Source: Stictocephala bisonia (lineage: Eukaryota; Arthropoda; Insecta; Hemiptera; Membracidae). Taken from it: a DNA stretch of 64,000 bases. Below are positions 1 to 64,000 of the stretch, one piece after another. Every line of letters starts with the position of its first letter. Positions within the stretch are counted from its first letter, which is position 1. The stretch lies in NCBI GenBank assembly GCA_035578905.1, contig JAQJVL010000292.1, positions 298,001 through 362,000 on the forward strand, given 5' to 3'. The translations under genes and the position numbers were made by a program. The notes under the pieces were generated by a model that saw only the letters and a program-made list of their open reading frames with translations, had not been told where the DNA came from and searched no databases.

Positions 1-2097
1 AAGTACCGTAAACTGTACGTCATTCAAAGTATTAGATATATCAAAGTATTGTTGTGTTTATGTAGTTATAGTTAGTTGTTAAATGCATTGCAGTAAAGCT
101 TGCTGAATGTATTGGTTGTTTAGTTGACCAACAAATGTTCTGTATCTAATCTTAAACGATGATACTATAAAGAAAATAATTGACTGACAGTTTGATTATT
201 GTATTTTTTTAAAGGAAAAGCTTTCGAGGTAATAATTGATAATTTAACACATATAATTGGATGATTTATAGCTTCGATACAAGATATATTGTCAAACGTA
301 ACTATAAATGTAATAGGATATTTGTGTGATGAAAATGTATCTATTAAAATAACATATAATAATGTTTGATGATGCACAATCACGTGATTTAAGATCAAGT
401 AATCAATATACGTACATCTCCACAGGAACACTAGGTAGTATTTGAATAATGTAATTGATGTGTTTTATATTCATATGGTAATATTTACTTATAGTTTTGG
501 TTTATAATAAAACAACGAAGTTTGGTATTAAAAATGTTTAGTTTGGTTTGTTCTTAAAATATAATGCACTAGAAGTTATTCTGTCCATGTTAACTTTTTA
601 CAATAAGCAATTTGTGAGATTTATTTAGAATATTTCAACTGTTTATGACTACAAAGATGAATTATGATGTGGCAGGTGATTAATTTGGCGAGGACACCTA
701 TGAAGTGAACTAACTACATGTACAAGGATTATGTCATATGACACGCTGTCAAGGGACAGTAAACTTGGTCGTTGTTTTAGTGTGATAGTTTATATTCTGT
801 TTAGTTTAGTGTTCCGTGATATATTTCGTCATTGGTAATTTAGTGTTCTGTGATATATTCCGTCATTGGTAATATTTATATTAATTTAGCTTTTTATGTG
901 TATGTTTTAGGCTAGTCCTTTGGTCTACGCTATAAATGTTAGATTAAGACTTTTTGAAACGTTTTCATTAATTTAGTGAACTTTCCGGTGGGTTGATCGG
1001 AGGGTTATGTCGTTGTAGTAAGATAACGGAACCGAGCAACATCAGATGGCCTGTTCCTTGAATGGTTGACCAATCTCGTCCTTGCACTGGAGGAGGTTCG
1101 GAAGTCACCTTTAAGCCGTTGGTCTCCAGCTAAGGTATTAAAGAGGGCTTAAGTATTAGATAGAGAGAAGAATAAAAAGAGACTATTCTGTCTCTCTCTA
1201 ATACTATAAACAATTTCTGTGCTTGTTTTATTCTGAATGTCTGTGCTTGTTAGTACTAACTTTACATTTGTGAACGAGTTCTCTATTCCCGGTTATGTTT
1301 TGATGATATTCTGTTTAGATTCAGTGTTATATGTTGTCATATATTCAAAGTTACACTCTTTGATACATGACAGTATCCTTTGAGTGCATTTATTAATGAA
1401 TATTTGACTAATTTTCTTAACTAGAAAATACATTTAACCTCTACGACTGATGAGGGTAATGAGTAAACACGAATCCTATTACACTTTAATAACGATGTAT
1501 TATTGGCTTAGGCGTACGTACTGGCAGTTGTAGTAAATACTTAAGCTTCAATAAAAACCTGCCAAAAGAAAACTTCCGGGAATCGTGTCTAAGTTCTCTA
1601 TGGATTCATAGTATACAATTAGAAAGAAACGCGAAGAAAAGCTCTCTCTCACCTTACGTTGATTGTTTACGTTACCTTAAATATAATGAAACTAATATTT
1701 TATGAGTGTTTGATAATGAATATTTCGTAACCTAATTGCCTCAAAAATAAACTTTAAAATTAATTGGAGTGATTGATTACTAATATAGATTTTAAAATAT
1801 AATTCCTATAAGAAACTCCTCCAGAAGTCAATACTTCGTATTGCTTGTATTTCAGCATTATAGTAACTTTGTAAAACATCATTAAAGTGCCCTTAAGTGA
1901 GCTTAAAGTACCTTTAGTAGCACTTGTTTTAAATTTTAAAAATATAAATTTAAAAAAAATTGCACTCTGTGATGAATCGATCGTTGAAGTAACGTTATAA
2001 CTTTATAAACTTACATTTTTATTGTGGATTCAGTTTATACGGATACACTGCAGGCATTTCTAAAAATGCATTACCTAATAAATCTCATGTAATTAAA
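1..2097. other. AT-rich sequence, no gene seen
   Basis: No coding region or RNA gene is recognisable on either strand. The one open frame of note (165-431, minus) starts at GTG and resembles nothing I know. A clear local structure is a 34-bp direct duplication at 805-838 and 839-872 (units beginning TTTAGTGTTC, differing at two or three bases). A loose inverted pair of AGAGAGA-type tracts lies near 1150-1195. A patch of moderate GC at about 1000-1140 has no assignable function. Confidence 0.6.
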
Positions 2098-2099
2098 TT

Positions 2100-2830
2100 G
2101 AACATTTTCATTTACTGTTATAGCATAAATTATGTATACTAGAGTGTGAAGTGTGTTTACCAAGAAATCGAGATGCCTATGAAAAATCCAATCACACCTT
2201 CATATTCCTTGTTTAGTTGTATGTTATGACATATTCATTTATAATTTTGTTTACAGATTTTCGTATATTTATCCTAGTTGGAATAAAAAAGTACACAGTT
2301 TTTCTCTATTTTCACAAGTTTTTACTGTGAACAACTTGTATTACTAAAAATCTACTAATACATCGCTTTTATATTTTAATACGTAATTGACATGAATGTT
2401 ATAAACATATCAGACTGGTTACGCAAGTAAAAGTAATTGAATGCATTGTTTCAGGAAATTGACATAAACTTTTCAATCATTAAAAGTTAAAATTATCAAA
2501 ATTATAAAACTTATGTAAAACATTCCTCTAAACTACGTATTAAAATATAAATGCAATTCATTAATGTTTCTTCAGTAATTTAAGTGTAAAATTGATGCGT
2601 AGTGAAAACTAGTTAACATTCAGGTGTTAATTTTGTTCCATCTAGGATGGTAACCATAAAAACCTATGATAACATTTTAGAATGGATATGTCATAATGTA
2701 GAATTAAACGTAAAAACCGAAGGTGTGATTGGATTGTTCACAGGCCTCCTAGTTTCTTAGTAAACAACCTTCAAACTCGGGTACACATAATTTATGCACC
2801 GACAGTATTTAACCATTTTCAAAACGTTCA
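2100..2830. mobile_element. ~0.7 kb inverted-repeat element (MITE/foldback-like)
   Basis: Two long inverted arms flank an AT-rich centre of about 300 bp. The left arm (about 2105-2310) and the reverse complement of the right arm (about 2605-2815) align over some 200 bp. Shared blocks include GCATAAATTATG, AATCCAATCACACCTTC and TATGACATAT, then ATCCTAG-TGGAA. I judge identity by eye at roughly 70-80%, with small indels. No ORF lies inside. This is the structure of a non-autonomous foldback or MITE-type DNA transposon, or of an old head-to-head inverted duplication. The outer limits are vague, and I could not identify a target-site duplication, so the superfamily is unknown. Confidence 0.7.
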
Positions 2831-3379
2831 GCCGTAAAGTGTCTTTGTTCCTACGAAGTACCCCTGTACCTTAGATGGCCACAAAGTCTACCCCTATGGT
2901 TATTTGATTTGATATTAGTGCCTAGTTTAATATTTTTACTTTACTGTTAATTGTTGGAAGTCATTCACATATAAAAATTGGGCGATGTTCGTTGGAAATA
3001 AATAAATAAATAAGTAAACACTTTTAAAGCAGCCGACCATGCCGAGCAGCTTTATGTTCTGAATTTGTTAAATGAATCTATGACCTGAAGAAAAATTTAA
3101 ATAAACATTTTTACGATTTAACTTAAGTTTGTATGGTAATAAAACATCATATCTTCTAATTTACTGAGTAAAATATTGAAGTAAAATAATTAAATTTTTC
3201 TTAATTCAAGTTGTGATCATCTTGATGGTCAGGCATTAACTAGCAGTATTTCGAAAGGTTTATGCTAGTTAAAATAATGAGCAGATTTTTACCATCAGTT
3301 TAGGCATCAATTTTTAATGTTATTTCTGTGTATAATATCACAGAATTTTGGTAAAAGGGGGACGATTTGTAACTAAAAC

Positions 3380-3860
3380 CCTTATTCATTATTCATTCAT
3401 TATTCATTATTCATCTCTAAGACGCCGATCGTAGAGATATGGGCGATTATGAGGAGTGAATGAGTGTGATAGGTGTAGATGAACGAGTGTAGTCATTGTT
3501 ACTATCTGAGTTCGGCTTAGCTCAGAAAGGACTATTTATTAATAGCCCAATAGCCAGAGCAACTATGGGACCTACAGCTTTACGTGGAATCCGAACCACG
3601 TAGTGTTGGTCTGATTTTCAGCTAACTGACAAGTCTGACACTGAGTTCTCTTCCCTAAACAACATCCGAACCTTGACTACCATTCAACACGGACACTCCA
3701 GACTTCTCTACTAGTGTCTACGTTGATGACAACCATTGAGCGGACGCCGTGTCGGTATTAAGAGAACCGAGCATGGAACCTATCGCCTACAATCTCCCAA
3801 ACACTTTGTCCCCAAGTAGCTGAGTTACAGAATTGCGCCACCAGTGCCGACAATTAGTAA
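3380..3860 (-). repeat. Dispersed ~430 bp repeat, copy 1
   Basis: This is the first of three copies in the window (others near 14.2-14.6 kb and 32.3-32.7 kb). Conserved blocks in plus-strand order are CCGATCGTAGAGAT, a TACGTGG/CCACGTA hairpin around the loop AATCCGAA (about 3580-3602), ACAACATCCG, CGCCTACAA and CCCCAAGTAGCTG. Read on the minus strand, the hairpin becomes GTGG-TTCGGATT-CCAC, like a tRNA T-arm or B box. The minus-strand 3' end then falls in an (AATGAAT)-type simple repeat at 3380-3415. Those two traits suggest a tRNA-related SINE on the minus strand, but the B box is unusually far inside the element, so the class is unproven. Confidence 0.65.
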
Positions 3861-4239
3861 TAACCTTAGAGAACGCAGTAAATTTAATAACGACAAATAA
3901 AATAAGTAATAGCTTTAGAAATTTAAATTGTGATAATGAACCTAATCGGGACAATGCCTTTGTATCGGTGTAGTGGTTAATTAATATTATTAAATACTTT
4001 TATAGTGTTTAAAAATATAAAATCTATCATTTTGTAAAAGTAATGAATATACTGTTTTGAATATAATTTTCAATGATCAAACAATATCTCATAATAGGGC
4101 AAGTGAAGGAGGACTACTAACCTGATTTTCATACACTATGATTGTTAATATAAAAATAGGGCTACTATTGATTCATCACTGATTAATTGCAAGAAGAGAA
4201 TTATGATTAAGAATTAAAAAAGATGTCTACATGCAACTT

Positions 4240-4440
4240 TGTTGCTTCATAGTGACATTTCGGGGGAACTTTGTTGTACATGAATATGCCTGGCGTAAAG
4301 GAAAGACGAAGTTGTTGGGCGTGAGACGAGGAAGGCGGTGAAGTGAGTGAGCGATAAGTGTACAGCGGTTTGGCAACGTAAGGCAACCATTCATGTGTAA
4401 AGCGTACATGAATGTCCCTTAGTTTGGAGGTTCCCATAGA
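4240..4440 (-). repeat. Possible dispersed repeat, GC-richer patch
   Basis: A GC-richer segment. On the minus strand it contains a block reading roughly CCAAACCGCTGTACACT followed by CGCTCACTCACTTC. Similar blocks in the same orientation occur at about 21,900-22,020 and, more weakly, at about 15,360-15,430. The overlapping short open frames here (4207-4437 and 4227-4409, minus) look incidental. I do not recognise the family. Confidence 0.4.
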
Positions 4441-4764
4441 GGAGCTTTACTGTACTTGTGCCCGGTTAAAGTTCTGCTGTTTAAATGTAAAATTGGCACG
4501 CAAAAGTATGTGAAAATATGCTTCACCAAACTAAAAAAATCTATTCAAGAAATAAAGTTATTTTATTTAGTAAATGTATCATGGATAGAACTTCAAATAA
4601 AATATGAGACACTTTAAATTTTGATAAAGTTTTGTTTCAGACGTTTTCTGTTAACATTGAGCTATACAGGCGTTCTTGATCCATTGACGTTATGTATCTT
4701 CAATACCAAATAAAGCATTATTAAGTACGTAGAAAAGTTGAGAGGGCTTGTTAATCAAACATAG

Positions 4765-5600
4765 ATGTAGAGGCACTGAGGAGCCACCATGGACATGGGT
4801 GTACAGATACTGAGGTGCCTCCAAGGACGTGGGCGTACGGGAACTGAGGAGCCACAAAAGACGTGGGTGTACACAGAATGAGGTGCCACTAAGAACGTGG
4901 ATGTACAGAAACTGAGGTGCCACCAAGAACGTGGGTATACAGGCACTGAGGAGTCACCAAGGGCGTGGATGTACAGATACTGAGGTGCCACCAAGTGCGT
5001 GGGTGTACATATACTGAGGTGCCACCAAGGGCGTGGGTATACAGGCACTGAGGAGCCACCAAGGACGTGGGTGTACAGGCACTGAATTGCCACCAAGGGC
5101 GTTGGTGTACAGATACTGAGGTGCCACCAAGGGCGTGGGTGTACAGAGACTGAGATGCCACCAAGAACGTGAGTGTACAGAGACTGAGGTGACACCAAGG
5201 ACGTGGGTGTAGAGGCACTGAGGAGCCACCAAGGACGTGGATGTACAGAGACTGAGGTGCCACCAAGGACGTGAGTTTACAGAGACTGAGGTGCCACCAA
5301 GAACGTGGGTGTACAGAGACCGAGGTGTCACCAAGAACGTGGGTATACAGGCACTGATGAGCCACCAAGGACGTGGGTGTTAAGATACTGAGGCGCCACC
5401 AAGGGCGTGGGTGTACAGAAACTAAGGTGCCACCAAGAACGTGGGTATACAGGCGCTGAGGAGCCACCAAGGACGTGAATGTTAAGATACTGAGGAGCCA
5501 CCAAGGACGTGGGTGTTAAGATACTGGGATGCCACCAAGGGCGTGGGTGTACAGTGGACCCACAAAAATATTGGTTTACAGAGGAGCCACCAAACATGAG
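4765..5600. repeat. 34-bp minisatellite, about 24-25 copies
   Basis: Tandem array with unit GCCACCAAGGACGTGGGTGT plus ACAGAGACTGAGGT. The GCCACC blocks recur every 34 bp (for example 5055 and 5089). Units differ by a few substitutions (GGACG/GAACG/GGGCG; GAGGAGCC/GAGGTGCC). Because 34 is not a multiple of 3 and the unit lacks stops on the minus strand, all three minus frames stay open (4755-5198, 4889-5470, 4954-5334), each giving a 34-residue repeat per three units. These frames are a by-product of the array and not good gene candidates. Confidence 0.92.
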
Positions 5601-5930
5601 TTTTTAGAGACAAAGAAAAAACTATTATCGTGGTTGTAGATGCACTGAGGTACCACTAAGAACGTTGGTTTACAGAGGAGCCAACAAACGTGGGTTTTTG
5701 GAGACAGAGGCGAAACTAAGAAGGTGGTTGGTTGTACAGGCACTAAGGAATCATCAAGAACGTGGGTTTACAGAGGAGCCACCAAACGTGGGTTTTTAGA
5801 GACAGAGGCGAAACTAAGAAGGTGGTTGTACAGGCATTAAGGAATCATCAAGAACGTGGGTTTACAGAGGAGCTACCAAACGTGGGTTTTTAGAGAACGA
5901 GGAGAAACTAAGAGTGTGGGTTTAATGGGA
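5600..5930. repeat. Diverged extension of the 34-bp array, ~94-99 bp higher-order unit
   Basis: Next to the 34-bp array, degenerate units are organised into a longer repeat that begins GAGGAGCCACCAAACGTGGG at about 5674, 5773 and 5867 (spacings 99 and 94 bp). Each long unit is roughly three decayed 34-bp units. This looks like an older edge of the same array that formed its own higher-order structure. Confidence 0.8.
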
Positions 5931-7540
5931 TCGTTTGAGTTAGAAAGAAGATGGGTGTATAAATCAATGTTTGTTTTAGTTGATTTATACTGTGATAAAT
6001 TTGGAATGTATGTGATTCGTTTAGGCAAATAATTTTAATTTATTTCCGTGACATGATAGTAATTGATATTTTGTACAAAAACAATTATCGTAATTAATGG
6101 CCACTTTAGAAAAATCGTACTTTATAATTATTGGTAATTGTAAAGTATAGGAAAGAAACTCTGTTTGGGAAACTATGAAATGTAAATCCAGTCAAATACA
6201 CATCCAATGACAGTCACGTTATAACGAAGGTGAGTAAAATGAACCTATAGAGCATTGGTACCTACGTCACGTGACCACTTTAGTACCTATCTGCTTACTG
6301 TACGTTCACAGCGTTCTGAATACTGAACAATAGGCAGGCAAGCCACATTGGCTTATGAATAGGCTTCATAATGACTAAGTATATTGAATATGGAATACAA
6401 AGTTATTTACAATAATAAGGTTAGAGACTGGTCTATAACTGAGCAAGTTTGTCAATAAGTCAAATGATAAAATAGATGTCTCATTATAACTTATAGTGAG
6501 AAAAATCCTAATATTTTTATTTATATAATTTTATTTATAAACTAAACAGGCAAGTTATTTAGTTCAGTTATAATGTGATACCTATATTAGTTATTGCATA
6601 ATAAATAAGTATAGGCTTATTGAAAATATTACATTTAGGGAAGTAATTAATTTAATTTGAGAAAAAATATTTTAAAATAAACAATTCTTACTTCTGTTGG
6701 AAATATCCATTTACATTGGTGATTATCTGTATTTCACACAAATATAAAGATTAATTAACTATACAATTACGTTCAGTTAATTATGAACACTTTATATTTA
6801 ATTTATAATAAACTTAATTCAATAAATTAGTTTCATTTGTAATAATTTTAATCCATTTTCATAATATCGACCATGTATACTATGAATTAAGCCATCTACA
6901 CGAAATTATTTGAAATATATAAACCCAAACATACACAGTTAAATCATTGTACGTGATTAAAGAACATAGAAAAGTAACAATTACACTTAAACATATTTAT
7001 TTTATTAATAAAACAAAATGCATTTATGATGTATAAGTCCTTTTTATCTAAACATCGTTATGTAACGTTTAAATATTGTACATTGAAATCATAATTTAAT
7101 AATTTTTTACAAACATCTTAGCCATTATAGATTACAGGGAGGTCTTTCTTTAAATGCACTTTTTAAAATCAAGATTTTAATTCAATGAAACATGAATATT
7201 ATAGTAAACGTCTGCTAAACTTCTATTTTTTTTATTTAATATTTATTACAAGTTGTACATTTCTAATTTTAATAATAATCAGTTATCGTGCTATTACTAG
7301 TTCTACTAGGAGTACTAGTGGGTTAGGATACACTCTGATTCAAAGCTGTTAACATGAAGCGAAATGAAAAGATCCTTTATTAATGTGGTGAAGTTAGTGT
7401 TAATTAGACCTCTGTACCACTAGACCAAGAAAAATATGTACTGTACATTTGAATATACAATAGTAACAAATCAAAAGCAAGAATACAAATTAATCACAAA
7501 AACAAAATCGAAATGACTTAATAGAGCCTATTTCATAATG
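5931..7540. other. AT-rich sequence, nothing recognised
   Basis: No coding, RNA or clear repeat signal. A short stretch at about 6245-6340 (CACGTGAC, then CTGAATACTGAAC) weakly resembles 31,655-31,720 and may be an old dispersed repeat. Confidence 0.5.
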
Positions 7541-8085
7541 TAGTGCAGGTAATGAATATCTAGAACAATTCAAGTACATACGCAACTGTCATTCTTACCT
7601 GTGTCACCCGTATGTCAGTAACATTGTTGATGTAGAGATAAATAACAAAGGACCAGGAGCTGATCCCACGTATGACGGGCCTCTTCACAAGTTGTTGTCG
7701 GTCTGTAAGATATGACTTTATGCAGTTAATATTAGCCATTTTTAATGTATGAGAAGTAAAGAGTGATAAACGCAATCAAAATCTTTTGATAAATCAAAGT
7801 TAAAATAGTAACAAGTCTCCTATCCATTGCAAGTCTAATGTCATCACTAATTTTGATAAATGCAGCAGTCGTATGATAAGAACGAAAGTCAGACTAGTGT
7901 CATCCTGGTAAGACATAAATTGTTGATGTACGACTCGTTCAAGACATTTGGAAAGGGCGGAAAGATTACTAATAGGCCTAAAATCAGAAGGAGGTTCAGG
8001 TGAGGAGCATTTTTGAATTGTACGTACTACTGCTTGTTTCCAGAGAACTGAAAAAACTTATGAATTTAAAGATACATTGACTATT
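7540..8085 (-). pseudogene. LINE reverse transcriptase fragment, frameshifted
   Basis: Conceptual translation of the minus strand, over more than one frame, gives reverse-transcriptase motifs in order: FRPISNLSALSKCLERVV (about 8010-7940), ISDDIRLAMDRRL, a decayed F-D-C-V-HSLL block (RT block with the first catalytic Asp), IKSYLTDRQQLV, and a VIYLYINNVTD block (7620-7640) where intact elements read LLFVIYINDVTD. These are hallmarks of the reverse transcriptase of Jockey/CR1-type non-LTR retrotransposons. Several frameshifts and stops separate the blocks, the YADD region is missing, and no endonuclease domain is present, so this is a dead 5'- and 3'-truncated relic. It is a different insertion from the remnant just upstream, because the domain order would otherwise be reversed. 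Confidence 0.85.
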
Positions 8086-8109
8086 TTGGTTACTATGGGT
8101 AGTTGGTTC

Positions 8110-8500
8110 GTTTTCTGAGGGGAAAAAAGCTCTACCTACCTAGATTGCACTTCAGCCTTGGGTTTACTGTGCTCCCTATTGCCTACTAGAATGGGGTGCC
8201 TATTCCAAGTGGCTTAACCAGCTCTAAAACCTTTCTCCCAAAGTAGCAACCACTCTTTTTTTCCTAGAGTGGCTTCTAAGCTCCAGAGCTTTGCACTCAG
8301 TTAATAAATTTATCTAAGTAGATAAAACTCAAGAGCCTCACCACAAAGCCTGCAACTGGTGTCTTCTTTGTAGATAACAATCGTTTCCAGATGTTTTCTG
8401 AAGTGGCCGTATCCAGTAATTTCTGATACATTCCAACTCATGGCGATGAGTGATTTGGTCAGTGTAGGGATAGGTCCCCTCACCAGAGGTTTTGCAGAGA
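8110..8500 (-). pseudogene. C-terminal tail of a second LINE, with CRLCGE zinc-knuckle region
   Basis: From about 8483 down to 8325 the minus strand is open and reads GPIPTLTKSLIAMSWNVSEI, then TGYGHFRKHLETI and CRLCGEALE. This matches the TGH...CRxCGE tail found after the RNase H or thumb region in several insect non-LTR retrotransposons. A decayed LxAKLWSLE..LG block follows, and then a 3'-UTR-like stretch ending near 8110. No upstream reverse transcriptase in the right order is attached, so this is a separate, 5'-truncated copy. Recognition rests on motif memory, not on a search. Confidence 0.7.
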
Positions 8501-8699
8501 CTTGGCCGTGAAACCGCTTACATCTGCTCTGTTTATTATAGGTAGAGGAACAGGTAATGTACTTTTAAAAAATCGGATGAGAATATTGTCAGACCTGCCA
8601 TTACAACCTCGTGATATACCCAAGCACATCAACCTCAGTTACAGGTGCAAAATAAAACTGATTGTCCGTTACCACTGTGGGGTACTCTCAAGCTTATAA

Positions 8700-10010
8700 A
8701 TAAGTTTGGACTTTTTCGAGGACAAGAATTATAATAATATCTGATCTTATAATGTAACATTTGATGATGAGTTTTATATCTTAGCTGTTTATAAAGAGCC
8801 CAGACATGGACAGATTTTGGTCTTTTAGCATGACGAAAAGCTGAGTCACTTTGTTTTTCAGTCGAAAATATTAGTTAAAAGAAAGTTGACCACAACTGTA
8901 AATAATAATATCAGCTAAATATAAAAATAGCAGCGTTTATTTTATAAATCAAGTTTATAAAATACACTATCTTGGAGGGTAAAACAACTTAATATTGACG
9001 AAGGTAATACTTTTAAATGTGCGCATAAATCTATAATAGACATATAAATATAATACAATAATAATTTTTTAATAGAAAATAACAAAATTATTTTACAATA
9101 TTTTAAACATGAAAACATAAAATAACCAATAGTACATTATAGTTACATTATAATAGAAGAATACAATAATTTGTGTTAAGCTACTATCAGTAATGACACT
9201 ATGAAGCTCATGAATATTGTGATTACCTTGAAACCAGTTATTAAAATGGTAAACGAAAATATATTTTTACATGTTTAAAGACAAATTGTATCTAGTTTAA
9301 GAATTATTCGGAACTAGTTTTATAATAAACTTCAGAAGCATTTGAAAAATTAAATAATTTTGTTTACTCTACAAATAACGTTATATCTTTAAACTTATCT
9401 ACTAATTAAGTTTAATTATATTATTTAATTTTTAATAATATAGTACTATTGTTAATTTCTGTTGAAATCTTTATATATTTGATTTAAATGAGGGAGACAA
9501 AGGTAGTTGGACATTTGCCATCATTACGTGAAAAATAACAATCACGACGTTTCGATTTGGTAAAACCCAAACCTTTTTCAAGTGCTAAAAACTAAATTAC
9601 ATCTACACAAATATGTTATAAAACTACGTTCTTAAACTAATAAACTTATCTACTTTAATAATTATCTACATTTTAACCTAGATCCTAGAATGGAGTACAA
9701 CAAAATGAACTTCTACTAAATATAAAAAATATTAACAGGGTTAAATTAATATAGCCAAGTAGGCGCTGTCAAGGTCACGATATCAACGAAAAATGTAAAA
9801 CACAATAAAATTAATATTCAAATCAGACTGAAATAAGATTACATTAACTAATCATAAATATATGGTACCTGAAAAACACAATTAATTTAAAATAACATTC
9901 AACACGCACAAAAAATTATATATATATGGCTCGGAAGGACTGAGGCTACTATTAAAATTACATTTTAACCTGAAAAGACAACAATTATTAGGAATAAAAC
10001 AATACCATAA
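8700..10010. other. AT-rich sequence, no gene seen
   Basis: Very AT-rich. A segment at about 9485-9600 (GAGGGAGACAAAGGTAGTTG, then CACGACGTTTCG and TTTTTCAAGTGC) has the composition and punctuation of a transposable-element end, but I cannot place it. Nothing else stands out. Confidence 0.45.
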
Positions 10011-10019
10011 TCAAATATT

Positions 10020-10400
10020 ACAAAAATGATGAAGTCTTACGACCCGCAGTGACGATGGCGTCTAGACGTCCCAGGTACGAAGTGAGGATGATGCAATCCA
10101 AATGCAGTGTCTACGAAGTTCCCTCCAAGGTGATAAAACACGGGGACTAGACAAACATACACACTACACTTCACAACAACCATACACAGACTGACGAGGT
10201 CAGGGACGTACGCTCCGAGATCGCCAAAAATGCGGTGACTCGAGTAATTTGAGTAATTTGTAACTCGAGTAATTTGCAAGTAATTTGATTTACTTGCAAT
10301 ATTACTGTTAGATTATTTTAACCCACAGTCCCCAACCACCCGCCTCTACACGTACGGTGTTAATGACCCGCCCACCCACCCATTCACGTAAGGTGGTATT
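10020..10400. other. Unassigned GC-richer patch with CTCGAGTAATTTG repeats
   Basis: Short local repeats of ACTCGAGTAATTTG occur at about 10,238-10,285, followed by a C-rich stretch (CCCGCCCACCCACCCA near 10,370). The 80-codon minus frame at 10,037-10,279 resembles no family I know. Confidence 0.35.
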
Positions 10401-10554
10401 TAATATTCTATTGTACTATATGTAAATACAATAGAAAATTTCCAAATTATTCATAAAACGAAATAGAACTGATATGATAGACAGAGGAAAGTTGTGCTTT
10501 ATATTTTTAAACTCTTATACCAGTGAATAAATTAGCCAAATGTACATCAGCTGC

Positions 10555-10690
10555 TGTGGCACACTACATAGTTGTATGACAAGTAGGCTAAAGTGCAAAG
10601 TAAACCAACTAGAGTGTATCTCGTGTCTTGTTGAACTAAGTGCTTACCTCAGACGAGAAACTTAACTCTAAAACGTTGATTAATCACTTA
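10555..10690. repeat. Dispersed repeat shared with 56.45 kb, copy 1
   Basis: Shares ordered blocks with 56,450-56,565: ACATGACAAG or TATGACAAG, then GGCTAAAGTG or GACTGAAGTG, AAAGTAAACC or AAGGTAAACA, and ACTAAGTGC(T/C)TAC. Same orientation in both places. Class unknown. Confidence 0.55.
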
Positions 10691-11099
10691 TGTTGTAAGT
10701 TGTTTGAAGAGTAACACTAATAGTCTATTAATATAAATGGCTAGTTAGAAAGTTTTGAAACAAAATTATAAACTAATTATATAATATTTTCTTATTTTTA
10801 GATTTTGAAAACCAGTACTGAACCAAGTGGTGTAGTAATTAAGAACCTATTTTATAAGCAAATGCATTCGAATAGTTGCTACAAAAAAGTATGCCCAATA
10901 CCCAATGCCCAATTGAAGTTATAGAAAAGCTAATGATCATTCCCAATTGTGAGGAGTTTAGGACAAGGAATTGTTTGATACATTATGATGACTAGTAGTG
11001 TAATAATGATAGGCCTAATGTAATAATGTATAAAAGGTAAGGTTGAATAATGTAAAAATGTGTTGTAGATAAGTAGGTAGTATTAGGAAATAGGAAGTG

Positions 11100-11420
11100 G
11101 GTTATTAGGTAATTGACAGTGGCTTGGCAGTTGTTTGGCAAACGTGGAGCTGAGGAGTGACTAGGGAAGCCTGGGGCTGACGGTAGAGTGAGTCGAGTGG
11201 AGGTCGAAGGTGGAGAAGATCGACTACGGTTGCTGCGGCCGGGAGATTTGACAGTCGACTCCAGGAGGATGGCTGCCAGGTGTGAAGTTGTGTCTCTACC
11301 TCACTCTCCTTGACCTACGCTTTGAAGAGTACGTCTCTGGGGCCAGGTTGGTGACCATCTTAGGAAGTCTGTACTAATCACTTTACAGGCCACTGTTGAT
11401 TAATATTCCTAGGCGTAGTG
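11100..11420. other. GC-rich island of unknown nature
   Basis: About 300 bp of clearly higher GC than its surroundings, including GGTTGCTGCGGCCGGGAG and AGTCGACTCCAGGAGG. No extended open frame. It could be a solo LTR, an untranslated exon or a promoter. I cannot choose between these from sequence alone. Confidence 0.35.
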
Positions 11421-11969
11421 TTGTATTGTAATGTTTTAATATTTTAGATTAAAAAAATTGTTATTCTAGCTACGTCCCCCTTTGGACTACTCTTGACTGT
11501 TTTAGACTTTATGGGTTCATTGTTTATAGTCTCATCACACAAAACTAACCGGTAAAGAAATTTTATAACAAATATTTTGGGGTCAATTGTATTTGACATC
11601 CTTGTCTATTCAACGAACTCGATTTAAATCAGTCATTGAAAATATATGTCAAAGAGTAAACACACATTATTTTTAAATCACACATAGCGGGCCGTTCCAC
11701 GTACTTACACAGTTTGCAGAAGCCAATAACTATTCAACACTTACCTGGAACAAAAACAAACAATTAATTATGCTTTATTTTTCAAGATGGTTATGCTTGC
11801 TATTTACAGACTATGACTATGCTTGCCGCACTTGTATGACCTTTTCGATATAATTTGGTTAGAATAACACTAAATAATCTAAATTTACTTTAAGATCTAA
11901 ATTTGAGATATATTGAATTCTTATTAACCAATTCAAGGATATTTTCCGCTAATTCACTACCATAACTCC

Positions 11970-12105
11970 AAACCAAACCTAACATAACATAGCCAAACCT
12001 AACATAACATAACCAAATTTAGCATAACCTAACCAAAGTAGTGGTTTAGGTTAACCTAAATATTAACGGATAACGGAACCATAACCTAACCAATTAACGG
12101 AAAAT
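11970..12105. repeat. CCTAA-rich degenerate ~20-bp repeat with 16-bp palindrome
   Basis: Two and a half imperfect copies of CCAAACCTAACATAACATAG, period 20, followed by related AACCTAACC words. At 12,045-12,060 lies the perfect palindrome TTTAGGTTAACCTAAA. The words resemble the insect TTAGG telomere motif but are interstitial and degenerate, so I do not call this a telomere. Confidence 0.6.
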
Positions 12106-12559
12106 TTCCCTAAATCATTTTCAAATAAGTTTATATTACAATATAACATAAAAATGCATTTTACTTCTTCAACCACCCATATCAACCATAATGTATCAAA
12201 CAATTTAAATGAAATAGATTCTTTATCTTCTGGTCTGTAAACGAATGATAGAGCCATATACTGTACATACAAGTTAATCGAGGTGCAACTCTCGATACCA
12301 TAGGAGTTTTTCCACTCAAATTGTTAGTTTTGTCAATTAATACACATAAGAAGCGAAAAGAGGTAGGGAAATAGTCAGACTTCGTGTACCAGACGAAACG
12401 AGCTTAGAGCGGCTGCCAACACACAGTGCTGGTTAACCGCCGTTTCTTGTCTTTCTCACTCTCGAGGCTATTTGTAATATTCCCTCTCTCTCTAGGCTGC
12501 CGCGCATCGAGCTCGGCCTAAGGCGCCCGTGCCAAGATAACAAAATTTAAAAAAAGTGG

Positions 12560-14180
12560 TCTGGCTTTTTAAAATTGGCTTTTCTCTTCTTATAGATGTG
12601 TATTTATTGGTCATGTTTTTCAATTCAGTTCAATCTATTATTACGCATTATTTAGGTTATAGATATTTAAACCTTTTCTATATTAAAAATTAACTTATAA
12701 TTGTAATTTTATGGTGTGTGTAGGTTTATATGAGTATTGTTTTGTAAAAACGTTGAAATAGTAGAATGGTCGATGAAAACAGAAGTATGAAGGTTTATAA
12801 AGTGAAAAATCTAATAGATTTAATCAAAATAAACCGAGTGACTATTGGTCTTGTAAACATTTAGAGGTGACGGAAATAAACGATATTAATAACTAATTGC
12901 TCCAGCAAAAAAATAATAATATGTTAAAAAATATGATTACAATTGTCTCGTTGTGCAAGGTAATATGGAAAATGTTTTTATGATATACAGTATAATACAG
13001 TAACCTGGCAGCTAAATTATTAGATAAAACTATACTTATAACCTATAATTAAGGTAAATGTCTGATACTAAAAGGTAAATGCATTGAATGTAAACTTCCA
13101 TCAAATTCACTTTGGACCTAAATTATATAACTAAGGTAAGGTGGACGTTTGGGGAAATACAGTGTATTGGTTGGCGTTGCAAAGTAATGGATACGGTAAA
13201 TAGTTTGCTTCCACGTTTTATTTGAGTTTTTGCAGCAGTCGGAACGATGCTAATGTGTTTTGCAGCCAAAACAAATACAATTGTTCTAAAAAAGAGGTAA
13301 GAGAGAGAAAACAGAGTGGGTTCGAGGGGATTTATTGTTTGTTATTAAATCAATAGCCCTTAACGCTGGTGGTTGAAAACCCTTACCATTATATATGATA
13401 GCTTTATCTAATAACCACATCATTTATCTCAAATTATTTGTATCAAATTCCGTGTTTGCATTATAAATCAAAGTGACAGTGAGACGGTTCGTTTAGGTGA
13501 ATTAATAGCGGGACTAAGGTATTAATGTTAATTATAGGTTATTAAACGTGTCAAGTCCATCGAGCATTCATTGCGTTGTCTAAATACAACAGTTTGGGCT
13601 TTAGAAAATATTTACTAAACTAACTAAAGTAATAACAAATGTTAGATTTCTCTATTGACTAGAGTTTGTTGTTACATCAAAACATACGTAAAAAACATAA
13701 TAACGTTGCGTGCTCAAATTACTATATACTACCAAAACAAAAACATTTTCCTTAAATTTTAATTACCTTGTGTGTTTTATATACAAGATATATTTTAAAC
13801 TAGTAATTTATTTAGTTTGACATTTATAACCATTGAGTGCTTAATGTTTATGTAGGAGATAACATACATCAATCTTTTAATTCTGTTCAATAAGTATTAA
13901 AAGATGGATGTGGGTTATCTTTATATACATAACATTATTTAGTATTAGTTTAACACTTCCATATCATCATATTATCCATACTAATAGAATGGATAAATTA
14001 CGAATTCTCAATTCTTTTAAATAACAATTAAATTGTGTCTTATTCGAATGAGATTATGACCACTGCAGCCAACCCCTAAAAATACGATCTTGATCAGTCG
14101 TATCGTACATCGTGGACAGGTAAGTTGATAGGTAAAAACATCTATAACCAGTATTATAAGTCAACTACTTTTAGAGAAGA
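12560..14180. other. AT-rich sequence, nothing recognised
   Basis: No coding, RNA or repeat signal I can support. The GC-richer stretch just before it (12,340-12,545, containing CTGCCGCGCATCGAGCTCGG) is likewise unassigned. Confidence 0.45.
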
Positions 14181-14189
14181 GAGGCCACA

Positions 14190-14610
14190 ATGGAATCATT
14201 CGTTATTCATTACTGAGACTCCGATCGTAGAGATTTGGGTGAATGTGAAGCGCGAATGAGTTTGGTGAGTGTAGATCAACGGGTATAGTAATTTTCACTA
14301 AGGTCAACTGTTCCTTAGAAACAGCATTTATTCATACCCCGATAGCCCGGATAACTAAGGGAAGTACAGTTTTAGACTACTACGTGGAATCCGAAACACG
14401 TAGTATTGATATGCTTTTCAGCTAATTTACAACTCAAATACTCAATTTTCCTCCACACACAACATCCGGACCCTGACTACCACCCAAAAAGGACACCCCA
14501 AACTCCACATTGATGGCAACCCAGAGTGGTCGAGGACAGAGTATAGAACTATTGCCTACAATCTCCACAACGCTTGGTCCACAAGTAGCTGGGTTACATC
14601 CTTATACTAG
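14190..14610 (-). repeat. Dispersed ~430 bp repeat, copy 2
   Basis: Second copy of the family at 3380-3860. It conserves CCGATCGTAGAGAT, the CTACGTG/CACGTAG hairpin around AATCCGAA (about 14,381-14,402), ACAACATCCGGACCCTGACT, TGCCTACAATCTCC and CAAGTAGCTGGGTTACA. It lies in the same orientation, with shorter remnants of the ATTCATT tract at its left end. Confidence 0.7.
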
Positions 14611-15599
14611 TTGACAAGTCCTTTAAATTTCCTTTGTCTTTTCCTAAATCTTTTCAGTTATTATATAGTTTCTATTTTTTAATTAGAACTTGAATTGACT
14701 GAATCATGAGTTCTTCTTACTTTGACATACATACAAAAGTTATAGTTGTTAAATTAAATATAGCACTATAGTTATGTGTAATGTAGAAAGCCGTAGTTTT
14801 CTTTTAAATTTGTCTTTCACAGGAATTAAGACTTCTTATTTTATATTTGCATTAAAAATTACTTCATAGACCTAAATAAACGATTGTAAAAATGAAAATT
14901 TACACTAATTACCATTCTACTTACTGTTTATAAAATACTAATATTTATCTCAATAAAAGTATATGTATAACACATTTTTACAAATACATGAACATAATTT
15001 AGAATATGATGTAGTATGAAATAAGATATGATTTTGAAATTATGAGCAAATTGTCAGTTATGATAATCAGTAACGTAATCCATAGTCAATGTCTGGAGAT
15101 GTGTGCATTACCAGCTTAAGAGTTTTAGCTAATCTTCCATAAGGTAATCAAACACACTATCGGGGAGATATTTACATCCAACAAACTTCACTTAAGCGTA
15201 TATTTTTCTTAGAATCAAAATAGCCTTAGATCCCCGATGTCGCAAACAGTGCAGAGCAAGAAGTATAAATAAAATTGATTATAGAATGTATAATAACAAA
15301 AACACCTTGGGGTATTCCAAATTTACTACTGGAAGACTCAAGTGGAGCGGAGGTGGTTGTTAGGCAGAGGCGCGAGAGGCGACGAGGCGAATGAGTGGAT
15401 TAGTGAATAGCGGCTTGGCATCGCTGGGGAGACCAGAATCTAATTGGGGATTATTAGACAAGCACCTTTAATTCGAAAATATAAGTATGGAAGGGGGGTT
15501 TATGATAGAAGTAAATATGTTAAACTAAATATACTTCAAATAAGTTTTTCCAAGAAATATAATACAAATATCCCGTAGGCAACACAAAAAATAAGCCTA

Positions 15600-15775
15600 T
15601 GGCTGGCCTAGTGGTTAGCACTGCTGCTTCCAGTGGGGAGGTTTCAAGGCTTCCAATGCCCGGAGATCCTCTTAAATTTGTCATAGGGGTTTGGACCCTT
15701 GTTCCTCAACAACGTTTGAATGTCATGTAAAAAATACCACTGGCGTAGAGCAAAAATCCAATCATCATTAAAAAT
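15600..15775 (+). mobile_element. tRNA-derived SINE
   Basis: The head contains TGGCCTAGTGGTTAGC (15,615-15,630), an excellent pol III A box of the tRNA type. A degenerate B box (GAGGTTTCAAGGC) follows about 34 bp downstream. The tail (GGTTTGGACCC..., CCTCAACAACGTTTGAATG, CCACTGGCGTAGAGCAAAAA) is shared with a truncated copy at 43.02-43.11 kb that ends in poly(A). SINEs of this kind are non-coding, transcribed by RNA polymerase III and moved by LINE machinery. The exact ends are approximate. Confidence 0.8.
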
Positions 15776-15981
15776 TATTAACTAAGTATATCTAACTACA
15801 TCTGCTTCCCGTATCCCGTCTATTTGGGATTGAACGTACTGAACCATAGTATACGGGTAGAATGAAAGCTTAGACGTTAATCTAAGCTGTTCAGTTTTTA
15901 TTGACCAAGTACATCATGTCAAAATCAACCAAACGTTAAATATTTAATACAGATATTGTGCACTTATATCATGGATAACGA

Positions 15982-16029
15982 CACTCACCCAGCACACAAT
16001 ACTTAAGTGTATTGTGTGCTGGGTGAGTG
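15982..16029. repeat. 48-bp near-perfect palindrome
   Basis: Arms of 20 bp (CACTCACCCAGCACACAATA and its exact complement) around the 8-nt loop CTTAAGTG. The right-arm word is repeated imperfectly just downstream (TTGTGTGCTGGGTGGGC and ATTTTGTGCTAGGTTG, to about 16,088), giving two further partial units. It could extrude as a cruciform. Confidence 0.95.
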
Positions 16030-16314
16030 GTAGGGCATCAAGCATGTTGTGTGCTGGGTGGGCATTAAGTGTATTTTGTGCTAGGTTGATAGAAGGAACT
16101 CTCCTTGAGTCTCAGTAGGAAGGACGTGACTCCGACAAAGCCTCTGTGTTGGTCTCCAGTTTATTACCAAACTGTTTATCATTGTGTTCATTTAGCCGCT
16201 ATAGTCCAATTAGAGAAAGGCTGTTTTTGGCATTTAACATTTTTGGCAGTAAAATGGCTGCCATCTTCGAGTTACTAAGAATTTTTCAAAAAACTTTATA
16301 TAAACATATTGTTT

Positions 16315-16345
<31 letters not shown>

Positions 16346-16573
16346 TTGTGTAAGAAAAAGGATAGGTCGATCTCCCTTTTAACCTTACTCTGCCCATTCA
16401 CCATAGACTGTGCGGGGTCCTTATTCCAATAGAGAGAGAGGGATAACCATTGCAAACCAAGGTGAATAATACTTATGGCCAGAAGTCTAGGCCAGAATCA
16501 GAACTTGCGCTTTTAATCCAGGCTTAAAGGCATAACGCCTTAATTAACGTCGATATCTTATTTTTATAATTAA

Positions 16574-16605
16574 TAATAAACAAATAAGCATTCATTTGTT
16601 TATTA
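16574..16605. repeat. Short perfect hairpin
   Basis: Perfect 11-bp arms TAATAAACAAA/TTTGTTTATTA around a 10-nt loop. AT-rich. Function not evident. Confidence 0.7.
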
Positions 16606-16730
16606 CTTTCAAAGAGCTGTTTTGAAGATTATTATTTTTTTCATACTTTTATTTAAATATTTACTTTTCGAGAAATAAGGTATCGAGAAACCGAGCTTCG
16701 CTCAGTTAAATTTTACAAACTGAAGAGGTA

Positions 16731-17610
16731 GAATCCATATCTCCCAGAGGATCCTGAGGATCGTTTGTTGTTGTACTACCTTGTAGGTTATTAACCCCTT
16801 TAGTTTGTGTGCTACCATATCTCCCAGAGGATCCTGAGGATCGTTTGTTGTTGTACTACCTTGTAGGTTATTAATACATTTAGTTTGTATGCTACCATAT
16901 CTCCCAGATGATCCTGAGGAACGTTTGTTGTTGTACTACCTTGTACGTTATTAATACATTTAGTTTGTGTGCTACCATATCTCCCAGAGGATCCTGAGGA
17001 TCGTTTGTTGTTGCTCTACCTTGTAGGTTATTAATACATTTAGTTTGTATGCTACCATATCTCCCAGAGGATCCTGAGGATCGTTTGTTGTTGCTCTACC
17101 TTGTAGGTTATTAATACATTTAGTTTGTGTGCTACCATATCTCCCAGATGATCCTGAGGATCGTTTGTTGTTGTACTACCTTGTACGTTATTAATACATT
17201 TAGTTTGTGTGCTACCATATCTACCAGAGGATCCTGAGGATAGTTTGTTGTTGCTCTACCTTGTAGGTTATTAATACATTTAGTTTGTGTGCTACCATAT
17301 CTCCCAGAGGATCCTGAGGATAGTTTGTTGTTGCTCTACCTTGTAGGTTATTAATACATTTAGTTTGTGTGCTACCATATCTCCCAGAGGATCCTGAGGA
17401 TCGTTTGTTGTTGCTCTACCTTGTAGGTTATTAATACATTTAGTTTGTATGCTACCATATCTCCCAGATGATCCTGAGGATCGTTTGTTGTTGTACTACC
17501 TTGTACGTTATTAATACATTTAGTTTGTGTGCTACCATATCTCCCAGAGGATCCTGAGGATCGTTTGTTGTTGCTCTACCTTGTAGGTTACTAATACATT
17601 TAGTTTGTAT
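16731..17610. repeat. 80-bp tandem array, exactly 11 copies
   Basis: Units begin GCTACCATATCTCCCAGAGG and recur at 16,811, 16,891, 16,971 and so on, with no indel over 880 bp. Variants are substitutions: CCAGAGG/CCAGATG, GTAGG/GTACG, GTACT/GCTCT, TTTGTGT/TTTGTAT. Each unit carries GATCCTGAGGATC, a 13-bp near-palindrome. The GATG+GTACG variant recurs at the units starting 16,891, 17,131 and 17,451, suggesting block-wise duplication. The frame at 17,452-17,649 (minus) is incidental. Confidence 0.95.
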
Positions 17611-17975
17611 GCTTCTAATTTTAGTAGTTACTACCAAATTATTATTCATACTGTTTTTATCTTAATTAAGTATTTTGAGTTTACTTGTATTTATTAGTGG
17701 TTGTAAAAATATTGTATTATTTGTTTTGTGTTATTGTAGAAGTTTTGATATATGTATATTTTGTTATTGTTTTACTTTTTAACGATAAAACAATATGTTT
17801 TTCTTTGATCTTGTTGAAAATACTTCTTAATTTTACATTTCATTTGAATAATGTACCTCAGCATTAAACATTGTAAAACATTTTCAACCTTCTTTAGTTC
17901 TTATTCATATTTACCACGGTTTAAATTATTACATTAATAAAGTCAGCAAGAAAAAGAAACAATAAGTTAACTAGT

Positions 17976-18023
17976 GCAACCCACCCTCGTAAAATCAAAA
18001 CTGGGCCAACCGAGGGTGGTTGC
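17976..18023. repeat. Imperfect hairpin, 13-14 bp arms
   Basis: GCAACCCACCCTCG pairs with CGAGGGTGGTTGC (one bulged base) around a loop of about 21 nt. On the minus strand the stem is followed after one base by CTAGT, which is reminiscent of a Helitron 3' end (hairpin then CTRR), though the stem is longer and closer than usual. Confidence 0.6.
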
Positions 18024-18189
18024 AAAGGCACCGCCCTCAGGAGGACACATAAACTAAAACACAAGTTGAACGACAAAAATATTGTTTATTATTTAAAAAT
18101 TAAAAAAAAAACATTAATTTAAAAAAAGCATTAAAAATATATTAAGTGACAAAGTAAAAATAATTAAAACATTAAGGGTAAAAACGGAC

Positions 18190-18251
18190 TATTGACTATA
18201 TATACTATATACTATATACTATATACTATAGTCTATACTATATATATAATG
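18190..18251. repeat. (TATACTA)n microsatellite
   Basis: Seven-base microsatellite of TATACTA units grading into TA dinucleotides. Confidence 0.85.
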
Positions 18252-18839
18252 GCCTCGAGGGAATAATATATAAATAAATAAAGGAAAACAATGTTATCAA
18301 ATATCAACAACGAACAATATGTTTTAAAAGAAACGTAAATAAAAAATAGAGTAGGCCTAATAAAACATTTTCATAAAAATAAAGAGCTCTAAAAAATATA
18401 ACAAAAATTAAACAAGTGAAAAACTTCAACAAGAAAACAATACTTAACAATAACTACAAATAAATACACAACTACAAATAATCAAAAAGACAAATTTAAG
18501 TTTCAATAAGCAGCTGACAATAGGGGGCCTCGGGCACAAAAGAAATTTGGAAAATTAAGCCAATTGTGAAAAGTTACAAAATACAAAAAAAGTTAATGAT
18601 TACACTGATATCCTGCTGGCTACAGAGTGGCACCTAATGGGAACAACAAAGAGAAGAATTACCCATAACCCAGTTCTTTAAAAGAAAAACTATCAGAGAC
18701 CCACACCCCAAAAATACAAACTAAAATAAATAAAAATAAATTTTATTTATTTTAGTTTATATTTTAAAAATATAATTCTAGCTGATATCAAAGACAGTTC
18801 TTAAAAAAAATCAATATGTTTTTTCACAGGTTCACTGAC

Positions 18840-19260
18840 TTTGTTTAGAATATTTAAACTTTATTTGACGTTCTTCACTTTAAGGTTCATGATGGTACAG
18901 CACTTCCAAAATAGAATACTATTCTTCAAAAAGTTCAATGCTGGGGGCCAGAAGGGCCAGAAAATAAACTGGAGTTGGGTCATCTGCATGTCGATGTCTT
19001 CATCGTGGAGGCCGTTGAATGGACAGCGTGGAAAGGGTGAAGAAGCGGCTGCCCCTCTGGGACGCAGAGTAGAGGCTCCAGGAAAACGTGCCTCCAGTAG
19101 CGATGCAGGTGCCCCTCCATCAATCTCCGACCCTGGAGCCAGGCCTAAAGAAACAGTACACTTCACAACATATTTAGTCCGGCTCCACACAAAACGAGAT
19201 AACAAAATAAATAAAGGCGAGTTAAAAAAAAAAATAAATAAAATAAAATGGTTATATTAA
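18840..19260. other. GC-richer patch with overlapping unassigned frames
   Basis: Both strands are open here: plus 18,841-19,260 (139 codons) and minus 18,861-19,205 (114 codons). The central part (about 18,940-19,170) is GC-richer and yields low-complexity Ala/Pro/Arg/Ser sequence on both strands. The plus frame starts at a non-ATG codon (TTG), and its ends run into AT-rich low-complexity residues. I recognise no domain. Open frames on both strands through one GC-rich patch are more likely chance than two genes. An exon or a retroelement leader is possible. Confidence 0.25.
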
Positions 19261-20150
19261 TATGATTAAAGCTAAATTAAAAAAAAGAACAGAAAGTGCA
19301 TAAATACTAAAAAATGGATTTTATATTATCCAAAGTAAAAGAAACTAGGTAAAACGGGTTAAACAAATTAATTAAGCAAAATATGAACAATAAATAACAA
19401 TTTTACATGACTAGGCATTACAAAGAAAATGTCATGCAGTGGCCGGTAAAATCATGAAACGTTTGCTAGATTAACCCTGTAAAATAAGTTATAACAGTGA
19501 AAAATGAATACTGATTTTACTATAAACATAATGGCAGACAAAAATACAAAATTTAACTACATATATACAACCGTTTTAACAAGACAAAACAATATAAAAA
19601 ATGTCATGATCTCAATTGTATCGGCACATGGGCCTAACCTACTCCTGCTGAAAATAAAAACTATTTCACAAACAGGCAACAGTTTTATTAATTATTGAAA
19701 CAACACACAAAATAGAACAAGAAAGATCAATGAACAATATTTTTAACCACATCAATGATAAAAGAGAAAATTTGTACGACCACTTACCTAAAATAATCTA
19801 GCCGCAATAAATGTCTTGTCAGCAGTGAAGCTAGAATGGCGAGCTTAGCTGACGACGCCAAGGAACACAGAAAACGAAAACAAAGACACTGAAGTTAAAT
19901 TAAACACCTTAGAGGAAGGCTGAGCTGTCCGAGAGAGACGATCGTAATGTGCAAACGGCACACAATTACGTAACAATATTAAATATATATTGTTGTAACA
20001 AATAGTTTTAATTTTTAATATATATATATATGTTTTAATATTGAAATAGTAAATTAAAATACGATAGCGTAACGCAAGATTTGTGTATTGAAATAGTTAA
20101 ACACAACCATTGCAGAAAATGTTACTACTATATATATGTTAAGTAAAATT

Positions 20151-20197
<47 letters not shown>

Positions 20198-20218
20198 ACT
20201 ATCATTTTGTACTGTCAT

Positions 20219-20253
<35 letters not shown>

Positions 20254-20314
20254 CTTATTACTTATTATGTACTTATATCACTTATTAGTATATAAGTGAT
20301 AAAACGAGTTATAA

Positions 20315-20363
<49 letters not shown>
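20151..20363. repeat. Three (TA)n tracts
   Basis: TA dinucleotide runs at about 20,152-20,194, 20,223-20,252 and 20,319-20,363, separated by short AT-rich spacers. The phrase TATAAGTGATAAAACGAGTT is duplicated on both sides of the third tract (about 20,291 and 20,375). Confidence 0.9.
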
Positions 20364-20366
<3 letters not shown>

Positions 20367-20439
20367 TAAAAAGTATAAGTGATAAAACGAGTTTCTCAAT
20401 AAATAAACTAACAGACAGCCTTAGAAAATGTAATATGCC

Positions 20440-20985
20440 AAGAGACCTCTTCAAGGCTTACTACGGAAATAGCATCATATCTATCACATTGAATAATCAA
20501 TTGGCCAAGTGTATACAGTCCCACTACTGAACCAGACATAGTGGTGTCTTGGCCGTTACTCCAGGCACACCACCTGGTCATACTGGATGATGAATTGGCA
20601 ACGTGTATACAGTCCAATTACCAAAACAGACGTAGTGGTGTCTTGACCGTTACTCCAGGCACACCACCACGTCATACTGGATGATGAATTGGCAACGTGA
20701 ACACAGTCCCACTACTGAACCAGACATAGTGGTGTCTTGGCTGTTACGACAAACACACCATCACATCAAAAGGAATTATGTTTTAACAAAGTGTACATCA
20801 TCGGGCTCGGCCCCACTACCAAATTAGACAGAGTGGAGTCTTGGCTGTTACGACAAACACACCATCACATCAAAAGGAATTATGTTTTAACAAAGTGTAC
20901 ATCATCGGGCTCGGCCCCACTACCAAATTAGACGGAGTGAAGTCTTGGATGTTTTTCCAGACCCACCATTACATCAACTGAATGA
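20440..20985. repeat. 94-104 bp tandem repeat, about 5-6 copies
   Basis: The marker GTGGTGTCTTGG recurs at about 20,541, 20,635 and 20,729 (94-bp spacing), then as GTGGAGTCTTGG at 20,833 and again near 20,936 (about 104 bp). Units also share CGTTACTCCAGGCACACCA and GGATGATGAATTGGCAACGT. The last two units are almost identical. The family is clearly related to the larger array at 33.4-34.8 kb. Confidence 0.85.
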
Positions 20986-21889
20986 TGCTTTGACAAAGTC
21001 TACAAGTTCCATGACATTACAACACATTCTATTACATTACAACACATCGTGGTGACTAACTGTTACATTGGAAACATCACACGACTTAAATACTTAAGCC
21101 ACCAAACTTTGTAACTCCTGTGTAATTATGCTAGTAACAAGTAATTTCGTAAAAGAGATTTAAAATAATTCATTATATAACTTCAAAGACATGTTTTATC
21201 TTAACTTCTAAAAGTGTCTTCACCAAAGCTTTACAAACAATATTTACAATTTTGCATTATGAACTCTAGGAAAATCGTTAGAGATACTATACGGAAAAAA
21301 AACGTGAATGGCAAAATTGCAGTGTTACTACAAACCGGTCAGCTGCTGAAATTGCTTGCCTTAAAAGGTCCTCAAATTTTACTATAGTTAGTCGTTTGTA
21401 ATATTTGAGGTTAAATCCTTCCTCTAACTCTAGAAGTTCACTATGTAACGTGCCCTGTTTGTTTTTACTTTTCTTAAAAGTTCTCTATTCAACCATCTAC
21501 GACTTATTTTTATTTCATCAACACTGCTGCACAAATTTCTCTTGTCGAGACTTGTTTAGTTACTCAAATAAAGTATTCAATATAATAAGTATAAATTCAA
21601 ATAAATATTTAATCTTTCTGTGAATAAACAATGGCAGCCCTTGATTTATATTGTGTAGTGAAAATACATGTGTACTTTTTGATATGAATGAGAACTTGAT
21701 TGTTCATACAAGTTCTGGCTACATCACACTTGACTTGTATCTCATACAAATTACGACATTGGTGTCTTAGTGTAAACGCACATTAAGATAATATTTGACC
21801 AGTGTATTGTAACAAGTTTTTTAACGAATCATTTTAATTACCAGAAAAAAATTAAAAATTAAAATTGAAATCACCAGATTTGTTTAAGT

Positions 21890-22075
21890 GAAATGATGAC
21901 ACAGGCAGAAGAGTGTGAGATGACGAAGTGAGTGATCGATAACGAACTGTACATCGGTTTGGTGGATATGCGGTTACCAGTCGACTGTGATGCCTGCTGA
22001 GGCTGTCGTCTTTTATTAGTGAATATTGCAGAAGGGAGATTGTTTTAGGAACGTATAGAGAGCTCAGTGGCATTA
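21890..22075 (-). repeat. Possible dispersed repeat related to 4.24 kb
   Basis: On the minus strand it shares CCAAACCGATGTACAGT and the CGATCACTCACTTC word with the patch at 4.24-4.44 kb. The 73-codon frame here is incidental. Family unknown. Confidence 0.4.
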
Positions 22076-22567
22076 TACTTATTCATTGTAGCCTAAAAAT
22101 GTAATTGATTAACTATCTATAGTCTCCCCACTTAATATTCTATCCATAATATGAAATACATATATAATTCTTACTTGATTATTATTTAAGAACTCGGTAT
22201 TTATGAATTTACTGATTTTGTCCTACAAATAATTTTTTACGTTTGTATAGCCTTAAAATTTAAATCAGTTCAGGCTTACAAATTTCCTATAGAGTTTATT
22301 TTTATTCTTTGAGACACCAATTGTTGGAATAGGGGTGATTATGTAATGCCAATAATATAAAATATAATTCAACCAAATAGTGCTATCTATAAAAGTATTC
22401 TAATATGCAATATAATTTAGTTAATGAGTTAATATTGAATGTTCATTTTTTTAAATAATTAACAATGTGCCTAACAAGTTTAGTCCTGAAACTATGAGAA
22501 TAAATGTTAAATATGTAAAGAAATAATGAATAAACATAATACAGTCTAACTAGTGTGTTTAGCGGAG

Positions 22568-25500
22568 AATAGTAACCCACCGTAGTTCGTGAATATTACG
22601 GACTGAACAATGCAGGACAGTGGGAGTTAGGGCGAGGAACAGTAAAGTCCAACATAGATAACAGGGCACTATCAATCCAGCACTTCGTTCGTCAGTTTAT
22701 GGAGATAAAGTAACGTACATACCTTATGTTGCATGGACAATATTGAGGACTGAAAAATGCAGTAGAGTGGGAGTTGGGGCAAGTAACAGTAAAGTCCAAC
22801 ATAGATAACAGGGCACTATCAATCCAGCAGTTCATTCACCAGTTTATGGAGCTAAAGTAACGTGCTTACCTTATGTCGAATGGACAATATTGAGGACTGA
22901 ACAATGTAGTAGATCGGGAGTTGGGGCGAGAAACAGTAAAGTCCAACATAGATAACAGGGCACTATCAATCCAGCACTTCGTTCACCAGTTTATGGAGAT
23001 AAAGTAACGTGCTTACTTTACGTTGCATGGACAGTATTGGGGACTGAACAATGTAGTAGATCGGGAGTTGGGGCGAGAAACAGTAAAGTCCAACATAGAT
23101 AACAGGGCACTATCAATCCAGCACTTCGTTCACCAGTTTATGGAGATAAAGTAACGTGCTTACCTTATGTCGAATGGACAATATTGAGGACTGAACAATG
23201 TAGTAGAGTGGGAGTTGGGGCGAGAAACAGTAAAGTCCAACATAGATAACAGGGCACTATCAATCCAGCAGTTCATTCACCAGTTTATGGAGCTAAAGTA
23301 ACGTGCTTACCTTATGTCGAATGGACAATATTGAGGACTAAACAATGCAGTAGATCGGGAGTTGGGGCGAGAAACAGTAAAGTCCAACATAGATAATAGG
23401 GCACTATCAATCCAGCACTTCGTTCAACAGTTTATGGAGATAAAGTAACGTACTTACCTTATGTCGAATGGACAATATTGAAGATTGAACAATGTAGTAG
23501 AGTGGGAGTTGGGGCGAGAAACAGTAAAGTCCAACATAGATAACAGGGCACTATCAATCCAGCAGTTCATTCACCAGTTTATGGAGATAAAGTAACGTAC
23601 ATACCTTATGTCGAATGGACAATATTGAGGACTAAACAATGTAGTAGAGTGGGAGTTGGGGCGAGAAACAGTGAAGTCCAACATAGATAATAGGGCACTA
23701 TCAATCCAGCACTTCGTTCACCAGTTTATTGAGATAAAGTAACGTGCTTACCTTATGTCGAATGGACAATATTGAGGATTGAACAATGTAGTAGATCGGG
23801 AGTTGGGGCGAGAAACAGTAAAGTCCAACATAGATAACAGGGCACTATCAATCCAGCACTTCGTTCAACAGTTTATTGAGATAAAGTAACGTGCTTACCT
23901 TATGTCGAATGGACAATATTGAGGACTAAACAATGTAGTAGAGTGGGAGTTGGGGCGAGAAACAGTAAAGTCCAACATAGATAACAGGGCACTATCAATC
24001 CAGCAGTTCATTCACCAGTTTATGGAGCTAAAGTAACGTGCTTACCTTATGTCGAATGGACAATATTGAGGACTAAACAATGTAGTAGAGTGGGAGTTGG
24101 GGCGAGAAACAGTAAAGTCCAACATAGATAATAGGGCACTATCAATCCAGCACTTCGTTCACCAGTTTATTGAGATAAAGTAACGTGCTTACCTTATGTC
24201 GAATGGACAATATTGAGGATTGAACAACGTAGTAGAGTGGGAGTTGGGGCGAGAAACAGTAAAGTCCAACATAGATAACAGGGCACTATCAATCCAGCAG
24301 TTCATTCACCAGTTTATGGAGATAAAGTAACGTACATACCTTATGTCGAATGGACAATATTGAGGACTGAACAATGCAGTAGATCGGGAGTTGGGGCGAG
24401 AAACAGTAAAGTCCAACATAGATAACAGGGCACTATCAATCCAGCCGTTCATTCACCAGTTTATGGAGATAAAGTAACGTGCTTACCTTATGTCGCATGG
24501 ACAATATTGAGGACTGAACAATGTAGTAGAGTGGGAGTTGGGGCGAGAAACAGTAAAGTCCAACATAGATAACAGGGCACTATTAATCCAGCAGTTCATT
24601 CACCAGTTTATGGAGATAAAGTAACGTGCTTACCTTATGTCGAATGGACAATATTGAGGACTGAACAATGTAGTAGAGTGGGAGTGGGGGCGAGAAACAG
24701 TAAAATTCAACATATATAACAGGGCACTATGAATCCAGCACTTCGTTCACCAGTTTATGGAGATAAAGTAACGTACATACCTTATGTCGAATGGACAATA
24801 TTGAGGACTGAACAATGTAGTAGAGTGGGAGTTGGGGCGAGAAACAGTAAAATCCAACATAGATAACAGGTCACTATCAATCCAGCACTTCATTCACCAG
24901 TTTATGGAGATAAAGTAACGTACATACCTTATGTCGAATGGACAATATTGAGGACTGAACAATGTAGTAGATCGGGAGTTGGGGCGAGAAACAGTAAAGT
25001 CCAACATAGATAACAGGGCCCTATCAATCCAGCACTTCGTTCAACAGTTTATGGAGATAAAGTAACGTGCTTACCTTATGTCGAATGGACAATATTGAGG
25101 ACTGAACAATTTAGTAGAGTGGGAGTTGGGCGAGAAACAGTAAAGTCCAACATAGATAACAGGGCACTATCAATCCAGCAGTTCGTTCACCAGTTTACGG
25201 AGATAAAGTAACGTGCTTACCTTATGTCGCATGGACAATATTGAGGACTGAACAATGTAGTAGAGTGGGAGTTGGGGCGAGAAACAGTAAAGTCCAACAT
25301 AGATGACAGGGCATTATCAATCCAGCAGTTCATTCACTAGTTTATGGAGATAAAGTAACGTACATACCTTATGTCGAATGGACAATATTGAGGACTGAAC
25401 AATGTAGTAGAGTGGGAGTTGGGGCGAGAAACAGTAAAGTCCAACATAGATAACAGGGCACTATTAATCCAGCAGTTCATTCACCAGTTTATGGAGATAA

Positions 25501-28500
25501 AGTAACGTACATACCTTATGTCGAATGGACAATATTGAGGACTGAACAATGCAGTAGATCGGGAGTTGGGGCGAGAAACAGTAAAGTCCAACATAGATAA
25601 CAGGGCACTATCTATCCAGCAGTTCATTCACCAGTTTATGGAGATAAAGTAACGTGCTTACCTTATGTCGAATGGACAATATTGAGGACTGAACAATGTA
25701 GTAGAGTGGGAGTTGGGGCGAGAAACAGTAAAGTCCAACATAGATAACAGGGCACTATCAATCCAGCAGTTCGTTCACCAGTTTATGGAGATAAAGTAAC
25801 GTGCTTACCTTATGTCGCATGGACAATATTGAGGACTGAACAATGTAGTAGAGTGGGAGTTGGGGCGAGAAACAGTAAAGTCCAACATAGATAACAGGGC
25901 ACTATCAATCTAGCAGTTCGTTCACCAGTTTATGGAGATAAAGTAACGTGCTTACCATATGTCGAATGGACAATATTGAGGACTGAACAATGTAGTAGAG
26001 TGGGAGTTGGGGCGAGAAACAGTAAAGTCCAACATAGATAACAGGGCACTATCAATCCAGCAGTTCGTTCACCAGTTTATGGAGATAAAGTAACGTGCTT
26101 ACCTTATGTCGCATGGACAATATTGAGGACTGAACAATGTAGTAGAGTGGGAGTTGGGGCGAGAAACAGTAAAATCCAACATAGATAACAGGTCACTATC
26201 AATCCAGCACTTCATTCACCAGTTTATGGAGATAAAGTAACGTACATACCTTATGTCGAATGGACAATATTGAGGACTGAACAATGTAGTAGAGTGGGAG
26301 TTGGGGCGAGAAACAGTAAAGTCCAACATAGATAACAGGGCACTATCAATCCAGCAGTTCATTCACCAGTTTATGGAGATAAAGTAACGTGCTTACCTTA
26401 TGTCGAATGGACAATATTGAGGACTGAACAATGTAGTAGAGTGGGAGTTGGGGCGAGAAACAGTAAAGTCCAACATAGATAACAGGGCACTATCAATCCA
26501 GCAGTTCGTTCACCAGTTTATGGAGATAAAGTAACGTGCTTACCTTATGTCGCATGGACAATATTGAGGACTGAACAATGTAGTAGAGTGGGAGTTGGGG
26601 CGAGAAACAGTAAAGTCCAACATAGATAACAGGGCACTATCAATCCAGCAGTTCGTTCACCAGTTTATGGAGATAAAGTAACGTACATACCTTATGTCGC
26701 ATGGACAATATTGAGGACTGAACAATGTAGTAGAGTGGGAGTTGGGGCGAGAAACAGTAAAGTCCAACATAGATAACAGGGCACTATCAATCCAGCAGTT
26801 CGTTCACCAGTTTATGGAGATAAAGTAACGTGCTTACCTTATGTCGAATGGACAATATTGAGGACTGAACAATGTAGTAGAGTGGGAGTTGGGGCGAGAA
26901 ACAGTAAAGTCCAACATAGAAAACAGGGCACTATCTATCCAGCAGTTCGTTCACCAGTTTATGGAGATAAAGTAACGTGCTTACCTTATGTCGCATGGAC
27001 AATATTGTGGACTGAACAATGTAGTAGAGTGGGAGTTGGGGCGAGAAACAGTAAAATCCAACATAGATAACAGGGCACTATCAATCCAGCACTTCATTCA
27101 CCAGTTTATGGAGATAAAGTAACGTACATACCTTATGTCGAATGGACAATATTGAGGACTGAACAATGTAGTAGAGTGGGAGTTGGGGCGAGAAACAGTA
27201 AAGTCCAACATAGATAACAGGGCACTATCAATCCAGCAGTTCATTCACCAGTTTATGGAGATAAAGTAACGTGCTTACCTTATGTCGAATGGACAATATT
27301 GAGGACTGAACAATGTAGTAGAGTGGGAGTTGGGGCGAGAAACAGTAAAGTCCAACATAGATAACAGGGCACTATCAATCCAGCAGTTCGTTCACCAGTT
27401 TATGGAGATAAAGTAACGTGCTTACCTTATGTCGAATGGACAATATTGAGGACTGAACAATGCAGTAGATCGGGAGTTGGGGCGAGAAACAGTAAAGTCT
27501 AACATAGATAACAGGGCACTATCAATCAAGCAGTTCGTTCACCAGTTTATGGAGATAAAGTAACGTGCTTACCTTATGTCGAATGGACAATATTGAGGAC
27601 TGAACAATGTAGTAGAGTGGGAGTTGGGGCGAGAAACAGTAATGTCCAACATAGATAACAGGGCACTATCAATCCATCAGTTTATTCACCAGTTTATGGA
27701 GATAAAGTAACGTGCTTACCTTATGTCGAATGGACAATATTGAGGACTGAACAATGTAGTAGAGTGGGAGTTGGGGCGAGAAACAGTAATGTCCAACAAA
27801 TAACAGGGCACTATCAATCAAGCAGTTCGTTCACCAGTTTATGGAGATAAAGTAACGTACATACCTTATGTCGAATGGACAATATTGAGGACTGAACAAT
27901 GTAGTAGAGTGGGAGTTGGGGCGAGAAACAGTAAAATCCAACATAGATAACAGGGCACTATCAATCCAGCACTTCATTCACCAGTTTATGGAGATAAGGT
28001 AACGTACATACCTTATGTCGAATGGACAATATTGAGGACTGAACAATGTAGTAGAGTGGGAGTTGGGGCGAGAAACAGTAAAGTCCAACATAGATAACAG
28101 GGCACTATCAATCCAGCAGTTCATTCACCAGTTTATGGAGATAAAGTAACGTGCTTACCTTATGTCGAATGGACAATATTGAGGACTGAACAATGTAGTA
28201 GAGTGGGAGTTGGGGCGAGAAACAGTAAAGTCCAACATAGATAACAGGGCACTATCAATCCAGCAGTTCATTCACCAGTTTACGGAGATAAAGTAACTTG
28301 CTTACCTTATGTCGAATGGACAATATTGAGGACTGAACAATGTAGTAGATCGGGAGTTGGGGCGAGAAACAGTAAAGTCCAACATAGATAACAGGGCACT
28401 ATCAATCCTGCACTTCATTCACCAGTTTATGGAGATAAAGTAACGTACATACCTTATGTCGAATGGACAATATTGAGGACTGAACAATGCAGTAGATCGG

Positions 28501-28836
28501 GAGTTGGGGCGAGAAACAGTAAAGTCCAACATAGATAACAGGACACTATCAATCCAGCACTTCGTTCACCAGTTTATGGAGATAAAGTAACGTACATACC
28601 TTATGTCGAATGGACAATATTGAGGACTGAACAATGCAGTAGATCGGGAGTTGGGGCGAGAAACAGTAAAGTCCAACATAGATAACAGGACACTATCAAT
28701 CCAGCACTTCGTTCACCAGTTTATGGAGATAAAGTAACGTGCTTACTTTACGTTGCATGGACAATATTGAGGACTGAACAATGTAGTAGAGTGGGAGTTG
28801 GGGCGAGGAACAGTAAAGTCCAACATAGATAACGTT
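22568..28836. repeat. 147-bp satellite array, about 42 copies
   Basis: One continuous array. GGACTGAACAATG recurs at 22,600, 22,747, 22,894, 23,041, 23,188 and so on to 28,771. That is 6,171 bp, i.e. 42 periods of 147 with a net loss of only 3 bp. The unit includes GAGTTGGGGCGAGAAACAGT, AACAGGGCACTATCAATCCA, TTCACCAGTTTATGGAGATA and AAGTAACGTGCTTACCTTAT. Recurrent variants are AGTGGGAG/ATCGGGAG, GTGCTTACC/GTACATACC, GTCGAATGG/GTCGCATGG and GCAGTTC/GCACTTC. The first and last units are more diverged and share private variants. 147 bp is the length of nucleosome-core DNA. There are no unique spacers, so it is not a CRISPR. The 70-codon frame at 26,858-27,070 is incidental. Confidence 0.97.
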
Positions 28837-29439
28837 ACTGCGAAGAATATAAAACAAATGCAAATAAATATAAACACTAACAATAGCAAAAAGAACAACA
28901 ATATAAAGTCGACAACCACAAATCTCAACAATATAGACTAACATGAAATTATTTGAATTCAATTATCCAAAGAACAGATCTGAGATAAAACATTTAAGTA
29001 TATGTGAGTAATAGCAGTCACTGACACTGTATATAAACTAGGCATTCAATAACAACACAATGTAGCTATATAAATATATAATGAAAACAATAACAACAAA
29101 AATATAACAATATTATGATAAGAATACATACATAAAACATAATAACAATATAAATAATATAGTATCAATATATATTACATAATAACTAGCAATAATAGGT
29201 ATGGTTTAGTTACAGAATAAATTATATTAAATATTAACCTTCAAATCATTTATGAATGACTTTTTTAAGATTGCAGATGGTATCACTGAAGAAGTCATCT
29301 TTTCAGAGACCAGGTTTCCGATTCTTGGTATGATGCCACGCAGCTGGTAGTTTCTGGAGTAAGAACATCGGCAGAAGATCTGTTGTGCCCAGGAACCCTG
29401 AAGTCTATAATACCTATAAGTTTATGACAGTCCACTCCA

Positions 29440-30560
29440 CCATTTAGCAATTTATGTAAGAATATAGAATCTCCTGAAGTGCGAAGGGTCCAGACCCATG
29501 AATCCACCAATGAAGTGAAAAAGTACAGCGTCATGAGGGAAACCATTTTCACGCCATAAACTCGCAGAAATCGATCTTGTATGCTCTGAGACGCTGGATA
29601 TACCCTTGTTTATAAGGTGACCATACAATACTGCCAAACTCAAGCACTGATCTGACTAGAGCAATGTGGATTATCTTCATAGCCTCTACGCTTATATCGA
29701 CTTTAAACTTCTGATGATGAATCCCAGCATGCGAGTAGGTTTTTGTCACAATGGTGTCAGTATGCTCATTTGGGCATAGGTTAGAAGAGAGCACGATTTC
29801 AAGGTTTGGTACAGAGAACTTACGATAGAGTGAGGAGTTTCCTGTGTGGTAATCAAAGATTTCAGAAGAAGCCGATCTATGAAATTTTATTACCAGACAT
29901 GTATCCTTATTCAACTTCATACTATTGATTCTGCACCAATCCTCCAAATTATCCAAAGTCCGCTGCATTCTAAGGCAGTCCTCAAGTGAAGATATTGATG
30001 AATACAACTTTATGTCGTTCGCAAAACAAAGACAATTGGCATCAATGCAGGATACTACATCTTTAATGAACAGTGTGAAAAAAAGGGTCCAAGTGTGAGC
30101 CTTGCGGACGCCAGATGTAGCAATAAAGGGTTAGAGTTTGCCCCAGAGAACTTAACAATGAGTGTGCGACTGTCTATATATGAAAATCGTTTCAAATGGT
30201 TGCCCGTAATAGAGTATTCCTCAAGTTCTGCGAGTAGAAGATTATGTCTGACTGTGTCGAATGCTTTAGAAAAGTCAATGTTGTAATGCTATATACTGTA
30301 CTTGCTTGTTATTTTGAAAAGAAGTTAAGATAAATTCTTCATATACATATTGATTAGTAACTATGGATCTTCCTGGGGTGAACTCGTGCTGAGAGGGTAA
30401 TAAGATGTTCCTACACACAAACTGACTCGCTCACGTACCAATGATTCGAATACCTTCTCATTGCGGGCTGTATAGTGATAGGTCTACGCGGACATTAGAT
30501 TTATCTGAAGATTTCTGAATAGAAATTATGAAACTTGATTTCAGCTTATCTCGGCAAATG
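29440..30560 (-). pseudogene. LINE reverse transcriptase pseudogene
   Basis: On the minus strand, read over frameshifts, RT motifs occur in order: DFSKAFDTVRHNLLLAELEE (about 30,283-30,225), KRFSYIDSRTLIVKFSGANS, a GSHLGPFFFTLFIKDV-type block, CIDANCLCFANDIKLYSSIS (about 30,045-29,990), then an uninterrupted 152-codon stretch (29,549-30,007) with LEDWCRINSMKLNKDTCLVI and ALVRSVLEFGSIVWSPY. This spans RT palm to thumb of a Jockey-like non-LTR retrotransposon. The catalytic YADD box reads FANDIKLY: the first Asp has become Asn through one G-to-A change. Stops and frameshifts abound upstream of the 152-codon stretch, and the endonuclease is absent. Clearly dead. Confidence 0.9.
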
Positions 30561-30639
30561 CCTGTTTCTAATTACTTCTACTATTACGGCAATTCTAATT
30601 AGTAGAAATTACATGGTCAGTGTAAGTAAATTTCGTATC

Positions 30640-30990
30640 AAATGATATTCACAAGTCCTTAAAAGTTCATTACCTGCCTAACTGATGCCATTCTATAATC
30701 CAAACAAATAGGACTGCCTGCAGTTTTCCTGTTGTATGAAACGATTGCACATTTTTTCATATTTTTTCACTTAAAGTGTTGCTTACTCCAATCATTTAGG
30801 GCATCTAAATCCTGTTGGATCATGTGGCAATAGAGCACATTATTAATGATATTAAAAACGTTTAGGTCATCTGCATACAAGAGGACTTTACTGTATTTAA
30901 TGCAAGAAACAGCGTAATTTATATAAATAATAAACAATAGTGGTCCTAAGTTTGACCCAAGAAGAACCCTTAGGTATATAATAAGAATAA
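30640..30990 (-). pseudogene. Second LINE RT fragment with intact YADD
   Basis: The minus strand from about 30,972 reads RVLLGSNLGPLLFIIYINY, then VLLYADDLNVF, then QQDLDALNDWSKQHFK, a stop, and KNMKKCAIVSYNRKTAGSP. It covers the same RT palm region as its neighbour at 29.4-30.6 kb but differs in sequence, so it is a separate insertion. YADD is intact, but a stop follows about 38 codons later and nothing flanks it. Confidence 0.85.
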
Positions 30991-31059
30991 TTGAGAATAA
31001 CCATTAGGTCAATCGTATTAACGATATACCTCACTATCAGCCATGCTAGGCAGATGTGA

Positions 31060-31350
31060 CAGCCATTGTAGACAATAAGTAACTTATGTAACCTAATCTG
31101 GTAGACCCTAAGAACTTAGATAAAATGTGACACATAGGCTGTCAGCAATACCAAGTAGGGCTGTATGATTCATCCAACCTATCAAGGTAACTGCTGATAT
31201 AACTTAATTTGGTAGACCTGGTATAGTTTGGATGAATGTCTGCCAGCCATGCCAAGTAGATGTGAGTGATATAAAGTACCAACGGAGTGCCAGATGTTCT
31301 CTGCAAGCAGTCAGTGTTAGTGTTCAGATAAACCTATTCTGATAGACTAA
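31060..31350. repeat. Diverged long-form repeat related to the 82-bp satellite
   Basis: Contains AACCTAATCTGGTAGACC, GTGACACATAGGCTGTCAG, GTGATATAAAGTACCAACGG, GTGCCAGATGTTCTCTGCAA and CAGTCAGTGTTAGTG, in about one and a half copies of a ~170-bp unit. The same words occur at 34.89-35.26 kb and 37.48-37.74 kb, and in shortened form in the 82-bp array. Confidence 0.7.
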
Positions 31351-32299
31351 AATCATTCATTCTTTTGATAAATATATTTATTCATTTTTGTTAGCTATCT
31401 AATAATAAACTACTAAATATGGAAACCATTGAAAGTTAGTTGGTTGGAAAAAAATACATTGCTAGGATAAATTACGACACAACTCTCACTTTGATTCATG
31501 GAATTCATTAAATAAAATAATATTTTTTAACTATGGCAGTTTTACACGTAAAATTTAGAAAGGGAAATATGTACGATACGAAGTTAAAAATACACCCAAT
31601 AATTCAATTGTAACAAAACATATTACAATAAAACAATAACTGAAATAAACGTAACTTAGTCACGTGACGTTTGAGTACTTTGACGCTTACAATCTGTTCT
31701 CAAGCTTCCTGAATACTGAACGATCACGTTTTCCAATAGGCCAGACTATATCGATTACTAATACAGTCTTAGTACTCAAAGAGTATGTACAAATCAACAC
31801 TACGATGTATTTTAAAAGAATTGACAGTTTACCTTTTTATTGGGTAAATAGTTGGTCCAGCAGCTGTCAATTGTTTGGCACAAACAAGTTGTTGACTGCT
31901 TATTATATTTGGTGACAAAATGTTCATAATTAATTTATATTATATCGCATATTTATAATAAGTTACAACCTCCTATTTAAATTGTCTTAGTTATAGTAAA
32001 GTTAATAAATACTGCATATATTATGCAACGAAAACAAAATAAATATTATCTATATGCTATAGTTTTTGATGATGACATATTATAAGCAATGAGTTGACTT
32101 TATTTTCCTTCAGTAACGGCAAATAAAGGTCCAATAGTTACAATAAAACTTATTTATTGCTGTAAAAACTATTGATATTTTAAATCGAGTTTATGTATTT
32201 CTTAATAAATTCTTACTTTGAAATATATAAACAACAAATTAATTCTGTTTACTTAGTTTCATGTTTAGTGGTTAAGTTATTTAGTATTAAAATGCAGAT

Positions 32300-32700
32300 C
32301 TTCTAGATATGGGGGGCAACGAATATTAGGGGCAAACGAGTATGATAACTGTATTACTTGTTACTAAATAAGGTACCTGTTCCTTAGAAAGAGCCATTTA
32401 TCAGTAGCTAATAGCCAGGGCAACTAAGGGGCCTACATCTTCACTTGGAATCCGAACCACGTAGTATTGGCTTGATTTTCATTTAGTTGACTATCTAAAT
32501 ATCGGTACTCAGTTCTCTTCTTTAGACAACATCCGGGTTCACCACACAACACGGACACCTTATACTTGTGTTCACATTGATGACAAATATTGAGCGGAAA
32601 CTGTATAATTATTTAATAAGCACCAAGATTAAAACATCGCCTACAACGTCTTGTCCCCAAGTAGCTGGGTTACAGCATTACGCCACTATTGCCGACTTGT
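32300..32700 (-). repeat. Dispersed ~430 bp repeat, copy 3
   Basis: Third copy of the 3.4 kb/14.2 kb family. It conserves TGTTCCTTAGAAA, GGAATCCGAACCACGTAGTA (one hairpin arm partly decayed), ACAACATCCGG, AACACGGACACC, ATCGCCTACAA and CCCCAAGTAGCTGGGTTACAG. Its left end lacks the ATTCATT tract. Confidence 0.7.
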
Positions 32701-33399
32701 TCATTGCTTGATAATTTGTTGGTAAACACTTGTTATATGGCCCATAATCTAGCACACACTGCAGAATAGGGAAGTAACTGGAGTAAGAGGAAGCTAGCGT
32801 TATTCTAGTTAAATAGCGAGCAGTTCTTGCCTTGACTTTAGTGAATGAACAAAGTGTAATTGTGGACTTTTTTTATTCGGTATTATGTGAGAAACCAAAT
32901 GGTTTCCTCAAAAATGTGGAAAGAGATAATGGTTGCGTCTAGGAGTCACTGGAGCGGGCTGAGTGATTAAGGAGATAATGAATTGGATTTTCGGATGGTC
33001 TGGAATTCTCCACTGTGACGACTTAATATAGATTACTGGATAATTGGGGGTTACTGTTGAAACAATTACTGGATGGAATTGTTGGACGAGAACTTCTTTT
33101 CGATTAATTACAACTCTAGATTAATCCTTATTTTAATAGAATTATTTGACCATTACTTAACTTCTTGAATTATATTGTTATTTAATGAAATATTTAAAAA
33201 TAAATATTTCAGGATCGTTGTAAGTATTTACTTCATGAATCAGGAAATATTTTCTTAATTTAAAAAAATAATGATACAATAAATTATGATAAAACAAGAC
33301 TTTTAAATTCATATGCTGCAAAATTAGTTACGATTTAATCATCTTGCAGAAATATTGATTGATTTAATTTAACTCACTTATGAAAAACTTAGGTTTTAA

Positions 33400-34830
33400 G
33401 AGTATCCAGGTATCATATCATCACACCAAACTGGTAGATGAACTGGCAGACCATACACAGTCCCTCTACTTAACTCAGTGGACCTTATCCGTTACTCCAG
33501 ACACATCATCACACCAAACCGGTTGATGAACTGACAGACCGTACACATTACACAGCCCCTCTACGTAACTCAGTGGACCTTATCCGTTACTCCAGACACA
33601 TCATCACACCAAACCAGTAGATGAGCAGGCAGACCGTACACACTACACAGCCTCTCTACGTAACTCAGTAGACCTTAGCCGTTACTCCAGACACACTATC
33701 ACACCGGTAGATGAACTGGCAGACCGTACACAGTCCCTCTACTTAGCTCAGTGTAACGGGCTTATTATTCTTCTTGTAAATATTTACATTGGCACCTAAG
33801 CGTTCCCTATATATCCAATATAATGAGTCTACACGATCATTCTACGTACAAACAAATTACAACCTTTAAAAAAACGAGTGGCTTCTCATAGCGTCAGTTA
33901 TGTCACTTACAATAATAACAACCTACCCACACACCCGTACAGGTACAGTGATATTAAACTGTAACGGGTGGGACCTTATCCGTACTCCAGACACATCATC
34001 ACATCCAACCGGTATATGAACTGACAGACCGTACACACTACACAGCCTCTCTATTTAACTCAGTGGACCTTAGCCATTACTCCAGACACATCATCACACC
34101 AAACCAGTAGATGAACTGGCAGACCGTACACACTACACAGCCTCTCTACTTAACTAAGTGGACCTTAGCCGTTACTCCAGACACATCAGCACACTAAACC
34201 AGTAGATGAACTGACAGACCGTACACACTATACAGTCCCTCTACTTAACTCAGTGGACCTTGGCCGTTACTCCAGACACATAATCACAACAAACCAGTAG
34301 ATGAACTGGCAGACCGTACACACTACACAGCCTCTCTACTTAACTAAGTGGACCTTAGCCGTTACTCCAGACACATCAGCACACTAAACCAGTAGATGAA
34401 CTGACAGACCGTACACACTATACAGTCCCTCTACTTAACTCAGTGGACCTTGGCCGTTACTCCAGACACATAATCACAACAAACCAGTAGATGAACTGGC
34501 AGACCGTACACACTACACAGTCCTTCTATTTACTCAGTGGACCTTAGCCGTTACTTCAGACACACCATCACACCAAACCGGTAGATGAACTGAGAGACCA
34601 TGCGATGTCCCTCTACTGAAGTCAGTGAAGCGATGTGCTTTACTCCAGACATTCTACCATATCAAATTGGCAGATTAACTAGCAAGACATATACAGTCCC
34701 TCTTCTGACCAGAAGTGGAGCCATGTGCTTTACTCCAGACATACTACCACATCAAACCGGAGGATGAACTGGCAGACCGTACACAGCCCCTTTACTGAAC
34801 TCAATAGCGTTTCAGCCTTTACTATAGACA
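33400..34830. repeat. ~95-bp tandem satellite, about 13 copies, interrupted
   Basis: Unit core CCGTTACTCCAGACACATCA, CACCAAACC(A/G)GTAGATGAACTG, GCAGACCGTACACA and CCCTCTACTTAACTCAGTGG. The marker GTTACTCCAG recurs at 33,491, 33,586 and 33,681. The stretch 34,130-34,320 is nearly identical to 34,320-34,510, indicating recent block duplication. Units decay toward 34,830. Clearly related to the 94-104 bp array at 20.4-21.0 kb. Confidence 0.9.
33753..33968. other. ~208-bp insertion inside the 95-bp array, bounded by GTAACGGG repeats
   Basis: The satellite unit breaks after CTCAGTG and resumes at GGGACCTTATCC. The intervening non-satellite DNA begins and ends with the direct repeat GTAACGGG (33,753-33,760 and 33,961-33,968). 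It has no ORF, no A/B box and no obvious inverted termini. It may be a small transposable element or filler DNA. Confidence 0.65.
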
Positions 34831-34889
34831 CACCATTATATCCTCCCAGCAGTTAAATTGGTAGAAATAATTCAATTCGTACTTTACTA

Positions 34890-35260
34890 AATAGGAATTT
34901 TCCTGGGGAAATATGTAGTTTTGGATATTCCCAACGCAACGCCAGGTGTTTCATGTAAGCAATCTAAGTACTGAGATAAGCTCTTCTGGCGGACCTCGAG
35001 TGGTTTTGGAGTTTTGAATAAATATTTAACACGTAGGCCGTCAGTTAAACGAGGATATGTGTCTGAAGTAAAGTTCCAACGAAACACCAGATGTTGTATG
35101 AAAGCACACAATATAAGGTCTGAGATAACCTTATAACCTTATCTAGGATCTGGTATAATTATGGCTATGTCTGATGTCCAACAAAACCAACGAAACGCCA
35201 GACACTCCATGCAAGCAGATAATGTAAGTGCCGAGATAACTAGTGAGGTATGGACCTCGT
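34890..35260. repeat. Long-form repeat flanking the 82-bp array (left)
   Basis: Two diverged long units with CAACG(A/C)AACGCCAG(G/A), CATG(T/C)AAGCA, TAAGT(A/G)C(T/C)GAGATAA and GGCGGACCTCG or TATGGACCTCG. It passes into the 82-bp array at TGTAGTTCTGG. The minus-strand 74-codon frame is incidental. Confidence 0.7.
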
Positions 35261-37482
35261 GTAGTTCTGGTGACATGTAGGCTGTCACGACATACTCAGT
35301 GGTAGTGCTAGAATAGTCTAATCTGGAGCACTACTATATTGTGTAGTTCTGGTGACATGTAGGCTGTCATAACATACTCAGTGTTAGTGCTAGAATAGTC
35401 TAATCTGGAGCACTACTATATTGTGTAGTTCTGGTGACATGTAGGCTGTCACGACATACTCAGTGGTAGTGCTAGAATAGTCTAATCTGGAGCACTACTA
35501 TATTGTGTAGTTCTGGTGACATGTAGGCTGTCATAACATACTCAGTGTTAGTGCTAGAATAGTCTAATCTGGAGCACTACTATATTGTGTAGTTCTGGTG
35601 ACATGTAGGCTGTCATAACATACTCAGTGTTAGTGCTAGAATAGTCTAATCTGGAGCACTACTATATTGTGTAGTTCTGGTGATATGTAGGCTGTCATAA
35701 CATACTCAGTGTTAGTGCTAGAATAGTCTAATCTGGAGCACTACTATATTGTGTAGTTCTGGTGACATGTAGGCTGTCACGACATACTCAGTGTTAGTGC
35801 TAGAATAGTCTAATCTGGAGCACTACTATATTGTGTAGTTCTGGTGACATGTAGGCTGTCACGACATACTCAGTGTTAGTGCTAGAATAGTCTAATCTGG
35901 AGCACTACTATATTGTGTAGTTCTGGTGACATGTAGGCTGTCACGACATACTCAGTGTTAGTGCTAGAATAGTCTAATCTGGAGCACTACTATATTGTGT
36001 AGTTCTGGTGACATGTAGGCTGTCACGACATACTCAGTGTTAGTGCTAGAATAGTCTAATCTGGAACACTACTATATTGTGTAGTTCTGGTGACATGTAG
36101 GCTGTCACGACATACTCAGTGTTAGTGCTAGAATAGTCTAATCTGGAGCACTACTATATTGTGTAGTTCTGGTGACATGTAGGCTGTCACGACATACTCA
36201 GTGTTAGTGCTAGAATAGTCTAATCTGGAGCACTACTATATTGTGTAGTTCTGGTGACATGTAGGCTGTCACGACATACTCAGTGTTAGTGCTAGAATAG
36301 TCTAATCTGGAGCACTACTATATTGTGTAGTTCTGGTGACATGTAGGCTGTCACGACATACTCAGTGTTAGTGCTAGAATAGTCTAATCTGGAGCACTAC
36401 TATATTGTGTAGTTCTGGTGACATGTAGGCTGTCACGACATACTCAGTGTTAGTGCTAGAATAGTCTAATCTGGAGCACTACTATATTGTGTAGTTCTGG
36501 TGACATGTAGGCTGTCATAACATACTCAGTGTTAGTGCTAGAATAGTCTAATCTGGAGTACTACTATATTGTGTAGTTCTGGTGACATGTAGGCTGTCAT
36601 AACATACTCAGTGTTAGTGCTAGAATAGTCTAATCTGGAGCACTACTATATTGTGTAGTTCTGGTGACATGTAGGCTGTCATAACATACTCAGTGTTAGT
36701 GCTAGAATAGTCTAATCTGGAGCACTACTATATTGTGATATTGTGTAGTTCTGGTGACATGTAGGCTGTCATAACATACTCAGTGTTAGTGCTAGAATAG
36801 TCTAATCTGGAGCACTACTATATTGTGTAGTTCTGGTGATATGTAGGCTGTCATAACATACTCAGTGTTAGTGCTAGAATAGTCTAATCTGGAGCACTAC
36901 TATATTGTGTAGTTCTGGTGACATGTAGGCTGTCATAACATACTCAGTGTTAGTGCTAGAATAGTCTAATCTGGAGCACTACTATATTGTGTAGTTCTGG
37001 TGACATGTAGGCTGTCATAACATACTCAGTGTTAGTGCTAGAATAGTCTAATCTGGAGCACTACTATATTGTGTAGTTCTGGTGATATGTAGGCTGTCAT
37101 AACATACTCAGTGTTAGTGCTAGAATAGTCTAATCTGGAGCACTACTATATTGTGTAGTTCTGGTGACATGTAGGCTGTCATAACATACTCAGTGTTAGT
37201 GCTAGAATAGTCTAATCTGGAGCACTACTATATTGTGTAGTTCTGGTGACATGTAGGCTGTCATAACATACTCAGTGTTAGTGCTAGAATAGTCTAATCT
37301 GGAGCACTACTATATTGTGTAGTTCTGGTGACATGTAGGCTGTCACGACATACTCAGTGTTAGTGCTAGAATAGTCTAATCTGGAACACTACTATATTGT
37401 GTAGTTCTGGTGATATGTAGGCTGTCACGACACACTCAGTGTTAGTGCTAGAATAGTCTAATCTGGAGCACTACTATATTAT
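35261..37482. repeat. 82-bp satellite array, 27 copies
   Basis: The marker GTAGTTCTGGTGACATGTAG recurs every 82 bp. The array spans 27 x 82 bp plus a single 8-bp insertion (duplication of ATATTGTG) near 36,735. The main variants are CACGAC versus CATAAC and GTGACATG versus GTGATATG. They are arranged in blocks: nine consecutive CACGAC units (35,753-36,490) are followed by a long CATAAC run. The first four units alternate as two near-identical 164-bp dimers. Sequence between units is almost invariant, so the array is recent or strongly homogenised. Confidence 0.97.
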
Positions 37483-37740
37483 GCAGTTTTGGATAAGTGT
37501 GATATAGGCTGTCAGGTTTTCCATGTCTCCTTGTAAGAACGTTACTTGTGTGATGTGAAGTGTCAGAGAGCAGTCAGATGTTCTGTCTTTGCAAGTACGA
37601 GATAAAACTATTTTTGGTTGGACTTGGTGTGAGCATAAGTGTGACCTTTGTGTGTAATAAGGGCTGTTAGCCTTGCCAAGTATGTGTGTGATGTAAAGTG
37701 TTGAACGTCTGCCAGATACAAACAGTGTGTTTTAACCTTT
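37483..37740. repeat. Long-form repeat flanking the 82-bp array (right)
   Basis: Continues from the last 82-bp unit with GTGTGATATAGGCTGTCAGG, GTGTGATGTGAAGTG, CAGTCAGATGTTCTG, then a second copy with TAGCCTTGCCAAGTATGTGT and GATGTAAAGTGTTGAACG. These words match 31.06-31.35 kb. Confidence 0.7.
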
Positions 37741-38352
37741 ATGTCAGACCACATTATCAAAAAGTCTTCCTTCGGTATGTTAAACTCTAAATCTTAGACT
37801 ATGTGCTATAATGCTGGAACAAACAAACAATGCTTATCAATTGACCTTGGGGGTTTCCTATGTTAAATCACGTTAAACAATTACAGTAACACTGAATTAT
37901 TATTACTTTTTTATTGTTTTATTGAATATGTTCAAATTTAATTATTATTTAGTATTATCTAATTTAAAATAAAACGTTTATTTGTTTTGGACCATAATAC
38001 AATATTACTATGGTTTGAATTCGTAAAAAACTTTGAATATAAGTACTTGATATCACAATGTTCACTGTACTGATGTCACTGTATCCTACAGTTCAGAGTA
38101 TCATATTTACGTTAAGGAAAATGACTATTTGTTTAGCTATAGGAAAATTATGGGAGTTTTGCTATTTTTACTATTTTTGGTATACCTTAATAGGCAAGTA
38201 TAATAAATATCTTCCTTTGTAGAGTATCTAGAATACATTATAACTGTCAAAAATGCCACTGTTATCACAAATCTTTAAACAAGGGAAATATATTAAAATT
38301 ATATTTGCAACAATGACGAAATGAAAGCCTATAATATTCGTAAACGAAAAGG

Positions 38353-39038
38353 CAGAGTCACTGACCAGCTTACCTCAGTACCTTACTGCATATAGTCTGT
38401 CAGTTTGTTCATGTATACTTGAATAGTTACGACCCACTTCTCACAACAAGCAGAGTCACTGACCAGCTTACTTCAGTACCTTACTGCCTATAGTCTGTCA
38501 GTTTGTTCATGTATACTTGAATAGTTACGACCCACTTCTCACAACAAGCAGAGTCACTGACCAGCTTACTTTAGTACCTTATTGCATATAGTCTGTCAGT
38601 TTGTTCATGTATACTTGAATAGTTACGACCCACTTCTCACAACAAGCAGAGTCACTGACCAGCTTACTTCAGTACCTTACTGCCTATAGTCTGTCAGTTT
38701 GTTCATGTATACTTGAATAGTTACGACCCACTTCTCACAACAAGCAGAGTCACTGACCAGCTTACTTCAGTACCTTACTGCATATAGTCTGTCAGTTTGT
38801 TCATGTATACTTGAATAGTTACGACCCACTTCTCACAACAAGCAGAGTCACTGACCAGCTTACTTCAGTACATTACTGCCTATAGTCTGTCAGTTTGTTC
38901 ATATATACTTGAATAGTTACGACCCACTTCTCACAACAAGCAGAGTCACTGACCAGCTTACTTCAGTACCTTACTGCCTACAGTCTGTCAGTTTGTTCAT
39001 ATATACTTGAATAGTTACGACCCACTTCTCACAACAAG
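38353..39038. repeat. 98-bp tandem array, exactly 7 copies
   Basis: CAGAGTCACTGACCAGCTTA recurs at 38,353, 38,451, 38,549, 38,647, 38,745, 38,843 and 38,941 with no indels. Variants are few (TGCATATAG/TGCCTATAG, CATGTATAC/CATATATAC, CTTCAGTACC/CTTTAGTACC). TGCATATAG and TGCCTATAG alternate over most of the array, hinting at a 196-bp dimer. Confidence 0.96.
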
Positions 39039-39479
39039 CACTTAAACCATGTTAAAGTGTCATGGGTAAACGATCTACGACTGAGTGATCCATCAAAGTG
39101 TCAATAAATGTTGATTTTAAAGATATATTATAAAATATGTGGTAGTGCATGAAATACACTCAAGTATACTTTATGCAACATTTATTAATTTTGTAAATTT
39201 AATATTAAGTTAAAATTTAATTTTATTGATCGTGAATAGATTTCTCATGTAATAGGAATATTTGTGCCTGTAATTTTATTAGTTAATGAGATCTGACACC
39301 AATGCCACTGGTTTAACTGCATAACATGACAATACACTACACTAGTGCTTTGCTAAAAGTCATAAAAACGGCTGATTAGAGACAACAAATGTATGTTTTA
39401 TGAGAAATCTACCTATGTTTATAAATGAATAGTTATACCGACTGTTATACCTGATATATTTTTCCTCATTGATTAAGAA

Positions 39480-39890
39480 AATATTAAGAAGTATCCTTAA
39501 CTATCGAAACTTGCAACATAAAAACACCATCTTGAAGGACTACCTATAAGTTACCCTGATTAAATGCAAATGGATAAAGTATGTTATACTGCAATCATCG
39601 CTACCCAGAAAAAAGTTCCCGACAAACTGCTAGACCCGTCAACTGTGATACATCTGTTCAGAATAACAGATTCTATAGGATGTGTAATGACTGGGATGAT
39701 TGCGGACAGCAAATCACAAGTGCAAAGAGCTCGGTATGAGGCTGCTAACTTCAAATATAAGAATGGGTATGAAATGCCAATTGACATGTTGTGTCATCGT
39801 ATGGCAGATATATCACACGTCTATACTCAGAATGTAATGTGTCTTAGTGGATGTAATGTTTACGCTAAGCTTAGGAACCCACGGTGATTA
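39480..39890 (+). pseudogene. PSMA6: Proteasome subunit alpha type-6 retrocopy fragment
   Basis: The frame at 39,564-39,887 contains [60 protein letters not shown] and [18 protein letters not shown]. This is a close match to the central part of the 20S core alpha-6 subunit (family length about 246 residues). Weaker similarity, with stops, extends upstream to about 39,480 (a GLPIS block where the family reads GLTSVA). In-frame TAA lies directly before the first ATG. Downstream of YTQN one codon is missing (family NAEMRPLGC, here NVMCLSGC) and the frame then drifts to a stop, so the C-terminal half is lost. No splice sites are evident. A decayed processed pseudogene fits best; an isolated exon of a diverged gene is less likely. 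Confidence 0.85.
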
Positions 39891-39899
39891 ACCATGGTA

Positions 39900-42490
39900 A
39901 TCTCCAACAGGATTTTATTTAAAACTCTTTTCAACAAGTAATCCAAACCCTCACAAACTTACTTGGACAATGTAGATATTTCCTCAATTTATAACATTAG
40001 TTCTAATAATTTCTTGACTGTTAACTGAAAATGCTAGTAATGAAATAAAAATGTATTACCTCAAATTTAATGAACCTACTATTTTTTTTTTTTATAAATT
40101 ATGATATTTACTTAAACTATATAAATGATCTTCATTTACAAGAATTAGACGGTTCCATTCCGATTAAAGTATAAATTGTTCAATTTGAAGGACTATAGTA
40201 ATATGTTTTTAAAGATACAATTTTATAGGTTACACTGATGAGCTAATATTTTATCATTATTTCTGTAAATAATATAAATATAAATTGTAGTTGCACCTCT
40301 TGTATCTATATGAGGGGACTACCAAGTAGGACGTCATACTCTAGTTCAACAACGATTGTGTGCTACAGTTAAATCAATAAAAGAATATTTGAAATGAAGG
40401 AACATATAATAGGCTGTTTGTAACTTGTTGACCTGCAACCCCTTGACAGTGGGATTCAAACCCCCCTCCACCCGTGACAATCCGATGACCTCCGCTCCCC
40501 CCACCCTCAGACAACCCACTCACGGACATGCGCACACTGTCCATTTTCATTCTGGAATATCCACCCCGCTTACTAACTATAGGTCCTTGGTATAAGACTT
40601 CCGATATAGCCTCGTCAAACCATAAGCAGCCAGTGTTTAATGTTATATTTTGAGTCTACATGAACAAGTAAAGTCCAAAGCTACTTCATGATCAATGCTT
40701 TAATTCAAATGTAGTTTATTTTATCAGAAAATAGTTACCTAATTAAGGAGTTTTCTTAATTTCCCATTCCAAACAAATATATAATTATTAATATACCGTT
40801 GAGCATCCACTGTTATATCTTACCGATGATTATATTTTATTATTATTTAGTTTAGTGTTTACGCTAAGCAATACAAGATTAAACAAAACCTTGACAAAAA
40901 AACGTAAAATTATAATTAATTCCAATATTTGTATTTTATTTTTAAAAATCGGCTTGCAAAAGAATTTTAAAAAATTTAATGGATACTCAAAAAAGTTAAG
41001 GGGTTTCTCACGTAAATCGATCAATATGCAAATAAAATCGTTTTTAGTGCCCCAATAGTCAATTAAAACGTGAAATACATATTAAAAATCTAACGTGATC
41101 AAATTCAGAGAATAATGAATTATTTTTAGTAATTTTTTACTCGTTTGACTTTAAAATGATTATTTTTAATCAAAGCTTTTACCCAATATCACTAATTACA
41201 AGTACAGTCCATGTGACAGTAACACGCAATAAATGATCAACTGTTTCCAAAACGAGATATGAAAATGAAGGAGGATACAGAAAATTGGGCTAAATAAGCA
41301 AAATTGACAGATAAATTAATTAACATTGCATTATATAATCTATTTTTCTTTTTGCATCGTCGGCCTATCATATATATTATTAAAATAAAATTAATAGTGT
41401 CATACACCAAAAAAGTCATACACCATCATTTGTGTTAGAAGTATTGAATTCGAGCTTAAAATGTTTTCATTTAATTAACCTATACATTCATTTAATTAAT
41501 TATTTGTAGATTATGAACTTTATGAAGCATGAACAACCAGGTTTTGACACTTTAAGAAGTTAATTTTGGATCCAATGTGAAAAGAATTCTCTTAATTGTA
41601 ATTTCTCCAACAATGAGGTTCCCAACTTATGCTATACTATTTCCCCTTATAGACTTGTATAGGTGATAGTACAAAAGACTTATGGACTTCTATAGCAGCA
41701 GAGATGGACAAAGGTGTAATCGGATTTGGTTCGTTCTGACCGATAGGGCGGTAATTTCACGGTAGATAATCCTTCAATAAGGTAGCCGCAGTCTTTCAAT
41801 AACTCTGCCATTTATTCCTGTCACTAAATAAATATTGTGGTGATTGTAGAATCAACTTTCAAGCATTGTTATAATTTGTTTAAAGTGCTTCCATTTGAGT
41901 GAACTCTTTATAATGGATTTCTAAACATAAGACTATTTATAGATGTATTGATTTAATTTATTGGCCAATCGAATCAATGCGTGTGACAAACAAACTTCAG
42001 GTGATGAAATATAATTGTTGTTTGGTGTTCAATTTATGTTTTACTTACATATTTTTTAACTTACAAAAATGAACTTCCCTTAAACTATTTTAATCTATAA
42101 TAATGATTTATATGAATAAATTATCAACTTCAACTAGCCAATAAATCAATTTTTAACGTATTAAGTGATAATAAAAAATGGCTTACGGTACCTTTCAATC
42201 ACTTAGTTCCAGTTACTGGAAGAACACTTTATGGATCAATTCTCCCTAGAGAGACTGTAAGTGACATGTGATGTATTATGTAGATGGAAAAATGTATCAT
42301 CTTACATTGAAAATTTACATGTTACGACATGTTTAGAAATAACAATTTAAACACTGATTAATCTGTAAAGAAAAATTAAAATATTAGTAAAAGTGTTTTC
42401 AGTACAAAATTAGTTCAAAATCAATCAATTTTCAATCAACATGTTGCAGTTTTTCATAACATTTGAGAATCTTAACCCCTTAAATAAAAT
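39900..42490. other. AT-rich sequence, no gene seen
   Basis: No support for coding or RNA genes; the short frames at 40,830-41,419 are AT-rich low complexity. A C-rich patch at about 40,440-40,530 includes GTGGGATTCAAACCC, which on the minus strand resembles a pol III B box, but there is no partnering A box. Confidence 0.45.
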
Positions 42491-42499
42491 AGTAGATTT

Positions 42500-42910
42500 T
42501 CTATATTAGCCAATATTTGCTTCAACAAGATATGTTCCTGTCAAATTGAATCGACATATTTTCTGAAATGTACAGGTTTTGGTGACGTTGCGTTTTCTTC
42601 CTCCTCGATGCCCTCTGATTCGTTCCCATTCCTTTCGTTTCCAGGCAATTTTTCGTAGATGGGAGCTCACGTAAATAGGCGATTTGACGCCCTGTTTCAC
42701 CATCGCCTTTTAGTTGAATTGTATTCGCCGATTTTTCAACCGTCCTTCTTCTCCTTTTCGAAGTTCGGCATTATCCGACGAGACGCGTTTGAGAAGTTGT
42801 GAAGTGCCACGCATTGTGAGTGCTCTGTTTGATTGGGTGCGTGACGATTACGTGTCTGGTGGCTCTCTGGATTTTACTTGACTGTTCTCTGGAAGCAACA
42901 TTCCTGAGGC
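42500..42910. other. Unassigned GC-richer patch
   Basis: Moderate GC with several CpGs (CCGACGAGACGCG at about 42,776-42,788). A 65-codon minus frame (42,506-42,703) is rich in Arg and Lys but matches nothing I know. It could be part of a transposable element or a promoter/untranslated exon. Confidence 0.3.
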
Positions 42911-43014
42911 AGAATCATAAAAATTAATACTAATCACAGAAAAGAATATTAATCATTAAAAAGAATCTGAAATATTATCAAGATACTAATTTTTCATTTA
43001 TTTTTCACATATTA

Positions 43015-43113
43015 AATTTGCCAACGTGGTTTGGACTGTTTTCCCTCAACAACGTTATAATACGATGCTGAAATGCCATTGGCGTAGACAGTAAAAAAAA
43101 AAAAAAAAAAAAA
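43015..43113 (+). mobile_element. 5'-truncated SINE copy with poly(A) tail
   Basis: GTTTGGACTG, CCCTCAACAACGTT, TGCCATTGGCGTAGACAGT and a run of 21 A (43,093-43,113) match the tail of the SINE at 15.60-15.78 kb. The tRNA-like head is absent. The intact A run suggests fairly recent insertion. Confidence 0.75.
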
Positions 43114-45210
43114 TAAAGTTAACTATTTTGTCTTCTTCCATTATTTGAGTAATCGTTTTTTAAGTTAGTTTTGATTTTAAATAAAGTATTTAGACCAGAA
43201 GTAACATTTTTATTTTGCTGAAAAATTAAAATTTTCTTTGATTTTCAATTGAATTTTACTAAAGAAGAAAACTTGGCAGATTTATTATTTGCTCCTGTGT
43301 TTGATAAAATAAAAATAAACTAGAATACATTTTAGGAATTATTTTGTTTTGGAAAATACGTTACAAATCATTGTTAAACACATTTGTAACATATAATGAT
43401 CAGTTTTGGAAATACCTGCAAGTACAAAGTACATTGAATTAACTCCTACAAACTTGACGACCCTTTTTATTACAGTAATAAATTTTCACCTGTAAGACCC
43501 ATACAAGGAAAGCAAGAACTCTATGTGCCGAAGCGAAATTAATCTTAAGAACAGTGAATAGGAAATCATTCTGAAATAAAACAACAATAGCATTGAAAAA
43601 AATCCTTTTAGAATGTAAAATATGCCTCTGCTAAAACGATGCTCATCTCATTACTACGTAGAGAAAACGGGATAAGGTAGAAAAAGTAACCTTTATATTA
43701 AAAAGTATATGCAATAATTCCAAATAAAGTAATTGTGCTAATATTGGAGGTCTGATAAAGGAGAGGAAACACTTGGAGGAAACTCTTCGACCTTCCACCT
43801 AAAAATAAATGAACAGAGGTCGCAATCTGTTTCCGCCTAATGGACGCTATCCGGGGCCACGCTCGTTAGTCAACCTGAGAGGAAAGTCATTGATCTGGTC
43901 TTAATTATTTTTAATGTAAAAGTTTCACGTACCACGTCCTAATAATATTCTCCACTAAGTACAATGATGCGCTTTTATAATATTTTGGTCCCAGAAGTAG
44001 ATTTTTTTCAAACAGTAATAATGCTTTTAAGAAAATTGTTTAAAGATATGTCATTTGATTTCAGTGCTCAATTATATGTGTCTACTGCTATTATTGTTAT
44101 TTATGTAAAAACTTTGATCTGATTGTAGGTTATTTTCATAGATTTTGTATGTACTGCTATTGTCGTTTATTTAAATTATTCTGTCTTTATTCTTTTACAT
44201 ATATTTATTGCTCTTTGTTTCTTTAATTGGTCATCTAGAACTATACGTATGCCATTTTTAGGATTTCCATGCAGAAAAAGCTATTATTATTATTTATGTT
44301 ATTTTCACATATTTATCGGTTTGACGTGATAACATGCTAAAAATACAGGACCTAATTACTTCTAAGTTATAAATAAAATTTTTGTGCTGCACAATGTAAT
44401 TGTGTAATACCTGTCATGTTGCAAGAAGTGAATAAATAAATAAGTATCTACCTGCTCAAGATATCTGCCATTTGGGCTTTTCTTTGTGTATAAATTTTTC
44501 GTTTATTTACAATTTGTATTTGAAAATATTGATTTGAAAATAAAATTAATTTTAATCCTTCATATCCCGCTTGAAATACTTATGGAATTGGGAGAACGTT
44601 TTGTTAATAGCCAACGACTAAAAATGTTTTGCCGTTTTTGGTTGGTGATTATAGAACGTTGTCGGTGTGCTATGTCTGACAGCTAGTAATATTTCATTCC
44701 AAAATACATTTATTTTTTAATTACCTAACAGGCTATTTTATCTAGAGACATTCCGAAGAAGTTACCATCACTTGCGAGAGGCATCGCACTCTTACGGTCT
44801 ACGAATAGTTAAGTAACGTGTTTCATAGCAGAAACTCCTTTAAGAAAACATTTGGCAAGATTAAAGGTTTTATGGTACAAGTTCTTGGGAGATGTTGTCA
44901 CGAAACTGAGACAACACAGTTTTTTAAAACATTCAATTAAGGTGAATGTTTTGAGCATTATTTCATCCACAGTACAAGATTAGGGATTATTTGTAATGGT
45001 GTTAATATTTATTGAAATAAAATATTACTCTTAGCAAATATTTTTTCTAGCCAACTTGGCAATTTGTCGGATGTGAAGCCTGGATAGACTGCGTCAAGAT
45101 TTCTTAGAACATTAAAATTTTAAAACTTAAAACTGCATTATTACTTACGAAAATTTACAAATTAGCAGTGGACGCTGAAAGCACTTCCAAATCGTCAAAT
45201 AATTTCCAGA
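43114..45210. other. AT-rich sequence, nothing recognised
   Basis: No convincing coding or RNA signal. The words AGGTCGCAATCTGT near 43,818 and 57,332 are shared and may mark an old dispersed repeat. Confidence 0.4.
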
Positions 45211-45214
45211 TGGA

Positions 45215-45420
45215 TTAGAATTATTTGACGTCTTCTCCTGAGCCAATCTTTAATCACATTCTTCAAGTCCGTAGTTTCAATAGCTTAATGTTGGCTGGTA
45301 GCCTATTAAATATCTTGATAGCAATCTTTGGAAAACTGTCTCGTGTTAGGCTAAGTCTAGAGAATGGGGTTTCAATGTCGTGAATGAAAATGTAATAAAG
45401 GAAAAGTAATATACTAGGGC
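45215..45420 (-). pseudogene. LINE ORF2 C-terminal relic
   Basis: The minus strand reads IFIHDIETPFSRLSLTRDSF, PKIAIKIFNRLPANIKLLKL, then, after a stop, a KNVIKDW-like block. The KIFNRLPANIK motif is the conserved GxKxYNxLPxxIK tail found near the C-terminus of many Jockey/CR1-type ORF2 proteins. No RT core is attached. Confidence 0.65.
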
Positions 45421-46930
45421 GGTCATATCAGTGTACGTCGTATATGTCTCCGGCCTTTACTACTTCTGTGTATTATATTTAAACTTTTTACCCTTAAATT
45501 TGTTTAGCACCATAAAAATCAAATCACCTCGGTTGGACATTGTGGGTTGGTAAAACACTTTAATATAGTTGAGTGTCAAAAGGAAAGTACAGTGTTATGA
45601 AGACCGTCCCAACCTTGCCTTTGTCTAGGTTAAATGAGATTTTAGACACAAGAGAAAATTAAGCTACATATTTCCCTCTTCATTTAAGTGGTTTACACCA
45701 CTTTAAATAGAAGGATTCAATAAAGGGGAATCAGTTGGAGTAACTCTTACTAAATAAATACTGCTACAATAACTCGCTCTATACACATATACAATAATGT
45801 ACACAAATAATGTATTAATCATTATTTTACACACGACATTTACTTAAATAATTATAATGTAAAATATGTCAAAATATGAGGGGTAACCATTTATATTTTT
45901 TACTGAAAAATACTTGTTGAAGCATATAGCTTTTTTTCCGCTAAAGAGTATAAAATATTTTGGTAATATTGAAATTTGAGTAAAAACAACTTATCTTTAT
46001 TAAGTTCATTGATCATAAAAATCAAAATCTTTCAGCAAAACAGCAAAATCAGGCAATTAAACTTATTTTAAATGTTCATGGTCCCCCACGATTCCCATAA
46101 GTCGGACCGTACACAAACGGTAAGTGTTTTAAAAGTACACAAAAATCGGACCGTACACAAAAAGTAACAAAAGTATAATGTTTTAAAACTCGGCCATATT
46201 GTAACATACATTGTTCGTTACAAGAGGCCCATCAATTTACGGGTTTGTAAACTAGTGATTGATTCGTTAACGTAACTCTACCACATTTAATTGATTACAG
46301 ACTACAACCCACTCTACTTTATATACAACAATTGCTAACCGAACTGTGCATTTTGGTGAGGATTTAGCAATTCAAAAATAAATAGAATATTTATACTATG
46401 GTTAACCACAATCTATTTCTATATTACTGTATAATTTTGTTGTATGAGAGATAGGTGTGAGAAACGTAAAGTATAGAAGGACCACTGGACCATTAAGTTC
46501 AAATTTTAATAACCATTTGCAAGAAAAAAATATAGAAATTCAAATTAATAGTCCATAATAGATAGTATGCACCGAGAGAGTTGTGTAGTTTGTAAACTTA
46601 TTCTAAACACTGACAGCCAACAAGGATACTCATCTTAATCCATTCCAGGAAACCAGCTTGGAAGTACATAAATTGTACAATATTTTACTACCACGAGGAC
46701 CCTTAGGAGATCTGATTAGGACAGCCAATAGTGTAATCTCACTATATGGCTATAAGTAGTAATTAAAGAGAAAGGGGTGTTAAATAAATTGACGATGTTA
46801 CATAAAGGCCAAATGTTACTTTTAACAAACTTTTAACTGGAAAAACAAGTTTTCTCAAGCTTACTAAAAATATACAATAAAAAGTTAAATTCATTATGAT
46901 TTATGAGCCCTAATAATAAATTGAAGTCAT
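45420..46930. other. AT-rich sequence, minor local repeat only
   Basis: TCGGACCGTACACAAA is repeated at about 46,102 and 46,147. Nothing else is supported. Confidence 0.4.
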
Positions 46931-47023
46931 TAAATTGAGCGCTTGCGTTTGTCGGGACGACTTGTCCAGGTTTTTCTGCAGGCTGGACAACGATTTCCTC
47001 TTCCCTCGAACTATCTTCAGTTA

Positions 47024-47470
47024 CTACTGCAGGGCATAGAAGGTATATTCTTCTTTACAGTAGTGGATATTATTAAACAAGTATTTCTTCATGATTACAA
47101 AATCACTACTGGTCTGACTCCAAATGTTCCGAAATAATCGTTTAGAAACAGTTTTCTTAGATATGTCACTATTGAAACTGGCTGCATATTTCTCGTAAAC
47201 TGTTTCATATGAAAGCAACAGTTGGTTATTAGCGTCATACATAGTGCTGGCTCGGTCAGGTAGAAATATGGCATTTTGTTCCGCATAATTTGTAAGATAC
47301 CTGACCACAAGCTCAAATATTTTGTACGTGGTAACATTTTTGCCATTTTACCAGCATTACCACGAGGTCTGGCTATGGTCCCACTTTCGTCGTAGGTCTT
47401 AGTAAGTAGCTTAATATATTTATCTTAATGTTCTGCGCAAACATAAGCCACTCGGCAAAATTGCAGACAG
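47024..47470 (-). pseudogene. Decayed fragment of a widespread, probably transposon-derived protein family
   Basis: Minus-strand reading gives LLTKTYDESGTIARPRGNAG, then after one frameshift near 47,315-47,330 VVRYLTNYAEQNAIFLPDRA, then SYETVYEKYAASFNSD and SKRLFRNIWSQTSSDFVIMK. I recognise the arrangement G-x-x-PR-x-x-GN, VV-F-x-NYAExNAIxLPGR, Y, then F-x-x-x-W-x-x-x-x-P-x-IxxMKP from a large family of uncharacterised animal proteins that recur as multi-copy, transposon-like genes. I cannot name it with certainty. The frame breaks and the missing C-terminal part show this copy is dead. Confidence 0.55.
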
Positions 47471-49000
47471 CTAATAGGATACAGTTTTAGCGTTCAGCTG
47501 GAAAAATGAAAAGGGATCCATATTCGGGTATTTTTTGTAGAAAAAATGTTCTTCTACTAAACACATATTGAAGTAGTTATATGAAATGACGCTAGAATGC
47601 AGGAAAGTGTTGTTTTACAAACTAGCAGGAAAAGGGACCTAAAGTCGCTCAATGTTATTTCTCCATAACGACTCTGTGTCCCTTTTATCGACCGGACAAC
47701 TATCGTATTATCGGTTATTTATTACGATTGTATTGATTGAAAACGACTTAACAATCGATTTTCCTTGGAAACCAAGATTTGCAGATCAATAATCGAATAA
47801 AAACTAAAAATCGATTTTTCTTAACCTGATTCGATAATTTGCTTGTACGGAAAATTTTACTCACCCGACTTTGGGTCCCTTTTCGCTTTCCTCATCTTTC
47901 TGATGATTCTTAATACGGCCACGAACAAATTAAGTTTCACTAAAAATCCACCTAACTATAAAATGTTTTCCTTCTCAGCTGAGATACAAGTATTATTAAC
48001 TTATTTTAAGGATTAAAACATTAACAATATATACTTTAAAACAATAGATAAACCAACGTTTTTTCAGTATTGTCTACTTTGTATGAACGAGAACTTTGAC
48101 ATCAATATAGCAATTAACTGAGATTCATCTCATTTCTCTTTAAAAAAATATAATTATAGTAAGACTATTTAGTTAGTTATCAGAACTGATAATTTTAAAA
48201 TGCTAATTTGATTTTTTAACAATAGCTGATGTTCCTGTATTTTGCTGAAAGTATAACTTTGTTTCATCTCATAAAATTACTCCTAATTTAATTTTTGCCT
48301 TGATAATGGCTTCAGATGTAATATTCTATTTATCATAGACAGTTAATTATTTTATGAGTAAAAATGATATCACTCCATTTTTAAAAGTTATTTTTTATTT
48401 CACTGGAGTAAAATAAAAAGAAAAGAACTTTTTAAATTCAGACTGCAGCGTGGGTTACTCTAAAGGTCAATTGAAAAGCCAGCAGATAAACAAACATAAT
48501 GTCTATTCATAAATACAAACTTAAATTATTTTTTAATCACGCTTTTATAGTGATATTCAGAACTTTTTATGGCATTGTTTTAGAAATCCCCAATCAGCTG
48601 TTTTTAAATAGTGGGTAGTATTTTAAGAAATTATATTTCTATATGAATATATTATTGGCAGAAAAAACCAGAACCAAAAGATTATACAAATGTAAAAAAT
48701 ACTTAAAGAAATAGAAGTGGTCTATTATTCAATATAACAAAAATGTGTCTGTTTAAAATAGAGATAAAGTTTATTTACAGAAATTGAAAGATTTGCAATC
48801 TTAGGGAGATAAAATGCATTGAAACAATACGCTCAAATATTATATGACACACTCCTAATCTTACACGAAAGGTTAATCTGAATGTTTATACAACAATCAA
48901 TTTTTCTAGTATAAAATATTTAGAACGTTCTTAAGATAAACTGAAATAAGAATGATTTTCTATTTAGAAGATTGCTAAATTGTAAACGTACTTATTTAGG
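47471..49000. other. AT-rich sequence, nothing recognised
   Basis: No coding, RNA or clear repeat signal. Confidence 0.45.
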
Positions 49001-49009
49001 TCTTCTATC

Positions 49010-49300
49010 ATCTCTAAAAGTGAAATGTCTATGATATTGAGTTTTGAAATGATGCAATCAATTATGTATGTCGTAGTTGATGTGTCAGAACTGACAAAAC
49101 AGTTGATATGAACAAGGCGAAACCAGGTAACGCCAAACACCATGAAACGGTCCTGCCATGTTCAACCACGGAGAGGAGCTTTGAGCTAGTATACAATGCA
49201 TTTCAAAAGTGACATTCTGTTGCCCTTGATGTTGAAAGCTAGTTAAACCAGAAGCCTAGGGAGTTGCTATATAAAGCACATTATAGTTCTCTTATCAGTA
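49010..49300 (+). repeat. Dispersed repeat shared with 63.65 kb, copy 1
   Basis: Ordered shared blocks with 63,650-63,930: TCAGAACTGACAAAACAGTT, GAAACCAGGTAA, CCATG-A-CGGT, GAGCTTTGAGCTAGTAT, CAATGCATTT-AAAAG and CTTGATGTTGAA. Same orientation in both. No ORF. Class unknown. Confidence 0.8.
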
Positions 49301-50014
49301 TAATAATTGTTGGCAGATAGTTTTTGAAATGTTTTCAATAAATCTATTTGTTTACTTCACTATCACTAACGAACACCTGTGCCAAGTAAAGGTTGGAGGT
49401 TTTTGGATACTCTAGGATGAATTATTTGTGATCTTAGAGTAAAACTATGTGGCATTGGACTTACCACTGCCAAAGAGAAATGTTACATTGGTGAGAAATC
49501 ACCATTAAAGCAGATGGCAGCGGTTTCATGACCCCAGAGCTCTTCTTTCCTCTTCAGAAACCAAACTAAAATTTATACTGGTAAAAGAACTCATTCTGCT
49601 GATTTTGCAGTAATTTCATCTTAAGATGATACATTAATATTCCGATAGTTGCATTCATTAAAATATATTCCTCCTTTTCATTTATTCAATTCTATGCCTT
49701 CAAAATATCCGGCTCTATATCACTTCTGAGGATCAGCCATTATTGTTTAACATTAATGAAAAATATACAAAAATCCAACACTATAATAATAATTTTAAAA
49801 AATCAGCCACAAATGAAACAGTATATGATTTTGTATGTGTTAGTCAAGGGTTTTAAATTAAAATTATAAAAGTCATGTAGTCGGATTAAAACTGGAGGGG
49901 AGAAATTTTGTTCTGACTTACCGGAACAGATTGCGTGAAGGAGGGATCGTCTCGTGAGGGAGGGAGTGGTCTCAGGTGAACTGGAGTACCAGAATATTGC
50001 GAACACTTGGTAAT

Positions 50015-50061
50015 AATTACTTACATAATTGCTGGTTGCTACAGCAATTATGTAAGTAATT
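50015..50061. repeat. Perfect 19-bp-arm hairpin
   Basis: AATTACTTACATAATTGCT and its exact complement around the 9-nt loop GGTTGCTAC. A partial third copy (TGTAAGTAATT) follows at about 50,068. It could form a stable hairpin in DNA or RNA. Confidence 0.95.
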
Positions 50062-50539
50062 GTAAATGTAAGTAATTCTACAGAAACACCACTTTCGTTT
50101 ATTGCAATATTGAATTTTTACAAAAATATTTTTACTAGACTACTCTCAGCCTACATGATTATTTTTTATCTTTTGAATAATCAACACTATTGTATTTTCA
50201 TAGTTAATTATCGAATAACAGTGTTATAAAATATTGGTAATAATACTATTATTAGTTTTAAGGTGACTTTTCTTTTTTATTTTGAGGAACGCATATAAAG
50301 TTAACTGATAATTGTAAAATACTAAATACATGTATAACGTAATATCTTTCGCATTCATCATGTACGTATATCTTCACCTCAGCATCTTCCTTAATCCGGC
50401 TTTATCAAGAATTGCAGGATTATAATAGGATTGAATTTTATATTCTTGAATAAAGTTCGCCATATATAAAGAGTGTAACTAAAAAGGTGCCCTGGCTATA
50501 TATTTCCTGATTCTACACCTAATTTAGAGAAGAAAATGG

Positions 50540-51600
50540 AGAAATCAGAATATCTTTATTAAAAAACAACACAAAAGTTGCACAATAGTGTCAATACAAC
50601 TTAGACATCCACCAACTTGGTTTATGTGTTCGTTAAATCGAAGACGTCTGTCTATTTGTACACAAAAAAAATTTGGTTGAAGTGGTGGTATTAATTTCCA
50701 AGGCTCCAATGAAAAAAGTGAGTGGGTTAGCATTTCCTCTGTTATTTACTTGAAAATCTATAATATGTGTTTTATTGCTATTAAGATCAATTTTATTTAA
50801 ATTCAACGATTGAAGGAGTGCATTTACTTTTTCATAGGCCTTAACAATAATTAATTGCTGTCCAATTGACAGCTGACAACGACAGAGAAGTATGTATCAT
50901 CAGCGAACAGGCAAATATTTTTGTCATCAGCTGATCATTTACTCCTAGGGGAAGGTTTTTAATGAACAGGAGAAATAAGGTGGGCCCCAGAACCGGACCC
51001 TGAAACCCCTCTAATTACATCTGCCGGAGAAGAAGTGGCTGAATTGGCAAAAGGAATCTTCACTTGTTGAGTCCAATCACTAAAGTAGGAACAGATCCAC
51101 GAGTGCGTTATGCACCTAATACCCAAAGAATTAAGTCTTCTTGAAGTATTTTGTGGTCTACCATGTCGAAGGATTTTCGCAAATCAAAAACATACCGACT
51201 GATGGTTTGCCATCGTCAAGAGCTCGACCTGTTGCAGATATGAAAGAGTTTACAGCATCAACGCTTTCATCAATAAATCAAAAAGGCATAATGATTTATT
51301 TTTGGTAAACCCATATATTGATGCGGAGTAAGAAGACTGTTGCGTTCATAGAAATGAGTCTCCTGGAGAGGAAAACCCGTTCAAACAACTTAGCAAAAGT
51401 AGTTAGGACAGTGATCGGCATATAGTTGTTTTCATCGTTTTTGTCACCCTTTTATGAACTGGTCTTACTATGGCGTGCTTTAGCACTTCAGAAAACTGCC
51501 AGTCTCTAAGGAGAGGTTGATGATATGAAAAAGGGGCGATGATGCTAGATCATATACAATCCGTTTATGATGTAGTTCGAGAATAAAGTTTTATCGTATC
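50540..51600 (-). pseudogene. LINE reverse transcriptase pseudogene
   Basis: Minus-strand motifs in order, across many frameshifts: PLFHIINLSLETGSF, KNDENNYMPITVLTTFAKLF, ESVDAVNSFISATGRALDDG, a DLRKSFDMVDHKIL block (RT block with the first catalytic Asp), a GxxGPxLxxLF block, SLNLNKIDLNSNKTHIIDFQ, and finally GVQIDRRLRFNEHINQVGG (about 50,670-50,600). This is most of the RT domain of a Jockey/CR1-like element. The region around YADD is disrupted. There is no endonuclease, so it is 5' truncated and inactive. Confidence 0.85.
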
Positions 51601-51929
51601 CGTGGTTTGGGAAATGCCGTTGTTTTGGAAAGTTGTGTGTGTTTTTTTAATAAACTAAACGTTTTAGTTTAGGTCAAGTTTGAAACTATAGTAATTTATA
51701 ATGGTTCGTTTAGTTTAATAGATTTAATGCAGCGGGAGTTTAACAACTGAGCCATCATGAATGCCCGAGAGTGTGGGGTATCTTGCACTAGTATGTGATA
51801 TCACATGAATGGTTACGAATATACAAATTGTATAAACGTTGATAGGTGAACTCTGAAACTGTTTAATGTACTGCTGAATGTCTTCATTTGGTAAGGCACA
51901 AGACTTAATACTTAGGATGTGCTTTCATC

Positions 51930-52108
51930 ACATTAAGCGACTACTCACAACATTAATTCGTAGGGATTTATTCATAGGTTTGTAATTATCTGACTGATTT
52001 AAAGGTAATAAAGCGTCTTTAAAATTTTTAGTTCACTCCAAATTGGAACTTGGAGCAATCATCTGGCATCCATATCATGCATATCTCTCTGATACTATCG
52101 AAAATGTC
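51930..52108 (+). pseudogene. LINE ORF2 fragment adjoining a tandem array
   Basis: The plus strand reads LVHSKLELGAIIWHPYHAYL, then SDTIENVQ, preceded by a decayed LGF.IRLS.DFK block. This is the conserved SLVRSKLEYGSxIWxPxY...IExVQ segment after the RT domain in non-LTR retrotransposons. The similarity stops exactly where the ~100-bp array begins (about 52,108). Confidence 0.75.
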
Positions 52109-52109
52109 C

Positions 52110-52995
52110 AAAGTTGGTGTATGGCGTGCTCGACGATGCAACTCAGTTATCAACGTTTGAACTGTATTCCTTATGCAGGAGCGGCGGCTGGCTATGTTGG
52201 TTTATCTGCGGAAGTTGGTGTGTGGCGCGCTCGACGAAGCTACTCTGTTATCAACGTTTGAACTGGATTCCTTATGCAGGGGTGGCTGGGGGCTATGTTG
52301 GTTTATCTGCGGAATTTGGTGTGTGCGTGCTCGACGATGCAACTCTGTTATCAACGTTTGTACTGTATTCCTTATGCAGGAGCGGCGGCTGGCTATGTTG
52401 GTTTATCTGCGGAAGTTGGTGTGTGGCGCGCTCGACGATGCTACTCTGTTATCAACGTTTGAACTGGATTCCTTATGCAGGGGTGGCTGGGGGCTATGTT
52501 GGTTTATCTGCGGAATTTGGTGTGTGCGTGCTCGACGATGCAACTCTGTTATCAACGTTTGTACTGTATTCCTTATGCAGGAGTGGGGGGTGGCTATGTT
52601 GGTTTATCTGCGGAAGTTGGTGTGTGGCGTGCTCGACGATGCAACTCTGTTATCAACGTTTGAACTGTATTCTTTATGCAGGGGTGGCGGGTGTCATATT
52701 GGTTTATCTGCGGGAGTTGGTGTGTGACGTTCTTGACGATGCAACTTTGTTATCATCGTTTGCACTGTATTCCTTATGCAAGGGTAGCGGGTGTCTATAT
52801 TGGTTTAGCAACGGAAGTTGGAGTGTGGCGTGCTCGACGAAGCAACTCTGTTATCAACGTTTGTACTGTATTCCTTATGCAAGGGCGGCGGGTGGCTATG
52901 TTGGTTTAGCTACGGAAGTTGGAGTGTGGTGTGCTCGACGATGCAACTCTGTTATCAACGTTTGAACTGGATTCTTTATGCAGGGGTGGCGGGTG
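52110..52995. repeat. ~100-bp tandem array, 9 copies, 201-bp dimers
   Basis: GCTCGACGA(T/A)GCAACTC recurs at 52,128, 52,229, 52,329, 52,430, 52,530 and 52,631 to 52,933, with spacings alternating 101 and 100 bp. Two monomer types (GAAGTTGGTGTGTGGCG versus GAATTTGGTGTGTGCG) alternate, so the true unit is a 201-bp dimer in the first half. Because 201 is 67 codons, long frames persist (for example 52,114-52,965, 283 codons, starting at GTG). They encode a Cys/Trp-rich 67-residue repeat in all three plus frames at once, a typical array artefact. Confidence 0.9.
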
Positions 52996-53263
52996 TCATG
53001 TTGTCGATTAAATTATATTTATTTGTAATTGTTTCTTATTTATTTTGTTTTGTTGTTAAATATTTATAAGGTTATTTATCATGGTGCTTGTTAGCAGTTG
53101 TTCTTGTTGAAGATGGTCTGGAGTTTTGTTTATGTATAAGTTTCATTTCTCATTTATTTATTATACATTATATTAATGCTACAATGTAATTGGGTGAACA
53201 GATAGAAGGACTTAGTATATTAACGTGAGTTTCTGTAAAGTTAAAGTAAAGTTAAAAGTAGTT

Positions 53264-55165
53264 ACGACTGAATGGTTGACTTCGTGATGGAGCCCCCTTA
53301 GTTACTGACTAGTAAATCTGTATATGTTAGATTAGTCTACGACGGAATGGTTGAGTTCGTGATGGATCCCTCTTATTAACTAACTAGTAAATCTGTATAT
53401 GTTAGATTAGTCTACGACGGAATGGTTGAGTTCGTGATGGAGCCCCCTTAGTTACTGACTAGTAAATCTGTATATGTTAGATTAGTCTACGACGGAATGG
53501 TTGAGTTCGTGATGGAGCCCCCTTATTAACTAACTAGTAAATCTGTATATGTTAGATTAGTCTACGGCGGAATGGTTGAGTTCGTGATGGAGCCCTCTTA
53601 CTTACTGTCTTGTAAATCTTATATGTTAGATTAGTCTACGACGGAATGGTTGAGTTCGTGATGGAACACCCTTAGTTACTGTCTAGTAAATCTGTATATG
53701 TTGGATTAGTCTACGACTGAATGGTTGAGTTCGTGATGGAACACCCTTAGTTACTGTCTAGTAAATCTGTATATGTTAGATTAGTCTACGACTGAATGGT
53801 TGAATTCGTGATGGAGCCCCCTTACTTACTGTCTTGTAAATCTTATATGTTAGATTAGTCTACGACGGAATGGTTGAGTTCGTGATGGAACACCCTTAGT
53901 TACTGTCTAGTAAATCTGTATATGTTGGATTAGTCTACGACTGAATGGTTGAGTTCGTGATGGAACACCCTTAGTTACTGTCTAGTAAATCTGTATATGT
54001 TAGATTAGTCTACGACTGAATGGTTGAATTCGTGATGGAGCCCCCTTACTTACTGTCTTGTAAATCTTATATGTTAGATTAGTCTACGACGGAATGGTTG
54101 AGTTCGTGATGGAGCCCCCTTAGTTACTGTCTAGTAAATCTGTATATGTTGGATTAGTCTACGACTGAATGGTTGAGTTCGTGATGGAACACCCTTAGTT
54201 ACTGTCTAGTAAATCTGTATATGTTAGATTAGTCTACGACTGAATGGTTGTGTTCGTGATGGAGCCCCCTTACTTACTGACTAGTAAATCTGTGTATTTT
54301 AGATTAGTCTACGACGGAATGTTCGAGTTCGTGATGGAGCCCCCTTAATTACTGACTAGTAATACTGAGTAGTAAATCTGTATATGGTAGATTAGTCTAC
54401 GACGGAATGGTTGAGTTCGTGATGGAGCCCCCTTACTTACTGTCTTGTAAATCTTATATGTTAGATTAGTCTACGACGGAATGGTTGAGTTCGTGATGGA
54501 ACACCCTTAGTTACTGTCTAGTAAATCTGTATATGTTGGATTAGTCTACGACTGAATGGTTGAGTTCGTGATGGAACACCCTTAGTTACTGTCTAGTAAA
54601 TCTGTATATGTTAGATTAGTCTACGACTGAATGGTTGAATTCGTGATGGAGCCCCCTTACTTACTGTCTTGTAAATCTTATATGTTAGATTAGTCTACGA
54701 CGGAATGGTTGAGTTCGTGATGGAGCCCCCTTAGTTACTGTCTAGTAAATCTGTATATGTTGGATTAGTCTACGACTGAATGGTTGAGTTCGTGATGGAA
54801 CACCCTTAGTTACTGTCTAGTAAATCTGTATATGTTAGATTAGTCTACGACTGAATGGTTGTGTTCGTGATGGAGCCCCCTTACTTACTGACTAGTAAAT
54901 CTGTATATTTTAGATTAGTCTACGACGGAATGTTCGAGTTCGTGATGGAGCCCCCTTAATTACTGACTAGTAATACTGAGTAGTAAATCTGTATATGGTA
55001 GATTAGTCTACGACGGAATGGTTGAGTTCGTGATGGAGCCCCCTTAGTTACTGACTAGTAATACTGAGTGTAAATCTGTATATGGCAGATTAGTCTACGA
55101 CGGAATGGTTGAGTTCGTGATGGAGCGCCCTTAGTTACTGACTAGTAAATTTGTATTTCTTAGAT
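53264..55165. repeat. 75-bp satellite array, about 25 copies
   Basis: Unit GGAATGGTTGAGTTCGTGAT, GGAGCCCCCTTAGTTACTGA, CTAGTAAATCTGTATATGTT, AGATTAGTCTACGAC. TCTACGAC recurs every 75 bp (53,336, 53,411, 53,486), with 73-bp variants (AAATCTTATATG). A three-unit higher-order block repeats from about 53,570. A larger segment containing the GTTGTGTTCGTG, TGTTCGAGTTCG and ACTGAGTAGTA variants near 54,240-54,400 is duplicated 611 bp downstream (about 54,850-55,010). Confidence 0.95.
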
Positions 55166-55504
55166 TTGAACTTGTGTAAACCTACATTTTGTTACTTATT
55201 TGGGTTTTGAGTTATCGGATGCACCTTATATCGAAAGCAAAAACTTCCAAACAATATTAAGAGTCTCTAAAGTGAGCACTGCCTCAGATACCTTCTAAAT
55301 GGTTAGTTTGGTGGCGGTTCGAATGAACTTAAACACCAACTTTAGTTTTCTTCATCTTTCATGACACAGTCTGTCCAATTCACCATTCCGAAAGCCCCAG
55401 TCACGTATTACGAGTCCCTGCTTTGCTTTAGTATACAGAAGTGTGGAGATCTGGTTTTGGGGAGGAGAGAAGAAATGTATTGCCTGTAGATGTCAGCATT
55501 CTAC

Positions 55505-56115
55505 TTTCAAGAGATCATGTCTCTAGGATGATGGGTGGGTCCCAAAAGATCGTGTTTGTAAGTGGGTGAGTGGGTCCCAATAGGTTGTGTCAATAGAGTA
55601 AACGAATGGATCCTATGGGGTCCTGTCAGTAGGGTGGGCGAGTGCATCCCAGGAAGTTTTGTCAGTAGAGTGGGTGGGTGGGTCCCGGGTGTCTTGTCTG
55701 TAGGGTGGGCGAGTGGATCCCAGGAAGTTTTGTCAGTAGAGTGGGTGGGTGGGTCCCGGGTGTCTTGTCTGTAGGGTGGGCGAGTGGATCCCAGGAAGTT
55801 TTGTCAGTAGAGTGGGTGGGTGGGTCCCGGGTGTCTTGTCTGTAGGGTGGGTGAATGGGTCCCAGGATGTCTTGTCAGTAAAGTGAAAGGGTGGGTCTCA
55901 AAAGGTCATTTTTGCGACTCACCAAAAGTGGATGAGTGAGTCCCAAGGAGTTGTGTTAGTTAAGTGGGTAGATCCCATGGAGTTTTGTTAGTAGGGTGGG
56001 TGGATGGGTCCAGGTGGATTTACCACTAGGTTGAGCAGGTGTGTCCAAAGGCCCATGTCTGTTAGGTGGGTGGGCAGGCCCCTAGTGGTCGAGTCCCTGG
56101 GGTGGGTGGTTTGGT
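55505..56115. repeat. ~35-bp minisatellite with 71-bp higher-order unit
   Basis: G/T-rich units of the type GTAGGGTGGGTGGGTGGGTC-CC-GTTTTGTCA. In the middle, a 71-bp dimer (TAGGGTGGGCGAGTGGATCC ... GTGGGTGGGTGGGTCCCGGG) is tandemly repeated at about 55,630, 55,701 and 55,772. Outer units are more diverged. The 70-codon frame at 55,562-55,774 is incidental. Confidence 0.9.
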
Positions 56116-56159
56116 AGGTTTGGTGTACGGTAAATATAGGCACTACTAGACAGACAGCC

Positions 56160-57875
56160 TTATTCCACAGAGATAGACCTTAAGGCGATATCTAGCTCTT
56201 TTTGACCTTAATAACGATATAATAATAAGCATAACTGGCTAATATAGTTAAACAAAGTAAAATATAAGAAAATAATCTTTATTAAATCTCTATAGGCCCC
56301 TATAGATTATATTTATAACCGTTAATAACATTTTAAAATAAATTATTTAGTTCATTTTTAATAATACATGTATCTAGTTCTATGTTAATTATAGTTTTAA
56401 TTACTGCTGAATATGTGTTTTACTTTAAAGTAGCAAAGTTCACTCCTATACCCTGTCGTGGGACAGGACACACGTACATGACAAGCAGACTGAAGTGAAA
56501 GGTAAACAGACTACGGAGTAACGTAGGACTAAGTGCCTACTTAAGACTCTGACTAATCCGTCATGTTTGTTAGAGAGGTACAAGTTTGTAAATCTAAACT
56601 TAGGAACTTCTCAGACTCATGGACGACTTATTATAATAATGTTTTAACTCTACTAATGATCTACCTCTTTTGCTTGTTTCCTTCCACATATACGCTTAGA
56701 GCTTTCTTCTACTTATTACAGAAAATTGAAGGCAGTATTCGTCTTCAACTATAAGAGGTCTCCCATGTTCTTGTTTTTATGTCTGTTGAGAAGCCCATTC
56801 TTAATTCTATTTCAAACAAGTTGACTTGAAATAAACCTTTTTTTGTTTTATCTTTGAATGAAGAAAACCCTACAGTCAGGCCGCTTAGATTGTGACCTAC
56901 TGAAAATATCGGCGTGAAATTCACTGAGTGGTGGAAGTGAGATAGAGAATAACTTCCCCACTGTGTAATTTCATTTGAAAATGGGCATGAAAACTAGCTA
57001 GGTATACGGTAGCCCGCGTACTGGCAGTGCAGTATCAATCTCCGCCCATTAAGTCATCAGCAGCATTAGACGTTTGTTGGTTTTAGCATGGTTGATTTGA
57101 CGAATGAAGCTCAGAACGATTAAACCAAATAATTATTTAGTATTTAAATAACAATTCATAAGAATAACAGCAGAATGAATAATAATTTTTACAATAAATA
57201 ACAATTTATTACAGTTATATTTTACCTCTACAAAACCGGTTGAGCACAACCCGAAGTTTGAATGAGGAAGTTAGTATTACGCTGCTGGAAGGATCCCCTC
57301 TATGCTGAAATATATAATATAACACGCAGGTCGCAATCTGTCTGGCCCAATTGTAATAATTTATAGACCTACACCATTTGAAAGCTCTAACACACGTTTG
57401 AGGATATTATTCATGATCCTCGAAGAGCTCTTCCATCTACTATTTGTATACCTTTTGTTGAGTTTTGTACACTTTCAAACCTGTAGATTGCTGATTCATG
57501 CAACTTCAACTAGTAATCTGTACTTACTTTTATTGCAGAAAAACACCAAAAATACATACCTGAAACATAAAAACAAAGCAAATAAAACTGTCCTCTTTAA
57601 TATTACCACATTCAATGTAGGATTTAATAATTGTTTCTTAAACACACAGAAAAAATCGTTTTATAGAATCTTATCTATAACCACGTACTCAAAATAATTT
57701 AAGCCTGTTTAGTTAGTTACCTAAACAGATAACATCTAAAATATAACATTAACTTTAATTTTTGCCTTCACTTGGCTCTGCCTTTGATACCCATAAAATG
57801 TCTTTTTAAATTCATAATAAATTAATTTTATTTCAATTTAAGACTGGACAAATTCTTTATCTGTATTGTTCTATG
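56160..57875. other. AT-rich sequence with one dispersed repeat
   Basis: 56,450-56,565 is the second copy of the repeat at 10,555-10,690 (blocks ACATGACAAG, GAAGTG, GTAAACA, ACTAAGTGCCTAC). The frames at 56,563-56,754 and 57,398-57,697 are rich in Leu, Phe, Asn and Lys, and match no family I recognise. Confidence 0.45.
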
Positions 57876-57884
57876 TATTATCAA

Positions 57885-57912
57885 ATCAAATCAATCAAAT
57901 CAAATATTTATT
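57885..57912 (-). repeat. LINE 3' tail microsatellite
   Basis: Plus strand ATCAAATCAAATCAATCAAA..., so the element's 3' end reads TTTGATTTGATTGATTTGAT. Short 3'-terminal repeats replacing poly(A) are typical of CR1/L2-type LINEs and mark the reverse-transcription start. Confidence 0.85.
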
Positions 57913-58075
57913 TGCAATGACATTACAAAAATGTATAGCAAACGTCATCCCTATATAAAAATCTAAAACATACATCCCACATAAAAGCCTCTGTCAAAAC
58001 ATACATCATTTACTGTTGCACTCATAGTCACTCATACCAAATCCCCACTTCCGACACCGGTTGTCAGTCTTCTGA

Positions 58076-58342
58076 TTATGCGGTCTCCCAGTTGTATGCC
58101 ATAAACTCGTCCACACTATAAAATGCATGAGACGCTAAACAGCGTTTGAGACGAGTTTTTAACGCCTTGAGCGTTGGGGCATTCTTAATTGAATCCGGCA
58201 ACTTGTTGACAAAACGAACACCTGCGTGTGAGGGCAAGCGTTCGTGGACTACCGTCCTGTGATTCCCAGTTCGGTAGTTGTTTCTGCCTCTTGTGTCGTG
58301 TGTATGTATGTCCCGACCACTTGTCATAACGCTTTTGGACAT
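58076..58342 (-). pseudogene. ORF2 C-terminal piece, separated by a frameshift
   Basis: This 88-codon frame (MSKSVMTSGRDIHTHDTRGR ... GVRFVNKLPDSIKNAPTLKA ... KTRLKRCLASHAFYSVDEFM) is the C-terminal tail of the LINE ORF2. The GxRFxNKLPxxIK motif is the conserved ORF2 tail. It lies one reading phase from the upstream 867-codon frame, which stops at 58,346-58,344. The join lies in or near the homopolymer GGGG (CCCC on the coding strand) at 58,351-58,354; one surplus base there would account for the shift. The internal ATG at its start is probably not a real initiation codon. Confidence 0.88.
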
Positions 58343-58343
58343 G

Positions 58344-60947
58344 CTAAATAGGGGTTGTCTCCAGTATGTAAAGGCTAGGCAATGTCAACAGTTGCAATTT
58401 TTTAAATGTTTCTTTGCAGGTTTCTCTGAACTTTAATTGTGCAACAATGCGAACCGCTTGTTTTTGCAATTTAAATGCTCTGCTAAACTGATTGTTTGCA
58501 GAAGCTCCCCACAGCACCACACCGTAGGTGAGATGGGGGTAAATCAAACCGTAATAGGCCGTCATTAGAACTTGAATTGGGCAGAATTTTGCTAACGTTC
58601 TCAAAACATAAATGCCTGAGGACAATTTGGAGCAAATATGGTCCATGTGCGAATTCCAGGTCAACCCTCGATCCAGGTGTATTCCCAAGAATTTTGAACT
58701 AACAGTCTCATCTAACCGTTTATCTGCCAGCCAAATGAGTGGTCTCTCCATGTCATCATATGGTCGCAACGAAAATGACAAAACATTACATTTTGAGGGG
58801 TTTACTTCAAGATTGAGACTGTTGAAATATTGGACACAATTGTTTAAATCAAAAAAAGCTTGTTGTTCAAGGATCGGTGTTAATTTGTTTCTGTATAAAA
58901 GGGTCGTGTCATCTGCGTACTGAATGAGTTGCCCATGCATTAGCGATGACCCTATGTCGTTGACATAGATAAGAAAAAGAATCGGGCTGATTATTGAGCC
59001 CTGAGGAACTCCGTATCTCAGCTCTATTGGTTCAGAGAATTTGTCTGAAATTTGGACAACTTGGAATCGGTTGTTCAGAAAAGAGTGAAGCCACTTGAGT
59101 GGCACTCCTCTTATACCATAAAATTCAAGTTTGTCAAGCAGCTTAGAGTGGTCAACACAATCGAAAGCTTTTGATATGTCGAGAAATACACTAAGTGTGT
59201 AATCTCGATCTTCTAATCCCTCAACAACCTTCTCGACTAGACTCACAACAGCATCTACTGTCGATTTGTTTTTTCTGAAACCAAATTGGTTGTCAGAGAG
59301 AAGGTTGTGTCTGTTTAGAAACTGCACCATTCTAATTAAAAAGAGTTTTTCGAATACTTTGCTTAAAACTGGCAAAATTGAGACAGGCCTGTAATTGTTT
59401 ATGGAATAAGGATCACTTTTCTTTAAAATTGGACATACTTTTGCAACTTTAAGGAGTGAGGGAAAAACTCCATTTTCGAAAGATGAATTTATCAATTGCG
59501 TCAATGGTGTAATGATCTGTTTCGCAAACTTTTTAGTGAGCCACACGGACATTAAATATATATCGTTTGATTTTTTGGCTGGGAGCTGCTGAATAATTTT
59601 CTCGACCTCTTCCTCAACTACCGGAGCCAGTACCATTGATGTAACTGGGCTCCGTATACGCATAGGGGTTTCTTGTGGAGTTGAATGACAGGCGCCGAGC
59701 TCAAAAGCAACAGACGCGAAGAATCTATTAAACTCGTTTGCCACATCGGTCGAATCGTCTACAAGTCTTTCCCCAACTTTAACTTTAATTTGTTTCCGTT
59801 CTATTTGCTTATTGTTTATGATGTCCCACACAGTTTTGGGAACATTTTTAGATAAAATGATTGCTTTGGATACATTATACGATTTTGCGGCTTGGATAAC
59901 CTTTCTGTAAATTCTTTTGTAATTTTGGTAAAACAATTTGAAATTTTGATTTGTATTTGTTTTGTAAATTTTGGAGTAAAATTTGAGTTTTTCTCTCGAA
60001 ACCAAAATTCCTTTAGTTATCCATTTGTTATTTTTCTTTTTTGGTAAAGCATTGATTGTTTTAGTAGGACAACATGTATTTAAGTAAAAATTCAGGCAGT
60101 CTGAAAAATATTTAAAATTCTTTTCGACTGACTGTGATGAATTGAAACATTTCCACTTTTCTTTAGAAAGGGAAGCGTTGAGGAGGGCGATATTACTTGG
60201 CCTTGTGTCTCTTATTGTTTTGGTAATTTTGGGCTCCCTTACAATTGCATCCCCACTAATTACAGCCTCTTGGCCGTAGTGGTCGGAAATCGCTGTATTG
60301 ACCACGTAAACTGCGACACCTGAGAGATTGGTGATGACGTTGTCGATCGCTGTTTGAGTTGTTGCCGACACCCGCGTTGGTGTATTTATTAACAACTCCA
60401 GGCCGAACGTTCTTAGCAGGTCGATCAATCTTTTGGTGATTGGAGAATTGTCGACCAACGCGTCAATGTTAAAGTCACCCATCAGCACATAATTCTGTTT
60501 ATGTGCTGATAGGTGCATTAGTAATGATTCGAGTTTTGAGAAAAATATACCTTCATTTCCACTGGGAGATCTGTATATGCCGATTACGACTATTTTTGAA
60601 TTTTGTGTGTGAAATTTGATACCGACTGCTTCAAAATATTTTTCGATCGTCTCATTGAGAATGAACGTGTCGAAAGCATAATTTTGTTTCACGAAAATTG
60701 CGACACCTCCTCCTTTGGAGAGTTGACGGCAATATGTGCTGGCTAAATTGAAATTTGGAATTTGACAACGATCGATATTATTGTTATTGAATCCATTTTC
60801 AGTTACCACAAGCACGTCTGTTTGTAACTCCTCACACATGATTTGGATTTCTTCTAATTTGTTAGTGGCAAATTGGGCATTTTGATGAAGCAGTCGTATT
60901 ATACTTTGATTTGAGTTTGTGTGAGTTCGTTGAGTTGAGTCAGTCAA
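58344..60947 (-). CDS. LINE ORF2: endonuclease-reverse transcriptase
   Basis: This protein nicks target DNA and reverse-transcribes the element's RNA from the nick (target-primed reverse transcription). Numbered over 867 residues, the endonuclease spans about 18-230 with HQNAQ (N23), VVTENG (E50), YRSPSG (126-130), GDFNID (157-162), IDNVITN (201-207) and SDHYGQ (D222, H223). The reverse transcriptase spans about 450-770 with NNYRPVSILPVLSKVFEKL (517-535), VFLDISKAFD (D590), YGVPQGS (645-651), YADD (677-680) and KFLGI. All catalytic residues I can check are intact. The frame opens with TTG at 60,947, overlapping the ORF1 stop (ATTGAC). There is no in-frame ATG before the endonuclease and a stop lies upstream, so translation probably depended on reinitiation, or an ATG has been lost. 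It ends early through a frameshift; the natural C-terminus is the piece at 58,076-58,342. Confidence 0.95.
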   Translation of the reverse strand: MTDSTQRTHTNSNQSIIRLLHQNAQFATNKLEEIQIMCEELQTDVLVVTENGFNNNNIDRCQIPNFNLASTYCRQLSKGGGVAIFVKQNYAFDTFILNETIEKYFEAVGIKFHTQNSKIVVIGIYRSPSGNEGIFFSKLESLLMHLSAHKQNYVLMGDFNIDALVDNSPITKRLIDLLRTFGLELLINTPTRVSATTQTAIDNVITNLSGVAVYVVNTAISDHYGQEAVISGDAIVREPKITKTIRDTRPSNIALLNASLSKEKWKCFNSSQSVEKNFKYFSDCLNFYLNTCCPTKTINALPKKKNNKWITKGILVSREKLKFYSKIYKTNTNQNFKLFYQNYKRIYRKVIQAAKSYNVSKAIILSKNVPKTVWDIINNKQIERKQIKVKVGERLVDDSTDVANEFNRFFASVAFELGACHSTPQETPMRIRSPVTSMVLAPVVEEEVEKIIQQLPAKKSNDIYLMSVWLTKKFAKQIITPLTQLINSSFENGVFPSLLKVAKVCPILKKSDPYSINNYRPVSILPVLSKVFEKLFLIRMVQFLNRHNLLSDNQFGFRKNKSTVDAVVSLVEKVVEGLEDRDYTLSVFLDISKAFDCVDHSKLLDKLEFYGIRGVPLKWLHSFLNNRFQVVQISDKFSEPIELRYGVPQGSIISPILFLIYVNDIGSSLMHGQLIQYADDTTLLYRNKLTPILEQQAFFDLNNCVQYFNSLNLEVNPSKCNVLSFSLRPYDDMERPLIWLADKRLDETVSSKFLGIHLDRGLTWNSHMDHICSKLSSGIYVLRTLAKFCPIQVLMTAYYGLIYPHLTYGVVLWGASANNQFSRAFKLQKQAVRIVAQLKFRETCKETFKKLQLLTLPSLYILETTPI

Positions 60948-62203
60948 TTTCGCCCGATGTCGGTAAGTGGGGCACCTAAAAAAGAATTACTATTACTAGT
61001 GGTCAATCCAGTAGGCCGCTGGGTAGGTTGATTGGTCACCAAAGCCTCTGCATAGCTGACAACTTGTTGACACGGTGTGAAGGTTGTCTGCGGGTTGGAG
61101 ATGGTTGTCACTCCGAGGCGGTTAGCACGTGAAGTAGTGCCGGATTCGGCCGACTCGGGAGTTCTCGACTGGGCCATCCCGTCGGCTACGCACTTCATGC
61201 CCTCTAATATCAGACATGCCAGTAGTCGTTTGCCGGCCATTCGCAGGTGCATACCATGCCTAGTGAAGTAGCGTCTTCCAATAGAGTTGATGTTTAGCAG
61301 CTGCACCTGATTGAATCTGGCACAAAGTTCTTCAATAAAGTTATTGATATGTGCAGTCTGCATATGTACGGGGTGGCCCGCCGGCAAATCGTGTCGTATT
61401 GGTAGTGTAGAGACGATAACTGCACTAGATGGAGTGAGGAGAGAGGTGACTATCCTTTCGAGATGATTTCGTACATTCTCGGGAGCTCCTGCTGCAACGT
61501 CGTTAGTGCCCGCTATCAACACTGTACAGCTCCTTGGTGGTGGTGGTGGACTTCCAGACGAAACAGTGACAAGACCTGCTCCGGGCTTACACATCCCACT
61601 CACTTTTATCTTGGGGCTGACTTTCTCCTGCAGCATGCTGGCCAGGTGACGAGTGTGGCTATCTCCCTTGATGTGCAGTAAATTAAAGATTGGTGGGCTG
61701 ATGGTGTTTGGTTTGGGATTTAAAACTTGATTTTTATGAATCCTGTGCTGTCTGTTACATTGTTTGTTGTTAGACCTATGTGTCGTCCGATTATGATTGG
61801 AACCTGTAGATGGTGTGATTTTTAGGTAAGGTTCAGGTACTTCTTCTGGCAGCTTCGTGAATCTGTTCTGTGTGAGGACTGGAGGTGATTTTTTTCTTTG
61901 GCATAAGATCCAGTTTTCCTGTTTTTCTTGTGAGGATCTACTTCCAAACTCGAGCTCCTTTTTTTCCGCTCTCAGGCAACTAACCTCAGCTTCCAGGACT
62001 TCGATGGTGGTGCGAAGACTTTTTATGAAGTCTTGTGTATTCTGACAATGTTGACAGATTGTCTGCTGTATCTCACACTGAGTGGAACAGTCCGAACGAG
62101 AGACTTGCTTCGGTGAGTCCGCTTGTGATGTGTTGCTGATGAATATCTGGTCGGTGTATTCCAGCAGTCGGGTATCTGATTCGATCGTGGTCGAGGACGC
62201 ATT
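60944..62203 (-). pseudogene. LINE ORF1, coiled-coil and SGNH/esterase-like part
   Basis: The frame is open from just below the in-frame TAA at 62,206-62,204 down to TGA at 60,944, about 419 codons. The first ATG is only at 61,636, inside the hydrolase domain, so that ATG-initiated frame (230 aa) understates the domain. Reading from the upstream end: DTRLLEYTDQIFISN, a Cys cluster (DCSTQCEIQQTICQHC), a coiled coil (TIEVLEAEVSCLRAEKKELE), a basic linker, then SGNH blocks: IKGDSHTRHLASML (block I, nucleophile Ser of GDS), VLIAGTNDVAAG (block III GxND) and FTRHGMHLRMAGKRLL (block V, catalytic His region). Esterase-like ORF1 domains are known in CR1/L2-type LINEs, where their role is unsettled. 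This part is one phase from the FLYWCH part and would be its continuation without a single-base shift. Confidence 0.88.
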
Positions 62204-62693
62204 TTAGCTGATTCTTGACCTCCGATAGCTGGTCCCTCAGTCTAATGTTCTCGGCTTCCATCTCGGTATTAGTAGTTGAGGTGTGTCTAGCAGGAGTTGA
62301 GTGATTAAATGAAGCTGAAGGTTCATTGGCTGGCGTTGACGGAGATCGAGGGGGCGTTACAGTATCTTCCGAGTGGCCAGAAACCGCCTCCTTAGCTACA
62401 GGGTTGGAGACCGGTGCACTAGTGAGAGTAGGCACGGGGTTTTTGGCTGGAAGACGACGCTTTTGTGTTGGAGTAAGAGACCTCATCGTCACTGGATGTG
62501 GTCCACTATGTGAATTGACCGAAGAGTAAATGGTGGTCTTTTCTGGATTTGATTTTATTGAGGCTTTACAGGATTTCCCCAAACACTTCCACACAAGATC
62601 GCCACTCTTGATAGAATATGTTTCCCGATATCTGTGGTTCTTGAACAGTATTGTGTCTTTTCCAGTCTTTGACACTTCTAATATAAAAGACAT
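62073..62693 (-). pseudogene. LINE ORF1, N-terminal FLYWCH zinc-finger part
   Basis: Starts at ATG 62,691-62,693. Residues about 1-70 form a FLYWCH-type zinc finger: a hydrophobic lead (FILEVSKTGKDTILFKNHRY), WKCLGKSC (Cys-x4-Cys after the Trp), ASIKSN, then SVNSHSGPH (His-x-x-x-x-His-type end). A Pro/Ser/Thr-rich linker follows (about 71-135), then a short coiled-coil start (EAENIRLRDQLSEVKNQLK). Beyond about residue 163 (62,203) the frame is out of phase and yields an aberrant tail to the stop at 62,073. The true continuation is the other frame, giving an intended ORF1 of about 580 residues. FLYWCH fingers bind DNA or protein in other families; here nucleic-acid binding is inferred. Confidence 0.85.
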
Positions 62694-62757
62694 TGTTTAT
62701 AGTGGTCTTTACTTTGGGAAGAAAAAAATATTATAGTAAATAAATTAGTTACAAATA

Positions 62758-62817
62758 AAACAACAAATAAATTGAAAGACAACAAATAAATAAATAGACA
62801 ACAAATAAATTAACAGT
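62758..62817. repeat. 19-bp x 3 tandem repeat beside the LINE 5' end
   Basis: CAACAAATAAATTGAAAGA at 62,761-62,779 is repeated with changes at 62,780-62,798 and 62,799-62,817. It may be flanking DNA or part of the element's 5' region. Confidence 0.8.
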
Positions 62818-62819
62818 TA

Positions 62820-63640
62820 AAAAGACGAGCACACATATAATTTTAAAATGATAAAAATAGTAGTAAATAAATTATTAAACAATCAGTATTATTTTTTTGA
62901 TCAATTAAATAAAATGTACAATTACAATTGTTTAAAAATTATTTTGTGGCATACATGAGTTGCTAAATTATAACAACTTTTTAAAATTCAGGTTACCATA
63001 AACGTGAATTTAAAATCCAATAGGCAACGTAAAGAAATAAATATATATGAGTCGTTAATATAATCATAAATAAAATATTAATCACTAACTCCTTTAGCAT
63101 TTGCATTGCATACGAGATGTATTTATGTTGATATCAGATTGTTATACCGTGTTAAAAATGTACTTTATATTCTTTAAAATTAAAAGCACAGGATTTTACA
63201 AACTAATTCATATTTTCATATAATATAGTCCATTAAAAACAATTGGTGACAGACGAGTCAATAAATTTAAAAAATTACTTTGTAAAGTAGAAGCAGTAAA
63301 TATTATACTATTCAATAAAAATGTAGGGCTTCCTATACATTTTTTAACGCTACCATTGTGGTGAATTTTAACATTATGTTTATTTAAATCATAATATTAA
63401 CTCAATACATGAATAATTACAACATTATATGTTACAATTATACTCAAAATTTTTCTTGTCGGTGATTTTAACCATTTATTCAACTATTCAAATGATTTTA
63501 GCCGGTGATTTATTCAACTATTCATTTTCAAGTTTTATCAATAACAAGTAAATTATCACATTGTTTAATGCGTTGCTTTTAAAATTCTATCGCAAAATGA
63601 AGAAAGAAAAAAAAATCATTTCGATGTGATACAATTTCTG
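62820..63640. other. AT-rich sequence, nothing recognised
   Basis: No coding or repeat signal beyond a small local duplication near 63,463-63,525 (GTGATTTTA-CC-TTATTCAACTATTCA). Confidence 0.5.
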
Positions 63641-63649
63641 AAAGTAAAT

Positions 63650-63930
63650 CTGTGATAATGAACTTTAAAGTTCGTCAATCAATCATCCGTTTTGGAACTA
63701 ATCCTCCGAGGATCAGAACTGACAAAACAGTTGAGCAGACCGGAAACCAGGTAATTATCCAAGCACGTTCCGCCATGGAGCGGTTCTGGTGTGTTAAACC
63801 ACGCAGAGAGCTTTGAGCTAGTATTCAATGCATTTTAAAAGCAACATGCTATACTCTTGATGTTGAATGTTAGCTAAAACATAAGCTTAGTGAATTTTTT
63901 TAATATAAAGCATATTAGTATATAGGTTAT
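63650..63930 (+). repeat. Dispersed repeat shared with 49.0 kb, copy 2
   Basis: Second copy of the 49,010-49,300 repeat: GATCAGAACTGACAAAACAG, GGAAACCAGGTAAT, GAGAGCTTTGAGCTAGTATT, CAATGCATTTTAAAAG, CTTGATGTTGAATG and ATATAAAGCA. Same orientation. Confidence 0.8.
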
Positions 63931-64000
63931 GAACACAGGGAATATATTTAGCAGCTATATATAACTCAATATTGTGGATTTTTTTATGAATAATGATTTT

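Follow-up and report, generated by a model that had tools for sequence, protein, structure and literature searches.

A FLYWCH zinc finger and an SGNH esterase-like domain share one ORF1 across LINE families of Stictocephala bisonia

Results

A LINE element on the minus strand of the window

We analysed a 64,000-nucleotide stretch of Stictocephala bisonia DNA (C292:298001-362000, hereafter the window) and searched the assembly that contains it (1.68 Gb, 11,105 contigs). The window holds a LINE element with the following parts.

57877..62872, minus strand: LINE element, extent from homology, both ends approximate
60944..62693, minus strand: ORF1, with one phase change at ~62,185-62,195 in the window copy
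62478..62693, minus strand: FLYWCH zinc finger, residues 1-72
62262..62477, minus strand: Pro/Ser/Thr-rich linker, a low-confidence region in the model of the relative P0001
62140..62261, minus strand: first coiled coil (approximate), containing the phase change; helix 155-197 in P0001
61949..62092, minus strand: Cys cluster with the second coiled coil, limits approximate; P0001 has helix 238-267 here
61172..61699, minus strand: SGNH/GDSL esterase-like domain, fold from the relative P0001
61,655-61,666, minus strand: GDSH motif of the SGNH domain
61,499-61,513, minus strand: AGTND motif of the SGNH domain
61,382-61,396, minus strand: RHDLP motif of the SGNH domain
61,244-61,258, minus strand: HGMHL motif of the SGNH domain
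60977..60983, minus strand: heptamer T TTT TTA, a candidate -1 frameshift site, read in the ORF1 frame where the ORF2 frame begins
58344..60986, minus strand: ORF2, -1 frame relative to ORF1; Pfam RVT_1 and Exo_endo_phos
~60,279-60,863, minus strand: endonuclease in ORF2 (Pfam)
~58,674-59,423, minus strand: reverse transcriptase in ORF2 (Pfam)
58076..58384, minus strand: probable ORF2 C-terminal part, past a second phase change of the window copy
57880..57904, minus strand: 3' tail of TTGAT-type repeats, without poly(A)

ORF2 encodes an RVT_1-type reverse transcriptase (RT; Pfam E 5.4e-36), whose best PDB sequence match is LINE-1 ORF2p, and upstream of it an APE-type endonuclease (EN; PF03372, Exo_endo_phos, E 1.2e-8; PF14529, E 8.5e-7). 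A search of the assembly with the esterase half of ORF1 yielded at least 109 dispersed matches (100 of 4,843 candidates scored), and 5' truncation was seen in all seven aligned loci without FLYWCH. By its RT type, the APE-type endonuclease upstream and its dispersed, 5'-truncated copies, the window element is a LINE with EN and RT. It is 98.2% identical to the copy L040 over 5,023 columns and 98.8% identical to L039 over 4,860 columns; the 819-aa ORF2 frame of L039 ends in the same C-terminus as window 58076..58384, a segment that matched no Pfam family. The approximate flanks of the window copy, the one copy compared, shared no repeat of 8 nt or more that would mark a target-site duplication, and a nine-row RT tree of in-genome RTs only had low resolution.

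FLYWCH and SGNH domains in a single frame

The original prediction had joined a FLYWCH finger and an SGNH domain into one ORF1 by allowing for a phase change. Both minus-strand frames are present in the window; taken singly, they gave weak FLYWCH and GDSL_2 matches, each short of the Pfam cut-off. In L039, ORF1 runs from FLYWCH through SGNH in a single open frame of 585 aa (its ORF2 has one interruption), and the window frames meet where relatives read through LDHTIESD. Because the relatives and the near-identical L039 are open at this point, the phase change in ORF1 is damage of the window copy, and we rejected the idea that it is programmed. P0001 and other relatives likewise encode finger, linker, coiled coil, Cys cluster, coiled coil and SGNH domain, in that order, in a single frame.

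The same arrangement, followed by ORF2-like sequence, was found in L039, L041, L042, L043, L044 and L046, which bears out the proposed combination in other copies and in several families; ORF1 and ORF2 are both open in L042, L044 and L046. Here EN and RT were confirmed by Pfam in the window and L044, and the sequence elsewhere is called ORF2-like. Thus, FLYWCH and SGNH share one LINE ORF1, across families. The genome also carries MULE transposases with FLYWCH (L005, L052), from which, or from another neighbouring gene, a finger might simply have come to lie beside the LINE. Because finger and esterase share a single frame in Homalodisca vitripennis proteins and in further copies, we reject a separate gene, whose probability we consider negligible; the shared frame equally contradicts the assignment of 62,073-62,693 to an unrelated neighbour, which had been named as the case against the prediction.

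With the 419-aa half of ORF1 as the query, 97 relatives were obtained at E<=0.001 (80 named Homalodisca vitripennis, 15 'lgn' contigs and 2 'jgi'). Pfam matches at E<=0.01 were found for FLYWCH in 30 and for GDSL_2 in 58 of the 97, and the finger motif lies near the N-terminus in 35. Many homologs without the motif start further in, as would be expected of gene models that are fused or cut short. A search with the 207-aa N-terminal frame gave no match at E<=0.01 among 90 candidates, perhaps owing to the query length limit and the foreign tail past the phase change.

Nine hand-picked 9.9-kb stretches, including the window (L047), all carry the esterase and ORF2-like sequence in order, with FLYWCH ahead of the esterase in eight; the ninth is L045. 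Among 30 loci excised from the esterase search, 17 have FLYWCH, the window counted. Esterase copies lacking FLYWCH, the other finding named beforehand as adverse, do exist, although all seven that were aligned, out of 13, begin downstream of the FLYWCH codons, and L045 has a PWWP domain instead.

Conservation and phylogeny of the FLYWCH finger

FLYWCH is described as a DNA-binding domain in the accessible part of PMC10027918. The window finger scored 14.6 bits against PF04500, below the cut-off of 23.6, as did those of L042 and L044; P0001, L043, L046, L048, L051 and P0108 exceeded it. The fold test recovered a FLYWCH fold, which ranks next to WRKY DNA-binding domains.

The likely zinc ligands, which we take to be C37, C42, H62 and H66, are invariant, together with M1 and W35, in 27 aligned sequences chosen by hand as FLYWCH-bearing. 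For the L039-L041 pair, with dS ~1, dN/dS was 0.11 for the FLYWCH part and 0.20 for the esterase part; synonymous sites are saturated in most other pairs. Single copies have lost conserved residues (H66Y, a candidate ligand, in L039; W35S in L041), as would be expected if the finger were a decayed passenger without function, but the invariance in the chosen rows and the low ratio in L039-L041 make this highly improbable.

In the FLYWCH tree, 42 of the 46 LINE fingers group in a single clade (97/93) that contains none of the 13 sampled non-LINE fingers; those of L049, P0100, P0101 and P0103 fall outside. A single clade of all 46 was not rejected (p 0.46), and a single clade of all nine Ulp1-type fingers was weakly rejected (p 0.043). 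The phylogeny envisaged in the original prediction sets most LINE fingers apart and speaks neither for nor against a MULE donor. Among the 13 non-LINE fingers, Pfam identified only L005 and L052 as MULE.

The SGNH domain and its active site

Across the family alignment, the catalytic Ser is conserved in 95 of 96 sequences, the oxyanion Asn in 94 of 94 and the His in 88 of 92. The DxxH Asp, located by motif position, is replaced by His in 84 of 93 and by Gln in 4 of 93. The model of P0001 has an SGNH fold with a coiled coil upstream, as in Type IV ORF1s, and among PDB sequences the SGNH part matches 4c1b best, in an alignment that stops short of the DxxH motif. Although the top sequence match, 4c1b is not among the best 50 fold matches listed for the P0001 model.

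According to the accessible text of PMC3905857, ZfL2-1 has the triad D279-H282-S143 and the active site is strongly conserved in transposon esterases; SGNH proteins with lost activity, such as Oskar, also exist. Column 418 here, aligned to the transposon-specific H191 of that paper, is I, V, F, L or M in 91 of 94 sequences, so the H191 feature is absent. The predicted esterase thus stands as to its fold and its Ser, Asn and His, but not as to the DxxH Asp, and judging from these residues the domain may work through a Ser-His dyad or by binding only, both being candidates. We place the element among the LINEs with an esterase-type ORF1, though it lacks the DxxH feature.

Exchange of the N-terminal module

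L045 carries a PWWP domain in the place of FLYWCH (E 1.4e-10, above cut-off). PWWP-type copies recur: L069 (E 4.8e-12) and L070 (E 1.3e-15) are headed by PWWP, and both places also match the esterase part. A further kind of N-terminus, the TRSQ type of P0024 and P0061, has no Pfam domain.

In an esterase tree of 50 sequences, P0024 and P0061 nest within the FLYWCH group (99/97), and a single clade of all 44 FLYWCH rows was rejected (p 0.0005). Imposing the clade of the FLYWCH tree on the esterase tree was rejected (p 5.8e-5 without P0108, 7e-35 with it), as was imposing the esterase-defined group (support 86/90, not a starred branch) on the FLYWCH tree (p 0.0016), the groups having been chosen after viewing both trees and the FLYWCH tree comprising 72 columns only. 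Since L045 has PWWP and the two trees conflict, the N-terminal module moves between elements. The differing N-termini and this conflict support the earlier suggestion of a captured module; on the sequences at hand, the finger seems to be one of a set of modules carried by a common coiled-coil/SGNH body.

The usual role of ORF1 is packaging, which would accord with FLYWCH being the RNA-packaging part of the ORF1 protein, in place of the RRM/zinc-knuckle absent from esterase-type ORF1s. We consider this unlikely, because the slot holds PWWP, a chromatin reader, in L045 and because the FLYWCH fold ranks beside the DNA-binding WRKY domains.

A candidate -1 frameshift site in the ORF1/ORF2 overlap

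In nine families, a -1 frame opens 31-91 nt ahead of the ORF1 end and runs into the endonuclease (C213 and L055 by eye). A canonical X XXY YYZ heptamer lies in the ORF1 frame inside the overlap in eight of the nine, against ~1 expected from 29 such heptamers per 5,573 codons elsewhere in the ORF1s, scaled to 183 overlap codons; the heptamer was first spotted by eye in the window and counted afterwards. T TTT TTA is found in seven of the nine families, TTTAAAC in C213 and TTTTTTG in L044. The Phe-Leu at the junction was encoded as T TTT TTA/G in all seven families compared, whereas only 2 of 43 other Phe-Leu dipeptides were. Most families are so diverged from one another that their synonymous sites approach saturation, and relatedness alone hardly accounts for this conservation.

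In eight of the nine families, no ATG of ORF2 precedes the HQN motif, which we take to mark where EN begins; L046 has one at the HQN edge, codon 28 of its ORF2 frame, immediately ahead of EN. When folded without pseudoknots, none of eight downstream stretches was clearly above shuffles as a stimulatory RNA structure (z -1.14 to 1.38). The overlap heptamer suggests candidate frameshifting, by which an ORF1-ORF2 fusion would tether the N-terminal module to EN-RT. No report of frameshifting or of Ulp1 in LINEs was among the literature matches listed; frameshifting is mentioned for Drosophila HeT-A in the accessible part of PMC5009743.

Ulp1 and macrodomain additions in related ORF1s

Some relatives carry enzymes in addition. 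L048 encodes FLYWCH, then C48 (Ulp1, above cut-off), then an SGNH-like piece and RT; in the ORF1 of L049, C48 is just below cut-off. L050, a relative of L048, has the whole SGNH part (59 bits by our own profile built from the family), and the same 573-aa open frame occurs in six places, L050 included, at 98-100% identity. Among proteins from other sources, P0098-P0102 and P0108 combine FLYWCH and C48, some below cut-offs, and P0103 and P0107 match C48. L071 has PWWP and C48 above cut-off with a weak GDSL_2 match (E 0.03) and visible motifs, and L072 has a TRSY N-terminus and C48, with GDSL-like blocks by eye. For L048, L049, L051 and P0098-P0103, where no Pfam GDSL_2 match was found at E<=0.01, the SGNH part was assigned with the family-built profile.

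A stretch of L049 matches TARG1/C6orf130 (PDB sequence match, E 4.8e-10); at E<=1, Pfam reported a macrodomain in neither L049 nor L071. A similar segment was recognised by eye in the C-terminal part of the 980-aa L071+L073 frame. C48 itself is common in the assembly, with at least 150 matches (150 of 1,464 candidates scored), two places of which were read.

SUMO has a role in heterochromatin. The finger, PWWP, Ulp1 and macrodomain might accordingly serve to counter host silencing, bringing a deSUMOylase or ADP-ribosyl-hydrolase to the element's own chromatin, with no part in the choice of new sites. C48 in the ORF1s of L048 and L049 and in P0098-P0103, P0107 and P0108, the repeated 573-aa frame, PWWP with C48 in L071 and the TARG1-like stretch would all fit such a role; yet neither enzyme is detected by Pfam in the window ORF1, and C48 is absent from the Pfam families listed for the 97 ORF1 homologs. 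We rate this account as improbable, slightly more so than RNA packaging.

Discussion

LINEs with relaxed-specificity endonucleases raise the question of how they choose chromatin. We lean, with little more than even confidence, towards a Gag-like ORF1 protein armed with a reader and frameshift-fused to EN-RT, which would bias docking on DNA or chromatin. The ORF1 protein would be built in a Gag-like manner with an exchangeable N-terminal reader, its FLYWCH finger binding DNA or chromatin, its coiled coils oligomerising it and its SGNH domain acting in lipid/acyl binding or hydrolysis, as proposed for ZfL2-1 ORF1p. Were -1 frameshifting to yield ORF2 fused to ORF1, finger and EN-RT would belong to a single polypeptide, and the finger would bias the docking site of the particle. 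DNA targeting by the finger is plausible from the FLYWCH/WRKY-like fold, the PWWP substitute and the candidate frameshift tether.

Lineages would exchange the reader (PWWP, TRSQ type), and some would gain Ulp1 and a macrodomain; chromatin-handling tools seem to pass between the elements. A wider proposal, of a Gag-Pol-like LINE group that trades frameshift-tethered readers along with an Ulp1 deSUMOylase and a TARG1-like ADP-ribosyl-hydrolase to enter or reopen particular chromatin, is tentative, and we would sooner doubt it than accept it. Related EN-RT machines with different N-terminal modules in one genome amount to a natural swap experiment, in which the insertion maps of FLYWCH and PWWP elements are directly comparable. 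Beyond this, the elements include ORF1s with protein-deconjugating modules and offer a candidate for a LINE polyprotein fused by frameshifting.

Among known systems, the ZfL2-1-type (Type IV) ORF1 of CR1/L2-type LINEs shares with ours a coiled coil followed by SGNH in an element with an EN-RT ORF2; the accessible text of PMC3905857 and PMC4120745 names no N-terminal FLYWCH or PWWP there, and the DxxH Asp is replaced in our elements. A zinc finger/leucine zipper accompanies the esterase in CR1 subgroup 7 (finger HHpred probability 37; PMC4120745, seen in part), and the Cys cluster and coiled coil of our ORF1 may be its counterpart. Our element lies in an insect; as far as their accessible text goes, PMC4120745 has esterase ORF1s in vertebrate groups only and PMC3905857 in many animal phyla. 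The PHD-containing CR1/L2 ORF1s of PMC4120745 likewise have a reader-like finger, N-terminal in several subgroups and shuffled among lineages, but of another type, and the table in the part of that paper available has no PHD with esterase. FLYWCH or PWWP in a LINE ORF1 was not reported among the matches listed from the open-access literature, in keeping with the original description of the combination as little described, apart from the esterase with an unspecified zinc finger/leucine zipper just cited.

Fusions of a SUMO/ubiquitin-type protease (Ulp1 or OTU), once with PHD, are also found in Ginger1/Mutator elements, which, in the portion of PMC2836005 available, are DNA transposons, unlike the LINE ORF1s that hold C48 here. 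FLYWCH-bearing MULE transposases, DDE enzymes according to the accessible part of PMC6446971, resemble our elements in having FLYWCH in a transposon protein, and such elements occur in the same genome; they differ in that ours are LINEs with most of the fingers in a clade of their own. FLYWCH is common in the assembly at large, with at least 147 matches (150 of 800 candidates scored).

Domain composition of the ORF1 proteins

The DxxH motif of the SGNH esterase-like domain in the minus-strand LINE reads HGMH (window 61244-61258), and its Asp is substituted throughout the family. In the esterase ORF1s of three related LINEs in the same assembly (L045, L069 and L070), an N-terminal PWWP domain was found where FLYWCH otherwise stands; the esterase part was read directly in L045, and in L069 and L070 it was matched at the same places. 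An internal Ulp1-type (C48) protease is present in the LINE ORF1s of L048, L049, L050, L054-L056, L071 and L072, the N-termini of which are FLYWCH, PWWP or TRSY. In addition, a TARG1/C6orf130-like macrodomain was detected in the ORF1 of L049 by a PDB sequence match, and a stretch in that of L071+L073 (contig C213) looks similar by eye.

The esterase-type match at G000:C6434:11079-12377 lies within an open frame of 2,196 aa, possibly a fusion of ORF1 with ORF2 or with a host gene. The gene models of three homologous proteins from other sources (P0037, P0042 and P0071), in which the esterase half is combined with PDZ, formin or trypsin domains, are probably annotation chimeras.

Candidate frameshift sites

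Candidate -1 frameshift heptamers were found where ORF1 and ORF2 overlap, in the window and in L041-L046, L055 and L071+L073.

Heptamers in the ORF1/ORF2 overlap
TTTTTTA, canonical -1 type: window 60977-60983 and the other families, except C213 and L044
TTTAAAC, canonical -1 type: C213 (L071+L073)
TTTTTTG, departing from the canonical TTTTTTA/TTTAAAC of the other families: L044

Other repeat-like sequences in the window

Fragments with similarity to RTs from other LINEs were detected by tblastn at 51185-51451 and 7932-8093 (30% and 39%, respectively). The open frames at 4755-5515 and 52093-52965 have repetitive translations and are probably tandem arrays, not genes. The segments 63713-63917 and 49085-49283, with 75% identity over 211 columns, are perhaps copies of a short interspersed repeat.
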